Part shown: in pieces, positions 1 to 49,560 of the stretch
Layout of the letters: every line of letters begins with the position of its first letter
How positions within the stretch are numbered: the first letter of the stretch is position 1
From: a virus
Direction: 5' to 3' (one strand)
Virus record (IMG/VR): IMGVR_UViG_3300028392_000093
Coordinates: 1-49,560 of that record
Length of the DNA: 49,560 nucleotides
Made by a program: the position numbers and the translations under genes
The notes under the pieces: generated by a model
What the model saw: the letters and a program-made list of their open reading frames with translations, nothing else
Databases searched by the model: none
What the model was told of the DNA's origin: nothing

Positions 1-1
1 A

Positions 2-373
2 AGGGAAATTTTTGAAGAAATTTATGATATAATTTCAGATGACAACAGCATTGAAACAAATTTAAAATACGAAATATCTGATGATATAATAAGTCTTTTA
101 GGGTTGATGAGGGTCTTGAACTATCATAAACAAATGATTTACGGGAATAACAGATTGGCAGAAAGTCAGGCTTCTGAAGTTAGGCAGAAAGGAAAATCTG
201 AACGTGAAGAAATTGAATTTTTAAGAGCAAGCTTTATTAAAAAGTGTATGCCAAATAAAGAAATTTTGATACAATGGATAAAAGAAAACGCAAACTTGAT
301 AAGAAAGCAAAACTCTATTATTGGAGAAGCTTTACTCTACGCATTGGAGGAATATAAAAAAAACAATAAATAA
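2..373 (+). CDS. Partial unknown protein, 5' end outside window
   Basis: The reading frame is open from the first bases of the window to the TAA at 373, so the gene begins upstream and about 123 C-terminal residues are seen. An internal ATG at 104 is not a convincing start because coding-like sequence continues before it. The product is charged and mostly helical in character, with no motif I recognise. It is followed after four bases by the next gene on the same strand, so it belongs to the left-arm operon that carries the SSB-like gene. Confidence 0.6.
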   Translation, partial: REIFEEIYDIISDDNSIETNLKYEISDDIISLLGLMRVLNYHKQMIYGNNRLAESQASEVRQKGKSEREEIEFLRASFIKKCMPNKEILIQWIKENANLIRKQNSIIGEALLYALEEYKKNNK

Positions 374-377
374 ATTT

Positions 378-1085
378 ATGACTGGTGAAGATTTAAAAAA
401 AGCTACAGAAAGAGTTTTAGAAAATATTTTTTTTAAAGCTCAAAAATTCCGCAACAATATTATTGCAAAATTTGAAGGACAAAAAATATTCTATATCAAA
501 ACTTGCGAAGCTTTGTTAAGCTTGGTGCAAGCATCAGGATATTCTTACTGGTGCTTAAATAGATTTCAAGGACCGGAAATTAAAGGATATTTAGAAAGTA
601 TAGATAAGAGTAAAATGAATAACAAAGAATACAATGCATTTTTAAAAGTTTTACAAAAAACGGAAGAAATTCAAAATGGAATGCTTGCTACCGTAGACAG
701 CACAAGGGAGGCTTTGGAACATATTTTAGGAATGTATTCAATGTGTTGTTTGAACGAAACTGAAGCAAGGAACTTTGTTTCCGAAAGTTGCCCTAACTTA
801 GAAACATTTTTAGAAAGCATTGGAATAACAGATGTTAAATTCAAAAATGAATTAATGCCTGAAAATAAAGTTAAATATATAATGAATTTTATAAGTCATC
901 TAGTGGAGTCTACGCCAGAAATAAAAGCCGAAGACTGGGAAGAGCCTTTTGCTAACAAGCTTTTTGAGGTAGTTAATGAATATATGGAAGCAGAAAAAAA
1001 AGAATTGGAAAAAACTGGACTTGCAAGAAAAAACATAGCTTCAAATTTAGATGAGCTTCAAAACAAAAAAACAAACAATAAATAA
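378..1085 (+). CDS. Unknown early protein upstream of SSB-like gene
   Basis: Product of 235 residues, soluble and helical, with a Lys/Glu-rich C-terminus. I do not recognise the family. I chose the ATG at 378 over the in-frame ATG at 321 because 321 lies inside the preceding gene, while 378 follows its stop by four bases after the TAAATTT leader typical of this genome. It sits immediately upstream of the SSB-like gene, so a role in DNA replication or recombination is possible, but this is inferred from position only. Confidence 0.65.
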   Translation: MTGEDLKKATERVLENIFFKAQKFRNNIIAKFEGQKIFYIKTCEALLSLVQASGYSYWCLNRFQGPEIKGYLESIDKSKMNNKEYNAFLKVLQKTEEIQNGMLATVDSTREALEHILGMYSMCCLNETEARNFVSESCPNLETFLESIGITDVKFKNELMPENKVKYIMNFISHLVESTPEIKAEDWEEPFANKLFEVVNEYMEAEKKELEKTGLARKNIASNLDELQNKKTNNK

Positions 1086-1090
1086 ATAAT

Positions 1091-1513
1091 ATGAAAAACG
1101 ATATAAAATTAAAACTTAAAATAAGTGAGCAAACAATGACTTTATGGGATATTAAAAAAGAAACGGATACTTACGTTATGTTTAATGCTTCCATAACTTC
1201 GGGCGTAAAAAACAAAGATGGGACTTGGGATAATATAAATCAAGGGTTCAGTTGCTTTGTGAATGGGGACGAGGCAAAAAAACTTAAACACAATTTCAGT
1301 CAAAGAGCAAGAATTAAAGTTTCCGGAAGCATTGCGATATTGCCCGAAAAACGTTCTGCAAAAGGAAAGGACGGAAAGGAATATCAAGAAACAATTTTTT
1401 CAGGAGCTACAATTTCTGTTGAAAAGCTTGATTTTATCACTAGCGAGAATTATGAGACAAGTCCGCAAAAAAGTGATACTTACGAGCAAATTGACGCCAA
1501 CATTCCTTTTTAA
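1091..1513 (+). CDS. SSB-like single-stranded DNA-binding protein
   Basis: Product of 140 residues. The middle (about residues 28-115) alternates short hydrophobic strands with basic loops, as in an OB fold. The C-terminus is an acidic, flexible stretch ending DANIPF, which resembles the conserved (D)DDIPF tip by which bacterial SSB recruits helicases and exonucleases. It is shorter than cellular SSB (about 170 residues) but normal for phage versions. It would coat single-stranded DNA during phage replication or recombination and could recruit the helicase and exonuclease of the right arm. The family assignment rests on the tail and fold pattern, not on a database match. Confidence 0.65.
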   Translation: MKNDIKLKLKISEQTMTLWDIKKETDTYVMFNASITSGVKNKDGTWDNINQGFSCFVNGDEAKKLKHNFSQRARIKVSGSIAILPEKRSAKGKDGKEYQETIFSGATISVEKLDFITSENYETSPQKSDTYEQIDANIPF

Positions 1514-1528
1514 TAATTTGTTTAGTTT

Positions 1529-1894
1529 ATGGAATTTTATTTACATTTAGTAGGTTCGTTGGTGGGCGGTATTATTGGTATTATTATAGGCACTGTTATT
1601 TATGATTATAGAGAAGAAATTCTTTCAGGAATGCTATTTCTTTTAATATTAATAGGTTACATTTGCTTGCTTTTTTTTGTATTGGTTGATGGAGTATTTT
1701 TTAATCGTTATTTTGCAGAAAAGCGTGAGGCTTACATAAAAAAGCGTGAAGCGGAAGAGGAGGCGGAATTTGAAAAACACGAAGCGGAAAAGAAAGAGCG
1801 ATGCAAGAAAGGAATACATGATTACTTTCGTGTATGTTGCCTGTCGAGAAGAATTGAAGAGCCTGAAAAACAAAAAGTCAAAAAAGATATTTAA
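1529..1894 (+). CDS. Two-helix membrane protein with charged tail
   Basis: Product of 121 residues. Two hydrophobic segments (about residues 6-24 and 33-56) are followed by a very charged Glu/Lys/Arg-rich region with repeated EAE/KRE units, likely a cytoplasmic coiled coil. The first segment is rich in glycine and isoleucine. No family recognised. It lies 15 bases after the SSB-like gene and 10 before the metallopeptidase gene, in one operon. A small phage membrane protein of this shape could act in host takeover or superinfection exclusion, which is speculation. Confidence 0.55.
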   Translation: MEFYLHLVGSLVGGIIGIIIGTVIYDYREEILSGMLFLLILIGYICLLFFVLVDGVFFNRYFAEKREAYIKKREAEEEAEFEKHEAEKKERCKKGIHDYFRVCCLSRRIEEPEKQKVKKDI

Positions 1895-1904
1895 TATTTA
1901 ATTT

Positions 1905-2462
1905 ATGGAAAACTTAAAACAAAAAGTAGTTGTTTTTTTGAATAGCATCGGTTTAAAAGTGCAAAAGGTTCAAAGCTTTAAAAAAACACCGTTCAAACCA
2001 TTTCTAAAAGAAATTCTAATTTTACAAGGAAAAGTATATTTTACTGAAAATGCAAGTATTTCAAACTTGTTGCACGAAGCTGGGCATTTAGCAGTTTTAC
2101 ACCCAGATTACAGAAAATATGTGAGCGGTTCAGTTTCCGAAGCATTGAAAAAATGTTATGCAGAAATAGACACTACGAAACCTGAAAATAAAAAATATTG
2201 TTATATGGAAGAGGTTGTCGCTGGAGCTTGGGCTTGGGCTGCAGGAAAACATCTTGATATTCCTGAAAATTTAATAATTGAAAATCAAGATTACGAAGGC
2301 GAAGGAGAAAATGAGCGAGCGTGTTTTCAAGCAAAAGGGCATTTCGGAATTACGCAGATGCAATATGCAGGATTTTCAGTATCTAAAGAAAGGCTGAAGA
2401 AATTACCCCAATTTGCAGATTTGCCAGTTTATCCGAAATTAAAAAAATGGCTACAAGATTGA
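1905..2462 (+). CDS. HExxH zinc metallopeptidase-like protein
   Basis: Product of 185 residues with an HEAGH motif at residues 57-61 (HExxH, two zinc-binding histidines and a catalytic glutamate). A candidate third ligand region, with MEEVVAGAWAWAAGKH, lies about 40 residues later. This pattern fits small gluzincin or ImmA/IrrE-like peptidases often carried by mobile elements. There is no signal peptide, so it should act in the cytoplasm, perhaps cleaving a repressor or host factor. The later XRE regulator in the same arm is a possible partner, but nothing links them directly. The substrate is unknown. Confidence 0.6.
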   Translation: MENLKQKVVVFLNSIGLKVQKVQSFKKTPFKPFLKEILILQGKVYFTENASISNLLHEAGHLAVLHPDYRKYVSGSVSEALKKCYAEIDTTKPENKKYCYMEEVVAGAWAWAAGKHLDIPENLIIENQDYEGEGENERACFQAKGHFGITQMQYAGFSVSKERLKKLPQFADLPVYPKLKKWLQD

Positions 2463-2472
2463 TTTTAAAAAT

Positions 2473-2991
2473 ATGAAAAAGAAGCAAAAAACATACAAAA
2501 CTTGGAAAAAAGGAACATCTTGCGAAGAAAAGCTTCAAACGGGTAGTTATTTTAAAAGAACTTTCAAAACGCAATTTGCAAACAATACAAGGTCTTTTAT
2601 TTCTTTTTTAGGAAAAATCCTTAACAGCGGACAATATTTACCCCCTGCTTCTGCAACACGTGACAAGATAAAAGAAAAAATAAAAATATCAAATTTCATT
2701 GCGGTTATGCGAATTCTTTACAAAATGAATGATACGCAAACGGAGGAATTTTTAATGCATTACCGCAAAAGAAACCCGGCTTATGGCGTAAAACGTATCA
2801 CCGATAAATGTTATTTAAAAAGCTTTTGCAGTCAATATTTCAATTGTGAGTTAGGAGAAATTCCTAAAAATCTTGAAAGTGCGAAAAGGAATAAAGTTGA
2901 TTCTAAAATGAGGGAATATTTGCAGGAAGCTTTAGAGAAGGCAAAAGACCCACTTGTAAAAAAAGCTATCAAACGTCATTTAAAACACTAA
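2473..2991 (+). CDS. Unknown basic protein
   Basis: Product of 172 residues, strongly basic, beginning with a Lys-rich stretch. Helical segments predominate in the second half. No motif recognised. The high charge suggests nucleic-acid binding. It starts ten bases after the metallopeptidase gene and is the last gene before the promoter at 3009, so it probably ends the first left-arm operon. I see no clear hairpin terminator after it. Confidence 0.55.
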   Translation: MKKKQKTYKTWKKGTSCEEKLQTGSYFKRTFKTQFANNTRSFISFLGKILNSGQYLPPASATRDKIKEKIKISNFIAVMRILYKMNDTQTEEFLMHYRKRNPAYGVKRITDKCYLKSFCSQYFNCELGEIPKNLESAKRNKVDSKMREYLQEALEKAKDPLVKKAIKRHLKH

Positions 2992-3008
2992 ATAAAATAA
3001 AATGTCGC

Positions 3009-3061
3009 TTGACAATTGATAATATATTGTTTATGTTGTATTTGAAACAAATCTTTTTGCT
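3009..3061 (+). promoter_or_regulatory. Sigma70-like promoter with TGAAACAA leader
   Basis: TTGACA at 3009-3014, a 17-base spacer, then TATGTT at 3032-3037. Five bases later the sequence TGAAACAA begins at 3043, and an ATG follows at 3062. The same -10 to TGAAACAA distance occurs at the promoters at 42455 and 48015. It would drive the operon from 3062. Confidence 0.65.
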
Positions 3062-3241
3062 ATGAAAACTAGGGAGACTATTCAGATGGAAATATTGGAA
3101 ATAATAATTGTGATAGAAAAGCTAGAAATAAAGCAGTTTGATGATTTAAACGATGCAGATAAAAGAAATTTGAATAGAAATCTTGAGGAGCTTAAATTAA
3201 AAGTGAAAATAGCGGAAAGTGAGTTAAAAAATATTAAATGA
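3062..3241 (+). CDS. Small coiled-coil protein, first gene of operon
   Basis: An ATG at 3062 opens a 59-residue frame ending in TGA at 3239-3241. The start lies 25 bases after the -10 box of the promoter at 3009. The peptide is rich in Lys, Glu, Leu and Ile, with heptad-like spacing across its length, so it is probably a short coiled coil. It is followed four bases later by another coiled-coil gene. No family recognised. Confidence 0.55.
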   Translation: MKTRETIQMEILEIIIVIEKLEIKQFDDLNDADKRNLNRNLEELKLKVKIAESELKNIK

Positions 3242-3245
3242 TTGT

Positions 3246-3464
3246 ATGAAACTTTTATCAAAATTAAAAGACTTTTTAAAGTCTAAAAAGTTTAAAGAAC
3301 TTGAAAATGAGAATATAGAACTTGAACGTAAATTGGCTATAGTTACGGCAACAATGGAATACCACGAACGCCGTGAACGGGAATGGACTATTCTAGCCCT
3401 AGAGTTAAGAGCAAAATGTAATAAACTTGAAAAATGTAATAACCTTGAAAATTTTAATTTTTAA
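3246..3464 (+). CDS. Small coiled-coil protein
   Basis: Product of 72 residues. The middle is a long charged helix (KELENENIELERKLA region) with leucine heptads, then a short NLE-rich tail. Its stop is separated by one base from the next ATG (TAATATG), suggesting translational coupling. Similar in size and style to the gene before it. Function unknown; phage coiled-coil peptides of this kind may be accessory or inhibitor proteins. Confidence 0.55.
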   Translation: MKLLSKLKDFLKSKKFKELENENIELERKLAIVTATMEYHERREREWTILALELRAKCNKLEKCNNLENFNF

Positions 3465-3465
3465 T

Positions 3466-4101
3466 ATGACAGATTTAACATACACAATCGCACACATTAA
3501 AGTTGGTGCTGAAAAACACTGGGAGGAAGTAGGGGGTTTCGTGAGTGGGGATAAAAGAAAGTTAAAAATTTCAGATGATGAGCTACTTGAGGCAAAAGAA
3601 AAAGTGGATAATAGTCAAAATAATTATGGATATTGGGTAAATGTTTATAATGAAAAATATAACGCATACACAAAACCAACTAAGCAAGAAATGATGCAGA
3701 AATTAGATGCGGAGACAGATTTATTGATAAGGGAATATGAAGCTTTAAAAAAGGGATTGGAACGCAACGATAATCACCAACTTTCCAATTTTGCAAACGA
3801 ATTAGGGGCTAAGATTTATGGGGGCGTTGAAGATGAGAAGGATTTTTATTTAGTGATGCCTACTGCAAGGGATTTAAAAGCTGGGGATTTTACAAAAGAT
3901 TTTTTGATTGGCTTTGGGGAGTATGTAGCTTGGCGAAGACAATATAATTATGGGTTTTACTGCATTCAGGCAAGCAATAAAGAAGTTATGTTTATTGCTT
4001 ATGAAAAAGATTATGTATTCCCTAAAAAAGGCAACATCTTCCAAGAATACGCACGCATTGGAATAATAGAAAACGATTTATACAAACAATTTATTAAATA
4101 A
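3466..4101 (+). CDS. Unknown protein, intact copy of a duplicated gene
   Basis: Product of 211 residues starting MTDLTYTIAHIKVGAEKHW. The ATG at 3466 is preferred over an in-frame ATG at 3427 because it follows the previous stop in a TAATATG junction and because its paralogue at 5241 begins at the equivalent ATG. The C-terminal half has aromatic-rich stretches and a KKGNIFQEYARIG segment near the end. I do not recognise the family. Both ends are also found, degraded, in the pseudogene at 5241-5486, so this is the functional copy of a tandem duplication. Confidence 0.65.
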   Translation: MTDLTYTIAHIKVGAEKHWEEVGGFVSGDKRKLKISDDELLEAKEKVDNSQNNYGYWVNVYNEKYNAYTKPTKQEMMQKLDAETDLLIREYEALKKGLERNDNHQLSNFANELGAKIYGGVEDEKDFYLVMPTARDLKAGDFTKDFLIGFGEYVAWRRQYNYGFYCIQASNKEVMFIAYEKDYVFPKKGNIFQEYARIGIIENDLYKQFIK

Positions 4102-4104
4102 TAT

Positions 4105-4740
4105 ATGATTTACTTGCTTATGATATTTACAACCTGCATTAGTGGGTTTTTATCCTATTTTTTCTATAAACAGGGAAGGCAGGATGCTGGTGAACAATTT
4201 GGAATAATAACAGTTTTGGCATTAATTGTTGCGGTGGGTTTTACAGTTCCGGTTGTAGCAAGCGTCATGAGGGCAAATTTGATACAGGCGCAAATTCAAT
4301 TAATGCAACCTTCGTCATTAGATGAGGCAAAATTAAAACGTGCGGAAATGGAATTGAAAACGGTATCAAGTTTAATACAGGAAACATTTGCAAAATACCA
4401 AATTCAAGCTAAAACGGAAGATTTTAAAAATATAAAAATGTATGCAATGCCTTTTGCGGGTGCTGGATTAAATTTTGAAGGTTTAGGAAATATAGAAAAA
4501 GGTGCAGGAGAGAAACTTAAAAATTTGGAAACTTTAATAGATAAGCAATGGCAATTAGCGGAAAAAATTATTGAGTTGCAAGCATTGGTGTATAAACCTG
4601 AATTTTATTCTTTGAACCACGAATTACACGCATTGAAATATTCTGTGTTTGATGGGGTGGTAGTTAGATGGTTATTGAGAGATATTAAACCTGTTTATAA
4701 CACCGACACATACGCAAACGGTGTGCAAATTAATCATTAA
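4105..4740 (+). CDS. Two-helix membrane protein with long soluble domain
   Basis: Product of 211 residues. Residues 1-20 and about 33-55 are hydrophobic, separated by a short polar loop. The rest is soluble and helical, containing Glu/Lys/Gln-rich stretches. It could sit in the inner membrane with its bulk in the periplasm or cytoplasm. No family recognised. Three bases separate it from the upstream gene and five from a smaller membrane-protein gene downstream, so the two may act together at the membrane. Confidence 0.55.
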   Translation: MIYLLMIFTTCISGFLSYFFYKQGRQDAGEQFGIITVLALIVAVGFTVPVVASVMRANLIQAQIQLMQPSSLDEAKLKRAEMELKTVSSLIQETFAKYQIQAKTEDFKNIKMYAMPFAGAGLNFEGLGNIEKGAGEKLKNLETLIDKQWQLAEKIIELQALVYKPEFYSLNHELHALKYSVFDGVVVRWLLRDIKPVYNTDTYANGVQINH

Positions 4741-4745
4741 ATAAT

Positions 4746-4958
4746 ATGAAAATAAAACTTAAAAACGTGCAGGGGGACTTGCTATTGTGGGTTCTAACGC
4801 TATTTTTCGTATTTATGGTAATTGAGAAGAAATCTCCATACTTTATGATTGGATTACTTCTTTTGTCAATATTTATTGTGATTAGGGGGTATTTCCTACC
4901 ATATTATAGAAAAACAATAATTAATAAATACAACGATAACGAAAAAAAGTGTAAATAA
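4746..4958 (+). CDS. Small two-helix membrane protein
   Basis: Product of 70 residues with two hydrophobic segments (about residues 10-26 and 32-52) and a basic, Asn/Lys-rich tail. It resembles small phage inner-membrane proteins such as superinfection exclusion factors or holin-like peptides, but there is no diagnostic motif. It is not in the lysis cassette, which is on the other strand at 6-9 kb. Confidence 0.55.
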   Translation: MKIKLKNVQGDLLLWVLTLFFVFMVIEKKSPYFMIGLLLLSIFIVIRGYFLPYYRKTIINKYNDNEKKCK

Positions 4959-4978
4959 ATACATAATAAATAAAAAAT

Positions 4979-5221
4979 ATGACAACAAATGAAACAAATA
5001 TAAATGAAGTAATTGCAAAAAACTTAAAAATCGCAAGACGAGTAAAAGGCTTAACTTTAAAAGACGTTGGTGCTATTTTAGGAATAACAGGGCAACAAGC
5101 TCAAAAATATGAGTGCGGAAAAAACCCGATAGCAATTGATAAGTTAATGCAACTTGCAAACCATTATAACTTATCAATTACGTTTTTTTTCAAAGAATTT
5201 CAATTACCTGAAGACAATTAA
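4979..5221 (+). CDS. XRE-family helix-turn-helix regulator
   Basis: Product of 80 residues, essentially one HTH_3/Cro-C1 domain. The ARRVKGLTLKDVGAILGITGQQAQKYECGKNPIAIDKLMQLA region (about residues 18-59) has the usual order: helix 2 LKDVGAILG, turn, recognition helix with QQAQKYECG, then the IDKLMQLANHY helix. It lacks a dimerisation or cleavable domain. It is the best candidate repressor in the window. The 20-bp inverted repeat over the -35 box at 42449 is a plausible operator for it, but that link is inference. Confidence 0.85.
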   Translation: MTTNETNINEVIAKNLKIARRVKGLTLKDVGAILGITGQQAQKYECGKNPIAIDKLMQLANHYNLSITFFFKEFQLPEDN

Positions 5222-5240
5222 ATTGTAAATATTACTAAAT

Positions 5241-5486
5241 ATGACACAATTAACATACACAATGGCACACGTTCAAATTGGTGCTGAAAAATACTGGGAG
5301 GAAGTTGAGGGGTTTATAAGTGGGGATAAGAAATTCGGTTTTACCAAAACAAAAATATACAATATTTCAAATAGCACTAACCCGTTGGTCGCTGGGTTTG
5401 AGATAGGATTAGAAAAAAGGCAACATCTTCCAAGAATACGCCCGCACTGGGATAATAGAGAACGATTTATACAAACAATTTTTTAA
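5241..5486 (+). pseudogene. Frameshifted, internally deleted paralogue of gene 3466
   Basis: The first 30 codons match the start of the gene at 3466 (MTQLTYTMAHVQIGAEKYWEE). The DNA from about 5417 to 5486 matches the end of that gene (4030-4101) almost base for base but is read in another frame, giving the unrelated peptide ending FIQTIF. In the ancestral frame it would read KKGNIFQEYARTGIIEND. About 400 bases of the middle are missing, replaced by a short segment without a match in the intact copy. The 81-residue reading frame is therefore a remnant and probably not functional. Confidence 0.75.
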
Positions 5487-5492
5487 ATAACA

Positions 5493-5738
5493 ATGAAAAT
5501 GGCAAAAACAAAATACATTTATACAACTTTTGCAGGAAAATCTTTAGATGTATTAATTGGAGAAGACCAATTTTTATATAAAACTGAAAAAGAAATCTAT
5601 AACCCAACTCCTATTTACTGGGAAAATCTATATAATATAGACGGTATCAAAGAACAATTGTATAATATTTGTTGCGTTGAAAATAAAAAATATAATATGA
5701 TGGGCGTAAAAATAGGAAATCCAAAATTAATTTTTTAA
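5493..5738 (+). CDS. Unknown small protein
   Basis: Product of 81 residues, beta-rich in character with many Tyr residues and a short CC pair. The alternative start at its third codon (MAKTKYIYTT) is equally likely. No recognised domain. It is preceded by the decayed paralogue and followed eight bases later by a membrane-protein gene in the same direction. Confidence 0.5.
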   Translation: MKMAKTKYIYTTFAGKSLDVLIGEDQFLYKTEKEIYNPTPIYWENLYNIDGIKEQLYNICCVENKKYNMMGVKIGNPKLIF

Positions 5739-5746
5739 ATAACATT

Positions 5747-6118
5747 ATGAAAACATTTTTTTCTTTATTATCAATCAAAAGAGCATTGCAAACTTTTACT
5801 GTATTTTGTATGCTAGGTTTTATTTTTGAAATAATGCCAAATAAGATATTATTTGCTTTCTCGATTGGAGCAATTTTATTATATATTATTGATATTATTT
5901 ACGATGTTCAAACTTTGAATGAAAGATTGGATAACCATGTTGTAGTAGCCGCTACGTTGCGAGTTGAAAATAAAGAATATTATTTAGTTTATTTTGAACC
6001 TATTGACAAAATTAGAGGTAAGCAATGGGGCGCGGAATTTGACTGCATTGGAAAAATTATTAAAGTAGGAAAAATTGATTATATGGCACTTTACAAGGAA
6101 AAGAATATTGAGGAATAA
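5747..6118 (+). CDS. Membrane protein, last gene of left arm
   Basis: Product of 123 residues with two hydrophobic segments (about residues 14-29 and 33-50) followed by a soluble domain of about 70 residues. No family recognised. It ends only six bases before the converging late operon (stop at 6125), so the two transcription units meet tail to tail. I see no strong terminator between them; any must lie within the coding regions. Confidence 0.55.
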   Translation: MKTFFSLLSIKRALQTFTVFCMLGFIFEIMPNKILFAFSIGAILLYIIDIIYDVQTLNERLDNHVVVAATLRVENKEYYLVYFEPIDKIRGKQWGAEFDCIGKIIKVGKIDYMALYKEKNIEE

Positions 6119-6124
6119 CTGGAT

Positions 6125-6817
6125 TTACAAATTATTCAACTTATTTTCAAATCTGGTTGCCATTGCATTCATTTGCTTCAAACATTTATCACTTAAACAA
6201 TTGCCTGTTTTGTTTCTTGGAAAAAGCAAAGTTTGGATATAAACAAGTTCCGCTTCACCATACCCTTTCAATGAATAGACACAAACATTTATTCCGTCAA
6301 AGGCAACAATATTATTAATAATATTCCGGGTTGCATTTTTATCAGCGTCAATCATTTTGGAAAAAGGAATATGAACGCATTTTTCTTTTTCGTGCAAAGC
6401 CTCTATAATTAAATTTGATAATTTTCCAAACCTAATATCACCATTATAAAATTCATTTTCTTCGGAAAAATCAATTAATTTATTTCCTCGCAACGTTCTA
6501 GTTCTGCGAGTTGCACCACTGTATTCGAACGCATCGTCAACGTTAGTAAAACGTTTCACCCTTATCAAGCTGTGATAAGTATTTTCCCCTGCAGATTTAG
6601 CAAATTCATCAAATTCCTCTACAATATTTTTTATAAAAGCATCTCCGCTATCAATCAAATTTTTTCTTCTATTAAAATCACTTTGGGTCGGTAAGCTAAA
6701 TTTTACAGTTATTGAAGTGACTATTGATACCGCTATCAAGCCAATAATTTTAGTTGCAATACTTTTTGCAATTTCGGAACAAAATATTTCTAACAAACGC
6801 TTAAAAATAGATTTCAT
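6125..6817 (-). CDS. Membrane-anchored protein at end of lysis cassette
   Basis: Product of 230 residues with one hydrophobic segment near the N-terminus (about residues 18-42, IAKSIATKIIGLIAVSIVTS) and a soluble domain of about 185 residues containing four cysteines. Its ATG overlaps the TGA of the upstream gene (ATGA), so the two are translationally coupled. Last gene of the minus-strand late block. Its place after two cell-wall hydrolase genes suggests a role at the envelope in lysis, possibly spanin-like, but no spanin signature is present. Confidence 0.55.
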   Translation of the reverse strand: MKSIFKRLLEIFCSEIAKSIATKIIGLIAVSIVTSITVKFSLPTQSDFNRRKNLIDSGDAFIKNIVEEFDEFAKSAGENTYHSLIRVKRFTNVDDAFEYSGATRRTRTLRGNKLIDFSEENEFYNGDIRFGKLSNLIIEALHEKEKCVHIPFSKMIDADKNATRNIINNIVAFDGINVCVYSLKGYGEAELVYIQTLLFPRNKTGNCLSDKCLKQMNAMATRFENKLNNL

Positions 6818-7452
6818 ATAATTTTAAAAACTTGGTTAGAAATATTGTAAAAATTTGAAGGTTGAATTTTTGCAGTTCCCTTTTCTTGTATTTTAGCTAA
6901 AACTTTACTTGCATTGTTACTGATAACATTTTTTCTAACAAAAATTACATTTTTTATTATCAAAGCCATGATTTCCGTGCAGTAAAAATATCCTTTGCTT
7001 GGAATGAAAAAAGTTACAAATTTCAAAACTTTTAGTAATAATTTATCTTTAAAGCTTGCATTCTCCGAAAAACAAAAAGATAATAAAGCTTTTTTAAAAG
7101 GATATTTGTTGTTTTGCTCAATCCATGCTTGCAATTGAGGTAATATTTTGTTGTAATAATATTCTTCTGAAATAACATCAATGGTGTCCGCAAAGCATTC
7201 GCCGTTTTGTAACTTTACTTCATTTTTAAATTCAGAAAAATCAACTAGCCTTAAACCGCTCCCGATTGACTCAAATACCCACTTTCCATTGCTAGCTTCA
7301 AATAAAACTGCAGTATGGCATATTGGTTTTTCTCCGTTCGCTTTAGCACCGTATTGGATTAAACCTGCAAATGGATATTTTGTTTTTTGTTTCAAAGTAT
7401 CCATTCGTATTTTTTTATGCAAAATAGAAATTTTGATTTCGTTTGTCGACAT
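6814..7452 (-). CDS. Permuted NlpC/P60-like (YiiX-type) cysteine hydrolase
   Basis: Product of 212 residues. CHTAVLFE (His46), WVFESIGSGLRLVDF (Glu61) and, much later, GYFYCTEIM (Cys158, Glu160) follow the order of the circularly permuted papain-like family that includes YiiX/YebB, where the catalytic His precedes the Cys. Members cleave amide bonds in peptidoglycan-type or lipid substrates. No signal peptide is present. It sits between the M15 peptidase and a membrane protein in the lysis cassette, so a second wall- or envelope-acting enzyme is likely. The call rests on motif order and spacing; the exact substrate is unknown. Confidence 0.65.
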   Translation of the reverse strand: MSTNEIKISILHKKIRMDTLKQKTKYPFAGLIQYGAKANGEKPICHTAVLFEASNGKWVFESIGSGLRLVDFSEFKNEVKLQNGECFADTIDVISEEYYYNKILPQLQAWIEQNNKYPFKKALLSFCFSENASFKDKLLLKVLKFVTFFIPSKGYFYCTEIMALIIKNVIFVRKNVISNNASKVLAKIQEKGTAKIQPSNFYNISNQVFKII

Positions 7453-7464
7453 ATTGTTTATTAA

Positions 7465-8073
7465 TTATTTTGTTAATATAAATTTACCTGTTTTCATTTC
7501 CAAAATTAAGCTATTCCTATTTTGGAAACATCTGTTTTGAATATGAATTATATGCTTGTCTGCATAAAACATTATAAAATGTAAATTACTTTTTTTGACA
7601 AGGTCTGGGTTTTTAAGCAAAAAATTACTTATCTTTAAATCTTCAGCATCTTTCAAATCAATAGCGAAGTCAACTAAATGTGCGGAATGTCCAGTTCCTC
7701 CAACTTTTGCATTGTGTTCTTTGTTTCTGAAACTTGATGCAATAATTATATGAAAACCAGCTTTTAGCAATTCAGGTTTTAGGATTTTATCAAACTTTTC
7801 TTGAAATTGAACTCCTGCGGTAATATTGGCTTCAGTCATTTCCGCTTCCCATTCTTTAGGATTTGGTTTTTCAATATTTGAACCGTCCTCCGTCCTTTTT
7901 AACAAATGCCTAAATTTTGCAATCCGTGTTTCACGTGGAAGATTTTTTACGTGTGAAACAATTTCATCTGCAGACGGAAAAGGTTCTTTCGGGGCGTATT
8001 TCTCTTCTTTTTCTTGCCTTTCTTTTTCTTCAAGTTCTTTCCAGAACTTAGTTTGTCTTGTTAGTGGGTTCAT
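7465..8073 (-). CDS. M15-family D-Ala-type endolysin
   Basis: Product of 202 residues. The catalytic region has SSFRN (113-117), HSAHLVDFAIDL (Ser130, His132, Asp139; the SxHxxxxAxD zinc-binding pattern) and KHIIHIQ near the C-terminus (His174, His177). These are hallmarks of peptidase M15 enzymes that cut peptidoglycan stem peptides. The N-terminal 45 residues are very charged, and there is no signal peptide, so a holin is needed for release. Neighbouring membrane-protein genes supply holin candidates. Length is normal for phage M15 endolysins. Confidence 0.8.
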   Translation of the reverse strand: MNPLTRQTKFWKELEEKERQEKEEKYAPKEPFPSADEIVSHVKNLPRETRIAKFRHLLKRTEDGSNIEKPNPKEWEAEMTEANITAGVQFQEKFDKILKPELLKAGFHIIIASSFRNKEHNAKVGGTGHSAHLVDFAIDLKDAEDLKISNFLLKNPDLVKKSNLHFIMFYADKHIIHIQNRCFQNRNSLILEMKTGKFILTK

Positions 8074-8086
8074 TTTTTAATTTACA

Positions 8087-8719
8087 TTAATTATCTTGTT
8101 TAAGCTTTCTCAAATCTTCTTCGTGTACTTGTTGATAAATTCTTTTTTCTTCAATGCGTGTTCTTAAAATTGCCACTTCATTTGCTGTATCTTTTATGCC
8201 GTTTTTATCCGTAAGCTCGTATATTTTGTTTTGAAGTTTTTTAATTTCTCTTTTGATTTTTTTAATTTTAAACTCAAGAGAAGTTTTTTCAAAAAGTTCA
8301 TTTATAAAATCTACCCAAGTTTTATCTTTATCAAATAACGTTTCCACCCAACCAATTATAAAATCTTTAACAATTTTTAACAATTTTAAAATTAATTTAG
8401 GAAAGGCAATAAAACAATCTATTTTAAATAACATATTTATAAGATACCCAGCGGAAATCGTAAGCAAACTCCATTTCAAAAAAGGATATTTTAATACAAT
8501 ATTTGATATTAAAATTAAATCATCAACCCCTAAATTTTCAACAAAGCTTGCATTGGCAACCCCTAAATAACTTAATAATAAACCTGCAAATTTAACAAAG
8601 CTTATGATTTCTTTTTGCGATTTTGTTGCAGTAAGTATTTTAATTCCGTCAACTCCCCGCTCAATCAAATTAGCGGCTTTTTCAAGCCCCACTTTATTTA
8701 AAATCCAACCGAAAAACAT
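8087..8719 (-). CDS. Holin-like membrane protein with coiled-coil tail
   Basis: Product of 210 residues. Hydrophobic segments occur at about residues 40-60, 80-97 and 103-125. The last 70 residues form a Lys/Glu-rich coiled coil. It lies directly upstream of the M15 endolysin in transcription order, the usual place for a holin. It is larger than classic holins, so it could instead be a scaffold for the lysis complex or a tail-tip membrane factor. The assignment is by topology and context only. Confidence 0.5.
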   Translation of the reverse strand: MFFGWILNKVGLEKAANLIERGVDGIKILTATKSQKEIISFVKFAGLLLSYLGVANASFVENLGVDDLILISNIVLKYPFLKWSLLTISAGYLINMLFKIDCFIAFPKLILKLLKIVKDFIIGWVETLFDKDKTWVDFINELFEKTSLEFKIKKIKREIKKLQNKIYELTDKNGIKDTANEVAILRTRIEEKRIYQQVHEEDLRKLKQDN

Positions 8720-8730
8720 ATATTTTTAAA

Positions 8731-9180
8731 TTAATTCCAAATTTCCGCCGGCTTAACTGGTAAAGTTATGTCGCCTGCTAGGTCGTCATCACTTGAAGCA
8801 AGCAGAACTCTTAATGCGGCTCTGTAAGCCTTGAAGTCATCTTTATTTACAATGTCAACATCTTCAAGCATTGTAAAATCAGTATCTTTTAGATTTGATA
8901 AAATAAGATTTTTATTTTTTTCTATTTTGCCTTTGTTCTCAAGATAAACCAAATATGCTCCATATTCGGCTTCCGAAGAAAGTGTATATGTTACATTTTC
9001 ACCAGATTTTTCAATGAACGATACTTTGGAAACGATGTGATTTTGTGATATATAAACATCGTAATAATAATCGCCGTAAGACTCATAATACTCATCGTCT
9101 TGAATGTAATCATCTACAAGTAAAACGCTACCTACAATTAAATTATTTTTTTCTTTTAAAATTTTTACTATTTGTTTCAT
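8731..9180 (-). CDS. Tail fibre assembly chaperone
   Basis: Product of 149 residues. The C-terminal 35 residues (FKAYRAALRVLLASS, then VKPAEIWN) match the pattern of phage tail assembly chaperones, where a YRxALR helix is followed by a Pro/Trp-containing end. The N-terminal part is beta-rich with many Tyr and Asp. The gene lies 12 bases downstream of the large fibre gene, the standard position for a fibre chaperone that helps trimerise or attach the fibre tip. Confidence 0.7.
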   Translation of the reverse strand: MKQIVKILKEKNNLIVGSVLLVDDYIQDDEYYESYGDYYYDVYISQNHIVSKVSFIEKSGENVTYTLSSEAEYGAYLVYLENKGKIEKNKNLILSNLKDTDFTMLEDVDIVNKDDFKAYRAALRVLLASSDDDLAGDITLPVKPAEIWN

Positions 9181-9192
9181 ATTTTTATTAAT

Positions 9193-12100
9193 TTATACTT
9201 CTGTTATATTGATACCACAACGATTTGCGGTTAAAACAAAACTTGTACTGCTAGGAGAAAGCACTGCTGGGGAGACTCCGATTGTTCTAAGTTTTATTAA
9301 GTTGTCTCCATTAACCCCCGTTGGAGTGTAAAGAAAGTTTGTGACAGGTCCAATTGAATATGGTGTTCCTGATGACAAGCTTTCTGTTGAAGTAAAGTTA
9401 TTCCCTCCCGCTTGAGCAAGAATTACATTGGCAGAAGTAACGAAATTTGTAGTTACCCATGCACTTGTATTGGCATACCCATCTATTTTTGCAAATATTC
9501 TGTATTTTATGCCGGGCGTAAGAGTTATAACCCCCGTTGTTGCGTTATAAGGTATATTTTTTGTGTTCACGGTGTCAACAACGTCCATTTTTAAATCGTA
9601 GGTTTGATTTACGTTCAATATAACGTCTGAACTATAATAAAGTTGCAGGCTTTGTTTAGCAGTGTTTGTAAATTGTCTTACTGAATCTAATGTAATCTTT
9701 CCTTTTGCATTTGCATTTGCACTATCTTCAATTAGCAAAATATCGTTTGCTACGGGCGTTGCTTTTGAAGAAAAGCTTGCAAAATCACCCGCACTTCGTT
9801 TTAATTGAGCATCATTTGTAACGTTTACAAGCCCTACAGCCGTGGCATTTAAAGTTTGCCAAGTTTTATCTCCTCTGTAATATTGAGCTGTTGTGCTTGC
9901 GGTGATACTGTTTTCTTTTGCAGTCCAGTATCCTGCGTCCTTAAAATGAACTACTCCCGTTAGCAAATTTAGTAAAGTATTAGGGCATTGTAAATAAGGT
10001 CTTACATTACCAGCTAAAATGCTCGTATTAGTTCCTGTCTTTATTATGTAAACAACGTCCCCTCTACTCCCAACTCCTGTTATATTCGCACTTAGGATAT
10101 AAAGACCTTGATAGTTTTGAGTTAACAATGCACCAGAAGTTGCAATAAACCCATAAATATCTTTTATTTCATTTGTAATTACTAAAGTTGTAGCAGTCAT
10201 CAACGAACTGTTCTGCCCCAACAATATTTCTTTATCGTAAATTATAGTTAATGTTGCTGTGGGGTTTAAAGCGTTAATTAGGGTCGTATCCAAGCTTAAA
10301 TTTGTGGAGTTTTCCCCTTGAATATTCACGGTAATATTTGAAATGCCTACAGGTATGTTTTGGAATTTTAAATTCCCCGCAAATGCACTTAGCGATAAAT
10401 CTCTCAGGTATAAAAACTTAGTCGTATTCTTGTAATTTGTAAAATCAAAAGTAAGGGGCTGTGTATGATTTGAAAAAGATAAATTTTCAAAATTATTTCC
10501 TCCGCCACCTACAACAATCAAAGGTTTATTTGGATTAGCGGCTAAATTGAAATTCAAATCAACTAAATTAAATCTTACGTTTGTTTGAGGTAAGGAAAGA
10601 AAGTTTAACGATGTGCTGTCAAACGTCAATTCTGTTCTATTTGCGTTTTCAGTGTCACCTTCTCCAATCAATGTTTTATTCCAGTGTATCACACTAGGAT
10701 TTACTGTATCTTCGGGCAATACTATTTGTGATAGGTTGTGAGTTAAGCCACCTGAACTAGGTTCTAGTTTTACAACCCCGTTCCATTTCACTTCTGCCAA
10801 TCCTTTATTTGCGGTTTTATAAGGGTTTTGAGGCGTCCCATCTCCTGTTACATCACTTCCATTGACTGAACATATTTTTAAGCCTTGGTCTTGCACGTTA
10901 GTTCCGCCGCCAGTTGAAGAAATTCTATATTTACCAGTTGCAGGGTTTAAAGTGAAAGTTGTGTTATTTCCCGCTTCCGCTAAATCGTTTAATGTGGTTG
11001 TGCTTGCTACATTTGGATTGTATTCCGAAACTTGCGCGGGGTCTAATTTTACATTAAAAAATAAATCAAATTCATCACCTACGGCCCAGTTAAATGGAAG
11101 GGAATTACTCCAAACAGCGTTGTCCTTGTCACTTGATACCTGTATTTGGTTATTATTTACTAAATAAATTGCTCCCCCACTATCTTGCTCTGAACTATTT
11201 AATTTTCTTGCTTGAGCGTTTCCTTGTAAAAATACTTTAGGAGATGTGTTAGTGGTATCATTTTGAGCTATTTTCAAACCAATGTTAGGTATTGCAAAAT
11301 TGAAAGTTAATGCGTTATTAACTTGCGTTGTGCTACCTATGGTTACGCTCAATTTCACTTGAGCGTTTAACCCAGTTCTACTAAACGAAGCTTTTAAAGT
11401 TCCGTTTCCTAGCACAAAATTTGTTATGGAAGCGTAGCTTGAAATATCTATATTGTAAGCTGTTGCAATCCCCGTAGTCACCAATGCCGATAATGCAGAG
11501 TCTGGAATTAACCCCTCATTATCAAGTTGCACTAATTCGTTTGCTCCGTTGAATGTATTGCCTTGAGTTGTTATTTCGCCAGAAACAATACCACTATCTA
11601 TTACATTCCCTCCCGAGTCTAGCCCCGCAAGACTTCCTGGTGTAGCATCTACAACTTTATCTATTTTATTGCCTATTGAAATTATTAAAGCATCGTTTAA
11701 ATCTCCTTGATTCGTGCATCCTAAGTTGTTATTTGAAAGCAATAAATCGTCATCATTCTTTATTGGATTTTCAGAGCTTGAAAGATACTCTAAAGGAAGC
11801 TGGTTTATTAAATTTCCGTTTGCATCTAAAATATCAAACAAAGGTTGACTATCGTTAATTATATAGTTTGCTTTAAAGCTTTTTGTGAAAAGATTTGCAG
11901 GAATTGGATTTACTGAATAATCTGCATTTGGCATTCCAATAGCGTTATTTACTATGATAATTGTGCCATTTGCATATTCATCAACCAAGTTAAAGCTACG
12001 TGAAGCAACGACAACATCTTCGTTAATAACCCAAGTTGGGATACCTTCGCTGTTTTCTGAAACATAAGCCCATATTTCACTATTATATTCAACTTTAGAA

Positions 12101-13353
12101 CCAACTCCAAAGCCATTTGCATTATTGTACAAAGGATTTTGGTCTGGATTATTTAAACTAGGGTAAGGCGTTCTTAAGCCAATCGGTGTAAGCGAAATTT
12201 TCCCTGTATTAATTAAATTTTGAAAAGTAGTGCTTGTGGAAGAGGTGAAATTTTGTAAAACAATTGCCCCATCGTTTGTCAAGGGGTCAACTATTATTTG
12301 ATTTGTATAATAAGCAAAATTGTTGTTATCGTAACAAAGAACTAAATTTTTTGTTATTGCGATGTTATTACCAAACAATTGCCCCGTTTTTGCATTCAAG
12401 TCTAAAATAAGTGCGTCAATATTTGGATTATTCGGTCTTTTTGCACCAAAATATACTTTACTAATTGAGCCAGTTGAACTTGATAAGTAACTTATAAAAG
12501 CTTGCGAGCCGTCCTGTCCATTCAAATATAGTGGGGCGGCTTTAACAGTTGTCCCTTCAGAGGATTTGATTGTCACTGCATCGGTCGTTACTCCTTTATC
12601 AAGTGCTTTAGATGTAACAATATTATCTGTTGTTGCGTCTAAAGTTTCTGAAATGAAATAGCCACTATCTTTAGGTTGCCCACTTGCGTCTGTAGTTAAA
12701 ACATTATTTAAAATAGAATTTACAACCAAATTAGCTTTTTTATCAATATTATTTTGTAAAGTTGTATCTGCAGTTTCCCTATCTTGGATTTCTTGATTTA
12801 AAGCCGTTTGCGTTGCTTTTGAAATTGGCTTGTTTATGTCTGAAGTGTTATCAACATTCCCAAGCCCTACTGCCGTGGCATTTAAAGTCTGCCAAGTTTT
12901 ATCCCCCCTGTAATATTGAGCCACCGTTCCTGCGGTGATGCTGTTTTCTTTTGTGTTCAGAAGGTTGTTTGTTTCACTTTTAGTGTAAACGTCGTTAGAA
13001 TTTGCTTTAGAATTTAAAGATTGTGCTACTGTGCCTAAAGCAGGGTTTGATTTATTTAATAAAATTTGCGTTGCATCTGGAGTTACTACATCTTCTTTGA
13101 CAAAAAACGAACCATTAAATTTAGCTTTATCGCCTACCCCGTATTCTTTTGAGCCTCCACCTAAATCTTGAGTCCCAGTAACTGTTACGATGTAAAAATC
13201 CCCTAATTTAGAAGTGCTTACAATAGTTCCTGTTTTTTTTAAATTAGGGGTGTTTGTTAATGCGTTATAATCTCCTATGTAGGTTTCAGCACCCCCGCCA
13301 GTTCCCACCATTGCATCTCCAGTCCAAATTGAACCCTTGTTAATTAACCCCAT
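9193..13353 (-). CDS. Large tail fibre / receptor-binding protein
   Basis: Product of 1,386 residues, the longest gene in the window. Low in Cys, rich in Asn, Thr, Ser and Gly, with repeated beta-structured segments typical of trimeric fibres. Two copies of a module with AQYYRGDKTWQTLNATAVGL lie near residues 140 and 1150. The first is followed by NVDNTSDINKP, a signature found in many tail fibres. Around residues 830-1000 there are parallel beta-helix-like repeats (QDQGLKICSVNGSDVTGDGT, then short strands ending in NFENLSF), suggesting a glycan-binding or cleaving mid-domain. It would recognise the host surface. The chaperone gene follows immediately. Confidence 0.85.
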   Translation of the reverse strand: MGLINKGSIWTGDAMVGTGGGAETYIGDYNALTNTPNLKKTGTIVSTSKLGDFYIVTVTGTQDLGGGSKEYGVGDKAKFNGSFFVKEDVVTPDATQILLNKSNPALGTVAQSLNSKANSNDVYTKSETNNLLNTKENSITAGTVAQYYRGDKTWQTLNATAVGLGNVDNTSDINKPISKATQTALNQEIQDRETADTTLQNNIDKKANLVVNSILNNVLTTDASGQPKDSGYFISETLDATTDNIVTSKALDKGVTTDAVTIKSSEGTTVKAAPLYLNGQDGSQAFISYLSSSTGSISKVYFGAKRPNNPNIDALILDLNAKTGQLFGNNIAITKNLVLCYDNNNFAYYTNQIIVDPLTNDGAIVLQNFTSSTSTTFQNLINTGKISLTPIGLRTPYPSLNNPDQNPLYNNANGFGVGSKVEYNSEIWAYVSENSEGIPTWVINEDVVVASRSFNLVDEYANGTIIIVNNAIGMPNADYSVNPIPANLFTKSFKANYIINDSQPLFDILDANGNLINQLPLEYLSSSENPIKNDDDLLLSNNNLGCTNQGDLNDALIISIGNKIDKVVDATPGSLAGLDSGGNVIDSGIVSGEITTQGNTFNGANELVQLDNEGLIPDSALSALVTTGIATAYNIDISSYASITNFVLGNGTLKASFSRTGLNAQVKLSVTIGSTTQVNNALTFNFAIPNIGLKIAQNDTTNTSPKVFLQGNAQARKLNSSEQDSGGAIYLVNNNQIQVSSDKDNAVWSNSLPFNWAVGDEFDLFFNVKLDPAQVSEYNPNVASTTTLNDLAEAGNNTTFTLNPATGKYRISSTGGGTNVQDQGLKICSVNGSDVTGDGTPQNPYKTANKGLAEVKWNGVVKLEPSSGGLTHNLSQIVLPEDTVNPSVIHWNKTLIGEGDTENANRTELTFDSTSLNFLSLPQTNVRFNLVDLNFNLAANPNKPLIVVGGGGNNFENLSFSNHTQPLTFDFTNYKNTTKFLYLRDLSLSAFAGNLKFQNIPVGISNITVNIQGENSTNLSLDTTLINALNPTATLTIIYDKEILLGQNSSLMTATTLVITNEIKDIYGFIATSGALLTQNYQGLYILSANITGVGSRGDVVYIIKTGTNTSILAGNVRPYLQCPNTLLNLLTGVVHFKDAGYWTAKENSITASTTAQYYRGDKTWQTLNATAVGLVNVTNDAQLKRSAGDFASFSSKATPVANDILLIEDSANANAKGKITLDSVRQFTNTAKQSLQLYYSSDVILNVNQTYDLKMDVVDTVNTKNIPYNATTGVITLTPGIKYRIFAKIDGYANTSAWVTTNFVTSANVILAQAGGNNFTSTESLSSGTPYSIGPVTNFLYTPTGVNGDNLIKLRTIGVSPAVLSPSSTSFVLTANRCGINITEV
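9829..9920. repeat. Fibre repeat module, copy near C-terminus
   Basis: About 92 bases nearly identical to 12861-12953 within the fibre gene. Both encode the AQYYRGDKTWQTLNA module, with only scattered, mostly third-position differences. They probably mark a duplicated attachment or hinge module and are candidate sites for recombination between fibre ends. Confidence 0.8.
12861..12953. repeat. Fibre repeat module, copy near N-terminus
   Basis: Partner of the copy at 9829-9920, in the same orientation and about 3 kb away. Recombination between the two would delete most of the fibre while keeping its ends in frame, if phase is kept. Confidence 0.8.
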
Positions 13354-13361
13354 ATTTCAAT

Positions 13362-13661
13362 TTAAGATAGATTTTTAATTTCAATTTTAATTTCGCCAGA
13401 AGTTCCTAAAGAAATTACATCAATAGCAAATCCTCCCACTCCTTCAGCTCTTCCTTGAGCCGATTGGGTGTAATTATTAAAAATACCGTCAGGAATTAAT
13501 GTCCCATCTCCTGCAATTGCAGTTAATAAAGTATAATTTGCACCCGATGTTACAAGAACGGAAAAAGTAAATGTGCCAGGAAATTGAGAAAATTGCAAAA
13601 GAAATACTGTTCGTCCTATGTCTGTGACAGTATACGTTGTCGTCAAAAGATTATTTGCCAT
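13362..13661 (-). CDS. Small structural protein upstream of fibre
   Basis: Product of 99 residues, beta-rich, with Gly/Thr-rich loops and no cysteines. No family recognised. It ends eight bases before the fibre gene and follows the terminator at 13733-13765, so it is the first gene of the fibre and lysis segment. A small beta protein in this position may be a fibre adaptor or head/fibre decoration protein. Confidence 0.55.
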   Translation of the reverse strand: MANNLLTTTYTVTDIGRTVFLLQFSQFPGTFTFSVLVTSGANYTLLTAIAGDGTLIPDGIFNNYTQSAQGRAEGVGGFAIDVISLGTSGEIKIEIKNLS

Positions 13662-13732
13662 AATCTAAAAATTAATTATAAATAAAAATTTATACATTTA
13701 ATTTAAAAGTCAAGAAAAGTTATTTATTTTTG

Positions 13733-13765
13733 AAAAAAAACACGATTATATCTGATTAGCTCGTG
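13733..13765 (-). terminator. Probable intrinsic terminator inside late block
   Basis: Read on the minus strand, CACGA (from 13765) pairs with TCGTG (ending 13741) and is followed directly by eight T residues (13740-13733). The stem is short (5 bp), so termination may be partial. The stop codon of the 53-residue gene lies within it. It separates the baseplate/collar genes from the fibre genes. Confidence 0.5.
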
Positions 13766-13917
13766 ATATTTGGAACGTCAGGGTCAAGAGTGCTTAAAAT
13801 GGAAAAATAGCAATTTCTTACTTCGTTGTCAAAATCTCTAGCTTTTACTTTATCGGCATTATTTGCATAAGAAATATTTAATACAACCGCATTCAATATA
13901 AATAGTAATTTAATCAT
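13756..13917 (-). CDS. Small exported protein with signal peptide
   Basis: A 53-residue frame from ATG (13917) to TAA (13756-13758). MIKLLFILNAVVLNISYANN is a typical signal peptide: basic start, hydrophobic core, cleavage probably after YA at residue 18. The mature part would be about 35 residues with a single Cys. The start sits one base after the stop of the upstream gene (TAATATG junction), which supports real translation. No family recognised. A tiny exported protein among tail genes could be a spanin-like or envelope factor. Confidence 0.6.
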   Translation of the reverse strand: MIKLLFILNAVVLNISYANNADKVKARDFDNEVRNCYFSILSTLDPDVPNITS

Positions 13918-13918
13918 A

Positions 13919-14428
13919 TTATTTTCCGCTTGAAGCTACGCCAATTTGATTAATAGAAACTACAATTTTTTTCATTGAATAAGGACCGTTAACGGACGTT
14001 CCATTTTTCTTAAATGTTGGGGTAATGCTAAAATATTGTTTACTGACTCCATCGCCCCAAAATTCAAGAGATTGTATAAAAGAATTTATTTCGCTACCAT
14101 TGTAACCTAACACAACCCCCTTATTATTGCAATTATAATAAGGTTTCGCTTTATTTGTAAAAACAAAATTATTATTTAATTCCACAATCTCTAAAGTGCT
14201 TCCTATAGAAGGGATACATTCAGTTTTTATTGTTAAAATAAATAATCCTTTTGGAACAATAAAACCATCGTCTTCTGCATCTTTAAAAAAATTAGCAGGA
14301 AAACCTGACACAATGTCATTAATAGACCTGCTAAACGTTTTGTGGTCAATCTTCTCTCCTGCTTGATAGGAACGATTATCGTCAATGTATTGAATTATGG
14401 ATTTAGTTGCGGATTCTAACATAATCAT
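13919..14428 (-). CDS. Unknown late protein after collar gene
   Basis: Product of 169 residues (167 if the third codon, also ATG, is used). It is beta-rich in its second half. No signal peptide, no membrane segment, no known motif. Its stop is coupled to the small exported protein gene by TAATATG, so the two are probably made together. Position between the collar-type protein and the fibre suggests a minor virion or fibre-associated protein. Confidence 0.5.
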   Translation of the reverse strand: MIMLESATKSIIQYIDDNRSYQAGEKIDHKTFSRSINDIVSGFPANFFKDAEDDGFIVPKGLFILTIKTECIPSIGSTLEIVELNNNFVFTNKAKPYYNCNNKGVVLGYNGSEINSFIQSLEFWGDGVSKQYFSITPTFKKNGTSVNGPYSMKKIVVSINQIGVASSGK

Positions 14429-14487
14429 GTAAAAAGTTATTCATAATTATAATTTTGCTTTCTTTTAAAATTAAAAGCAAGCAAAAT

Positions 14488-15453
14488 TTACCAAGCAAGT
14501 AAATAAATTGCATCAACAATATAAGGTTGCATATTGTTATGAGGTTGGCCGCCGCCAACTTGGCTTGTTTCTTGCGTTTGATCGGATGTTGGTGAAGTAT
14601 AGCGAGAAGTCTGACCAAAAGAAACATATGCTATTTGTCTAGAATATTGATGTTGATGCGGTGGAATTTCATTTATTGTTAGAGTATGCGTTGCCTTCCC
14701 CCCTGTCGTTCCTATATTATATCCAGTTCCCATACCAATTGATACTATTCCGTTTCTATTTTCTAAAACAACACTTCCAGTCCAACCTCTATCTGCAAAC
14801 AGCACAGGAGCATTAGCTTGCGTCAATGTTTGCCCGTTGAATAAATATGCTTTTACCCCATTAGAAAAAGTTTGAATTGTAGGAACAGTATTGCCAGTAA
14901 AATATTTAAAAGTTCTTATTTCTCCAAGTTCTGTAGGGTTTTTATACGCAGTCAATATATTAATGTCTGGAACAACGTTAGAGGTGGAGCCAGGAGCTAA
15001 CTGAACTACGCCTGCTGCACTTGTGGTGGCAGGTAATAAATTTTTTAAATCGCCACAAAATTTCCAATAAGCATTGTCTGTTAAAATATTATTGAAATTT
15101 TCATCTACTCTTGAATAATATACCTCTATGCCATTTGGGGCGAGAACTGGCGCGTATTGATTATAAGTTACTGTGCTATCCCAAGGCAATAATGTGCCAC
15201 TTCTTTGGGCGTGTTGAATGTTGGAGGACATCAAAAAAGCAGGAGTGTTTTCGGTCTCTTGAATAGGGTTGACAAGCTGTCCCCCTGCGTTTCCAATCAT
15301 TGAGGTGCTACCGTTTGCAAAATAAGAATTTTGCAATATTGCAGGGTCAGTACTGTAAATTGGCGCTCCTGAAGTAGTAGAACCAGGTACGCCAATTAAT
15401 TTTTGGTTTGGGTTTCCTATGGCATTTTCGCCGTAAATTTTTTGTTCTGACAT
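14488..15453 (-). CDS. Tail collar-domain fibre protein with chitin-binding-like module
   Basis: Product of 321 residues. The C-terminal third carries the tail-collar signature: GGKATHTLTINEIPPHQHQY followed later by GGGQPHNNMQPYIV, in which His residues coordinate a metal. Residues about 92-137 hold a second module, LLPWDSTVTYNQYAPV ... VYYSRVDENFNN ... NAYWKF. It matches the aromatic spacing of the small CBM5/12 chitin-binding fold often found in phage fibres. The protein probably forms a short tail fibre. A similar module is inserted in the neck adaptor at 27039. Confidence 0.8.
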   Translation of the reverse strand: MSEQKIYGENAIGNPNQKLIGVPGSTTSGAPIYSTDPAILQNSYFANGSTSMIGNAGGQLVNPIQETENTPAFLMSSNIQHAQRSGTLLPWDSTVTYNQYAPVLAPNGIEVYYSRVDENFNNILTDNAYWKFCGDLKNLLPATTSAAGVVQLAPGSTSNVVPDINILTAYKNPTELGEIRTFKYFTGNTVPTIQTFSNGVKAYLFNGQTLTQANAPVLFADRGWTGSVVLENRNGIVSIGMGTGYNIGTTGGKATHTLTINEIPPHQHQYSRQIAYVSFGQTSRYTSPTSDQTQETSQVGGGQPHNNMQPYIVDAIYLLAW

Positions 15454-15463
15454 ATAAAAAATA

Positions 15464-16054
15464 TTAAATCGTTATTACTAAAGCAAATTTCTCTTTTCGA
15501 ACAGCATTGTAAGGATAAACCTTAGCATTAATATCCGTGTTATCAACAAAAACTATATCAAAAGTATTGATAAATATTGTAAATCCCACATTTATTGGAA
15601 CTGGTAATATATTTTGGTTAACGGACATTTCCAAAAGATTATTTGGATAATTTGCCCTAATAAAAATAGTCATGTTTTGATTCCAAATATAAACTACATC
15701 ATTTCCAAAAAATTGAAATAATAAATTATCAATGTTATATTGCGTTAAATTTGTATTATTAGCAATAATTTTGAATGTAAGCAATGTTCTCAAATCATCA
15801 TCATTTATATAAACGCCTGCATTGTAACGATTGACGCCCTCTTCTTTCGCAATTCGTGTTAATGAGTTGCCAATTGCAGTTTTGTAATTTAAAGCTTGTA
15901 AAATTTTTTCTTTGAAATCGCCATTAAATAAAAAGTTACCATTAAAAAAAATTGTAGAAATATATAATTTAAGCATAGACCTTGCCTTTGGCTTGCTCTG
16001 ATATTGTATGATAAGCAAATCAATGTAATTTTGCACTATTTGCTCAAAAGTCAT
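15464..16054 (-). CDS. Baseplate protein, gpI/DUF2612-like
   Basis: Product of 196 residues directly downstream of baseplate J, the position of P2 gpI or the DUF2612 family. The pattern of a helical first half (ALNYKTAIGNSLTRIAKEEGVNR), then INDDDLRTLLTFKIIANN and a beta-rich end, resembles DUF2612 proteins, which link baseplate to fibres. Its ATG overlaps the end of the gpJ gene by four bases (ATGA). Motif-level assignment only. Confidence 0.6.
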   Translation of the reverse strand: MTFEQIVQNYIDLLIIQYQSKPKARSMLKLYISTIFFNGNFLFNGDFKEKILQALNYKTAIGNSLTRIAKEEGVNRYNAGVYINDDDLRTLLTFKIIANNTNLTQYNIDNLLFQFFGNDVVYIWNQNMTIFIRANYPNNLLEMSVNQNILPVPINVGFTIFINTFDIVFVDNTDINAKVYPYNAVRKEKFALVITI

Positions 16055-17265
16055 ACAATAGTTATTGCTATATTAGATGCCGATAAAGTAAATTTGTGTT
16101 GCAAAGTTGCTACAGCTACATAATCTACCCAAGCGCTATTATCATTTAAAATCATTAAATCCAAAGGAACACCGCCTCCACCTGCGGCAATTATGGCTTT
16201 TAATGCCAAAGCTGTTAAAGTTCCGGTATCTGCGTTCTGCCCTAAAGTGTAAATAATGTTAATAACTATATAATTTTTAATTGCTAAAATATTAAAAGTA
16301 AAACTCGGATTAATTTGTTTCAAATTAAACTTAACATGCAATGGGGTATAGATGGGTCTATCAAATTTTACATTAATAGTAGTAATGTTATTTGCAGCTA
16401 GTATTGGAACGGACACGGCACCACGCATTCCGCCGCCGTGTATATTTTGATAAATAATATTTGCTATTGCCGTATCGTTTCCACCCTCAATAATTGTCCA
16501 AAGAGTAAAAAGAGGCGTTCCGTTTGCATCCGTTACTGGTGTATTATTTTGCACGGTTAACACATCTGTAACGCCCGTTAAATTTTGTAATTGCGAATAA
16601 ACGGCATCAATTTGGTTTCGGGAAGTAAAAGCAAAAGATTGAAAATAACGCACCCTTAAGTTTGTATCAGTTTCTTCAAGAATTCCTGTCGTCAATACGC
16701 CCGCAGGATTCGTAACACTAACTACTCCAACAACAATTGTGACGGGCAATGTAATCGTATTTGATGTGGCTAAAATTTCACCGTAATTTCTTGCTCTAAA
16801 TATTAAAGATGTTGTTGTGTTTGCAAGTAAAGTTGTTGTTGAAATTAAAATCCATTGATTTCCCGCATTATCTTGAACGGTGTATCCTGAGCCATTCACA
16901 TTGTCAATGTTAAAATCTAAACCTGTTAAAGTGCAAATAGAATTTGTCGTGATTGAAAGATTGATAGTGGAAAAAGTCCCGCTTTGCCTTAAAAGTCCTT
17001 TTCTGCCAACGACCATATTTAAAGCATTGCCTTGAGCAAAATCGCCAAAAAAAGAATTAAATAAACTTTGCAATACTTCATTTGTATCCGTAGTTGCTTG
17101 CGAAATTATCCCTACTCTTTGCCCATCAGGACTATTAGTCTCATAATTTGTCTCTACGCCGAATATTGCTTTCTCCCCTTCAACGTATCCATTAAAAACT
17201 TCCATGTAAGTTGGTATCACTAAACCTGTTTCATCTAAAATGGGGGTTGGGATTGAAGGCAACAT
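16051..17265 (-). CDS. Baseplate J-like wedge protein
   Basis: Product of 404 residues. The N-terminal region with GVETNYETNSPDGQRVGIISQ, the Ala/Thr-rich beta strands, and the motif ETDTNLRVRYFQSFAF followed by the LQNLTGVTDVLTVQN stretch are typical of the baseplate J family (Mu gp47/P2 gpJ). The protein forms the wedge arms that trigger sheath contraction. It is preceded by a gp25-like gene and followed by a gpI-like gene, the canonical order. Length is normal. Confidence 0.85.
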   Translation of the reverse strand: MLPSIPTPILDETGLVIPTYMEVFNGYVEGEKAIFGVETNYETNSPDGQRVGIISQATTDTNEVLQSLFNSFFGDFAQGNALNMVVGRKGLLRQSGTFSTINLSITTNSICTLTGLDFNIDNVNGSGYTVQDNAGNQWILISTTTLLANTTTSLIFRARNYGEILATSNTITLPVTIVVGVVSVTNPAGVLTTGILEETDTNLRVRYFQSFAFTSRNQIDAVYSQLQNLTGVTDVLTVQNNTPVTDANGTPLFTLWTIIEGGNDTAIANIIYQNIHGGGMRGAVSVPILAANNITTINVKFDRPIYTPLHVKFNLKQINPSFTFNILAIKNYIVINIIYTLGQNADTGTLTALALKAIIAAGGGGVPLDLMILNDNSAWVDYVAVATLQHKFTLSASNIAITIV

Positions 17266-17266
17266 A

Positions 17267-17623
17267 TCAAGCTAAAGGATTAAATTCAATATCAACATTA
17301 TTATTATAAATGTCAATATAACTAAAACTTATATACAAATTTCTTGTTTCGCTGTTATAATTTGCGTAATAATTAAAAGCATCTTTAATCCCAAATAGCG
17401 ATTGAACTAAACTTTGAATATCGGATTTCAGAAGCGTCTCTTGGTTAGAGCCCACACGACTTGCCCAGTCTATACCTTGGTTTAAACCGTTAAAACAATC
17501 ACGTTTCCATTCTTGTAATTTGGTTATTATGTTTAATTTAATTGCATTGCTATTTTGGGAAAGGCTTGAAAAACCTTTTCCATAATTCCAATCTCCATTA
17601 ATATCAAGACTGCGTATCTTCAT
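17267..17623 (-). CDS. Baseplate wedge protein, gp25-like
   Basis: Product of 118 residues. It contains DWNYGKGFSSLSQNSNAIKLN near the start, then a CFNGLNQGIDW stretch, a layout seen in small lysozyme-like baseplate wedge proteins that precede gpJ in contractile systems. It is the first gene of the segment downstream of the divergent region at 17624-17832 and has its own candidate promoter (17655-17682). Function assigned mainly from order and size. Confidence 0.6.
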   Translation of the reverse strand: MKIRSLDINGDWNYGKGFSSLSQNSNAIKLNIITKLQEWKRDCFNGLNQGIDWASRVGSNQETLLKSDIQSLVQSLFGIKDAFNYYANYNSETRNLYISFSYIDIYNNNVDIEFNPLA

Positions 17624-17654
17624 ATATTAAATTAGTTAAAGCTGTTACAATTAA

Positions 17655-17682
17655 ACTGTAACCAGTATGTTTTTATTGTCAA
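17655..17682 (-). promoter_or_regulatory. Candidate minus-strand promoter for baseplate genes
   Basis: Read on the minus strand: TTGACA (17682-17677), 16-base spacer, TACAGT (17660-17655). The spacer contains one arm of the inverted repeat described at 17664-17755. It would start transcription about 30 bases upstream of the gp25-like gene. Confidence 0.5.
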
Positions 17683-17755
17683 GAATTTATTTTTTGTTTA
17701 AAATATTCATAAAATAAAATTTTATTTTCACTAAAACAATAGTAAAAACATACTA
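17664..17755. repeat. Inverted repeat spanning divergent control region
   Basis: AGTATGTTTTTA at 17664-17675 recurs inverted as TAAAAACATACT at 17744-17755, 12 of 12 bases. One arm lies in the spacer of the minus-strand promoter and the other about 26 bases upstream of the plus-strand -35 box, a layout expected of paired operators. Between the arms is an 18-base all-AT palindrome at 17712-17729. The rest of the 17624-17832 gap has no gene. Confidence 0.55.
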
Positions 17756-17781
17756 GTAGTAAAACACCATAAAAATAATAG

Positions 17782-17810
17782 TTGACAAAGTAGGAAGTGA
17801 GGTTTAGAGT
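17782..17810 (+). promoter_or_regulatory. Plus-strand promoter inside late block
   Basis: TTGACA at 17782-17787, 17-base spacer, TAGAGT at 17805-17810, with the first ATG 23 bases downstream at 17833. It would drive the two-gene plus-strand island independently of late transcription. Confidence 0.6.
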
Positions 17811-17832
17811 TGATTAGATTTTTTATAAATAT

Positions 17833-18132
17833 ATGGATATATTAAATGGGGTTTTGTTTGCATTTTCACTTATAACAATTTGCATTTTATTCAATGTATT
17901 CGCCATGCTAGCTGTGAAAACATGCGAACCTATCTCTGGGGCTATATATGCTATAACTTGCTTTATTGTATTAGTGCTTTTTTTCAATGAGATAAAATAT
18001 GATATGAAAGAACGCAGAGAAGTAAAAGTGCTTAAAACAATCTATCCTTCTGCATTAGAAGAATGTAAAACCCTTTTAAAAGAAGATTGGGAGCAGGATA
18101 TATGTTTTAAGGAGAAAATGAAAGCGAATTAA
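17833..18132 (+). CDS. Small membrane protein, moron-like
   Basis: Product of 99 residues with two hydrophobic segments (about residues 7-29 and 36-52) and a charged cytoplasmic-looking tail. Encoded opposite to all flanking tail genes, with its own promoter. Such isolated, oppositely oriented genes in late operons are often morons expressed in lysogens, for example membrane proteins that block superinfection. No family recognised, so that role is inference. Confidence 0.6.
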   Translation: MDILNGVLFAFSLITICILFNVFAMLAVKTCEPISGAIYAITCFIVLVLFFNEIKYDMKERREVKVLKTIYPSALEECKTLLKEDWEQDICFKEKMKAN

Positions 18133-18202
18133 TGTAGAAAAACTTCACAATAATATTCAATGAATAAAAAAAGTGAAATAAGAAAATTTTATTATCGTTA
18201 AA

Positions 18203-18442
18203 ATGACAAATAGTGAAATAGAACAAATAGCAATCAAGGTATTGGGTAACGGAGGCTTAGCAAAGTTCTTTGCAATATATTCCTATAGCATTAATGAGGA
18301 AGATGTAAAAAAAAATAAACGCAATGCGGATAATATGGCTTCAAGATTTAGAAAAGGCAAAAGAGATTTATCAATTGTTGAAATGGAAAAACTTCTGCAA
18401 TTGGAAATTGATTATGACAAAAGAAACAATCTGGGAAAGTAA
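18203..18442 (+). CDS. Small basic HTH-like protein, possible local regulator
   Basis: Product of 79 residues. NGGLAKFFAIY, then a short loop, then DNMASRFRKGKRDLSIVEMEKLL looks like a Cro-type helix-turn-helix with a basic recognition helix followed by a closing helix. The match is weaker than for the XRE gene at 4979. It shares an operon with the membrane protein, and the inverted repeat upstream could be its target. The gene ends 37 bases before the converging spike gene; no clear hairpin separates them. Confidence 0.5.
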   Translation: MTNSEIEQIAIKVLGNGGLAKFFAIYSYSINEEDVKKNKRNADNMASRFRKGKRDLSIVEMEKLLQLEIDYDKRNNLGK

Positions 18443-18478
18443 ATATGAAAAAAACTTTAATATAAATACAGTTGGAGA

Positions 18479-19204
18479 CTATTGTCCTGAAGTAATAATA
18501 TTTTGACCTCCATTGGTTGCACCGCCTATTACAGCCGTTTCTTTTCCGTTAATAGTTTCTTTTCCACCAATACCTTTTAAAGCGACCGTTCCCATGGTTA
18601 TTTCTCCCCCATTGACAATTAAATTCCCAGCTATAGTTAAATTTCCAGCTATTGCCATGTTCCCGTTTGAATCAATTACAATTTGTTGAGAATTTTCCGT
18701 TGTAAATGTTATATTCCCGCCGGAAAGAGAAATTTTAATATTTCCGTAAAACATTTCCGTGGCTGTATTGTTATGTAGCCAAGGAGAAAAATCATAAGGA
18801 ACGGCTATGGCATGATTGCAGTCGTGCCTTATGCTATTTAATAAAGGGACTTGTATAGAAGGATTTTCTAAAAAATTATCAATGTTTGTGTCATTGAAAC
18901 ACAGCAAAACTGTGTCACCCACCAAAATTGGTTTTGTAAAACCTGCATTTTGTGTAGCGTTTCTAAAAATGGGGACATTTGGCAATGGGGCTAAATTTTC
19001 ATTAATAATAGTATCTATGTCAACAGTCCTTTGCTCTACATCAACAATTACAATAGTTGCAGTATTAGTTTCGGCATCATAATTTTGAATTATTCCTATT
19101 CTGTGTGCAAAAAATTCCTTGAATATTTTATCTTGTGCAAGTTTGAAATTTGCATATTGTGTAGAGCGTGAAATTAAATTTTGTTCAATAACGGGAGGTT
19201 TCAT
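18479..19204 (-). CDS. Baseplate spike protein (gp138/gpV-type)
   Basis: Product of 241 residues. The N-terminal OB-type domain has HRIGIIQNYDAETNTATIVIV and later the LVGDTVLLCFND and DCNHAIAVPYDFSPW stretches, as in gp138/gpV spike proteins. The C-terminus is repetitive short strands (IAGNLTIAGNLIVNGG), the beta-helical needle that pierces the outer membrane. I chose the ATG at 19204, which follows the upstream stop by four bases, over ATGs at 19222 and 19228 that lie inside the upstream gene. Confidence 0.75.
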   Translation of the reverse strand: MKPPVIEQNLISRSTQYANFKLAQDKIFKEFFAHRIGIIQNYDAETNTATIVIVDVEQRTVDIDTIINENLAPLPNVPIFRNATQNAGFTKPILVGDTVLLCFNDTNIDNFLENPSIQVPLLNSIRHDCNHAIAVPYDFSPWLHNNTATEMFYGNIKISLSGGNITFTTENSQQIVIDSNGNMAIAGNLTIAGNLIVNGGEITMGTVALKGIGGKETINGKETAVIGGATNGGQNIITSGQ

Positions 19205-19208
19205 ATAA

Positions 19209-20165
19209 TTAACTAGGAGCATTGACAATATTGAAAATTGCGTTTCCTAAGAATAATTGCAACTTTGTAATTCCGCTAGAAGCCATACCTTCGGAAATTG
19301 TTAAATTGTGGGTCATCCCGATAATTTTCCACTGCCCGTCGCAGTTTGGAAAAGTGAAATCCTTCACTTCTATTACTTGCCCTATAACCAACTGGGGTTC
19401 AAAAAGTGTTTCTAAGGTTAAAAAATTATTTTGTATTACTGGCGTATTTAATAGCCCCGTGTCTGAGCTAATTAAAGGCACTAACCCAGGAAAAACATCA
19501 TTTGCTGACAGCACATTAATAAATTGGTTATCTATAAATACTTGATGTTTAAAATATTTGTTAAGCAAGACAAAGGTATTGCCATTAATGGCAACACCCC
19601 GTGAAAAAACCCTATCTTGTCCTACGTTCCCAATTGCTCCTTCTTGCAAATCGCTGTTAGTCATTCCATCGGGCGTTTTAAAATTTAGAAGTGCTTTAAT
19701 TGATTCTTGAAGGAAATCGCCAAAAGTAAAACCTTTGTTATATGTTGTAGCAATGTAAGAATTGTTGGCAGCAAAAATACCCTCATTTGCCAAAATTCTA
19801 GTTTCTATATTTGTGCCAACTTTTACCGAATAAGCTTGCAACAAATTTCCTGTAAAAATTCTAGTTAAATTATTTTTATTGTAGCCAGCATATAATACAA
19901 CCGAAGTAAAGTGACTAGTAACATAACGAGGTTTAGAAATGTGATGTCTAGTTTCTGGATTCAAATTATAAACAGTGATATTAGCAGAATTAAAAGTTTC
20001 TCCCGAATCACGTTTTATTTCCGCTATCATTGTAAGTGGGGACTCAATCACAACTGCGTTCTGACCCAAATTAATTTCTTTTAAGGAAAACGTAGCATTG
20101 TCAATAAACAAATAAGAGGCAGTTAATTGCACTTCTAACCGATAAAATAAATTAAATTTCTTCAT
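19209..20165 (-). CDS. Baseplate hub protein (gp27/gpD-like)
   Basis: Product of 318 residues from the ATG at 20165; an earlier TTG at 20171 is less likely. Contains ITVYNLNPETRHHI, FTSVVLYAGYNKNNL and RIFTGNLLQAYS, the repeated hub-domain pattern of late control protein D/gp27 relatives. The end (GMTHNLTISEGMASSGITKLQLF) matches the closing strand of that fold. It would form the trimeric hub that holds the spike encoded next. The start overlaps the plug gene by 14 bases. Confidence 0.75.
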   Translation of the reverse strand: MKKFNLFYRLEVQLTASYLFIDNATFSLKEINLGQNAVVIESPLTMIAEIKRDSGETFNSANITVYNLNPETRHHISKPRYVTSHFTSVVLYAGYNKNNLTRIFTGNLLQAYSVKVGTNIETRILANEGIFAANNSYIATTYNKGFTFGDFLQESIKALLNFKTPDGMTNSDLQEGAIGNVGQDRVFSRGVAINGNTFVLLNKYFKHQVFIDNQFINVLSANDVFPGLVPLISSDTGLLNTPVIQNNFLTLETLFEPQLVIGQVIEVKDFTFPNCDGQWKIIGMTHNLTISEGMASSGITKLQLFLGNAIFNIVNAPS

Positions 20166-20511
20166 AAGCAATTTGATTGTATGTTGCTATATCCGTTTTA
20201 TTTAAAATAAAGAGTGTTACCCGTGGGGCAATCCCATTATTTATTGAGAAATCGGTAATTTGAAAAGGGTCGTAACCATCTTCTGAAAAACACATTAACC
20301 CAAAAGGAATAAGGTTTGCAAATTGCCTTAAAAGATTTACAGTATTTACAAACCCAAAACGCATAGTAGGGACATTTTTGTAAGTAATTGCACCCTGCCA
20401 GCTATTTTGTGTGGGTAAAAATCTTAATTCAAAAATAATAGTTTCTTTTGTTTCTAATGTTAAAATAAGTTTTTGATTTGGAAGGGGGTTTATATTAGAA
20501 ATGGTAAGCAT
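20152..20511 (-). CDS. Baseplate plug protein, Pam3 gp18-like
   Basis: Product of 119 residues, all-beta. PLPNQKLILTLE near the N-terminus, then ELRFLPTQNSWQGAITYK and a GLMCFSEDGYDPF stretch follow the pattern of small baseplate plug proteins that sit between tail tube and hub in Pam3-like and related myoviruses. Order (after the Dit-like protein, before the hub) agrees. Assignment by pattern and synteny. Confidence 0.55.
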   Translation of the reverse strand: MLTISNINPLPNQKLILTLETKETIIFELRFLPTQNSWQGAITYKNVPTMRFGFVNTVNLLRQFANLIPFGLMCFSEDGYDPFQITDFSINNGIAPRVTLFILNKTDIATYNQIAYEEI

Positions 20512-20520
20512 AGTCTATTA

Positions 20521-21354
20521 TTATCTTTTATATTTTTCCCAGCCTTCTCTTAATAGACTTTGTTTATTTTCAGTAGTTGCGGCAGAATTACCTTTTCCAA
20601 CATTCTGTGTATCTTGTGCTTGCATTGCTAACCTTCCTTGATAAGCGGTTTTATCAAAAGGAACAAGTTGTGTAGAGGTAAAACGCAATTTTTTCAAAAT
20701 TACCTCTATGTCGGAAATTTGCTCTGTATTGTCCCTACCAATGAATCGGAAATCATCAATATACATATCTGTAAAATAGCCAAATCTACTAGTATCTATG
20801 CCTAAACCTACTTTTCCATCCCGTAAAGCTAATATGAATTGAGCTGTCTTGCCTTGGTTGGTTGACAATGACAACATATTTTTATATAAAGAATATAAAT
20901 TTGTGCTAGCATTTACGCTGTTTGAAGCAATGTCTGCATTGGTTGCATTTCCAACAGTTCCTGCCGCAATCGCTTTTCTGGCATTGCTGTAAGTGGAGCT
21001 TATGGCAGGAGCCAAAGCGGCAATAGTAGTTAATTTTTCAGTTACATTTTGCAAAATACCAGTTTTTGAATTGGCCAAATCTAAAATAGTCAATTCGTGT
21101 ATTTCCCCAGTAAGTGTGATTGTAATAGGGTTATTAGCGATGTGTTGCTGGACGGGGGTGCCGTTTGCCAAAAAATGGTTTGTGATTTCCGATGAAGCAT
21201 GCAAAATGTGGCTTTTAGGAATTGAAAATTTTAACCCTGCTAAACCCAAATTTAATGCTGGAGCGATAACGGTTGCGTTGATAGAGTTAGTTACATCTTG
21301 AGCCTCCAATCCATCAATCTTATTTAAAATTTGATTTGATTTATTGTTTTGCAT
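20521..21354 (-). CDS. Dit-like distal tail protein
   Basis: Product of 277 residues. Residues about 35-82 contain SIPKSHILHASSEITNHFLA, then NGTPVQQHIANNPITITLTG. This matches the distal-tail domain pattern in which a strand is followed by xxG.xxxxHxxxxPxxIxLxG. The middle is alanine-rich helical, and the end is a polar tail. Encoded right after the tape measure protein and before the plug, as expected for a protein joining tube to baseplate. Confidence 0.55.
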   Translation of the reverse strand: MQNNKSNQILNKIDGLEAQDVTNSINATVIAPALNLGLAGLKFSIPKSHILHASSEITNHFLANGTPVQQHIANNPITITLTGEIHELTILDLANSKTGILQNVTEKLTTIAALAPAISSTYSNARKAIAAGTVGNATNADIASNSVNASTNLYSLYKNMLSLSTNQGKTAQFILALRDGKVGLGIDTSRFGYFTDMYIDDFRFIGRDNTEQISDIEVILKKLRFTSTQLVPFDKTAYQGRLAMQAQDTQNVGKGNSAATTENKQSLLREGWEKYKR

Positions 21355-21356
21355 AT

Positions 21357-22793
21357 TTAAAATTTTAATTGATTTTCGGTCGTCAATAATTCTTCCATTC
21401 CTTCAACGGCATAATCTGCCGTGGCTTTTGCATCTGTGCCATAAACATTTTGTGTTATATTGTTGACATTGGATACATTTGAATTCGCAGGTTTTTCTAT
21501 CCCCAATGATTTCATTACCCACTCCAATTTTTCTTGTATCACCGGTGCGACTGTCTCCTTTAACCATTTTACCTTCTCCTTGACGTCCTCTTCACTTGTA
21601 TGAACAAAATTTGGCATTCCAGTTTTTTCTTTTATCCCATCCCCAAATTCTTTTATAAGATAAAAGGCACCGACAAAAGGAATAGCTTTCCTTGTAATTC
21701 CTCCCAATACTTTAGATAATTTGCCAAGTTTGGAAGTTAATAACACAATACCTGCAATAGCACCCCCCACTTTTAATATATTTTCTATTCCTGGTATTTG
21801 CTTAACTGTATTGGCAATTTTTTCAATGCCATCGTAAAAATCACCAAATAAACTTTGACCCCCCATCTTCCAAACAGCTATATCATCTAATAACAACAGC
21901 AACCCAATTAACAGCAAAGATAATGGTTTAAAAGAAAGCATTAATGCCCCTACAACTACAGCTAAAGTAGTAAAACTATTTTCCGTTTTAAGAATATTTT
22001 GGAATAAATCAGCAAACAATCCCGCAACCCTAGTAACCCCCGTTGCTATTTTGGAAAAAATATTTGCTATGTCAGTAAAAGTTTGTATTAATTTTTTACC
22101 ATTAGCATTAACCCATTTTTGCAAATCGTTAAAAAGTTTCATCAAAGTTGGTGCTAATTTGACGACAGCTTGGTCTTTTAAACTTTGAAATTTGATTTTT
22201 AAGTCATTTAATGTTTTTCCCAGGTTAGCAATTGCGCTTGTTTGATTGCCACTTAAAAAATTATTTTGACTCAATTTATCAAATTCTTGTTCCGATAACC
22301 TTAGAACATTAATAAAATTTGCGTCTAATCCTAATTGTTGTATTAAATTGACAGCTTGCGGATTAGATAAACCTTTTATATTTTCTCTTAATTGTTTTAA
22401 AACGCCAAAAGCATTCGTGTCAATATTTATTCCCAATAACTGGAATGGGGCAATATTACCTTGACCTATTTTAATTTGCTCTAATTGCTTTTGAAGTCCT
22501 GCTACATTATTTTTTATTGTATCAAAGTTTAATTCTCTATTTACTTTTTGCCCCGCTGAAACCCATTTATTTAATTCGTTAATTGCAAGACCTGTTTGGG
22601 TAGAAAAATTTTCTAAAGCCACACCTTGCTTGATTGTTCCACTTATAAATTTATCAATAGTATAAGTAGCCCCAATAAAAGCTATTTGCATAGTGATTAC
22701 TGCTTGTCTGACATTCTTAATGGAAGCGTCTAGCCGCTTGACGCTCTCGCCTCCAACGACTCCTATTTGTATAAAAAATTCTGCTAAATTCAT
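21357..22793 (-). CDS. Tail tape measure protein
   Basis: Product of 478 residues. The start (GVVGGESVKRLDASIKNVRQ) and the long amphipathic helices are typical, and there are hydrophobic helices at about residues 270-310 and 345-375. It sets tail length and helps pass DNA through the membrane. At 478 residues it is short for a myophage, implying a short tail. Position after the tail chaperone pair supports the call. The ATG overlaps the preceding gene by four bases. Confidence 0.8.
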   Translation of the reverse strand: MNLAEFFIQIGVVGGESVKRLDASIKNVRQAVITMQIAFIGATYTIDKFISGTIKQGVALENFSTQTGLAINELNKWVSAGQKVNRELNFDTIKNNVAGLQKQLEQIKIGQGNIAPFQLLGINIDTNAFGVLKQLRENIKGLSNPQAVNLIQQLGLDANFINVLRLSEQEFDKLSQNNFLSGNQTSAIANLGKTLNDLKIKFQSLKDQAVVKLAPTLMKLFNDLQKWVNANGKKLIQTFTDIANIFSKIATGVTRVAGLFADLFQNILKTENSFTTLAVVVGALMLSFKPLSLLLIGLLLLLDDIAVWKMGGQSLFGDFYDGIEKIANTVKQIPGIENILKVGGAIAGIVLLTSKLGKLSKVLGGITRKAIPFVGAFYLIKEFGDGIKEKTGMPNFVHTSEEDVKEKVKWLKETVAPVIQEKLEWVMKSLGIEKPANSNVSNVNNITQNVYGTDAKATADYAVEGMEELLTTENQLKF

Positions 22794-23062
22794 TTTGTTT
22801 GAAAATTAATATTACGCACTGTGTTTTTAAATATAATGTAATCTAAACATTTTTTGACCCACAAACAAGACATTTCTTTGTAAATTTTAACTGGGTCTCC
22901 GCTCATAAAGCCATTTGAAGCTAAAAGAACACTCCAGTATTCCCCTAAATTCATATAATTTTGACAATGAAAAGGCGGGACGTTTTCTATTCTACTATCT
23001 TTAGTTAAGATTGATGCCCGCCCGTAAAAACTATCATTTCTTTCACTATAATTTGTATCCAT
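22790..23062 (-). CDS. Second tail assembly chaperone-type protein
   Basis: Product of 90 residues. It starts at an ATG (23062) within the last 58 bases of the upstream gene, in the -1 frame, and contains a conserved-looking segment LGEYWSVLLASNGFMSGDPV. A small overlapping gene before the tape measure is usually the second tail chaperone, made alone or by frameshift. The -1 frame has a TAA just before this ATG, so separate initiation is more likely than classic slippage. Confidence 0.6.
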   Translation of the reverse strand: MDTNYSERNDSFYGRASILTKDSRIENVPPFHCQNYMNLGEYWSVLLASNGFMSGDPVKIYKEMSCLWVKKCLDYIIFKNTVRNINFQTK

Positions 23063-23553
23063 AATTTAGATAAAAATTTTTTATAATCAGGTTTATCAAA
23101 ATTATGTATTACGTTATCAATTTTGACTGGGCTTCCGCTCCCGATTTTAATTAAAATGTAATTCTTAATAATGTCATTTGTTAAAAAACGCATCAAATCG
23201 TCATTTTTCATAACGCTAAACACAATCTTAAATAGTATTGAAATGTCCAATCCTTCACCTTTATTATTTAATTCTTTAGCAACGTCTTCATTAGATAATC
23301 CTTTTTCTTTCAAACTTTTTATTGAATTTGTAATATTGTCAGATTTCTTTTCTTTAGTTGAGTAAAAATCTGAAAGGGCATCATCTAGCGACTGACCTAA
23401 TTTTGAATACAAAGAAATGCTTTTTTCGCAAGATAAATCTTGCAACATAAATTCTATGGACTTTTTCTCGTCGCCATGTTTTATATCACCTTTAATGTTA
23501 ATTTCGGGATTTGTAAAAATATTTGTGAATTGCTCTATATTAATCATATACAT
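23005..23553 (-). CDS. Tail assembly chaperone-type protein
   Basis: Product of 182 residues (180 if the third codon is the start). Mainly helical and charged, ending in a segment that overlaps the next gene by 58 bases. Its place between the tube and tape measure genes is where the tail assembly chaperone lies in nearly all long-tailed phages. There it would hold the tape measure protein during tube growth. Contains SLKEKGLSNEDVAKELNNKG, a helix-turn-helix-like segment of unknown meaning. Called by synteny. Confidence 0.6.
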   Translation of the reverse strand: MYMINIEQFTNIFTNPEINIKGDIKHGDEKKSIEFMLQDLSCEKSISLYSKLGQSLDDALSDFYSTKEKKSDNITNSIKSLKEKGLSNEDVAKELNNKGEGLDISILFKIVFSVMKNDDLMRFLTNDIIKNYILIKIGSGSPVKIDNVIHNFDKPDYKKFLSKLWIQIIVKEMIVFTGGHQS

Positions 23554-23990
23554 TATACATTAGGATTATAAACGCCCGTAAATTTAACCTCTACTTCAAT
23601 GGCGTCTTTTACGGAGGAGTTACTAGATTGAAAAGGAACTATTGTTGCTATTTGAAACCCTATTAATGCAGTAGTATAAGTTCCTCCCACACTATCAGTT
23701 ATTTTAGTTCCCGAAAACGTGTGTGATGAAGTGGGATTGTTAATCCAATCTCTTTGCATACCTATCACTAAATTCATTAATGGTGAACCCGCAAATATTC
23801 GCAAAGTTACATCTGCTTTTAGCCCATTTTTTAAAAGTCCCATACCAATTGAGCCATCGTAACCAATGATGCTTTCGGTTAAGAGGTTAGGAAAAGTAAT
23901 CAACACGCAAGTATCAGAACCCAAGCCTGGGGGAAGTAATTTCCCGTCCAGTAAAAAAGTATCGTTACCTGTAAAACTAATTTCTTGCAT
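23553..23990 (-). CDS. Tail tube protein
   Basis: Product of 145 residues, beta-rich. SIIGYDGSIGMGLLKNGLKADVTLRI followed by a strand-rich C-terminus resembles DUF3277-type tube proteins that pair with DUF3383 sheaths. Adjacent to the sheath gene (13 bases) and upstream of the chaperones, the canonical place. Forms the inner tube through which DNA passes. Assignment by fold pattern and order. Confidence 0.7.
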   Translation of the reverse strand: MQEISFTGNDTFLLDGKLLPPGLGSDTCVLITFPNLLTESIIGYDGSIGMGLLKNGLKADVTLRIFAGSPLMNLVIGMQRDWINNPTSSHTFSGTKITDSVGGTYTTALIGFQIATIVPFQSSNSSVKDAIEVEVKFTGVYNPNV

Positions 23991-24003
23991 ATTATTATTA
24001 TTA

Positions 24004-25533
24004 TTAATTTTCTAATAAAACAGGGACTGAAAAAGTGTGGAAAGCTCCTGACCTTTTAGCCGCTATTTGTATAGTTGGTGCAATTCTTTGTTCTCTATAA
24101 GATTGCAATTGTTGTGCTATAGGTTGACTATACATATACCAACCCTTTGTAGATACATCAGTTAAAAATTGCATCGTATTTCCAAAAGTTTCAGAACTGT
24201 TCCAAGTTCCAAGAGCTATAACCCCATTAGACACAAATTGTGACAACACTTGGGCTACGGCATTTTTTACCATTGTCATGCCTGCCTCCGTTTGTGGTAT
24301 TTTTGTATTTGTTGCACGCAATACATTAAATATTGCGTATTGACAATAAAATTCTAAAGCTATGTCATCAATTACATTGTTAGCATACCCGTTGCCCCCT
24401 GTAGAAATCGCAAAAGCATTGTTCCCGACCATCGGATAATAATCGCACCCAGCCGTTTCTAGCGTTGGATACAAACTGTCATAAATTATATCTGGAGCAA
24501 GCCCATTAATTTGCTTTCCTTGTGAAGTTTTAGCTGTAGAATTGGCGTTATAATTAACCCCAGCCATCAATGTTAAAAATCCAGCTTTAGCTTCGACCCT
24601 TAAAGCATAATTGGTATAAATAGCATACCTTGCTTTATTTTGGTTAGCCGTAGCGTTCGGCAAAGCTAGTAAATTAATATCTTCCGTATTGCAAATAAGA
24701 TTTTGCAAATAATATCCAGTTAAACCGTTCACAAACGCAGATGCGGTCTCTAAAGCTGTATTTTCCAAATCTAAATCAGTTGCAATCCCAGAATATTGAA
24801 TTGCATGAAATGTCCTTGCAATAGCTTCGGGCAACGTCTCTCCACTTGAATTCGTGCCGATTGTTGGCTCAACTGACCCACAATTTAAGTAATCGCTACC
24901 TGTAATGTCAGTACCAGTTCCTTGCGCCGTAATTACAATAGTAGAATTTATGCCGAATTTTTTAGATGAAAACGTAATGCTGTTATTTACAACGGCAACA
25001 GTAACATTAAATAAATTTTTTTGAAATATATTTGCAACATCTTGCAAAGTATTGATTGCTGTAAAATCTAAATTCAAAACATCAAAAGTTGAGCCGTCAA
25101 TATTAATTGTAAAAGCTCCGTCCGTTTTTGTTTGAAAATTTGTAATATTTGCTAAAATATTAGGAGTTGTAAATGTTCCCGATGTAGCACTCACTGAATT
25201 TAACATTGGTGCAATATATAGCACTCCCCCCGCTGAAGTTATATTATTACTTGCTTGAAATAAAATGTTTGCAAATTTACTTGCATTAGAATTTGTGCCA
25301 CAATCTTGTATAACGGCTTTTGAAGACACGTAACTTCTATATGTATCTTGAAACGGTGTTTCGGTTGTAAATAAAATTATATTATTTGCGTTAGGTGTCG
25401 GAACTGCCGTTGGAACTGAGCTAACGGAAACAGCAACTATTCTGTTAATATCTATACCAGCTAAAGGCGTTTTGCCTAAAATGGTATTTGCACGCAATCC
25501 GGCGTTTAAATTATTTTTTGCCATAAAATCCAT
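24004..25533 (-). CDS. Tail sheath protein, DUF3383-type
   Basis: Product of 509 residues (506 if the fourth codon, ATG at 25524, is used). DINRIVAVSVSSVPTA at the start, then a long beta/alpha domain and a C-terminal strand-rich end (AFHTFSVPVLLEN) match DUF3383 sheath proteins. It contracts around the tube to drive the spike. The first ATG overlaps the stop of the upstream gene (TAATG). Length is normal. Confidence 0.8.
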   Translation of the reverse strand: MDFMAKNNLNAGLRANTILGKTPLAGIDINRIVAVSVSSVPTAVPTPNANNIILFTTETPFQDTYRSYVSSKAVIQDCGTNSNASKFANILFQASNNITSAGGVLYIAPMLNSVSATSGTFTTPNILANITNFQTKTDGAFTINIDGSTFDVLNLDFTAINTLQDVANIFQKNLFNVTVAVVNNSITFSSKKFGINSTIVITAQGTGTDITGSDYLNCGSVEPTIGTNSSGETLPEAIARTFHAIQYSGIATDLDLENTALETASAFVNGLTGYYLQNLICNTEDINLLALPNATANQNKARYAIYTNYALRVEAKAGFLTLMAGVNYNANSTAKTSQGKQINGLAPDIIYDSLYPTLETAGCDYYPMVGNNAFAISTGGNGYANNVIDDIALEFYCQYAIFNVLRATNTKIPQTEAGMTMVKNAVAQVLSQFVSNGVIALGTWNSSETFGNTMQFLTDVSTKGWYMYSQPIAQQLQSYREQRIAPTIQIAAKRSGAFHTFSVPVLLEN

Positions 25534-26195
25534 TAGTTAGTTAATTGATTAATATTAACTTCGTTGAAAAAGTCAATAAGTTTTTTTGAATAAAAAGTGC
25601 AAAAGGTTTGAATGTCAAATTGAAATCTTTCCTGTATTTTCCCTCCTTCCAAAAAAGACAAATTTTTTATGCCATTCGTATTATCATTTTGCATTAAAAT
25701 ATTTCCAGTTTGTAGTTGCAATTGTGCATAATTAGAAATTAGTGAATTGTAGACATCGTAGACAACATTATTTGCCATGTGCCATTTATAAAAAGCGGAT
25801 GTGGGGTCTAAAAACAAAGAAGTGTTTGGCAATAAAATGGGGTTTGGCTTGTAAGAAAAAACTACAAACGAAAAAGTAACCATTTCTTTTCTAACAATTG
25901 TTTCTATGGAATTTACAATATTTGAAGGTAAAGCTTCAAACTGAATTTTCCTGGAAATTGTTTTAGTGTCAGATGTTAAAATTCTTATATGAAATGGGTT
26001 TGTATCGGGGGTATCAATTTGATTTGTGTCGGGTATTATATATTCTTGATTCTCTATAACGACATTACTCGCCGTTAAAAAAGGATATTTCAAAGTATTG
26101 GGAATGATGTCAAGATTGGCATCAAGTTGTGGCAAAGTTGAAAGGTAATTAAACACTATATCTTGCAAATAATCAATAGGATATATTAACGCCAT
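25533..26195 (-). CDS. Neck/tail terminator protein
   Basis: Product of 220 residues, alpha/beta, with an Asn/Pro-rich middle. Lies between the gp10-like gene and the sheath, where phages encode the tail terminator that caps the tube and joins it to the neck. Its layout resembles neck terminator proteins of the LIC_12616 type. No catalytic motif. Called mainly by synteny. Confidence 0.55.
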   Translation of the reverse strand: MALIYPIDYLQDIVFNYLSTLPQLDANLDIIPNTLKYPFLTASNVVIENQEYIIPDTNQIDTPDTNPFHIRILTSDTKTISRKIQFEALPSNIVNSIETIVRKEMVTFSFVVFSYKPNPILLPNTSLFLDPTSAFYKWHMANNVVYDVYNSLISNYAQLQLQTGNILMQNDNTNGIKNLSFLEGGKIQERFQFDIQTFCTFYSKKLIDFFNEVNINQLTN

Positions 26196-26197
26196 AT

Positions 26198-26665
26198 TTA
26201 TTTTACATTAATTATATCGTGGGAAATGCTTCGTCTTAATTCCCCCGTATCAATCAAGGGTGAAGAACTTTTTTTTAATTTTATTGTCATTGGGGCATTA
26301 GGAGACCACATACCAAAACCTTTGGTATCAAAAGCACCCTGAATAACTCCTACGCTAAATAACCCTATTTGATTCAAAGAAGTTTCAATATCATTATTTT
26401 TTAAGCTATTTGCCAAACTTTTTTGTGCAAATCGTCCTATTTCTTCTTGCTTTGTAGTAATAGGCATTTTTAAAAATGAACGTGCAGGAATTTTTTTGTT
26501 TTCTGAACCAAATTCTTGCATTGCTCCTATTGTGGCATTTGAAAGACCATCATTCCTTGAATTATCATTTCCCAATATACCCACTCTAATTGCTTTTTTA
26601 TTAGATAGTAAAGCATTTGTTAGATTTCCTATCCCCTTTGTGTTAATTTTAATTTGACATTTCAT
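26198..26665 (-). CDS. HK97 gp10-like neck protein
   Basis: Product of 155 residues from the ATG at 26665, which follows the upstream stop in a TAATATG junction; an upstream ATG at 26689 lies inside the preceding gene. Carries AIRVGILGND, then MQEFGSENKKIPARSFLKMPI. The last motif (IPxRxFLxxxI) is the signature of gp10-like phage neck proteins. It would form part of the head-tail connector. Confidence 0.8.
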   Translation of the reverse strand: MKCQIKINTKGIGNLTNALLSNKKAIRVGILGNDNSRNDGLSNATIGAMQEFGSENKKIPARSFLKMPITTKQEEIGRFAQKSLANSLKNNDIETSLNQIGLFSVGVIQGAFDTKGFGMWSPNAPMTIKLKKSSSPLIDTGELRRSISHDIINVK

Positions 26666-26666
26666 A

Positions 26667-27032
26667 TTATTTGGCAGTTTGAATTGCATCTACTTGGGCG
26701 TAACCATAATCATTATATAGCCATTTACCTTTCGTCTTGTAAGAAGCGTTATTAAAAATAATTTGAAACGTTAAAGAGTTCAGAAGGGTTAAAGTTATAT
26801 TATTCTGTTGTAATATACTTCTTCTAATGTGCACCATTTGCGTACTGTATTCTATTTGTTCGGTAGGCACAATTTTTAAATTCCTCAAATCTAAAGGCTG
26901 AACTATGCCTATCAAATTATATGTTTTCCCTGTTGGTATATTTATACCTTGCACAACTGTGTTACTTTGCACTATTAGTCGCAATGGCTGTTCTAAACCA
27001 TCAAAAGCCAGAGAAACATCTATAACAATCAT
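26667..27032 (-). CDS. Head-tail joining protein, unknown family
   Basis: Product of 121 residues, beta-rich with hydrophobic strands. No diagnostic motif. It stands between the Ad1-type adaptor and the gp10-like protein, a slot usually filled by a head completion or stopper protein. One base separates its stop from the next gene start. Confidence 0.55.
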   Translation of the reverse strand: MIVIDVSLAFDGLEQPLRLIVQSNTVVQGINIPTGKTYNLIGIVQPLDLRNLKIVPTEQIEYSTQMVHIRRSILQQNNITLTLLNSLTFQIIFNNASYKTKGKWLYNDYGYAQVDAIQTAK

Positions 27033-27038
27033 AAAATT

Positions 27039-27629
27039 TTAATTAGGTATTCCACCAAAAGAATATAGCATTTTAAATCTTGCTCTCAAATCTACAAGCA
27101 TCATATATTGCTGTCCTTCAAGAGTGCGATTAAGAGTTGAATATAAAATTGAACTAGTAACGCTTTCGGGGATAAGTTGCCCGAAACCCACATTTCCTGC
27201 ATGCTGAGTATTGGCAACCCCTATGCTAGCAGGTCTTTGTCCTATATATTGGAATTGTTGAGGCTTAATATAATATGAAATCATATGTGCCACCAATAAA
27301 CAATAAGCATAAAGTATTAAAACATCTGAATCGCAAGTAAAAATATCCGCAGGAAATAAACCAGAAGCCAATAAAAACGCTGTAGTAATATCTGCATCAC
27401 TAATGTAAGAATATTGATTAGCCTTGTCCGTAATCCAATAAGTTGCATTAGGTGGGGCTTGGTCTGTATTCTGAAGAATTGCCTGGTAAAATGTATTGCC
27501 AAAAAACACTACATCATTTGCTTCATAAGGTTGTGTGTTAGACCACATAGGAAAATACGGATACCCACCTATCCCTTGTGGAAATTGTGATTTAAATTGA
27601 ATAATTGTGATTGTATCAATATTAATCAT
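27039..27629 (-). CDS. DUF4054-like adaptor with inserted carbohydrate-binding module
   Basis: Product of 196 residues from the ATG at 27629, which overlaps the upstream stop (ATGATTAA); an earlier ATG at 27656 is deeper in that gene. FKSQFPQ at the start and YISDADITTAFLLASGLFP ... LILYAYCLLVAHMI later match DUF4054 head-tail adaptors. Between them, about residues 25-70, lies a foreign-looking module: YPYFPMWSNTQPYEANDVVF, then TFYQAILQNTDQAPPNATYW. It has the W...Y..GD.V...G..Y.....N....P.....YW pattern of CBM5/12. An adhesion-type module in a neck adaptor is unusual. Confidence 0.7.
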   Translation of the reverse strand: MINIDTITIIQFKSQFPQGIGGYPYFPMWSNTQPYEANDVVFFGNTFYQAILQNTDQAPPNATYWITDKANQYSYISDADITTAFLLASGLFPADIFTCDSDVLILYAYCLLVAHMISYYIKPQQFQYIGQRPASIGVANTQHAGNVGFGQLIPESVTSSILYSTLNRTLEGQQYMMLVDLRARFKMLYSFGGIPN

Positions 27630-28161
27630 TTTGAGTTTCCGTTTTTGCTCCTTCAATCATCTCTTTTGACGTTTTTGCTCCTTCAATCATTTCATTTAAC
27701 TTTTTCACACCCCATGTCCCTTTAACATCAATCCCTAAAGCGATAGCTTCGTTTCTTAATGTAGCAACTTCCGTTTCAGTGTAGCCATTGCCTCCAGAGG
27801 TTTTAGGAGTTAAAATGTAATTTTCCAAAAACGTTTTTAGTTTATCTGATACTGCTTCATCAATTTGTTTTTTTAATTCTGCAGAAGAATCATTTTTTAT
27901 CTTTTTAGCGGTTTTTATTTCTTTTTCTGCTTCAGCTTCAGAATCAAAACTTGTTAAATCGGGAACGGCATCAAATGAATTGTCTACTACTTGAATTTGA
28001 TTAGGCAAATGCATAGCTTGACGTTCGCCTATATCCTTTGCAACTTTTGCAACGCATTGAGGCATCAGAGTAAAACTTTTCACTTTACCCGTTTTAACGT
28101 CTAAATAAGGCAACACGAAAAGTGCTGTGCTTATGTTTTTAATATTTACTGTTTCAGTCAT
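27622..28161 (-). CDS. Head protein with HeH/LEM-like C-terminus
   Basis: Product of 179 residues. The N-terminal beta part (STALFVLPYLDVKTGKVKSF) is followed by a charged helical linker and a segment TETEVATLRNEAIALGIDVKG that resembles the HeH/LEM-like fold seen at the end of small phage head proteins. The C-terminus has a tandem duplication, EMIEGAKTSK/EMIEGAKTET. It lies between capsid and adaptor genes. Function unknown; possibly a minor capsid or connector-assembly protein. Confidence 0.55.
   Translation of the reverse strand: MTETVNIKNISTALFVLPYLDVKTGKVKSFTLMPQCVAKVAKDIGERQAMHLPNQIQVVDNSFDAVPDLTSFDSEAEAEKEIKTAKKIKNDSSAELKKQIDEAVSDKLKTFLENYILTPKTSGGNGYTETEVATLRNEAIALGIDVKGTWGVKKLNEMIEGAKTSKEMIEGAKTETQND
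27641..27690. repeat. Tandem direct repeat at end of head gene
   Basis: A 20-base sequence (GTTTTTGCTCCTTCAATCAT) occurs at 27641-27660 and 27671-27690, a 30-base period that keeps the frame. It encodes the repeated EMIEGAKT unit, so it can gain or lose copies by slippage without a frameshift. Confidence 0.85.
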
Positions 28162-28175
28162 ACAATTTAAATTAA

Positions 28176-29477
28176 TTAAGCCACTTTATAGATTATTGCC
28201 TCTTGTGGTCTTTTGAAGAATACAGGAGAAAACTGTGCGTATGCCGCTTGAACAAAGTTCATTCCATTTGGAGTCGCCATTGTTGCAAGAGTAAATGGGA
28301 TACTATCTAATTGTAATAATGTTGAAGCGTCATTTCTATACAACATATAAGCGTAGTAACCAAGATTTAATGTTCCCTGAGAAACGGTTTGCAAGTAAGA
28401 TGTCCCAGCTACTGTCACTTTAGTGCCAAACGCTTTTGTTAGATAATTTTCAATATAATCTAGTCTAGTCGTCCCAGCTACAGTAAGATTATTAGGAGCA
28501 TTTGTTATAATTAACACTTGACCCAATAATTTTAGTCTTTCGTCTTCTGGTATTGCAAAGAAATTTGCAGGTCTCACTTTATGAGTTTGCTGAACATTTT
28601 GCACATAACCATTTACAACATTTTCCATAGCGGTGAAAAATTCATCTTGCGTCATGTCGGAAAGTTTTGTTGGAGCCGCTGCCACATTTACCATTGTTGA
28701 AATATTCAACGTTACCTCGGTATTGTTAAATAGTCCATTAAAAGCCTCTCCCCCTGGCAATGGGTTGCCCGGTACACCTAAAAAAGAGGTTTCCATCATT
28801 CCTAATCTAAACATTTCCATTAAGGCACGCATTTTTTCTTCAATAATATTCAAAGGAATACCATTCGCAGAAGCAAAATTAGCTTCAAAAATATCATAAG
28901 CATAACCTTGAGACCATGGCTGTAAAGGAATGGCTTTTTGAAATAATTCAACATTAACTAAATTATTAGAAGCTGTTTGTCCTGCCATTCTTAAACCCTT
29001 TCTAAATTGGTCTGCTCCAATTGGTTGAGTGGCATATTGATATACCTTTTGTTTCCAAGCACCAAAACCTTGCTCCACAGGAACAAATTCCTCTCTGTTC
29101 CAATCTTGAAAAACTGTCCTAGCAATATCAGGAAGAGCAAGCCCAGCTGTAGTAATATTTTGCACCATTCCAGAAGATGCATTATATGAGTTATGCTTCA
29201 AAGCAGATGCTTGATATTTCTCTATTGTATTGCCGCAGAATATAACTTTTCCTTTCTCATCAAAAGTTTGTGTAGGTGCAAACGCCATCGTATTAAGTTC
29301 TGTCAAATGAACATGCGAAACCGAAGTAATTGCGTCTTTTATGCCACGACCGCCATAATTTGGCATTTTGCTATGCCCTTCGCCAGTTCTTGTGGTAATT
29401 AAGTTGTGCGCAAAGTCATCTAAACGACTATTGTCTAATTCTTTGCCAAATTGTAAAGCTGTTGCGTAATTTGCCAT
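28176..29477 (-). CDS. Major capsid protein, DUF2184-type
   Basis: Product of 433 residues, the size of DUF2184 capsid proteins. Features include a central AWKQKVYQYATQPIGADQFRK region, IPEDERLKLL and a C-terminal FVQAAYAQFSPVFFKRPQEA, all resembling this HK97-fold family. It lies between the cement protein and the head completion genes and downstream of the protease, the expected order. Roughly 400 copies would form the icosahedral shell. Confidence 0.8.
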   Translation of the reverse strand: MANYATALQFGKELDNSRLDDFAHNLITTRTGEGHSKMPNYGGRGIKDAITSVSHVHLTELNTMAFAPTQTFDEKGKVIFCGNTIEKYQASALKHNSYNASSGMVQNITTAGLALPDIARTVFQDWNREEFVPVEQGFGAWKQKVYQYATQPIGADQFRKGLRMAGQTASNNLVNVELFQKAIPLQPWSQGYAYDIFEANFASANGIPLNIIEEKMRALMEMFRLGMMETSFLGVPGNPLPGGEAFNGLFNNTEVTLNISTMVNVAAAPTKLSDMTQDEFFTAMENVVNGYVQNVQQTHKVRPANFFAIPEDERLKLLGQVLIITNAPNNLTVAGTTRLDYIENYLTKAFGTKVTVAGTSYLQTVSQGTLNLGYYAYMLYRNDASTLLQLDSIPFTLATMATPNGMNFVQAAYAQFSPVFFKRPQEAIIYKVA

Positions 29478-29495
29478 ATATTAAATAAATTAAAA

Positions 29496-29987
29496 TTAAA
29501 AATTAGTATTGGTTGCATTAGGCACTGTAATTAAAACATCAATAGCAGAGCCTGACAACCCAGTTTCTTGAGCAATTCCCAACCTTTGTGATGGTGTTGC
29601 GTTTTGTATCACGCCATTATTAGCAATGTCCCAACCAACAGCTTTGCCTGCGGAAACATCCCCAGTTGTAAGCATTTTTATTTTTGCCTGCAACCCTCCT
29701 TGAAGGATATTAACAATAAGCCCCTTAACCAAATTGACTGACTGCAAATAAGAGCTTGCTACGATAACGCCCCAAATTGGGTCAGTATTTGCAGTAATTG
29801 CATCAACAATAGTCATTCCGTTGGAGTTTTGCCCTATCACTTTTACAGGCATTCCATAAATGAAATTAGCCGTAGAAGTTGGGTTCAGTTGAACTGCCGA
29901 AATATTTAATTCCGATAGTTGGGCGTTGCAATAACCCATTGTTAGCCCTCGAGGAGAACCTGCATTTAGAAGAGGTGTAAAAGCCAT
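29496..29987 (-). CDS. Head decoration / structural cement protein
   Basis: Product of 163 residues, beta-rich and glycine-rich: YGMPVKVIGQNSNGMTIVDA, then a pattern of DPIWGVIVASS and LTTGDVSAGKAVGWD. This matches the cement proteins that pair with DUF2184 capsids and stabilise the shell. It sits between the protease and capsid genes, where they usually lie. Confidence 0.7.
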   Translation of the reverse strand: MAFTPLLNAGSPRGLTMGYCNAQLSELNISAVQLNPTSTANFIYGMPVKVIGQNSNGMTIVDAITANTDPIWGVIVASSYLQSVNLVKGLIVNILQGGLQAKIKMLTTGDVSAGKAVGWDIANNGVIQNATPSQRLGIAQETGLSGSAIDVLITVPNATNTNF

Positions 29988-30018
29988 ATATCAAATAGTT
30001 AAAATGTTAGTTAAATAG

Positions 30019-31170
30019 TTATTTCTTTTTATCGAATCTTGCACTTTTTTCAGCCAAATAATCCATATCAGGCGAAAGGTTTTGGGTGGAAGAAGATTTA
30101 GAAGTGTATTCAGCTTTTACAGTAGAAGCGTAGCTATTATGCTTTTTAGACGCATTCTCTTTTGTGGAGGGCTTGGATTCCGTTTTTGGCTCTTCTGCTT
30201 TATTGCTTTCATTTTCATTATGTTTAGGTTCGTTAATTTCGCCTTGTTCGTGTCGTTCAAGTGCTTCTTCTGTTTTTTCAGCCGCTTGGATTAATTCCAT
30301 AGCCTCTTTTAAGCTCATTTCAATTTTTTCGCCTTCATGTTCAATTTCTATAATATGCTCAAGTGCTTCTGCATCTTCAGACAAATCAGTATTGTGTTTT
30401 TTGGAAAATGCTTCCGTAGCTCTCTGCTTGAAGCTTTCTTCATCATATCCCATCATTTTTCTACCTCCAAAACTAGCATATTTTTTTTCTGTTTGCTCGT
30501 TTGGTTCGGATGTATTGTCTTTTGGCTCTTCGTGTTTATTAGGTTTAGGCTCTGATTCGTGCATATTATTATGCTTTTTTCCTATGCTGAACATATCAAA
30601 TAATTTAGTTAAAGGTTTATTACCTGTTAAATTGCTATCAGAAGAATTTAGATTGTCAATACTTTTTTCTTTATTTTCCTTTAAATGCATATTGCAAATA
30701 ATGGTATCGCTCAAAGAATTATGTTTTAAACCCGCACCTTCGTATCTTGGGTTATCCACAATAGCTATGTGGTCGGGTATCATGTCTAATACTCTATAAT
30801 GATATTCAAAACCTTCTTTTTTATCACGCACATTATTTTGAATTTTATTAGAAACTAGAAATGTTACGGAAACGCTTTTTCCATTTTGCAATAAATCTAG
30901 CCCTTCATCATCAATTAAACCAGTTCCAACAACCCATTCTCCTTCTACCCATGTTTCGCTAATCTTACCCACAATTTCATTTTTGCGATTTTCTGCCGTA
31001 TCTTCAAAGTGTCCATTCTTAAAAAATAGTTGTCCTTCCCATTTTTTAGCAAATTCCGTTAAATCTTCCGTAGCAATGTATCCAATATCGCGCGTTCCCG
31101 TATTATCAAAATTCACAACCCCAGCCTTAAAAAGCTTAAAAATTCTTGAATGTAAATGGTTCATATGCAT
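30019..31170 (-). CDS. DUF2213-type protease fused to scaffold
   Basis: Product of 383 residues. The first 155 residues (GVVNFDNTGTRDIGYIATED; KSVSVTFLVSNK; PDHIAIVDNPRYEGAG) fit the DUF2213 prohead-protease fold. The rest is highly charged, Glu/Lys-rich and low in complexity, with no fold signature, as expected for a delivery scaffold that is digested inside the prohead. An ATG two codons in is an alternative start. The protease would remove the scaffold during maturation. Confidence 0.75.
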   Translation of the reverse strand: MHMNHLHSRIFKLFKAGVVNFDNTGTRDIGYIATEDLTEFAKKWEGQLFFKNGHFEDTAENRKNEIVGKISETWVEGEWVVGTGLIDDEGLDLLQNGKSVSVTFLVSNKIQNNVRDKKEGFEYHYRVLDMIPDHIAIVDNPRYEGAGLKHNSLSDTIICNMHLKENKEKSIDNLNSSDSNLTGNKPLTKLFDMFSIGKKHNNMHESEPKPNKHEEPKDNTSEPNEQTEKKYASFGGRKMMGYDEESFKQRATEAFSKKHNTDLSEDAEALEHIIEIEHEGEKIEMSLKEAMELIQAAEKTEEALERHEQGEINEPKHNENESNKAEEPKTESKPSTKENASKKHNSYASTVKAEYTSKSSSTQNLSPDMDYLAEKSARFDKKK

Positions 31171-31182
31171 AAATAAAAGTTA

Positions 31183-32160
31183 TTAATTTAAATCAAAAAC
31201 AGCAGACATAGTGCATCTGCAACCAAATGCCTGCCCAGGAAGCCCTCTTTCCCCAGTCCTTATATCAATAATTGGCAAATTATCAAACGAAAATACCTTA
31301 CCATTCAACAATTTGTGTTCGTCCCGCACTCTCTCATCTTGTGAAGTGTGCCATTTAATTTTTTTTGCTCCGTATTCCTGAAATTCCGCTTGTTGCAATG
31401 AAGCCATAAATAAACTCATCTCTTGCCTAGCTAGAAATTTAGCTTTATTTTGAGAAACTCCGTATTCTTTAATTAAGGTTTCTTTCAAAGCAGAGCTTCT
31501 ATTTCCTGCCAATGCCTGCCTCTCAACTAAACTTCTGATTTTTCTTACTTCTTCTTCTTTGAACCCTGCTATGTATTTATTTAAATTATCAGAATAAGTT
31601 TTACTTATTTTGTCTCTCATTTTTAAAGAAATTTTTTTATTGATAATTGGTATTTGCCCTATTTTTTTTTTGTAGCTATCTTCAAACGATTTATTAAATT
31701 TATTCCCAGTGTCTTTAAAATATATAGACAAATCTTGTTCCTCTGTGGAAATTTTAGAAATAACGCTTAAAGCCTTTTGCAAATTTTCTTTTTGCAAAAT
31801 AGCATTTAAATCAATTTTATCTATAGTTGTGCGTAAAAAAATTGGCAAATCAAAATAACTTACTTCAAAATTTCCCGTGCGTCTATTTAGCTTGCCGCCT
31901 AATTTTTGTAACGCAGAAAACAATTTAGTGCCATAAGGTTTTTTAGAGTAAAAGATATTTAAAATTTTATTATAAAAAATTTTTTCATTTATAAGTGCCT
32001 CCCTAATGTCATCAATAGAATTATGAGTTAAAAAATTATTTTTCATTTCTAGTGATGCCAATAATGGCTCAAATAGTTCCTTTTCAAATATTTCAACAAT
32101 AGCTAGCTCTAGCCTTTTGTCATCAGAAATAGGAATGTAAAAATCTTTTAACTCTATCAT
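31183..32160 (-). CDS. SPP1 gp7/Mu F-like head morphogenesis protein
   Basis: Product of 325 residues. The C-terminal region has the family signature: DERVRDEHKLLNGKVF, then LPGQAFGCRCTMSAVF, with the CRC pair at Cys314 and Cys316. The N-terminal 200 residues are helical. The ATG overlaps the portal stop by four bases. These minor head proteins associate with the portal and help DNA ejection. Confidence 0.85.
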   Translation of the reverse strand: MIELKDFYIPISDDKRLELAIVEIFEKELFEPLLASLEMKNNFLTHNSIDDIREALINEKIFYNKILNIFYSKKPYGTKLFSALQKLGGKLNRRTGNFEVSYFDLPIFLRTTIDKIDLNAILQKENLQKALSVISKISTEEQDLSIYFKDTGNKFNKSFEDSYKKKIGQIPIINKKISLKMRDKISKTYSDNLNKYIAGFKEEEVRKIRSLVERQALAGNRSSALKETLIKEYGVSQNKAKFLARQEMSLFMASLQQAEFQEYGAKKIKWHTSQDERVRDEHKLLNGKVFSFDNLPIIDIRTGERGLPGQAFGCRCTMSAVFDLN

Positions 32161-33620
32161 TTTTTAAAGAATTTATTTAAAAAGCTTTCTTTTTTTAGTT
32201 GCTTGTTGTTCAAAGAATTTTCGGGAATGAAGATTTCATCTATTTGCATTGGTAATAACTTTCCCTCATTGATTATTTGACGCACCAATTCGTCAGTAAC
32301 TAATTCAGGCTTTAATGCATGTAATGTTTGTAACCTTGCAACTATGCCTTGTTTTTGAGCCTCCTCTTGTTCGGGGGTAAGAGAATATAAAGTTTCAAAA
32401 GTAATTTTTAAATCTTCCAATGGTTTGCCAAAATAGAATAAACTCAAATAATGATTTATTGCTTTTATGTAATAAATATTTTCTTTTTGAATGCTTTCTA
32501 ATCTCAAAAAATAATTATCATTTTTGGCGTCTACATTATTGCCACCTAAATTATTAGGACGGTTGGGAGCTGAACCCATTAATCTTTGGTAAGGATAATC
32601 CGTATTAGCTACCAGTTGTTCTGTCAAAAAATCCGCTATCTCTCTCAAGTCTCCAATTTGTAATTGTCTTTGTGTAAATTCATGTCTTGTTTTATCTAAC
32701 GTAATTGCACCAGTGAAATCCTTAACTTCTTGTATGAAATTCATTTGGGCTTTTATATTTCCTTCTTGCCCCCCTGCTATGGAGCTAGTTAATCCCTCTA
32801 TTCCAAACACATCAATCTTCTTTTCGTTAGCTAATTCTAAAGCTAAAGTTAAAATTAGTATATAAGCCCTTAATGGTTCAAGTAATCCTTCAAAATAAGA
32901 TTTGCCCCAACCACGATAAATAGGAGCATATAAAGATGGAGCAGGCTCGCCCTTAAACAGAATTAAGCGACTTCTATGTATTTTTTTACCATAATAGAAA
33001 AAATATGAATCGGCTGCATCAAGATTAAAAGTTTGTGGATTAACGGAGCTTTCCATATTTGTGCCTAGCATGGATAATTCCCATAAATCAGCTGCTATGA
33101 AATCAATTCCAGCTGCTTCTGTGACTTCCTTGTCGCTTAAAGGTTTAGCCCAATTGGCGTTCATAATATTGCGTGCCTCCGCAGTGTTATTCTCCATTCC
33201 TTGAGGCAAAAGGTCAATTATCAATGCACTCCCCCCATAAAGTCTTTTTTTCCAGTTAGCATCTAACAACTTATCCAATATATTTAATTCCTCCCATGCT
33301 TTTTCAAAAACATCAATTTCCTCTTGAGAGTATTGCAATGAATGATAAGTAAATTTTTTTGATAAGGCTTCTTGAGGTGCTAATTTAATAATTTTCTCCA
33401 TTAAAGGCAGTTTCAAGAACAGGAAATCAAGAAGAGGTCTGTTTAAAGAAATAAATGTATCAAGGTTTTTGATTATTTCCAATAGTTGGTTATTCACTAT
33501 TCTCCCGCTAGATGTTCCGAAGCCAGCATTAAAGGGATTGAACATTCCTGAAAATCCGAAGCCAGTATTACCATTATGTTTTAAATCGGGATTTTTAGCT
33601 TTTCTAGGAACGGAAGCCAT
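32157..33620 (-). CDS. Portal protein, DUF1073-type
   Basis: Product of 487 residues. Key segments: YGGSALIIDLLP, the HRSRLILFKGEPAP region, YPYQRLMGSAPNRPNNLGG and the long C-terminal helices, typical of DUF1073 portals. Forms the dodecameric ring at one vertex. No obvious extra enzymatic domain. The gene follows TerL after a 209-base gap that holds the hairpin and the phosphoesterase remnant. Confidence 0.8.
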   Translation of the reverse strand: MASVPRKAKNPDLKHNGNTGFGFSGMFNPFNAGFGTSSGRIVNNQLLEIIKNLDTFISLNRPLLDFLFLKLPLMEKIIKLAPQEALSKKFTYHSLQYSQEEIDVFEKAWEELNILDKLLDANWKKRLYGGSALIIDLLPQGMENNTAEARNIMNANWAKPLSDKEVTEAAGIDFIAADLWELSMLGTNMESSVNPQTFNLDAADSYFFYYGKKIHRSRLILFKGEPAPSLYAPIYRGWGKSYFEGLLEPLRAYILILTLALELANEKKIDVFGIEGLTSSIAGGQEGNIKAQMNFIQEVKDFTGAITLDKTRHEFTQRQLQIGDLREIADFLTEQLVANTDYPYQRLMGSAPNRPNNLGGNNVDAKNDNYFLRLESIQKENIYYIKAINHYLSLFYFGKPLEDLKITFETLYSLTPEQEEAQKQGIVARLQTLHALKPELVTDELVRQIINEGKLLPMQIDEIFIPENSLNNKQLKKESFLNKFFKK

Positions 33621-33701
33621 TTTACTTATTCAAATAATTATATTTGAGTTTAAAAGCAATAAATCTATTTGTCAAGTCCAAAAGCGAGCTAATACGAAAA
33701 A

Positions 33702-33756
33702 TGGGGGTTTTACTAACTGTAAAGCGTAGGGTCTTTCTTGGATTGCTAAACCCCCA
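33702..33756 (-). other. Structured element with 9-bp stem between TerL and portal
   Basis: TGGGGGTTT (33702-33710) pairs with AAACCCCCA (33748-33756) around a 37-base loop. Read on the minus strand the stem is followed by ATTTTTCG, so it could be a weak terminator or attenuator between terL and portal, or a structured leader. The rest of the 33621-33773 gap has no gene. Confidence 0.5.
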
Positions 33757-33773
33757 ATTATTTAAGTTAAAAT

Positions 33774-33866
33774 ATGAAAACTTTTATAACAAGTGATTTA
33801 CACTTCAATCATAAAAATATATTGAAATTTCAACCAAACCGCAAAGAGGCAATAGCTTTTTGGTAA
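33774..33866 (+). pseudogene. Truncated metallophosphoesterase (N-terminal remnant)
   Basis: A plus-strand frame MKTFITSDLHFNHKNILKFQ begins at the ATG at 33774 and stops after 30 residues. It carries the SDxHFxHxNI start that defines phage calcineurin-like phosphoesterases, including the first two metal ligands (Asp8, His10). The rest of the roughly 150-residue enzyme is absent. The match stops where the terL gene (converging, stop at 33830) begins. It is a remnant left by recombination and is not expected to be active. Confidence 0.75.
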
Positions 33867-35170
33867 TCATAAGCATTTAATGTTCTATCTCCCTGAATTC
33901 CCAATTTAATTAAATCACTTAAAGCATAACGAATACTATCAATATAATGGTCGTAACCAGCCTTTTTATCAATTTCTGGCAATATTTTATCATTGTTTTT
34001 GTTAATTTTAAAACTATAATTTTGAAATTCTTTAATTGTTTCTGTGCAACGTGGGTGAATGTATATTTTATAAAAGCTTCTTAAAAACTCGATGCCCTCT
34101 TCCACTTCCGTTTTATAGCACGAATAAATTGGCAATCCTTCGTTACTTAAAAAAGATATGGTTTCTGGGCGTGAGCTATCACCGTATATCATTATTGTAG
34201 ATAATTGCTTTTCTAGTTCATATTCAACTTTTCCTGCGAAATATTTGTTAATATCGGGTATTTGTCTAAATAAATTGTTAATCTGCGTTAGCTCAATTTC
34301 CGTTCCCCCCGCTTCATAATCTATATATAAATTACGAACTTTTATTGTAGTGTTGGGTGCAAATTCTTCAAGTATAAAACAACGCACAATACAAGTAGGG
34401 TCTTTAGCGTATCCCCAGTCCGCCCCATAATAAAATTGCCTTCCTAAAACTTCAAACCAATTGTATTCTTTAAATTCTTTAACTTCAAATTTATTTTTGA
34501 ATATTAAAGCTTCGCTATATTCTTTGACTTTTCCAAGAAATATATGTTCGTAATCTTGCGGTCTTACTGCGTGCCATTCCTTTATCTCCTTCAAAGAAGT
34601 GTTTGAAATAAATGGGTTGTCGTAATAATTAATATTTATTACCAAACTATCTTCTGGGGGGTTCACTACAAAACGTTGATATGTTTCATCACTGAAATTT
34701 TTTGGGTTAAAACTAACTAATATTTGTGAGCCTTGCCTTTTAATAGTATGCACTAAAAAATCCCAACTTTTTTTAGAGATATTATCTGCTTCCTCCGCCC
34801 AACATTCATCAGCATTTGCGAACCCTTTTATTTCCTGCGGGTTTGTTCGTATTCCTTTAAAAGCAATATAGCTATTATTTATGGTGCAAACTATTTTCTT
34901 TTCAGTTACTTTAAAATATTTATGCAATCCAAACTCCAATATACAGTTTGCAAATTCTGCGTGACAACTATCCCCTAATGAAGCCATGGTCTCCCTTACT
35001 ACTAATATTATCATTTGCTTTTTTGAAGATAGCATCTTCAATATTCTACTCCTTACAATACTGCCCGTTTTTGCTCCTGAACGCCCGCCATAAACTATAA
35101 TATATCTATTGGGAGCACTCAATAACGGCATTAGCTTATTAGGTAAAGCTATTGTTGGAATATTAAGCAT
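33830..35170 (-). CDS. Terminase large subunit
   Basis: Product of 446 residues. ATPase: Walker A GGRSGAKT at residues 28-35 and a Walker B-type segment ANADECWAEEAD at 118-129. Coupling motif: VSFNPKNFSDE. Nuclease domain: YYGADWGYAKDP (about 245-256), with a second acidic region MIYGDSSRPE. This is a Terminase_3-type packaging motor and endonuclease. The start overlaps the end of a 43-residue gene (ATGCTTAA). The last codons overlap the phosphoesterase remnant on the other strand. Confidence 0.9.
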   Translation of the reverse strand: MLNIPTIALPNKLMPLLSAPNRYIIVYGGRSGAKTGSIVRSRILKMLSSKKQMIILVVRETMASLGDSCHAEFANCILEFGLHKYFKVTEKKIVCTINNSYIAFKGIRTNPQEIKGFANADECWAEEADNISKKSWDFLVHTIKRQGSQILVSFNPKNFSDETYQRFVVNPPEDSLVININYYDNPFISNTSLKEIKEWHAVRPQDYEHIFLGKVKEYSEALIFKNKFEVKEFKEYNWFEVLGRQFYYGADWGYAKDPTCIVRCFILEEFAPNTTIKVRNLYIDYEAGGTEIELTQINNLFRQIPDINKYFAGKVEYELEKQLSTIMIYGDSSRPETISFLSNEGLPIYSCYKTEVEEGIEFLRSFYKIYIHPRCTETIKEFQNYSFKINKNNDKILPEIDKKAGYDHYIDSIRYALSDLIKLGIQGDRTLNAYDYQKAIASLRFG

Positions 35171-35294
35171 TTTGTTTTTCCTTGTTTAATGCATTTACTG
35201 TAGCCTCTGGCGAATTTACCATAATAATATTGAGCAAATCCCAATCAGTCGTTACTGTTATTTTTTCGGTCACTTCTTTTTTTATTTGTTTCAT
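35163..35294 (-). CDS. Small gene between coiled-coil protein and TerL
   Basis: A 43-residue frame from ATG at 35294 to TAA at 35163-35165. The stop overlaps the TerL start by eight bases (ATGCTTAA), the coupling seen elsewhere here. The gene starts four bases after the stop of the coiled-coil protein gene. No motif recognised. Its position directly before terL is where a small terminase partner could be, but it is too short for a normal small subunit. Confidence 0.5.
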   Translation of the reverse strand: MKQIKKEVTEKITVTTDWDLLNIIMVNSPEATVNALNKEKQNA

Positions 35295-35298
35295 ATTT

Positions 35299-36408
35299 TT
35301 AATTATTATTAATTATTTCTTCTTCTGTTTTTCCTTCTACCGGTAAAACCTTAATAATTACCTCTTTACTGCTTTCTTCGTTGCCAATTTGCGTCATGTC
35401 TTTTTCTTTTGCAAAATTATCTGCTTCAACCAAGATTTTAAATATTTCAGCCTGCATTTTGGTTTTAGCCCCATAACCTAAATCAACCCTATTAACATTT
35501 TCATAAAATTTTACTCTGTCTTCAATATCTTTGAGCCAATCTTTCAAGTTTTTTATTTCTGAATTTATTACGGATAGTTTGGCGTGTATCATATTTGATA
35601 TTTGGATAAAAGAATTTACGTATTGCTCTTTTGTCGCAGTTTTTTCTCGTTGTATCATTTCACCCGTTGCCCCGTTTTCGCCTCTTCCCTCAAATTCATC
35701 AATATATTTTATGCTTTCCATTTCGTTCAAAATCTGCTTACTGTCATCATCTTTAAAAGAAATACCTTGTATTTTTATTTCCTGCAATTGTCCAGCCAAC
35801 TCAATATATTGTTCCCGTTTTGCTTTTAATTTAGCCACTACTTCTTTTCTTTCTTCAAACATCTTCACAACATCTTCTGCGAATGCGTTCCTATCTTTTG
35901 CAATCTTGTCTAAAATTTCCTTATTGTTTTTGAAAACGATTTCAGCCATTGCGGTGCTAAAAGTAATAACATGTTCTTTTTTCTCTGCTGAACTTTCTTC
36001 TTCTGCGGGCAATTTCGGTGCGTGACAATCTGTCACGACCTCGTTCTCTTTTTTCAATGTTTTTTCAACTTTCTTTTTTGCCTTTTTTTCTACGCTTTTC
36101 ACGTCTTCTGAAACGTGTTGCTTGATTTTTTCGGAGAACTCTCTTTCAAAACAATCTTCAAGATGCGTAGCCTCTTTTTTCTCTGGAAATGTTTGTGCAT
36201 AAGTCTTTTTACCGCCTTTTCTCCATTTTTCCAAATCCCTTCCCTCTCTACGCCAATTTTTAAAGCCGTCATCTATATTGCCTGAATACAACATTGATAT
36301 TTGTGTTATCATATTAGGCATTGCCTTTATTGCTGCAGTTGAATGCTTATCCATTAAAGGGAGTAGAACGTCTATAAAAAAAAGTGTTTTGTGGAATTTA
36401 ACGGTCAT
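35299..36408 (-). CDS. Coiled-coil protein before TerL, possible small-terminase role
   Basis: Product of 369 residues, highly charged. The N-terminal 60 residues are less charged. Residues about 90-130 are a Lys/Glu stretch, and much of the rest is coiled coil. No HTH of a classical small terminase is evident. By order (after methyltransferases, before TerL) a small-terminase role is possible, but an unknown head or packaging accessory is equally likely. The ATG overlaps the upstream stop (ATGA). Confidence 0.5.
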   Translation of the reverse strand: MTVKFHKTLFFIDVLLPLMDKHSTAAIKAMPNMITQISMLYSGNIDDGFKNWRREGRDLEKWRKGGKKTYAQTFPEKKEATHLEDCFEREFSEKIKQHVSEDVKSVEKKAKKKVEKTLKKENEVVTDCHAPKLPAEEESSAEKKEHVITFSTAMAEIVFKNNKEILDKIAKDRNAFAEDVVKMFEERKEVVAKLKAKREQYIELAGQLQEIKIQGISFKDDDSKQILNEMESIKYIDEFEGRGENGATGEMIQREKTATKEQYVNSFIQISNMIHAKLSVINSEIKNLKDWLKDIEDRVKFYENVNRVDLGYGAKTKMQAEIFKILVEADNFAKEKDMTQIGNEESSKEVIIKVLPVEGKTEEEIINNN

Positions 36409-37274
36409 ACTTTTTTGTTTCTAATTAATATTCTACAATACGGAACTCTCCCTCCTATCTTCAATTCCCTATTATCATCCCCTAACTTAAATTTGATAAT
36501 CTCAAACTGGTTAGGGTTGAATTTATCTAAAAATGTTATAGGAACGCCCATAGCACCAGACCAATCCGCAGGAATATCCTTAGTTTTATCAACATTTATT
36601 GCATCGTAGTTATCATAATGCGGGTATTCTTCCGGCGTATATTTTTTGTATAGAATTAAGTCTTCATGCTTTTTGTTATAGTCAAGATTTGTGAACCATT
36701 TTGTGCTTCGGAGCGTGATGTATTTATTGCCATCTTTATCCGCATTGAAATCATTCTTGCTAGTCCCGTAAAATACAGCATCATTTGGAACTCTAAATTT
36801 TCGTGCAGTATGTTTAAAACCAGAACCAAGCCATAATTTGCCCTCTTTTATCAAGGCAAAAATCCCCACCATAGTTATTGCATTAAGATTACCCATTATC
36901 AAAAACTTTTTATTATATGCCACTAATTGCGAAACATACTCCCGAAACAAAGAAAAGGGCGGGTTGGTGACAACAATATCCGCCTCTTTCAACAATTCTA
37001 TGCATTCGGGAGAGCGGAAATCTCCTACGTTGCTTTCTTTATTATATCCACTAAATAAAAGCTTTTTTAATCCAAGTTCTTCAAAGTTATTTTGAAAATA
37101 TTTTACGAAATTGCTCCACTCTAAATCACAATTGCAAAAAACGGTTTTGCCCTTGAAGTGGTCTTTATAATGTTTTAACTCGTTTTCAATATCTACAAGT
37201 TGAGTGTAAAATTCATCATTCTTATTTACCTTTGCTACTCTTAAGCTGTGGTTTCCACCTGTGTATTTAATCAT
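36405..37274 (-). CDS. EcoRI-type adenine DNA methyltransferase
   Basis: Product of 289 residues. KNDEFYTQLVDIE (18-30), HYKDHFKGKTVFCNCD (35-50) and VVTNPPF (101-107) are the conserved segments of the EcoRI adenine methylase family; NPPF is the catalytic motif IV. It transfers a methyl group from S-adenosylmethionine to adenine in DNA. The EcoRI-type target would be GAATTC, but specificity is not provable from sequence. No restriction enzyme is encoded nearby, so this looks like a solitary protective methylase. Confidence 0.85.
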   Translation of the reverse strand: MIKYTGGNHSLRVAKVNKNDEFYTQLVDIENELKHYKDHFKGKTVFCNCDLEWSNFVKYFQNNFEELGLKKLLFSGYNKESNVGDFRSPECIELLKEADIVVTNPPFSLFREYVSQLVAYNKKFLIMGNLNAITMVGIFALIKEGKLWLGSGFKHTARKFRVPNDAVFYGTSKNDFNADKDGNKYITLRSTKWFTNLDYNKKHEDLILYKKYTPEEYPHYDNYDAINVDKTKDIPADWSGAMGVPITFLDKFNPNQFEIIKFKLGDDNRELKIGGRVPYCRILIRNKKV

Positions 37275-37276
37275 AT

Positions 37277-38848
37277 TTAAATTAAAACATTATCTTTAAA
37301 AAAATCCCTTTCCTCTTTTTGTTTCTTCCAATATTTAATCCTTGCCTCTGCAATCTTACAATACTCTTCAGTTATATCAATGCCTACAAACTTTCTATTC
37401 GTTAAAATACTTGCAATGCAGGTTGTACCACTTCCGCAGAAAGGGTCAAGGATAACATCATTTTCACTTGAGTATAAGGAGATAAGATAAGCAAACAATG
37501 AAATAGGCTTTGAAGTCGGGTGTGTGTTGCAACTGGGGGGGTTAGGATTTTTATTATCATTAAACTCACTTTGAACAGCTTTTTTAATTTGAACCTTTTC
37601 AAACTCCTGAAGCCCTAAATTTTTTTCATTTATACTAGGTTTCGCAACATTAAAAAACGGATAAATCTTTTCTGCGTCTTTTTCTAAAGTTAAGCACTTC
37701 TTATTTAATTTATACAATTCAGGTAAATGCTTTTTAGTCCAAGCGTCAACTGAAAAATATCTTGAGAAGTCTCCTTCACTTTTTTGCAATATAGCTTTTA
37801 CGTTTTTGCGCTTGTTTAAAATACTTAAAAAATCATCGTTTTCTTTAAATTGTCTATTATATTGTTTTTCATTGCCCCCACTTTTAATGTTTCTCCCCAC
37901 ATCTAAAACATTATCACTTACGAGCAAATTTGCAGGAAAGCGTCCGTTATGGTTTGGTTCTAATCTTTCAAAATTTGGAAATATAGTGTTTGTGTCTTTT
38001 TTACTTGCTTCTACAAAACTTTCTCCTTTTTTTATCATTTCTTTTAAATCATTTTCTTCAGCGGGTATTCTTGCATCATCAATTCTAACCCCACCACTCG
38101 CATTTTTAGTATGCAAACTTAAATCTTCTTCTTTAATGCCTTGCTCCAATAATTCCTTGCGTTCGTAATACCATTTTAAAGCTTGTTGAAATTTAGCACC
38201 TTTGAAAGGTTTTTGTGCCACAATAATAATTTCTACAGCAGGTTTAAGAGAATTTGAATGTAAGCCGTCAATGTATTTTGCTTCTTCGCTTGCAGGGATT
38301 GTTAGATAATTTACTTTCTGCATTTGGTTTTCGTTATCTTTAAAAGGATTTCCTGTGGTTATCACGGTTTGTTGGTTTATATTGCTATCTTTTCTTTCTT
38401 GATGATTTATATTTTTTGATAAACCTACTTTCTCCCTCTCTGCTCCTAAATGTTTATCGGTTACTTTACCATAATTAGAAGCTTTCGGATAACCTGAAGC
38501 GTAAGCCCAGTAAGTTGAACTAAAGCTTATATCAAATCCAGCTTCTAATAATCTATATTGCAAAACACATTGCAAATCTTGTCTCGGCGTAAATGTTGTG
38601 ATTAACCACCCGCCTGTTTTAAGAACTCGTAAGAACTCACTTAACATTTCAATTGAGGGTAAGCAGTCCCATTCTTTACCAAGAAAGCCTGAAGCATTAT
38701 TTCCACCTTCTTTTATTAGCTTTAATGCGTCTACATCTTGCAATCCATAAGGAAAATCAGTAATAATTGAGTCAAAACTGTTATTTTGAAAATCTTTTAA
38801 AATTTCAATATTATTTCCATTGTAGATTTTATTTATTTTATTATTCAT
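37277..38848 (-). CDS. Beta-class DNA methyltransferase with DFPY motif
   Basis: Product of 523 residues. The catalytic motif DFPY (31-34) precedes the SAM-binding motif DPFCGSGTT (468-476), the beta-class order. The usual motif is (D/N/S)PPY, so Phe at the second position is unusual but the Asp, Pro and Tyr are kept. The 430 residues between form a large target-recognition region containing a conserved-looking SGYPKASNYGK segment. N6-adenine or N4-cytosine target not determinable. The start overlaps the upstream gene by eight bases. Confidence 0.8.
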   Translation of the reverse strand: MNNKINKIYNGNNIEILKDFQNNSFDSIITDFPYGLQDVDALKLIKEGGNNASGFLGKEWDCLPSIEMLSEFLRVLKTGGWLITTFTPRQDLQCVLQYRLLEAGFDISFSSTYWAYASGYPKASNYGKVTDKHLGAEREKVGLSKNINHQERKDSNINQQTVITTGNPFKDNENQMQKVNYLTIPASEEAKYIDGLHSNSLKPAVEIIIVAQKPFKGAKFQQALKWYYERKELLEQGIKEEDLSLHTKNASGGVRIDDARIPAEENDLKEMIKKGESFVEASKKDTNTIFPNFERLEPNHNGRFPANLLVSDNVLDVGRNIKSGGNEKQYNRQFKENDDFLSILNKRKNVKAILQKSEGDFSRYFSVDAWTKKHLPELYKLNKKCLTLEKDAEKIYPFFNVAKPSINEKNLGLQEFEKVQIKKAVQSEFNDNKNPNPPSCNTHPTSKPISLFAYLISLYSSENDVILDPFCGSGTTCIASILTNRKFVGIDITEEYCKIAEARIKYWKKQKEERDFFKDNVLI

Positions 38849-39683
38849 TTTTCAATTCATACTTTTTGAGTTTTTCAATTCTGCCTTCACTTACCTTTAC
38901 GGCTATCATGCTTTGGTCTATTCCTATCCACTTTCTGCCTAATTTTTCTGCCACTGAAATTGTAGTGCCTCCGCCAAGGAAAGGGTCAAGAACTACGTCC
39001 CCTTCACTCGAAGATGCCTTAATTATTCTTTCAAGCAAAGCTTCTGGCTTCTGCGTTGGGTAGCCGATGCGTTCATGTGAATTTCCTTTAACTATTCCAA
39101 TATCAGACCACCAACATTCTGGAAATTTACCGATTTCATTTAATTCACAAATTCCGCTTTTTGGAGCTGCACCGCCAAGTGATGTTTTTTTATAACCTGC
39201 TCTATTTTTAGACGATTCTGAATATGGCATTCTTATACTATCAACATTGAATGTCCATTCCGTTGATTTTGAATACCAAAAAATTGTATCAGAACTTTTA
39301 CTAAATTGTTTTTGCCCTTTTGAAGCCATTCGTGAATAACACCACACAATTTCGTTCCTAAAATTCTTCTCACCAAAGATGGGGTCTAGGATTTGAACTC
39401 TTATGTAGGCATCTGCGTGGTGGTCGCAATGCAGGTAAATTGAACCTGTTTTCTTTAAAACTCTGTGCATTTCTGATACCCTTTCGTGCAACCAACTTAT
39501 GTATTGTTGCATTCCTCCGCTCCATCTATCTTCAAAACTCCGCTTTTCGCCTTCGTCCCCCCATATCACTTCGTAATTTCTGTTAGAAAAGAAGGGAGGG
39601 TCTAAATATATTAAATCCACACTTTCATCTTCAAGCGTTTTAAGAACGGAAAGGCAGTCTCCGTGTATAATTTTATTTTCCAT
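38841..39683 (-). CDS. Beta-class DNA methyltransferase
   Basis: Product of 280 residues. DPPF at 28-31 (motif IV) precedes DPFLGGGTT at 233-241 (motif I), so beta class. Segments RVLKKTGSIYLHCDHHADAY and GKFPECWWSDIG are shared with many phage and Type III-like methylases. It modifies adenine N6 or cytosine N4. Overlaps the following methyltransferase by eight bases, so the two are co-translated. Third of three methylases in a row. Confidence 0.85.
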   Translation of the reverse strand: MENKIIHGDCLSVLKTLEDESVDLIYLDPPFFSNRNYEVIWGDEGEKRSFEDRWSGGMQQYISWLHERVSEMHRVLKKTGSIYLHCDHHADAYIRVQILDPIFGEKNFRNEIVWCYSRMASKGQKQFSKSSDTIFWYSKSTEWTFNVDSIRMPYSESSKNRAGYKKTSLGGAAPKSGICELNEIGKFPECWWSDIGIVKGNSHERIGYPTQKPEALLERIIKASSSEGDVVLDPFLGGGTTISVAEKLGRKWIGIDQSMIAVKVSEGRIEKLKKYELKNE

Positions 39684-39714
39684 AAATCACTTTTAAAATA
39701 TGTATTTGCATGTA

Positions 39715-40209
39715 TTAATTACAATATTTATTATATATTTTATCATATTTCTCAATGTAAGCCTTACGCCTTGTTTCATTTTTAATCAAAGGGGCATACT
39801 GTTCTTTTGTTTTATGTCCTTTTCTGCGGTTTTCTTCTTTAGATGTAATAACAAGGTTTTCAGTATCATTATAAAACTTCCTTATTTCTTTTAAAGATTT
39901 ATTCTTTCTACAATGCTTATCATAATAGGCAACAGGCAGAAGGTGGTCTATATCAATTTTATTCCAATCCGAAAGTAATGCACCCGTGTAAAAATCTATC
40001 CAAAGTCCAGAAATTTTACATTTTCCTACTTTTTCATAAACCTTAATATATCTTGTAAGCAATATCTCTTGCCTTGTATTGCAACCTGTTTGTAGATTTT
40101 GTTTCCAACCTCCATATTCTTTCCTATCATATCCAAAAGCTAAATTTAAAGAAGCTAAAAGAAACAAAGCTATTAAAAAGAATAAGTGCCTGTTAATTGT
40201 TTTTATCAT
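39715..40209 (-). CDS. Secreted HNH nuclease (DUF1524/GmrSD C-terminal type)
   Basis: Product of 164 residues with a clear signal peptide (residues 1-26: basic start, core LFFLIALFLLASLNLA, cleavage probably after FG). The mature domain has YGGWKQNLQTGCNTRQEILL, DIDHLLP (Asp86, Asp88, His89), then Asn118 and the ENRRKG end: the HNH pattern of exported DUF1524-type nucleases. Four Cys could form disulfides outside the cytoplasm. It is the first gene of the late operon. A phage-encoded periplasmic nuclease might degrade incoming DNA or recycle nucleotides after lysis; this is inference. Confidence 0.8.
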   Translation of the reverse strand: MIKTINRHLFFLIALFLLASLNLAFGYDRKEYGGWKQNLQTGCNTRQEILLTRYIKVYEKVGKCKISGLWIDFYTGALLSDWNKIDIDHLLPVAYYDKHCRKNKSLKEIRKFYNDTENLVITSKEENRRKGHKTKEQYAPLIKNETRRKAYIEKYDKIYNKYCN

Positions 40210-40228
40210 AATTTAATAATAATGTAAA

Positions 40229-40355
40229 AGTGTCATTTTTCAATATTAGTGTCAAATTTCCACTTTTTCAATAATAAAGCCTTAATTTAAAAGTGTCAAG
40301 TAAAAATGCGTAAGTGTCAAATGTTAAATGTTAAATATCAAGTGTCAAGTGTCAA
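40229..40355. repeat. Cluster of six AGTGTCAA-type direct repeats
   Basis: AGTGTCAA (first copy AGTGTCAT) starts at 40229, 40248, 40292, 40313, 40341 and 40348. Spacing is irregular. On the minus strand each reads TTGACACT, so each contains a -35-like TTGACA; only the one at 40292 has a good -10 box at the right distance. They may be regulator binding sites controlling the late promoter, or iterons. The last two overlap by one base. Confidence 0.65.
40271..40299 (-). promoter_or_regulatory. Late-operon promoter upstream of HNH nuclease
   Basis: Minus strand: TTGACA (40299-40294), 17-base spacer, TATTAT (40276-40271). It lies about 60 bases upstream of the HNH start, and the whole late block could be read from here. 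The -35 box is part of the repeat cluster. Confidence 0.6.
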
Positions 40356-40369
40356 ACTGTATAAAACCT

Positions 40370-40392
40370 GGCATTTATATATTTACTTCCCC
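40370..40392 (+). repeat. Left terminal inverted repeat of IS
   Basis: Begins GGCATTTATATATTTACTTC and ends in CCCC. The inverse of the right end apart from one transition near the tip. Confidence 0.85.
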
Positions 40393-40419
40393 TAAATCGC
40401 AATTTCTTTCATATTTTAC

Positions 40420-40448
40420 TTGACTTTTTAAGGATTATGTTTTATACT
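40420..40448 (+). promoter_or_regulatory. Transposase promoter
   Basis: TTGACT at 40420-40425, 17-base spacer, TATACT at 40443-40448; the transposase ATG follows 25 bases later. It lies just inside the left inverted repeat, so the element carries its own promoter. Confidence 0.65.
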
Positions 40449-40473
40449 TTAGTATAAAAATAAGAAATTGTTT

Positions 40474-41388
40474 ATGTTTAAAACTTTATTAGAATTTACC
40501 AAATTTTTTAATACTGAAAAGAAGTGCTATGAATATCTAAAATCTAAACTATGGGCTAATGGTAAAAGTTGTCCTCGTTGCAAATCTTCTAAAATTATTG
40601 AGTTTCAAGATTTTAAAAAAAACCGTTGCAAATCTTGTGATTATGATTTTTCTATTCGTAAAGGAACTATTTTTGCAGAAAGTAGAATTTCTTTACAAAA
40701 ATGGTTTATATGTATTTACCTTATGAGTGCTAATAAAAAAGGGATTTCCTCTATTAATCTTGCAAATCAAGTAGGCATTACACAAAAAACGGCTTGGTTT
40801 GTTTTACAAAGACTTAGAGAAGTTGCAAGCGGTGGGCTTGATATGTTTGAAGGAACTTCTCAAATAGATGAAACTTATGTAGGTGGTAAAGAGGAAAACA
40901 AACATAAGGAAAAGAAAAATAAATCCACAAAAGCAGTAGTTCTTGGAATTAAGAATGAAGAAACAGGGAAGGTTAAAACCTTCCATACCGAAACAAGCAG
41001 ATATTACGATTTAGGAGAAAAGATAATGCAGAGTGTTAAAATAGGTTCTAACATTACAACCGATGAAGCAAGCTATTATAAAACTCTAAAAATGTATTAT
41101 AGCCACAATACAGTAAATCATTCTAAAGAGGAATATGTAAGGTATGAAAAAAGCAATAATTCTAGGATTGCAGTTAAAATAACTACAAACGGCGTAGAAG
41201 GAGTTTTTAGCTTACTGAAACGTAGTATATATGGTATCCATCACTGGGTAAGTAAAAAGCACTTGCAAAGATATTTGAATGAGTTTAATTTTAAGTATAA
41301 TTCAAGGGCTTTTACAAACAACACAAGGTTTGAAACTTTCTTTGATAATGTTAAAGGAAGATTAAAATACAAAGAATTAATTGCTTAA
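40474..41388 (+). CDS. IS1595-family transposase
   Basis: Product of 304 residues from the ATG at 40474 (an in-frame TTG at 40468 is less likely). Zinc ribbon: CPRC (Cys33, Cys36) and CKSC (Cys52, Cys55), then RKGTIF and an HTH-like region (INLANQVGITQKTAWFVLQR). Catalytic domain: IDETYVGGK (Asp132), TTDEASYY (Asp197) and NGVEGVFSLLKR (Glu242), the ISXO2-like DDE set. All three acidic residues and the zinc ligands are present, so the enzyme appears intact. It would act on the 23-base ends. Confidence 0.9.
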   Translation: MFKTLLEFTKFFNTEKKCYEYLKSKLWANGKSCPRCKSSKIIEFQDFKKNRCKSCDYDFSIRKGTIFAESRISLQKWFICIYLMSANKKGISSINLANQVGITQKTAWFVLQRLREVASGGLDMFEGTSQIDETYVGGKEENKHKEKKNKSTKAVVLGIKNEETGKVKTFHTETSRYYDLGEKIMQSVKIGSNITTDEASYYKTLKMYYSHNTVNHSKEEYVRYEKSNNSRIAVKITTNGVEGVFSLLKRSIYGIHHWVSKKHLQRYLNEFNFKYNSRAFTNNTRFETFFDNVKGRLKYKELIA

Positions 41389-41391
41389 TAT

Positions 41392-42186
41392 ATGAGTGAG
41401 GTTTTAGATGAAAATGAATATTTATTAATAAAAATTGAAAATACAAAGCCTATAGAATTGTATGATTTTAGTAATTCATTTTTAGCATTACACAATCAAT
41501 ATAAAAGATTTACACAAAAAAATTATAAAAATATTGATGAAAATGTAAAGCTATACGTAAATGAGTTAAAGGAAGGTAGCAAAATTGTTAAAGTAGTTAG
41601 ATTTTTGACAACATTAATTCCGCAAGAAATTATTAAAGATTTCAACGAATATCTCAAAATGCAATTTAGTCATTTTTTAGAACAAAAATTGCCAGAATTA
41701 GAAGAGAAATTAGGACACAGATTAACTAAACAGGAATTAATTGAGTTAAGAACTGTTTTAAAACATTCAGCAAATGATTACAATGGAAAAATACATTTTG
41801 AAGCTGGAAAAAATAATATTATAACAAATAATTTTACTTTTAACGGGGTGGAAGCAAGAGCTATTAGTGACGAAATAGACAAAGGTATTATTGCTTTAAA
41901 CGAAAATTTACAAAAAGAATTTCAAAATGAAATTTTGCAATTATCTATTAAAAAAACACCTAGTGGGAGTCTTGTAGTAAAGGGAATAATAGACTCGGTT
42001 GAAATGAAAGAAATACAAATATTGTTTAATAACGACGATATAAAAGAAGCAATGTTAAACAAAAATGAAGATAACCCGTTTAAAGTTTATTATGTTGTTA
42101 ACGGAGAAATAAAGAGAGTTAATGGAGAAGTGAAGGCATATTTGATAAAAGAATTAATCCAAATTATAGATGACAAAGAAGAATAA
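41392..42186 (+). CDS. IS cargo protein of unknown function
   Basis: Product of 264 residues starting four bases after the transposase stop, inside the element. A segment KLYVNELKEGSKIVKVVRFL near residue 50 and the central NFTFNGVEARAI stretch are conspicuous; the rest is alpha/beta with charged helices. I do not know the family. Cargo genes next to IS1595 transposases vary; this one could be a regulator of transposition or a host-interaction protein. Confidence 0.6.
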   Translation: MSEVLDENEYLLIKIENTKPIELYDFSNSFLALHNQYKRFTQKNYKNIDENVKLYVNELKEGSKIVKVVRFLTTLIPQEIIKDFNEYLKMQFSHFLEQKLPELEEKLGHRLTKQELIELRTVLKHSANDYNGKIHFEAGKNNIITNNFTFNGVEARAISDEIDKGIIALNENLQKEFQNEILQLSIKKTPSGSLVVKGIIDSVEMKEIQILFNNDDIKEAMLNKNEDNPFKVYYVVNGEIKRVNGEVKAYLIKELIQIIDDKEE

Positions 42187-42319
42187 CCCCACCAAAACCC
42201 TTAAAACAACTAAAAAAGCCCTCATTCTTAAAGATAAAGAGGCAATGGCAAACATTAAGGCAAATCCTAAAGAAGTTGAAAACTTGTTTTTAAAATGCCT
42301 TATGAAAAAGAAAGGTTAA
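42170..42319 (+). CDS. Small basic IS cargo protein
   Basis: A 49-residue frame from ATG at 42170 to TAA at 42317-42319, overlapping the end of the 264-residue gene by 17 bases and ending ten bases before the right inverted repeat. Very Lys/Thr-rich start, then a helical segment ANPKEVENLFLKCLMKKKG. The overlap suggests co-translation with the larger cargo gene; the two may be partners. Confidence 0.5.
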   Translation: MTKKNNPTKTLKTTKKALILKDKEAMANIKANPKEVENLFLKCLMKKKG

Positions 42320-42328
42320 TATAAATTT

Positions 42329-42351
42329 GGGGAAGTAAATATATAAACGCC
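42329..42351 (-). repeat. Right terminal inverted repeat of IS
   Basis: Plus strand begins GGGGAAGTAAATATATAAAC and ends GCC; the reverse complement of the left end except one base. The following 100 bases to 42448 hold no gene that I can see. Confidence 0.85.
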
Positions 42352-42448
42352 TAAACCTTTTCAGGCTAAGTAAGTTGCTAATTTTTTGCTAAATGGCACT
42401 TCACCTTGATTTTCCGCAAATTTCAAACTATTTTTAAAATCTTTGATT

Positions 42449-42511
42449 TTTTGATTGACAAATCAAAAGATATGGTTTAATATATAAATGAAACAATTAT
42501 TTATTAAGCAT
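42449..42511 (+). promoter_or_regulatory. Right-arm promoter with operator-like palindrome and TGAAACAA leader
   Basis: TTGACA at 42455-42460, 17-base spacer, TAATAT at 42478-42483. A perfect inverted repeat TTTTGATT-GACA-AATCAAAA (42449-42468) covers the -35 box and would hide it if bound by a dimeric repressor. Five bases after the -10 the leader TGAAACAATTATTTAT begins (42489), identical over 16 bases to that at 48049. Transcription would start near 42490. Confidence 0.7.
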
Positions 42512-43339
42512 ATGACAAACAAATGGAAAACAGTTAAAGCTAACTCAAATTTAATACAATCATCAACAGGTAAGGCGGTTTTGATTAAATTGCCCAAATC
42601 TGAACTTATGTTTTGGCACCCCGCTAAATGCGTTAAACAGTCTGGAAAAGGCGGCTATTTAATGGAAATTAGCTATACCGATGAATTCAAATTTAAGGCA
42701 TTCAGGAACGGTAAAGGAAAATCTACATTTAATGTTAAAATTGAGGAAAAGGAGCTAAACTCCGCAGAGTTTGAAGCTTACTTCGGCATTGATAGTGAAG
42801 TAGGGGGAAGGTCTGAAGTTGCAGAAAATTTAGAAAGCGTTGCTGAAATTTGTGATGCTCCGAACGAAGAGGTGATTGGCTCAAAAATTGAGTCGGTAGT
42901 AGTGGCGGAGCCTTCTGCGAGACAAAAGAAAAACAGAAAATACAAAGATAACAGAATGGCTACCTTGACCGACTCTTGCGAAAAGGGAATAAGGTTACTA
43001 GAATCATCCGGAATAGACGAAGCTGTTAAAGTGGCTCTTGAGACCAATATTTCAACATTCAAACAACATCTTTCGCTGATTGATGTAGAGCTATCATTAA
43101 AGGGAAGGGGGGGCGGTTTGCCCAGCTATTTAATGGGGGTTTTCTTGGAAATTTTTGGCTATAGCGAAAAAAGTGGGAACAGCGAAGTTGGGACTAAATA
43201 CTCGGAAATGAAATGGAAATTATACAGACTTGCGAACGAATTAAAGTTCGGATTACACGCATCTCGGTTTGTTCGGGAAAATTTAGGAATGTTTGGGTTA
43301 GAGTTTTCTACTACAGGTAAAACCCTAAGATATTTATAA
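42512..43339 (+). CDS. Unknown first protein of recombination operon
   Basis: Product of 275 residues from the ATG at 42512. An in-frame ATG at 42488 would add eight residues, but it lies at or before the predicted transcript start and its codons coincide with the leader shared with the promoter at 48015, so 42512 is preferred. The N-terminal half is beta-rich, residues about 105-145 are a polar linker, and the C-terminal half is helical (GIRLLESSGIDEAVKVALE). No family recognised. Likely a DNA-recombination accessory, judged by the operon only. Confidence 0.6.
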   Translation: MTNKWKTVKANSNLIQSSTGKAVLIKLPKSELMFWHPAKCVKQSGKGGYLMEISYTDEFKFKAFRNGKGKSTFNVKIEEKELNSAEFEAYFGIDSEVGGRSEVAENLESVAEICDAPNEEVIGSKIESVVVAEPSARQKKNRKYKDNRMATLTDSCEKGIRLLESSGIDEAVKVALETNISTFKQHLSLIDVELSLKGRGGGLPSYLMGVFLEIFGYSEKSGNSEVGTKYSEMKWKLYRLANELKFGLHASRFVRENLGMFGLEFSTTGKTLRYL

Positions 43340-43357
43340 TATTTTATTTGTAAAATT

Positions 43358-43618
43358 GTGGCATTAGTCAGAGTTAAAATTTACGATATTTTGCATAAAA
43401 CTGAAAAAGCAACTCTTTTTCTTGTGAAATGCGAGCAAAAAATTTGGATTCCTAATTTTAAATTTAAAATTGCAAAACAAGGAAATCATATTTTAATAGA
43501 GGAGGCGTTTGCGATTGAAAAAAAACTCCAATATTTAAATTATATTCACATGCCTAGCGTTATAGAGCCAGTTAAAAATCAGAAACCACTAGATGAATTA
43601 ATGTATGAAACAAATTGA
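43358..43618 (+). CDS. Unknown small protein with GTG start
   Basis: Product of 86 residues. No ATG is available near the 5' end; the first codon is GTG at 43358, 18 bases after the preceding stop. Beta-rich first half (VRVKIYDILHKTEKATLFLVK), then a short helix. It overlaps the helicase start by 14 bases, so it is probably translated with it and could be a helicase partner. Confidence 0.6.
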   Translation: MALVRVKIYDILHKTEKATLFLVKCEQKIWIPNFKFKIAKQGNHILIEEAFAIEKKLQYLNYIHMPSVIEPVKNQKPLDELMYETN

Positions 43619-44873
43619 TATTTTGCAACAACGCGCTTTTGATAAATTTTCCAAATTAAAAGTTGGAGCTTTATTTATGAAGCCGGGTTCAGGAAAGACA
43701 AAAGTTGCAATGGCGTTAATTAAGCATAAGGAACTTGATACGGATTGCATTGTCTGGATTGCTCCTGCTTGCATTTTAAATTCTGAAAACTATCGGCAAG
43801 AAGTCCGTAAATGGATAGAATATTGCGGCGTTAATAAACCATTTTTATTTTTTACCGCAGAGGGTATCGCCTCCGCTAAAACAAAATTTTTAGAATTGTA
43901 TGAGCTAGTTCATAAAAATAAATGCTTTTGTGTAATAGACGAAAGTTTGAAAATAAAAAATTTAGTAGCTAAAAAGGTTAAAAGACTGCTTTCCGTATCT
44001 CATTTGTTCAAATTTAAACTTATTTTAAATGGGACTCCGATAACGAAAGGATTATACGATTTATACCCACAAATTGAATTTTTGAGTCCTAAAATTTTGA
44101 ATATGGGCGAAAAGGAATTTGCTAAAAGATTTTTAGAATACACTCTTGATGGACAAAATAGAAGCTGGACAAGGTGGAGTCGCCCTCATAACGAAGAAGC
44201 TTTGATTGAAATATTACGCCCTTACATTTTTGATGAAGATTTGGAAAAATATTCCGATTTGAATCGAACTGAAAGAATATTCAAATTAAACAAGACGGAA
44301 AGTTTAAAATACTCAAAAGCAAAGTTTGAAGTTTTGGAAAATTTTTCAAAAGCGGAATCTGGAATTTCATTTTTAGGATTGGCTCAAAAATTGAAGCAAA
44401 TCTATGAGCCATGTAAAGCTTCTTTAAAGGGCATAAAGCAAGATGTTGCGGAAATCGTGGGGAGAGACGAAAAGGTAATAATTTATATTAGCTTTATTAA
44501 GCAAGTAGAAATTATGCAAAATCTGTTCGGTAAAGATAAAGTAGCGATTTATACGGGAGAAAATAAATCTGGACTTTCTGAATTTAAAGATTTTAAAAAC
44601 ATTATGGTTTGCACTTATGGTTGTGGCAGTCTAGGTTTAAATCTCCAATTTGCAAACAATATAATTTATTTTTCACAAACATTCGATTACAAGGATAAAG
44701 AGCAAAGCTTGCACCGGATTTATAGAACTGGGCAAGAGAAAGCTTGCAATGTTATAAATTATACGGTTAAAACTGGGCTATGCCAATTAATTATGGCTTC
44801 TTTGGCGAAAAAGGCAAGTTGCCTTGATAACATTAAAGATTTTATTAAAAATAACGGAATAAATGAATTATAA
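43605..44873 (+). CDS. SNF2-like superfamily 2 helicase
   Basis: Product of 422 residues. Motif I PGSGKT (27-32), motif II IDES (111-114), motif III NGTP (142-145), then C-terminal half with VIIYISFIKQVE, TYGCGSLGLNL (motif V) and QSLHRIYRTGQ (motif VI, 367-377). This is the compact phage form of the SNF2/DEAD superfamily that remodels or unwinds DNA, commonly paired with a YqaJ-type exonuclease. Motif II has DES rather than DEAH, normal for this subgroup. It overlaps the exonuclease gene by 11 bases. Confidence 0.85.
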   Translation: MKQIDILQQRAFDKFSKLKVGALFMKPGSGKTKVAMALIKHKELDTDCIVWIAPACILNSENYRQEVRKWIEYCGVNKPFLFFTAEGIASAKTKFLELYELVHKNKCFCVIDESLKIKNLVAKKVKRLLSVSHLFKFKLILNGTPITKGLYDLYPQIEFLSPKILNMGEKEFAKRFLEYTLDGQNRSWTRWSRPHNEEALIEILRPYIFDEDLEKYSDLNRTERIFKLNKTESLKYSKAKFEVLENFSKAESGISFLGLAQKLKQIYEPCKASLKGIKQDVAEIVGRDEKVIIYISFIKQVEIMQNLFGKDKVAIYTGENKSGLSEFKDFKNIMVCTYGCGSLGLNLQFANNIIYFSQTFDYKDKEQSLHRIYRTGQEKACNVINYTVKTGLCQLIMASLAKKASCLDNIKDFIKNNGINEL

Positions 44874-45606
44874 TTATAAAAACATGACTTGGGATAGAAA
44901 GTATAGTGTAACGGCATCGCAAATCTTTGAAGTTTTAAGTGCAACTTCGGAAATGCTTTTAAAGAAGAAAGTTATAGATGACGTTCAGTTTAATTTTATA
45001 AAAACACAGCCGACTTACAACAGTCTTTTAGGGCTTTATTTGGAAAAAACCATTTCTACGGAAATATATAAAGCTTTTCAGGAAAGTCAAAGCACAGTTT
45101 TCACGGCAAGGGGGGAAAGATTGGAAGAAGAAATATTTTTAAGATTTAAAAAAGCCGTTCCGTTATATAGCGAAATGGATTTTACTTCTCAATTATGGAG
45201 TATGAAAAATGTTAAAGGGGGGAGTTTAGGAGCTTATTTAGATTATATGTGTTGTAAAAATGGGGCTGTGGTTGAATGCAAAACAACCTTACTTTCGCAA
45301 TGGAATAAATACGGAAATAAGCCTTCATTTGCTTGGACTTTGCAATTACAAATGCAAATGCTACTGGTTAAGTCGTCTGTCGGGTTCTTGGCGATTGGAG
45401 TGGGAGATAACAATTCTTTTACCGATTACGCTCTCAAAATAAGAGAATTTCAGCCAAATAAAAAAATGCAAGAAATTATAGAAATTGCATGCGAAGAATT
45501 TTTTGAAATTATTACCAAAGAAATGAAGCCAGCGGGTTCGGGTATTAAAAAAGAAAAAGATTTAATAAATTTTATCAATGAGTATGAGAAAAAAATATCA
45601 AAATAA
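44863..45606 (+). CDS. YqaJ-like phage recombination exonuclease
   Basis: Product of 247 residues. GERLEEEI (84-91), SLGAYLDYMC (Asp127), VVECKTT (Glu138, Lys140; the ExK of the PD-(D/E)xK fold) and WTLQLQMQM (Gln161, Gln163) form the YqaJ/lambda-exonuclease active site. It would resect double-stranded DNA 5' to 3' for single-strand annealing, using the SSB-like or an annealing protein. No annealase of the RecT or Erf type is visible beside it. An internal ATG at 44884 is an alternative start. Confidence 0.85.
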   Translation: MNYNYKNMTWDRKYSVTASQIFEVLSATSEMLLKKKVIDDVQFNFIKTQPTYNSLLGLYLEKTISTEIYKAFQESQSTVFTARGERLEEEIFLRFKKAVPLYSEMDFTSQLWSMKNVKGGSLGAYLDYMCCKNGAVVECKTTLLSQWNKYGNKPSFAWTLQLQMQMLLVKSSVGFLAIGVGDNNSFTDYALKIREFQPNKKMQEIIEIACEEFFEIITKEMKPAGSGIKKEKDLINFINEYEKKISK

Positions 45607-46882
45607 AAATGTCTTGGAAGCATCCGCAGAAAGAATGGAATTTTTGTTCAGCCATTTTGAACAAATTATTGTTTCGTTTTCTGGCGGTAAAGATAGTGGA
45701 GTATTGTTAAATTTAGCTTACGATTTTGCGAAGAAAACAAACCAGCTTCATAAATTGGCTATGTATCATATGGATTATGAGGCACAGTATCAGGCAACAA
45801 CAGATTATGTCACTGAAGCTTTCAATTCTTTTGAAGGTATAAAAAAATATTGGGTATGCCTCCCCATTAAAGCCCAGTGTTCGACCTCTATGTTTCAAAA
45901 TTATTGGCAACCTTGGAAAGTATCGGAAAAAGAAATCTGGTGCCGAAATTTACCACAGAACAGCATTAACGAACAAAATCACCCGTTTGATTTTGATTGC
46001 GAAGTTTCGGATTATGAATTTAACGTAAAATTCGCTAAATGGATTTCAAAAGATAAATTGACTTGCTTTTTAATAGGAATAAGGACGCAAGAAAGTTTGC
46101 ATCGTTACAAAGCAATTGCTAAATTTTCCGATAAAAACGAATTTAAATCAAAAAGTTACACGTCTATTGTTTTAAAAAATTGCTACAACGCATACCCTAT
46201 TTACGATTGGGAAACGGAAGATATATGGATTGCAAATGCTAAATTTAGATATACATACAATAAATTGTATGATTTAATGTATCAAGCTGGGCTTGGTGTT
46301 CACGAAATGAGAGTCGCCAGTCCTTTTAATGATTGTGCCGCAGAAAGTTTAAAACTTTACAAAGTGCTAGACCCTAACAATTGGGGCAAGTTAATTGGGC
46401 GAGTGAACGGAGTTAATTTTACCGCAATATACGGCGGGACTTCCGCTATGGGTTGGAGAAATATTTCGAAACCGCAACACTTTACTTGGAAGCAATATAT
46501 GTATTTTTTGTTAGACACTCTTCCCGCTGAAACTAAAGAGCATTATTTAAAAAAACTTCACGTATCTTTCGCGTATTGGTTAGAGAAAGGGGGGGCTTTG
46601 CCGAGTAGTATGGTAAATGAATTGAATGGGAAAGTTGAATTTGAAGACATGGGTGTGCCTATTAATAATCGCGCTTATTCAAAAGATTATAAAATAGTTA
46701 AATTCAAAGAATATCTTGAAGAAATTGACATTAAAAACCCAAATTTATTACCGACATATAAGCGTATGTGTATAGCTATTATGAAGAATGACACGTCTTG
46801 CAAAACTTTAGGCTTCGGACAAACTAAGGAAGAGCTTAAAAAACGCCAAGATGCTATAAAAAAATATCAATCAATCTTGTAA
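45578..46882 (+). CDS. IbrA-like PP-loop (PAPS reductase/DUF3440) protein
   Basis: Product of 434 residues (432 if the third codon, ATG at 45584, is used). SFSGGKDSGVLLNLA (SGGKDS at 35-40) is the PP-loop that binds ATP or PAPS. The C-terminal half, including YPIYDWETEDIWIAN, MRVASPFNDCAAE and LIGRVNGVNFTAIYGG, fits the DUF3440 region of IbrA, the phage- and prophage-borne PAPS-reductase-like protein. DndC of DNA phosphorothioation shares the PP-loop but has a different rest. The IbrB-like gene follows four bases later, so the pair is intact. Its reaction is not established. Confidence 0.8.
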   Translation: MSMRKKYQNKNVLEASAERMEFLFSHFEQIIVSFSGGKDSGVLLNLAYDFAKKTNQLHKLAMYHMDYEAQYQATTDYVTEAFNSFEGIKKYWVCLPIKAQCSTSMFQNYWQPWKVSEKEIWCRNLPQNSINEQNHPFDFDCEVSDYEFNVKFAKWISKDKLTCFLIGIRTQESLHRYKAIAKFSDKNEFKSKSYTSIVLKNCYNAYPIYDWETEDIWIANAKFRYTYNKLYDLMYQAGLGVHEMRVASPFNDCAAESLKLYKVLDPNNWGKLIGRVNGVNFTAIYGGTSAMGWRNISKPQHFTWKQYMYFLLDTLPAETKEHYLKKLHVSFAYWLEKGGALPSSMVNELNGKVEFEDMGVPINNRAYSKDYKIVKFKEYLEEIDIKNPNLLPTYKRMCIAIMKNDTSCKTLGFGQTKEELKKRQDAIKKYQSIL

Positions 46883-46886
46883 AAAT

Positions 46887-47432
46887 ATGACACAATTTAA
46901 AAGCCCCGTATATAATGTTAGACCCGTTCCCGTTGAGGAGGTGGAAGCGAACGATTACAATCCTAATAGCGTTGCCACTCCTGAAATGAAATTACTTGAA
47001 ACGTCTATTTGGGAAGACGGTTACACGCAACCCGTAGTTTGTTATTTTGACAAAGAGAAGCAAAAATACATCATTGTTGATGGTTTTCACAGATATACCA
47101 TTTTGAAGGAAAGTAAAAGAATATTTGAGCGAGAGAATGGAATGCTTCCAGTTGTTTTAATTGACAAAGAAATTACAGAACGCATGGCTTCTACAATAAG
47201 GCATAATCGGGCAAGAGGCTCTCATGATATTGGGTTAATGAGCAATATTGTAAAAGAAATGGTGGAATCTGGTATGGGAGATGCTTGGATTTTGAAACAG
47301 ATCGGAATGGATGCGGACGAACTTTTACGATTAAAACAGATAACTGGGCTCGCATCTTTATTTAAAGATAAGGAATTTAGTAAATCGTGGGATGTAAGTT
47401 CTATTTCAAAAACTGAAAATGAAAAAATATAA
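46887..47432 (+). CDS. IbrB-like ParB-fold protein
   Basis: Product of 181 residues. VEANDYNPNSVA and IVDGFHR (63-69) are the ParB/sulfiredoxin-type nucleotide-binding core; IRHNRARGSHD (105-114) and the following helical segment match IbrB proteins. Chromosomal ParB uses such a core to hydrolyse CTP. Known IbrA/IbrB pairs occur in prophages and influence gene expression in Escherichia coli, but the biochemistry is unclear. Co-transcribed with the IbrA-like gene. Confidence 0.8.
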   Translation: MTQFKSPVYNVRPVPVEEVEANDYNPNSVATPEMKLLETSIWEDGYTQPVVCYFDKEKQKYIIVDGFHRYTILKESKRIFERENGMLPVVLIDKEITERMASTIRHNRARGSHDIGLMSNIVKEMVESGMGDAWILKQIGMDADELLRLKQITGLASLFKDKEFSKSWDVSSISKTENEKI

Positions 47433-47505
47433 ATTTATAGTTATGAAAAATTTTTATAATTAAATTTTATAACAACAAAATAAACAATAATCATTAAATA
47501 AATTT

Positions 47506-47691
47506 ATGAAACAATCTAATTCAAAATCTAAACGTGGGGGGTTCCGCCCCAATGCGGGCAGAAAAAAAAGAGAAGGCGAGGCTAGCAAAAATAAAACTTT
47601 CTATGTCCCGCTTTCAATTTACGATGAATTCACAAATCTTGCCTCTGCTCTAAAGGAAGAACTTCTAAAAAAGCAAAAGGATAAATTATGA
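47506..47691 (+). CDS. Small basic DNA-binding-like protein
   Basis: Product of 61 residues. The N-terminal RGGFRPNAGRKKREG is the basic motif seen at the start of many small phage and plasmid regulators. The FYVPLSIYDEFTNLASALK segment could be a ribbon-helix-helix. It follows the IbrB-like gene by 73 bases and ends 46 bases before the palindromic terminator, so it is the last gene of the operon. Likely a regulator, by type only. Confidence 0.6.
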   Translation: MKQSNSKSKRGGFRPNAGRKKREGEASKNKTFYVPLSIYDEFTNLASALKEELLKKQKDKL

Positions 47692-47721
47692 TTTTTAAAA
47701 ATCAAATAAACCGACTTTTGC

Positions 47722-47889
47722 TTACCTGTTCATTTTTAAACCGGACGAATTCGTCCGGTTTATTTTAACATCTTTATGCGGATTATCTTTATTGTCTTTT
47801 TTTGAGGCAAGCTTTTCCATCTCTTCAAGGGTTTTCATCATTCTGTGAAATGCCATTTGCAAAGACCCGTCCCTTTTTAATGTTTTCAT
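47722..47889 (-). CDS. Possible small minus-strand gene across the terminator
   Basis: A 55-residue frame from ATG (47889) to TAA (47722-47724). Sequence is Lys/Glu/Met-rich with a helical LEEMEKLA segment; the last third spans the palindrome at 47738-47761. Short and overlapping a terminator, so it may be chance, but the helical N-terminal part is protein-like. No promoter of good quality is evident. Confidence 0.35.
   Translation of the reverse strand: MKTLKRDGSLQMAFHRMMKTLEEMEKLASKKDNKDNPHKDVKINRTNSSGLKMNR
47738..47768 (+). terminator. Strong palindromic terminator of right-arm operon
   Basis: A perfect 24-base palindrome (47738-47761) with arms AAACCGGACGAA/TTCGTCCGGTTT and an EcoRI-type GAATTC at its centre, followed by ATTTT. 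The stem is GC-rich compared with its surroundings. It would end the transcript from the recombination and IbrA/IbrB operon. Confidence 0.75.
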
Positions 47890-47940
47890 AAAAAATATAC
47901 TATAAAACTTTTATCTACAAACATTTATAAGGTAAAAAGT

Positions 47941-47972
47941 TTGAAAAGTCTATACTTTTTTCAATTTTTTTT
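47941..47972 (+). terminator. Possible second AT-rich terminator
   Basis: TTGAAAAGT pairs with ACTTTTTTCAA with two bulged bases, followed by a run of eight T. Low stability; may act as a backup terminator before the promoter at 48015. Confidence 0.35.
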
Positions 47973-48014
47973 AAAGAAAGGCTTGTGTCTTTTTGGTCTT
48001 TTTTAAATTAATAG

Positions 48015-48068
48015 TTGATTTCCTAAATTATTTATATTATACTTTAATTGAAACAATTATTTATATCT
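48015..48068 (+). promoter_or_regulatory. Sigma70-like promoter with TGAAACAA leader
   Basis: TTGATT at 48015-48020, 17-base spacer, TATACT at 48038-48043, then five bases and TGAAACAATTATTTAT (48049-48064). The first ATG is at 48069. The gap 47890-48014 contains no other clear feature. Confidence 0.7.
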
Positions 48069-48923
48069 ATGAAATACGATTTAAAATTATTCCTTATCAG
48101 AATTATTACTGGAGCAGTGACGACCATTCTGACGTCATTTACGATAATGGAGAATGCCTCCGCTTTTGTCAACGAAACCGAAATGAAAAAATTTCAGGAA
48201 ATTAACCGAAAAAATCACGATGCAGAAATTGAGGCAATTTTGAATGGGAATTTCCCCGGTCAAGGAGAAATCTTTGAAGAATATCCTCCAATCGTTGGCA
48301 ATATAGCATTTTTTGATGAAGAAAAAAATTATTATGATTTAATTCCTGAAAAAAAGAAACAACTTAAGAAAATCAAAAACAATTACCCGCTTACTCAAAA
48401 ACGTATTGCAGAATTTGAAGGTTGGATAAGTTGCAAAATGGATGAGTTAGGCTTTATCAAAAGAAAGGCGATAGGATACGGCGATAATATGTTTTTGTTA
48501 AAAAATCCTGAAGTCAAATGCATTTCAAAAGATATGGGAAAATATTTAAAAATAAAACACATTGAAAGCCTTGTGCCACAAATTAACAAAGATATTTTTA
48601 AAAATCAACCCGAAGCTTACTGCCCTGAATTTCGTGCGATTTTGACTGGGAAAGTTTATCAATATGGGGGGGACGGGATAAAAGACCGGACAAGGGGAAT
48701 GTATTTTTTAATTCAGGAGGGAGTTTATAAAAACTGGGATAAAATAAAAGGAATTTGGCTAACTTTGCAACATAAGGAAAGGGCGGAAAGGGAAATCGCT
48801 TATGTTGAAAATGACCCTTGCTTTAAAAAAGCTTTGGCTAAATACAAAGCAAAGCATCAACCGAAAAAGCAACAAAAACGTAAGCAAAGCATGTCGCAAA
48901 TTTTAGAGGAAATAGGGGCTTGA
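48069..48923 (+). CDS. Exported protein of unknown function
   Basis: Product of 284 residues. The ATG at 48069 is preferred to a TTG at 48048, which lies in the shared leader. The first 34 residues (basic, then LFLIRIITGAVTTILTSF, then ENASA) form a signal peptide. The mature domain is charged and helical with four cysteines, suggesting disulfides in the periplasm, and a Lys-rich tail. It has its own promoter and stands apart from the operon, so it is moron-like. No family recognised. Confidence 0.65.
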   Translation: MKYDLKLFLIRIITGAVTTILTSFTIMENASAFVNETEMKKFQEINRKNHDAEIEAILNGNFPGQGEIFEEYPPIVGNIAFFDEEKNYYDLIPEKKKQLKKIKNNYPLTQKRIAEFEGWISCKMDELGFIKRKAIGYGDNMFLLKNPEVKCISKDMGKYLKIKHIESLVPQINKDIFKNQPEAYCPEFRAILTGKVYQYGGDGIKDRTRGMYFLIQEGVYKNWDKIKGIWLTLQHKERAEREIAYVENDPCFKKALAKYKAKHQPKKQQKRKQSMSQILEEIGA

Positions 48924-49419
48924 ATTAAATTGTGCCGTTCTTGATGATGAAACAAGGATATTATCTGCAACGTCAATATTTGAAGCCTTTGCAAGAACTA
49001 GGGGGGGCTTATCAAAAGAAAAAACGCAAAGAATTATGGCAACATTAAATGAAAGAATACCCAATCATGGGTGGAACCAGATACCCCCTTTTTTAGGGTC
49101 TAAAGGTATAGTAAGCCTTATAGATATTGATGATTTAGCTGTGTTCCAGCCTATCAAATATGAAGATAACGGAGCGGTTGTAAGTGGCTACAAAGCAACA
49201 TTATTAACTAGGTTATGTAAATTATATTTACAGGCTAGACGAGAAGGTATTTTAGATAGACAGCAAATAGACACTGCAAAGCAAGCTGAAATTTTATTAG
49301 GTGCAATTGCTGATATTGGTATAACAGCTTTAGTAGATGAGGCAACAGGCTTTCAATACGATAGAAAGAAAGATGCTTTAAGATTGTTGTTAGAAAAATA
49401 CATAGACTTTATCCCTTGA
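48916..49419 (+). pseudogene. P63C-family protein, truncated at both ends
   Basis: The frame is open from 48916 (after TAG at 48913) to TGA at 49417, 167 residues. From 48931 it reads CAVLDDETRILSATSIFEAF, the usual N-terminal region of P63C proteins, and continues with PPFLGSKGI, SGYKATLL and ALVDEATGFQYDRKKDALR. There is no ATG before 49036 and the normal start region is missing. The C-terminal P63C domain of about 100 residues is also absent. It abuts the stop of the upstream gene and looks like a recombination fragment. Expression from ATG 49036 would give 127 residues lacking both ends. Confidence 0.7.
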
Positions 49420-49450
49420 CATTTTGAAAATGATATGTTATTAATTAGTT

Positions 49451-49478
49451 GTTGTAGTTGGATAAACCACAACTTTTT
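49451..49478 (+). terminator. Intrinsic terminator after P63C remnant
   Basis: GTTGTAGTT pairs with AACCACAAC (one A-C mismatch) around loop GGATA, at 49451-49473, followed directly by TTTTTG. It would end transcripts from the promoter at 48015. Confidence 0.7.
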
Positions 49479-49498
49479 GTTTGGGCTTTGAAAAAAGC

Positions 49499-49560
49499 TT
49501 AAATAATTGGTTTCAGAATCTTCCCTTCTTTTGTTAGTTTCGTAATTCTTTCTAATAAAA
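49499..49560 (-). CDS. Possible C-terminal end of an opposing gene
   Basis: At the right edge the minus strand is open for 19 codons ending LTKEGKILKPII and TAA at 49499. The sequence looks like a real protein C-terminus, and the plus-strand terminator just before it suits a convergent arrangement. The rest lies outside the window, so identity is unknown. Confidence 0.35.
   Translation of the reverse strand, partial: LLERITKLTKEGKILKPII

Follow-up and report, generated by a model that had tools for sequence, protein, structure and literature searches.

The head-tail adaptor encoded in the window (the whole stretch of viral DNA analyzed here, 49,560 nucleotides) is interrupted by a segment that is predicted, with good support, to fold independently into a small domain of CBM5/12 type. 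A handful of solved phages have adaptors with accessory beta domains, of a different type in each case; here, the fold of a chitin-binding module appears to have become a fixed part of the adaptor throughout much of a broad clade of phages. Our literature search found no earlier description of a CBM domain in a head-tail adaptor, which is no proof that none exists. We favor a role in protein docking or bracing at the neck over glycan adhesion, and consider it probable, if only just. The case also cautions against taking the CBM fold of a structural phage protein, on its own, as evidence that the protein binds glycans.

The adaptor gene and its inserted segment

The open reading frame at 27039-27629 is intact on the minus strand, with its ATG at 27629 and its stop codon at 27041-27039. 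The surrounding block (Table 1) follows the standard myophage order: portal (32157), Mu F-like gene (31183), capsid (28176), adaptor, probable head-closure, Neck1, probable terminator, and DUF3383 sheath. The position of the adaptor gene agrees with that of the genes annotated as "head completion adaptor" in Vibrio phages 1.052.A and PP270. The window protein did not match PF13262 (DUF4054), whether searched whole or as the core alone, and an NCBIfam search gave no match; PF13262 was matched by 40 of its 41 aligned relatives, the closest of which (L016) is 61% identical. In an alignment with nine such "head completion adaptor" proteins, all nine of which match DUF4054, the window sequence keeps the conserved family residues, and a profile search from the adaptor alignment retrieved the solved adaptors 7kln, 8hdr, and 8fvh. 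The earlier note had labeled the protein a DUF4054-type adaptor, and this assignment holds by way of relatives, synteny, and the profile matches to solved adaptors rather than by a direct Pfam match.

Table 1. Positions in the window of the adaptor gene, its parts, and neighboring or related genes
Feature	Positions	Strand	Basis
Predicted head-tail adaptor gene, DUF4054-type, 196 aa (P0002)	27039..27629	-	ORF; alignment with DUF4054 adaptors; profile match to 7kln, 8hdr, 8fvh
Adaptor N-terminal part, residues 1-18 (helix 9-15, FKSQFPQ)	27576..27629	-	alignment; model
Inserted segment, residues 19-76, containing the CBM5/12-like module	27402..27575	-	alignment; pLDDT 92-97; Foldseek
CBM5/12-like core, residues 28-66 (W29, Y35, V41, F42/F43, F47/Y48, W65)	27432..27548	-	PF02839 match, residues 29-58; column comparison with ChiA1 ChBD
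Adaptor helical core, residues 77-196	27042..27401	-	alignment; model
Neighbor: probable head-closure protein, 121 aa	26667..27032	-	position only; synteny
Neighbor: Neck1 / tail-completion protein	26198..26689	-	phrog_222, E 9.6e-42
Neighbor: DUF3383 tail sheath; bait for relatives	24004..25533	-	PF11863, E 1.2e-49
Neighbor: major capsid protein	28176..29477	-	PF09950, E 1.3e-9
Tail fiber; weak second CBM5/12-like module (residues 91-135, approximately)	14488..15453	-	module profile; clearer in sister phage

The probable head-closure protein matched nothing in Pfam or PHROG, and compared with Vibrio phages 1.052.A and PP270, the order of its gene and Neck1 (26198-27032) appears to be reversed. 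At 27640-27690, in the C-terminal end of the ORF preceding the adaptor (27622-28161), a short direct DNA repeat doubles the peptide MIEGAKT.

Within the adaptor, approximately 40-47 extra residues follow FPQ18. In a 41-row alignment, residues 1-18 and 77-196 align throughout with ordinary DUF4054 adaptors, while the stretch between residues 18 and 77 is missing from relatives such as L113, L060, L086, and L081. The motifs F-x-x-x-F and D-x-D-I, which flank the insert, lie 66 residues apart in the window but 19-30 apart in relatives that lack the module. The insertion of about 45 residues after FPQ that had been proposed from the window alone was thus recovered by aligning the adaptors of related phages. 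The opposite reading, in which the region is an integral part of the adaptor, is contradicted by close relatives without the module and by its predicted ability to fold alone. The adaptors of XM1 (gp1), Pam3, and E217 (7kln, 8hdr, 8fvh) likewise have a homologous core but lack the inserted module; in the line-up with XM1 gp1, the beta-hairpin region 142-149 of the modeled window core corresponds to the lumen insertion of that protein (PMC10457771).

The PF02839 (CBM_5_12) profile scored 14.6 bits (E 0.034) against the whole window protein and 17.7 bits (E 0.0037) against the isolated insert, both below the Pfam gathering score of 26.2 bits. Twelve of the 41 aligned relatives matched the same profile (best E 3.9e-5), and a profile of the module itself recovered 36 adaptors, the window included. 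The ORF, its coordinates, and the aromatic spacing typical of CBM5/12 were all as originally described, and the predicted fold (below) agrees with the motif.

Relatives were fetched using an alignment of the DUF3383 sheath, which gave 80 viral and 70 genome loci with adaptors in 122 ORFs; single-protein scans of viral contigs with the adaptor, capsid, sheath, terminase, or Neck1 as queries retrieved none. A tblastn search of the window adaptor against GenBank phages returned only weak module matches, mainly in tail fibers, and the module-bearing L075 adaptor used as a query matched Bdellovibrio phage phi1422 over the core only.

Predicted fold and a candidate second module in a fiber

The AlphaFold2 model of the whole adaptor, built with 41 sequences, had a mean pLDDT of 84.3, with values of 92-97 across the insert, and the module modeled alone reached a mean of 83.6. 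Three short strands are predicted in the insert, of which strands 40-43 and 46-50 pair in the model. Compared with the PDB using Foldseek, the insert matched CBM5/12 domains almost exclusively, with a probability of 1.00 to 2d49, Serratia ChiB, and 4tx8; the overlay with 2d49 gave 1.3 Å over 41 columns. A V. cholerae deacetylase was matched as well. Among phage proteins, matches were found to the tail fibers of Agrobacterium phage 7-7-1, the Milano receptor-binding complex, and the phiAB6 tailspike (probability again 1.00 for the phage 7-7-1 and Milano fiber modules), and the Anabaena contractile-injection baseplate protein 7b5h was matched with a probability of 0.99. With so tiny a domain, the Foldseek E-values are modest, and it is the probability and consistency of the matches that carry weight. 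The comparison of an AlphaFold-type model with CBM5/12 folds, which the earlier note had suggested as a check, is therefore in agreement with the proposed fold. Relative to known CBM5/12 domains (PF02839; ChiA1 1ed7, ChiC 2d49, ChiB), the window insert shares the fold, the spacing of core aromatics, and the final Trp, but lacks the chitin-contact aromatics, has additional aromatic residues at 42 and 47, and scores below the Pfam cut-off.

That low score, when the window is taken alone, would be expected if the segment were simply one of the adaptor's variable loops, resembling CBM5/12 by chance. We rejected this explanation as extremely improbable, given the confident independent fold with its CBM5/12 structure matches, the significant PF02839 match among relatives, and the existence of relatives with no insert whatsoever.

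A module of the same kind had also been reported in a "collar-type" fiber at 14488. Among the window ORFs, this gene was the best non-adaptor match to the module profile, but a weak one (9.2 bits, i-Evalue 0.012; hhalign probability 1.5%). The syntenic fiber of the sister phage (L016's contig, ORF L167:23-955) matched the profile clearly, with E 7e-7. The second module is clearer in the sister phage, and for the window itself it is suggested by the sequence comparison. The "collar-type" label, on the other hand, was an accident of naming: the gene is preceded by those for the baseplate wedge and DUF2612, and it matches tail-fiber families. Similar modules were found in several other phages of the clade, in large ORFs that lie away from the neck genes and probably encode fibers. 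With modules in adaptors as well as in probable fibers, these phages would have the fold at either end of their tail.

Distribution and probable losses of the module

Of the 121 classified loci, 36 (35 besides the window) have the insert at the same place in the adaptor, a prevalence valid only for this sample, in which loci were ranked by how closely their sheath resembles that of the window. On a tree of the 121 sheaths, which is a quick tree with long branches, 33 of the 36 carriers fall inside one supported clade of 38, and at least six changes are required to account for the insert. Three loci (L113, L032, and L036) lack the module yet are nested in the carrier clade, which suggests losses. 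Carrier hosts include Bacteroidota, Acidobacteriota, Pseudomonadota, Gastranaerophilales, and Gracilibacteria. Among the genome records of carriers are a large isolate contig of Dyadobacter psychrotolerans and bins from metagenomes assigned to Terriglobia, Sphingomonadales, Gastranaerophilales, and Gracilibacteria, although such bins may place phage contigs with the wrong host.

Across carriers, module identity and core identity co-vary (Mantel r 0.54, with none of 2000 permutations as high), as expected for a part that is inherited together with the adaptor. A separate clade (L068, L073, L084, L087, and L088) has a different, Gly-rich insert in the same adaptor loop. Together with the absence of the CBM5/12-like insert from close relatives, this indicates that the loop tolerates domain insertion. 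Due to the apparent losses and the different insert in the same loop, carriers and non-carriers can be compared among natural relatives.

Other extra domains were noted on related adaptors. The Gly-rich repeat insert is about 80 residues long (L087:159-848, L068:837-1547, and L073:960-1649; also in L084 and L088, all in one sister clade), the L090 adaptor (2762-3523) has a C-terminal Ig-like He_PIG domain, and the L052 and L055 adaptors have an N-terminal extra domain, filamin-like in L052, besides the CBM-like module. The adaptor thus seems to tolerate, and repeatedly to acquire, accessory domains.

Aromatic positions and a possible role at the neck

In a column-by-column alignment, the position of ChiA1 W687, the key chitin contact of that protein, was aromatic in none of 30 adaptor modules. 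The same was true (0/30) of the positions after F-Y-x-C, which correspond to the tandem aromatics following Y-x-A-K that make the chitin contact in CBM5. Fiber modules of these phages are likewise without the chitin-contact aromatics, which means that this lack is not peculiar to the neck. In contrast, two positions occupied by Thr in ChiA1 are aromatic in nearly all adaptor modules, position 42 in 28/30 versus 0/16 non-adaptor phage modules and position 47 in 29/30 versus 4/17; the comparison modules are mostly fibers, some from the same phages as the adaptors, and a single clade contributes most of the adaptor-specific aromatics, so that relatedness inflates the significance and Fisher tests overstate independence. 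In the model, residues 42 and 47 should lie on the same side, facing away from core residues 41, 43, and 48.

The missing chitin aromatics, the near-invariant pair at 42 and 47, and the co-divergence of module and core would suit an interface with an unchanging protein better than binding to a host glycan that varies, although positions 42 and 47 could also form a new sugar platform. Binding of glycans, mucin, or capsule, as put forward in the earlier note, is hence not supported.

A dodecameric, portal-bound ring has been shown for XM1 gp1 (PMC10457771) and for E217 gp27, and by homology the window product would form a 12-subunit ring under the portal as well. The CBM5/12-fold mini-domain would sit between the N-terminal helix and the helical core of each subunit, and twelve such domains would make up a peripheral ring around the neck. 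By analogy with R4C and Milano, these domains may serve mainly for docking or bracing, through contacts with the capsid vertex, portal clip, or a collar/whisker protein, with the carbohydrate-binding fold reused and its ancestral sugar site lost.

The adaptor of R4C is likewise a dodecameric head-tail adaptor with an extra beta domain at its periphery, although there the domain is N-terminal, Ig-like, and about 106 residues long, compared with about 45 CBM5/12-like residues after residue 18 in the window. This Ig-like attachment domain is docked on the capsid, and the authors judged a role in adsorption unlikely and considered the domain structural (PMC10276861). In Milano, the beta-sandwich of neck 1 (gp14) forms a peripheral ring that bridges to the capsid and the collar (PMC10491603). 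Milano neck 1, other class-3 neck-1 proteins, T7 gp11, and T4 gp13 share with the window a beta domain inserted into a helical adaptor core. However, the Milano insertion follows residue 50 (51-140) and is a six-stranded sandwich of about twice the size, while that of the window follows residue 18 and has three short strands; the window adaptor thus lacks the six-stranded sandwich after the first helices that characterizes Milano-type class-3 neck 1. From the peripheral domains of the R4C and Milano adaptors, surface exposure of the window module is plausible.

The module might instead be the attachment site for a separate neck appendage protein, such as collar fibers or whiskers; the anchoring of whiskers, raised in the earlier note, would be one form of docking. 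Precedents, which favor docking in general as well, are the XM1 collar spike gp40, which contacts the DUF4054 ring (PMC10457771), and the Milano collar, which is linked to the inserted beta-sandwich of neck 1 (PMC10491603). No collar or whisker gene was identified within the window, and we consider such an attachment site decidedly unlikely.

Against bracing, it can be said that the module is dispensable, being absent from the related L113, L032, and L036, and that weak binding to host cells is known for the neck CBMs of 936 lactococcal phages (PMC6669499). In line with the main idea of the earlier note, twelve exposed neck modules might act as an accessory adhesin that supplements the fibers, each binding host capsule, peptidoglycan, or mucin glycans weakly while avidity strengthens the whole. 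The neck passage structure of 936 phages, with its carbohydrate-binding-type modules, offers a parallel to such an arrangement, but its BppA-type CBMs, for which host binding has been shown, reside on a separate collar-fiber protein and not in the adaptor. The predicted CBM5/12 fold, the related modules in fibers of the same phages, the optional nature of the module, and the display-type domains on related adaptors (Gly-rich insert, Ig-like He_PIG, filamin-like) would all suit an adhesin. Nevertheless, all 30 adaptor modules lack the known chitin-contact aromatics, the module co-diverges with the adaptor core over distant host phyla rather than being swapped, and the near-invariant hydrophobic pair suggests a constant partner. 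We therefore hold an adhesin to be possible but rather doubtful, and docking or bracing remains our preferred role. Still less probable, and in our estimate unlikely, is that the adaptor ring itself is a general display platform, whose CBM5/12 version would be a 12-valent neck lectin ring with a new aromatic sugar platform at 42 and 47. If this were true, one DUF4054 loop would have repeatedly accepted foreign domains, and a lectin ring would have spread over phages of several bacterial phyla.

CBM5/12-like stretches were also noted in other phage proteins. PDB entry 9wwa, an "adaptor protein" for which we found no paper, is, like the window adaptor, encoded just past the major capsid gene, and its residues 65-115 matched the module profile (E 0.0046); the stretch is the same in Parabacteroides phages PD491P1 and PDS1. 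Gp52 of PDS1 (L166:6809-8131, 440 aa, just past the capsid gene) matches 9wwa. Unlike the adaptor relatives of the window, 9wwa (440 aa) has no Pfam DUF4054 match, and together with PDS1 gp52 it apparently represents a second adaptor lineage with a CBM5/12-like module. In podophage MW202722.1, a "phage stabilization protein" encoded after tail tubular protein A (L002:3746-6148) contains a CBM5/12-like module that is 51% identical over 37 residues and shares APPNATYW.
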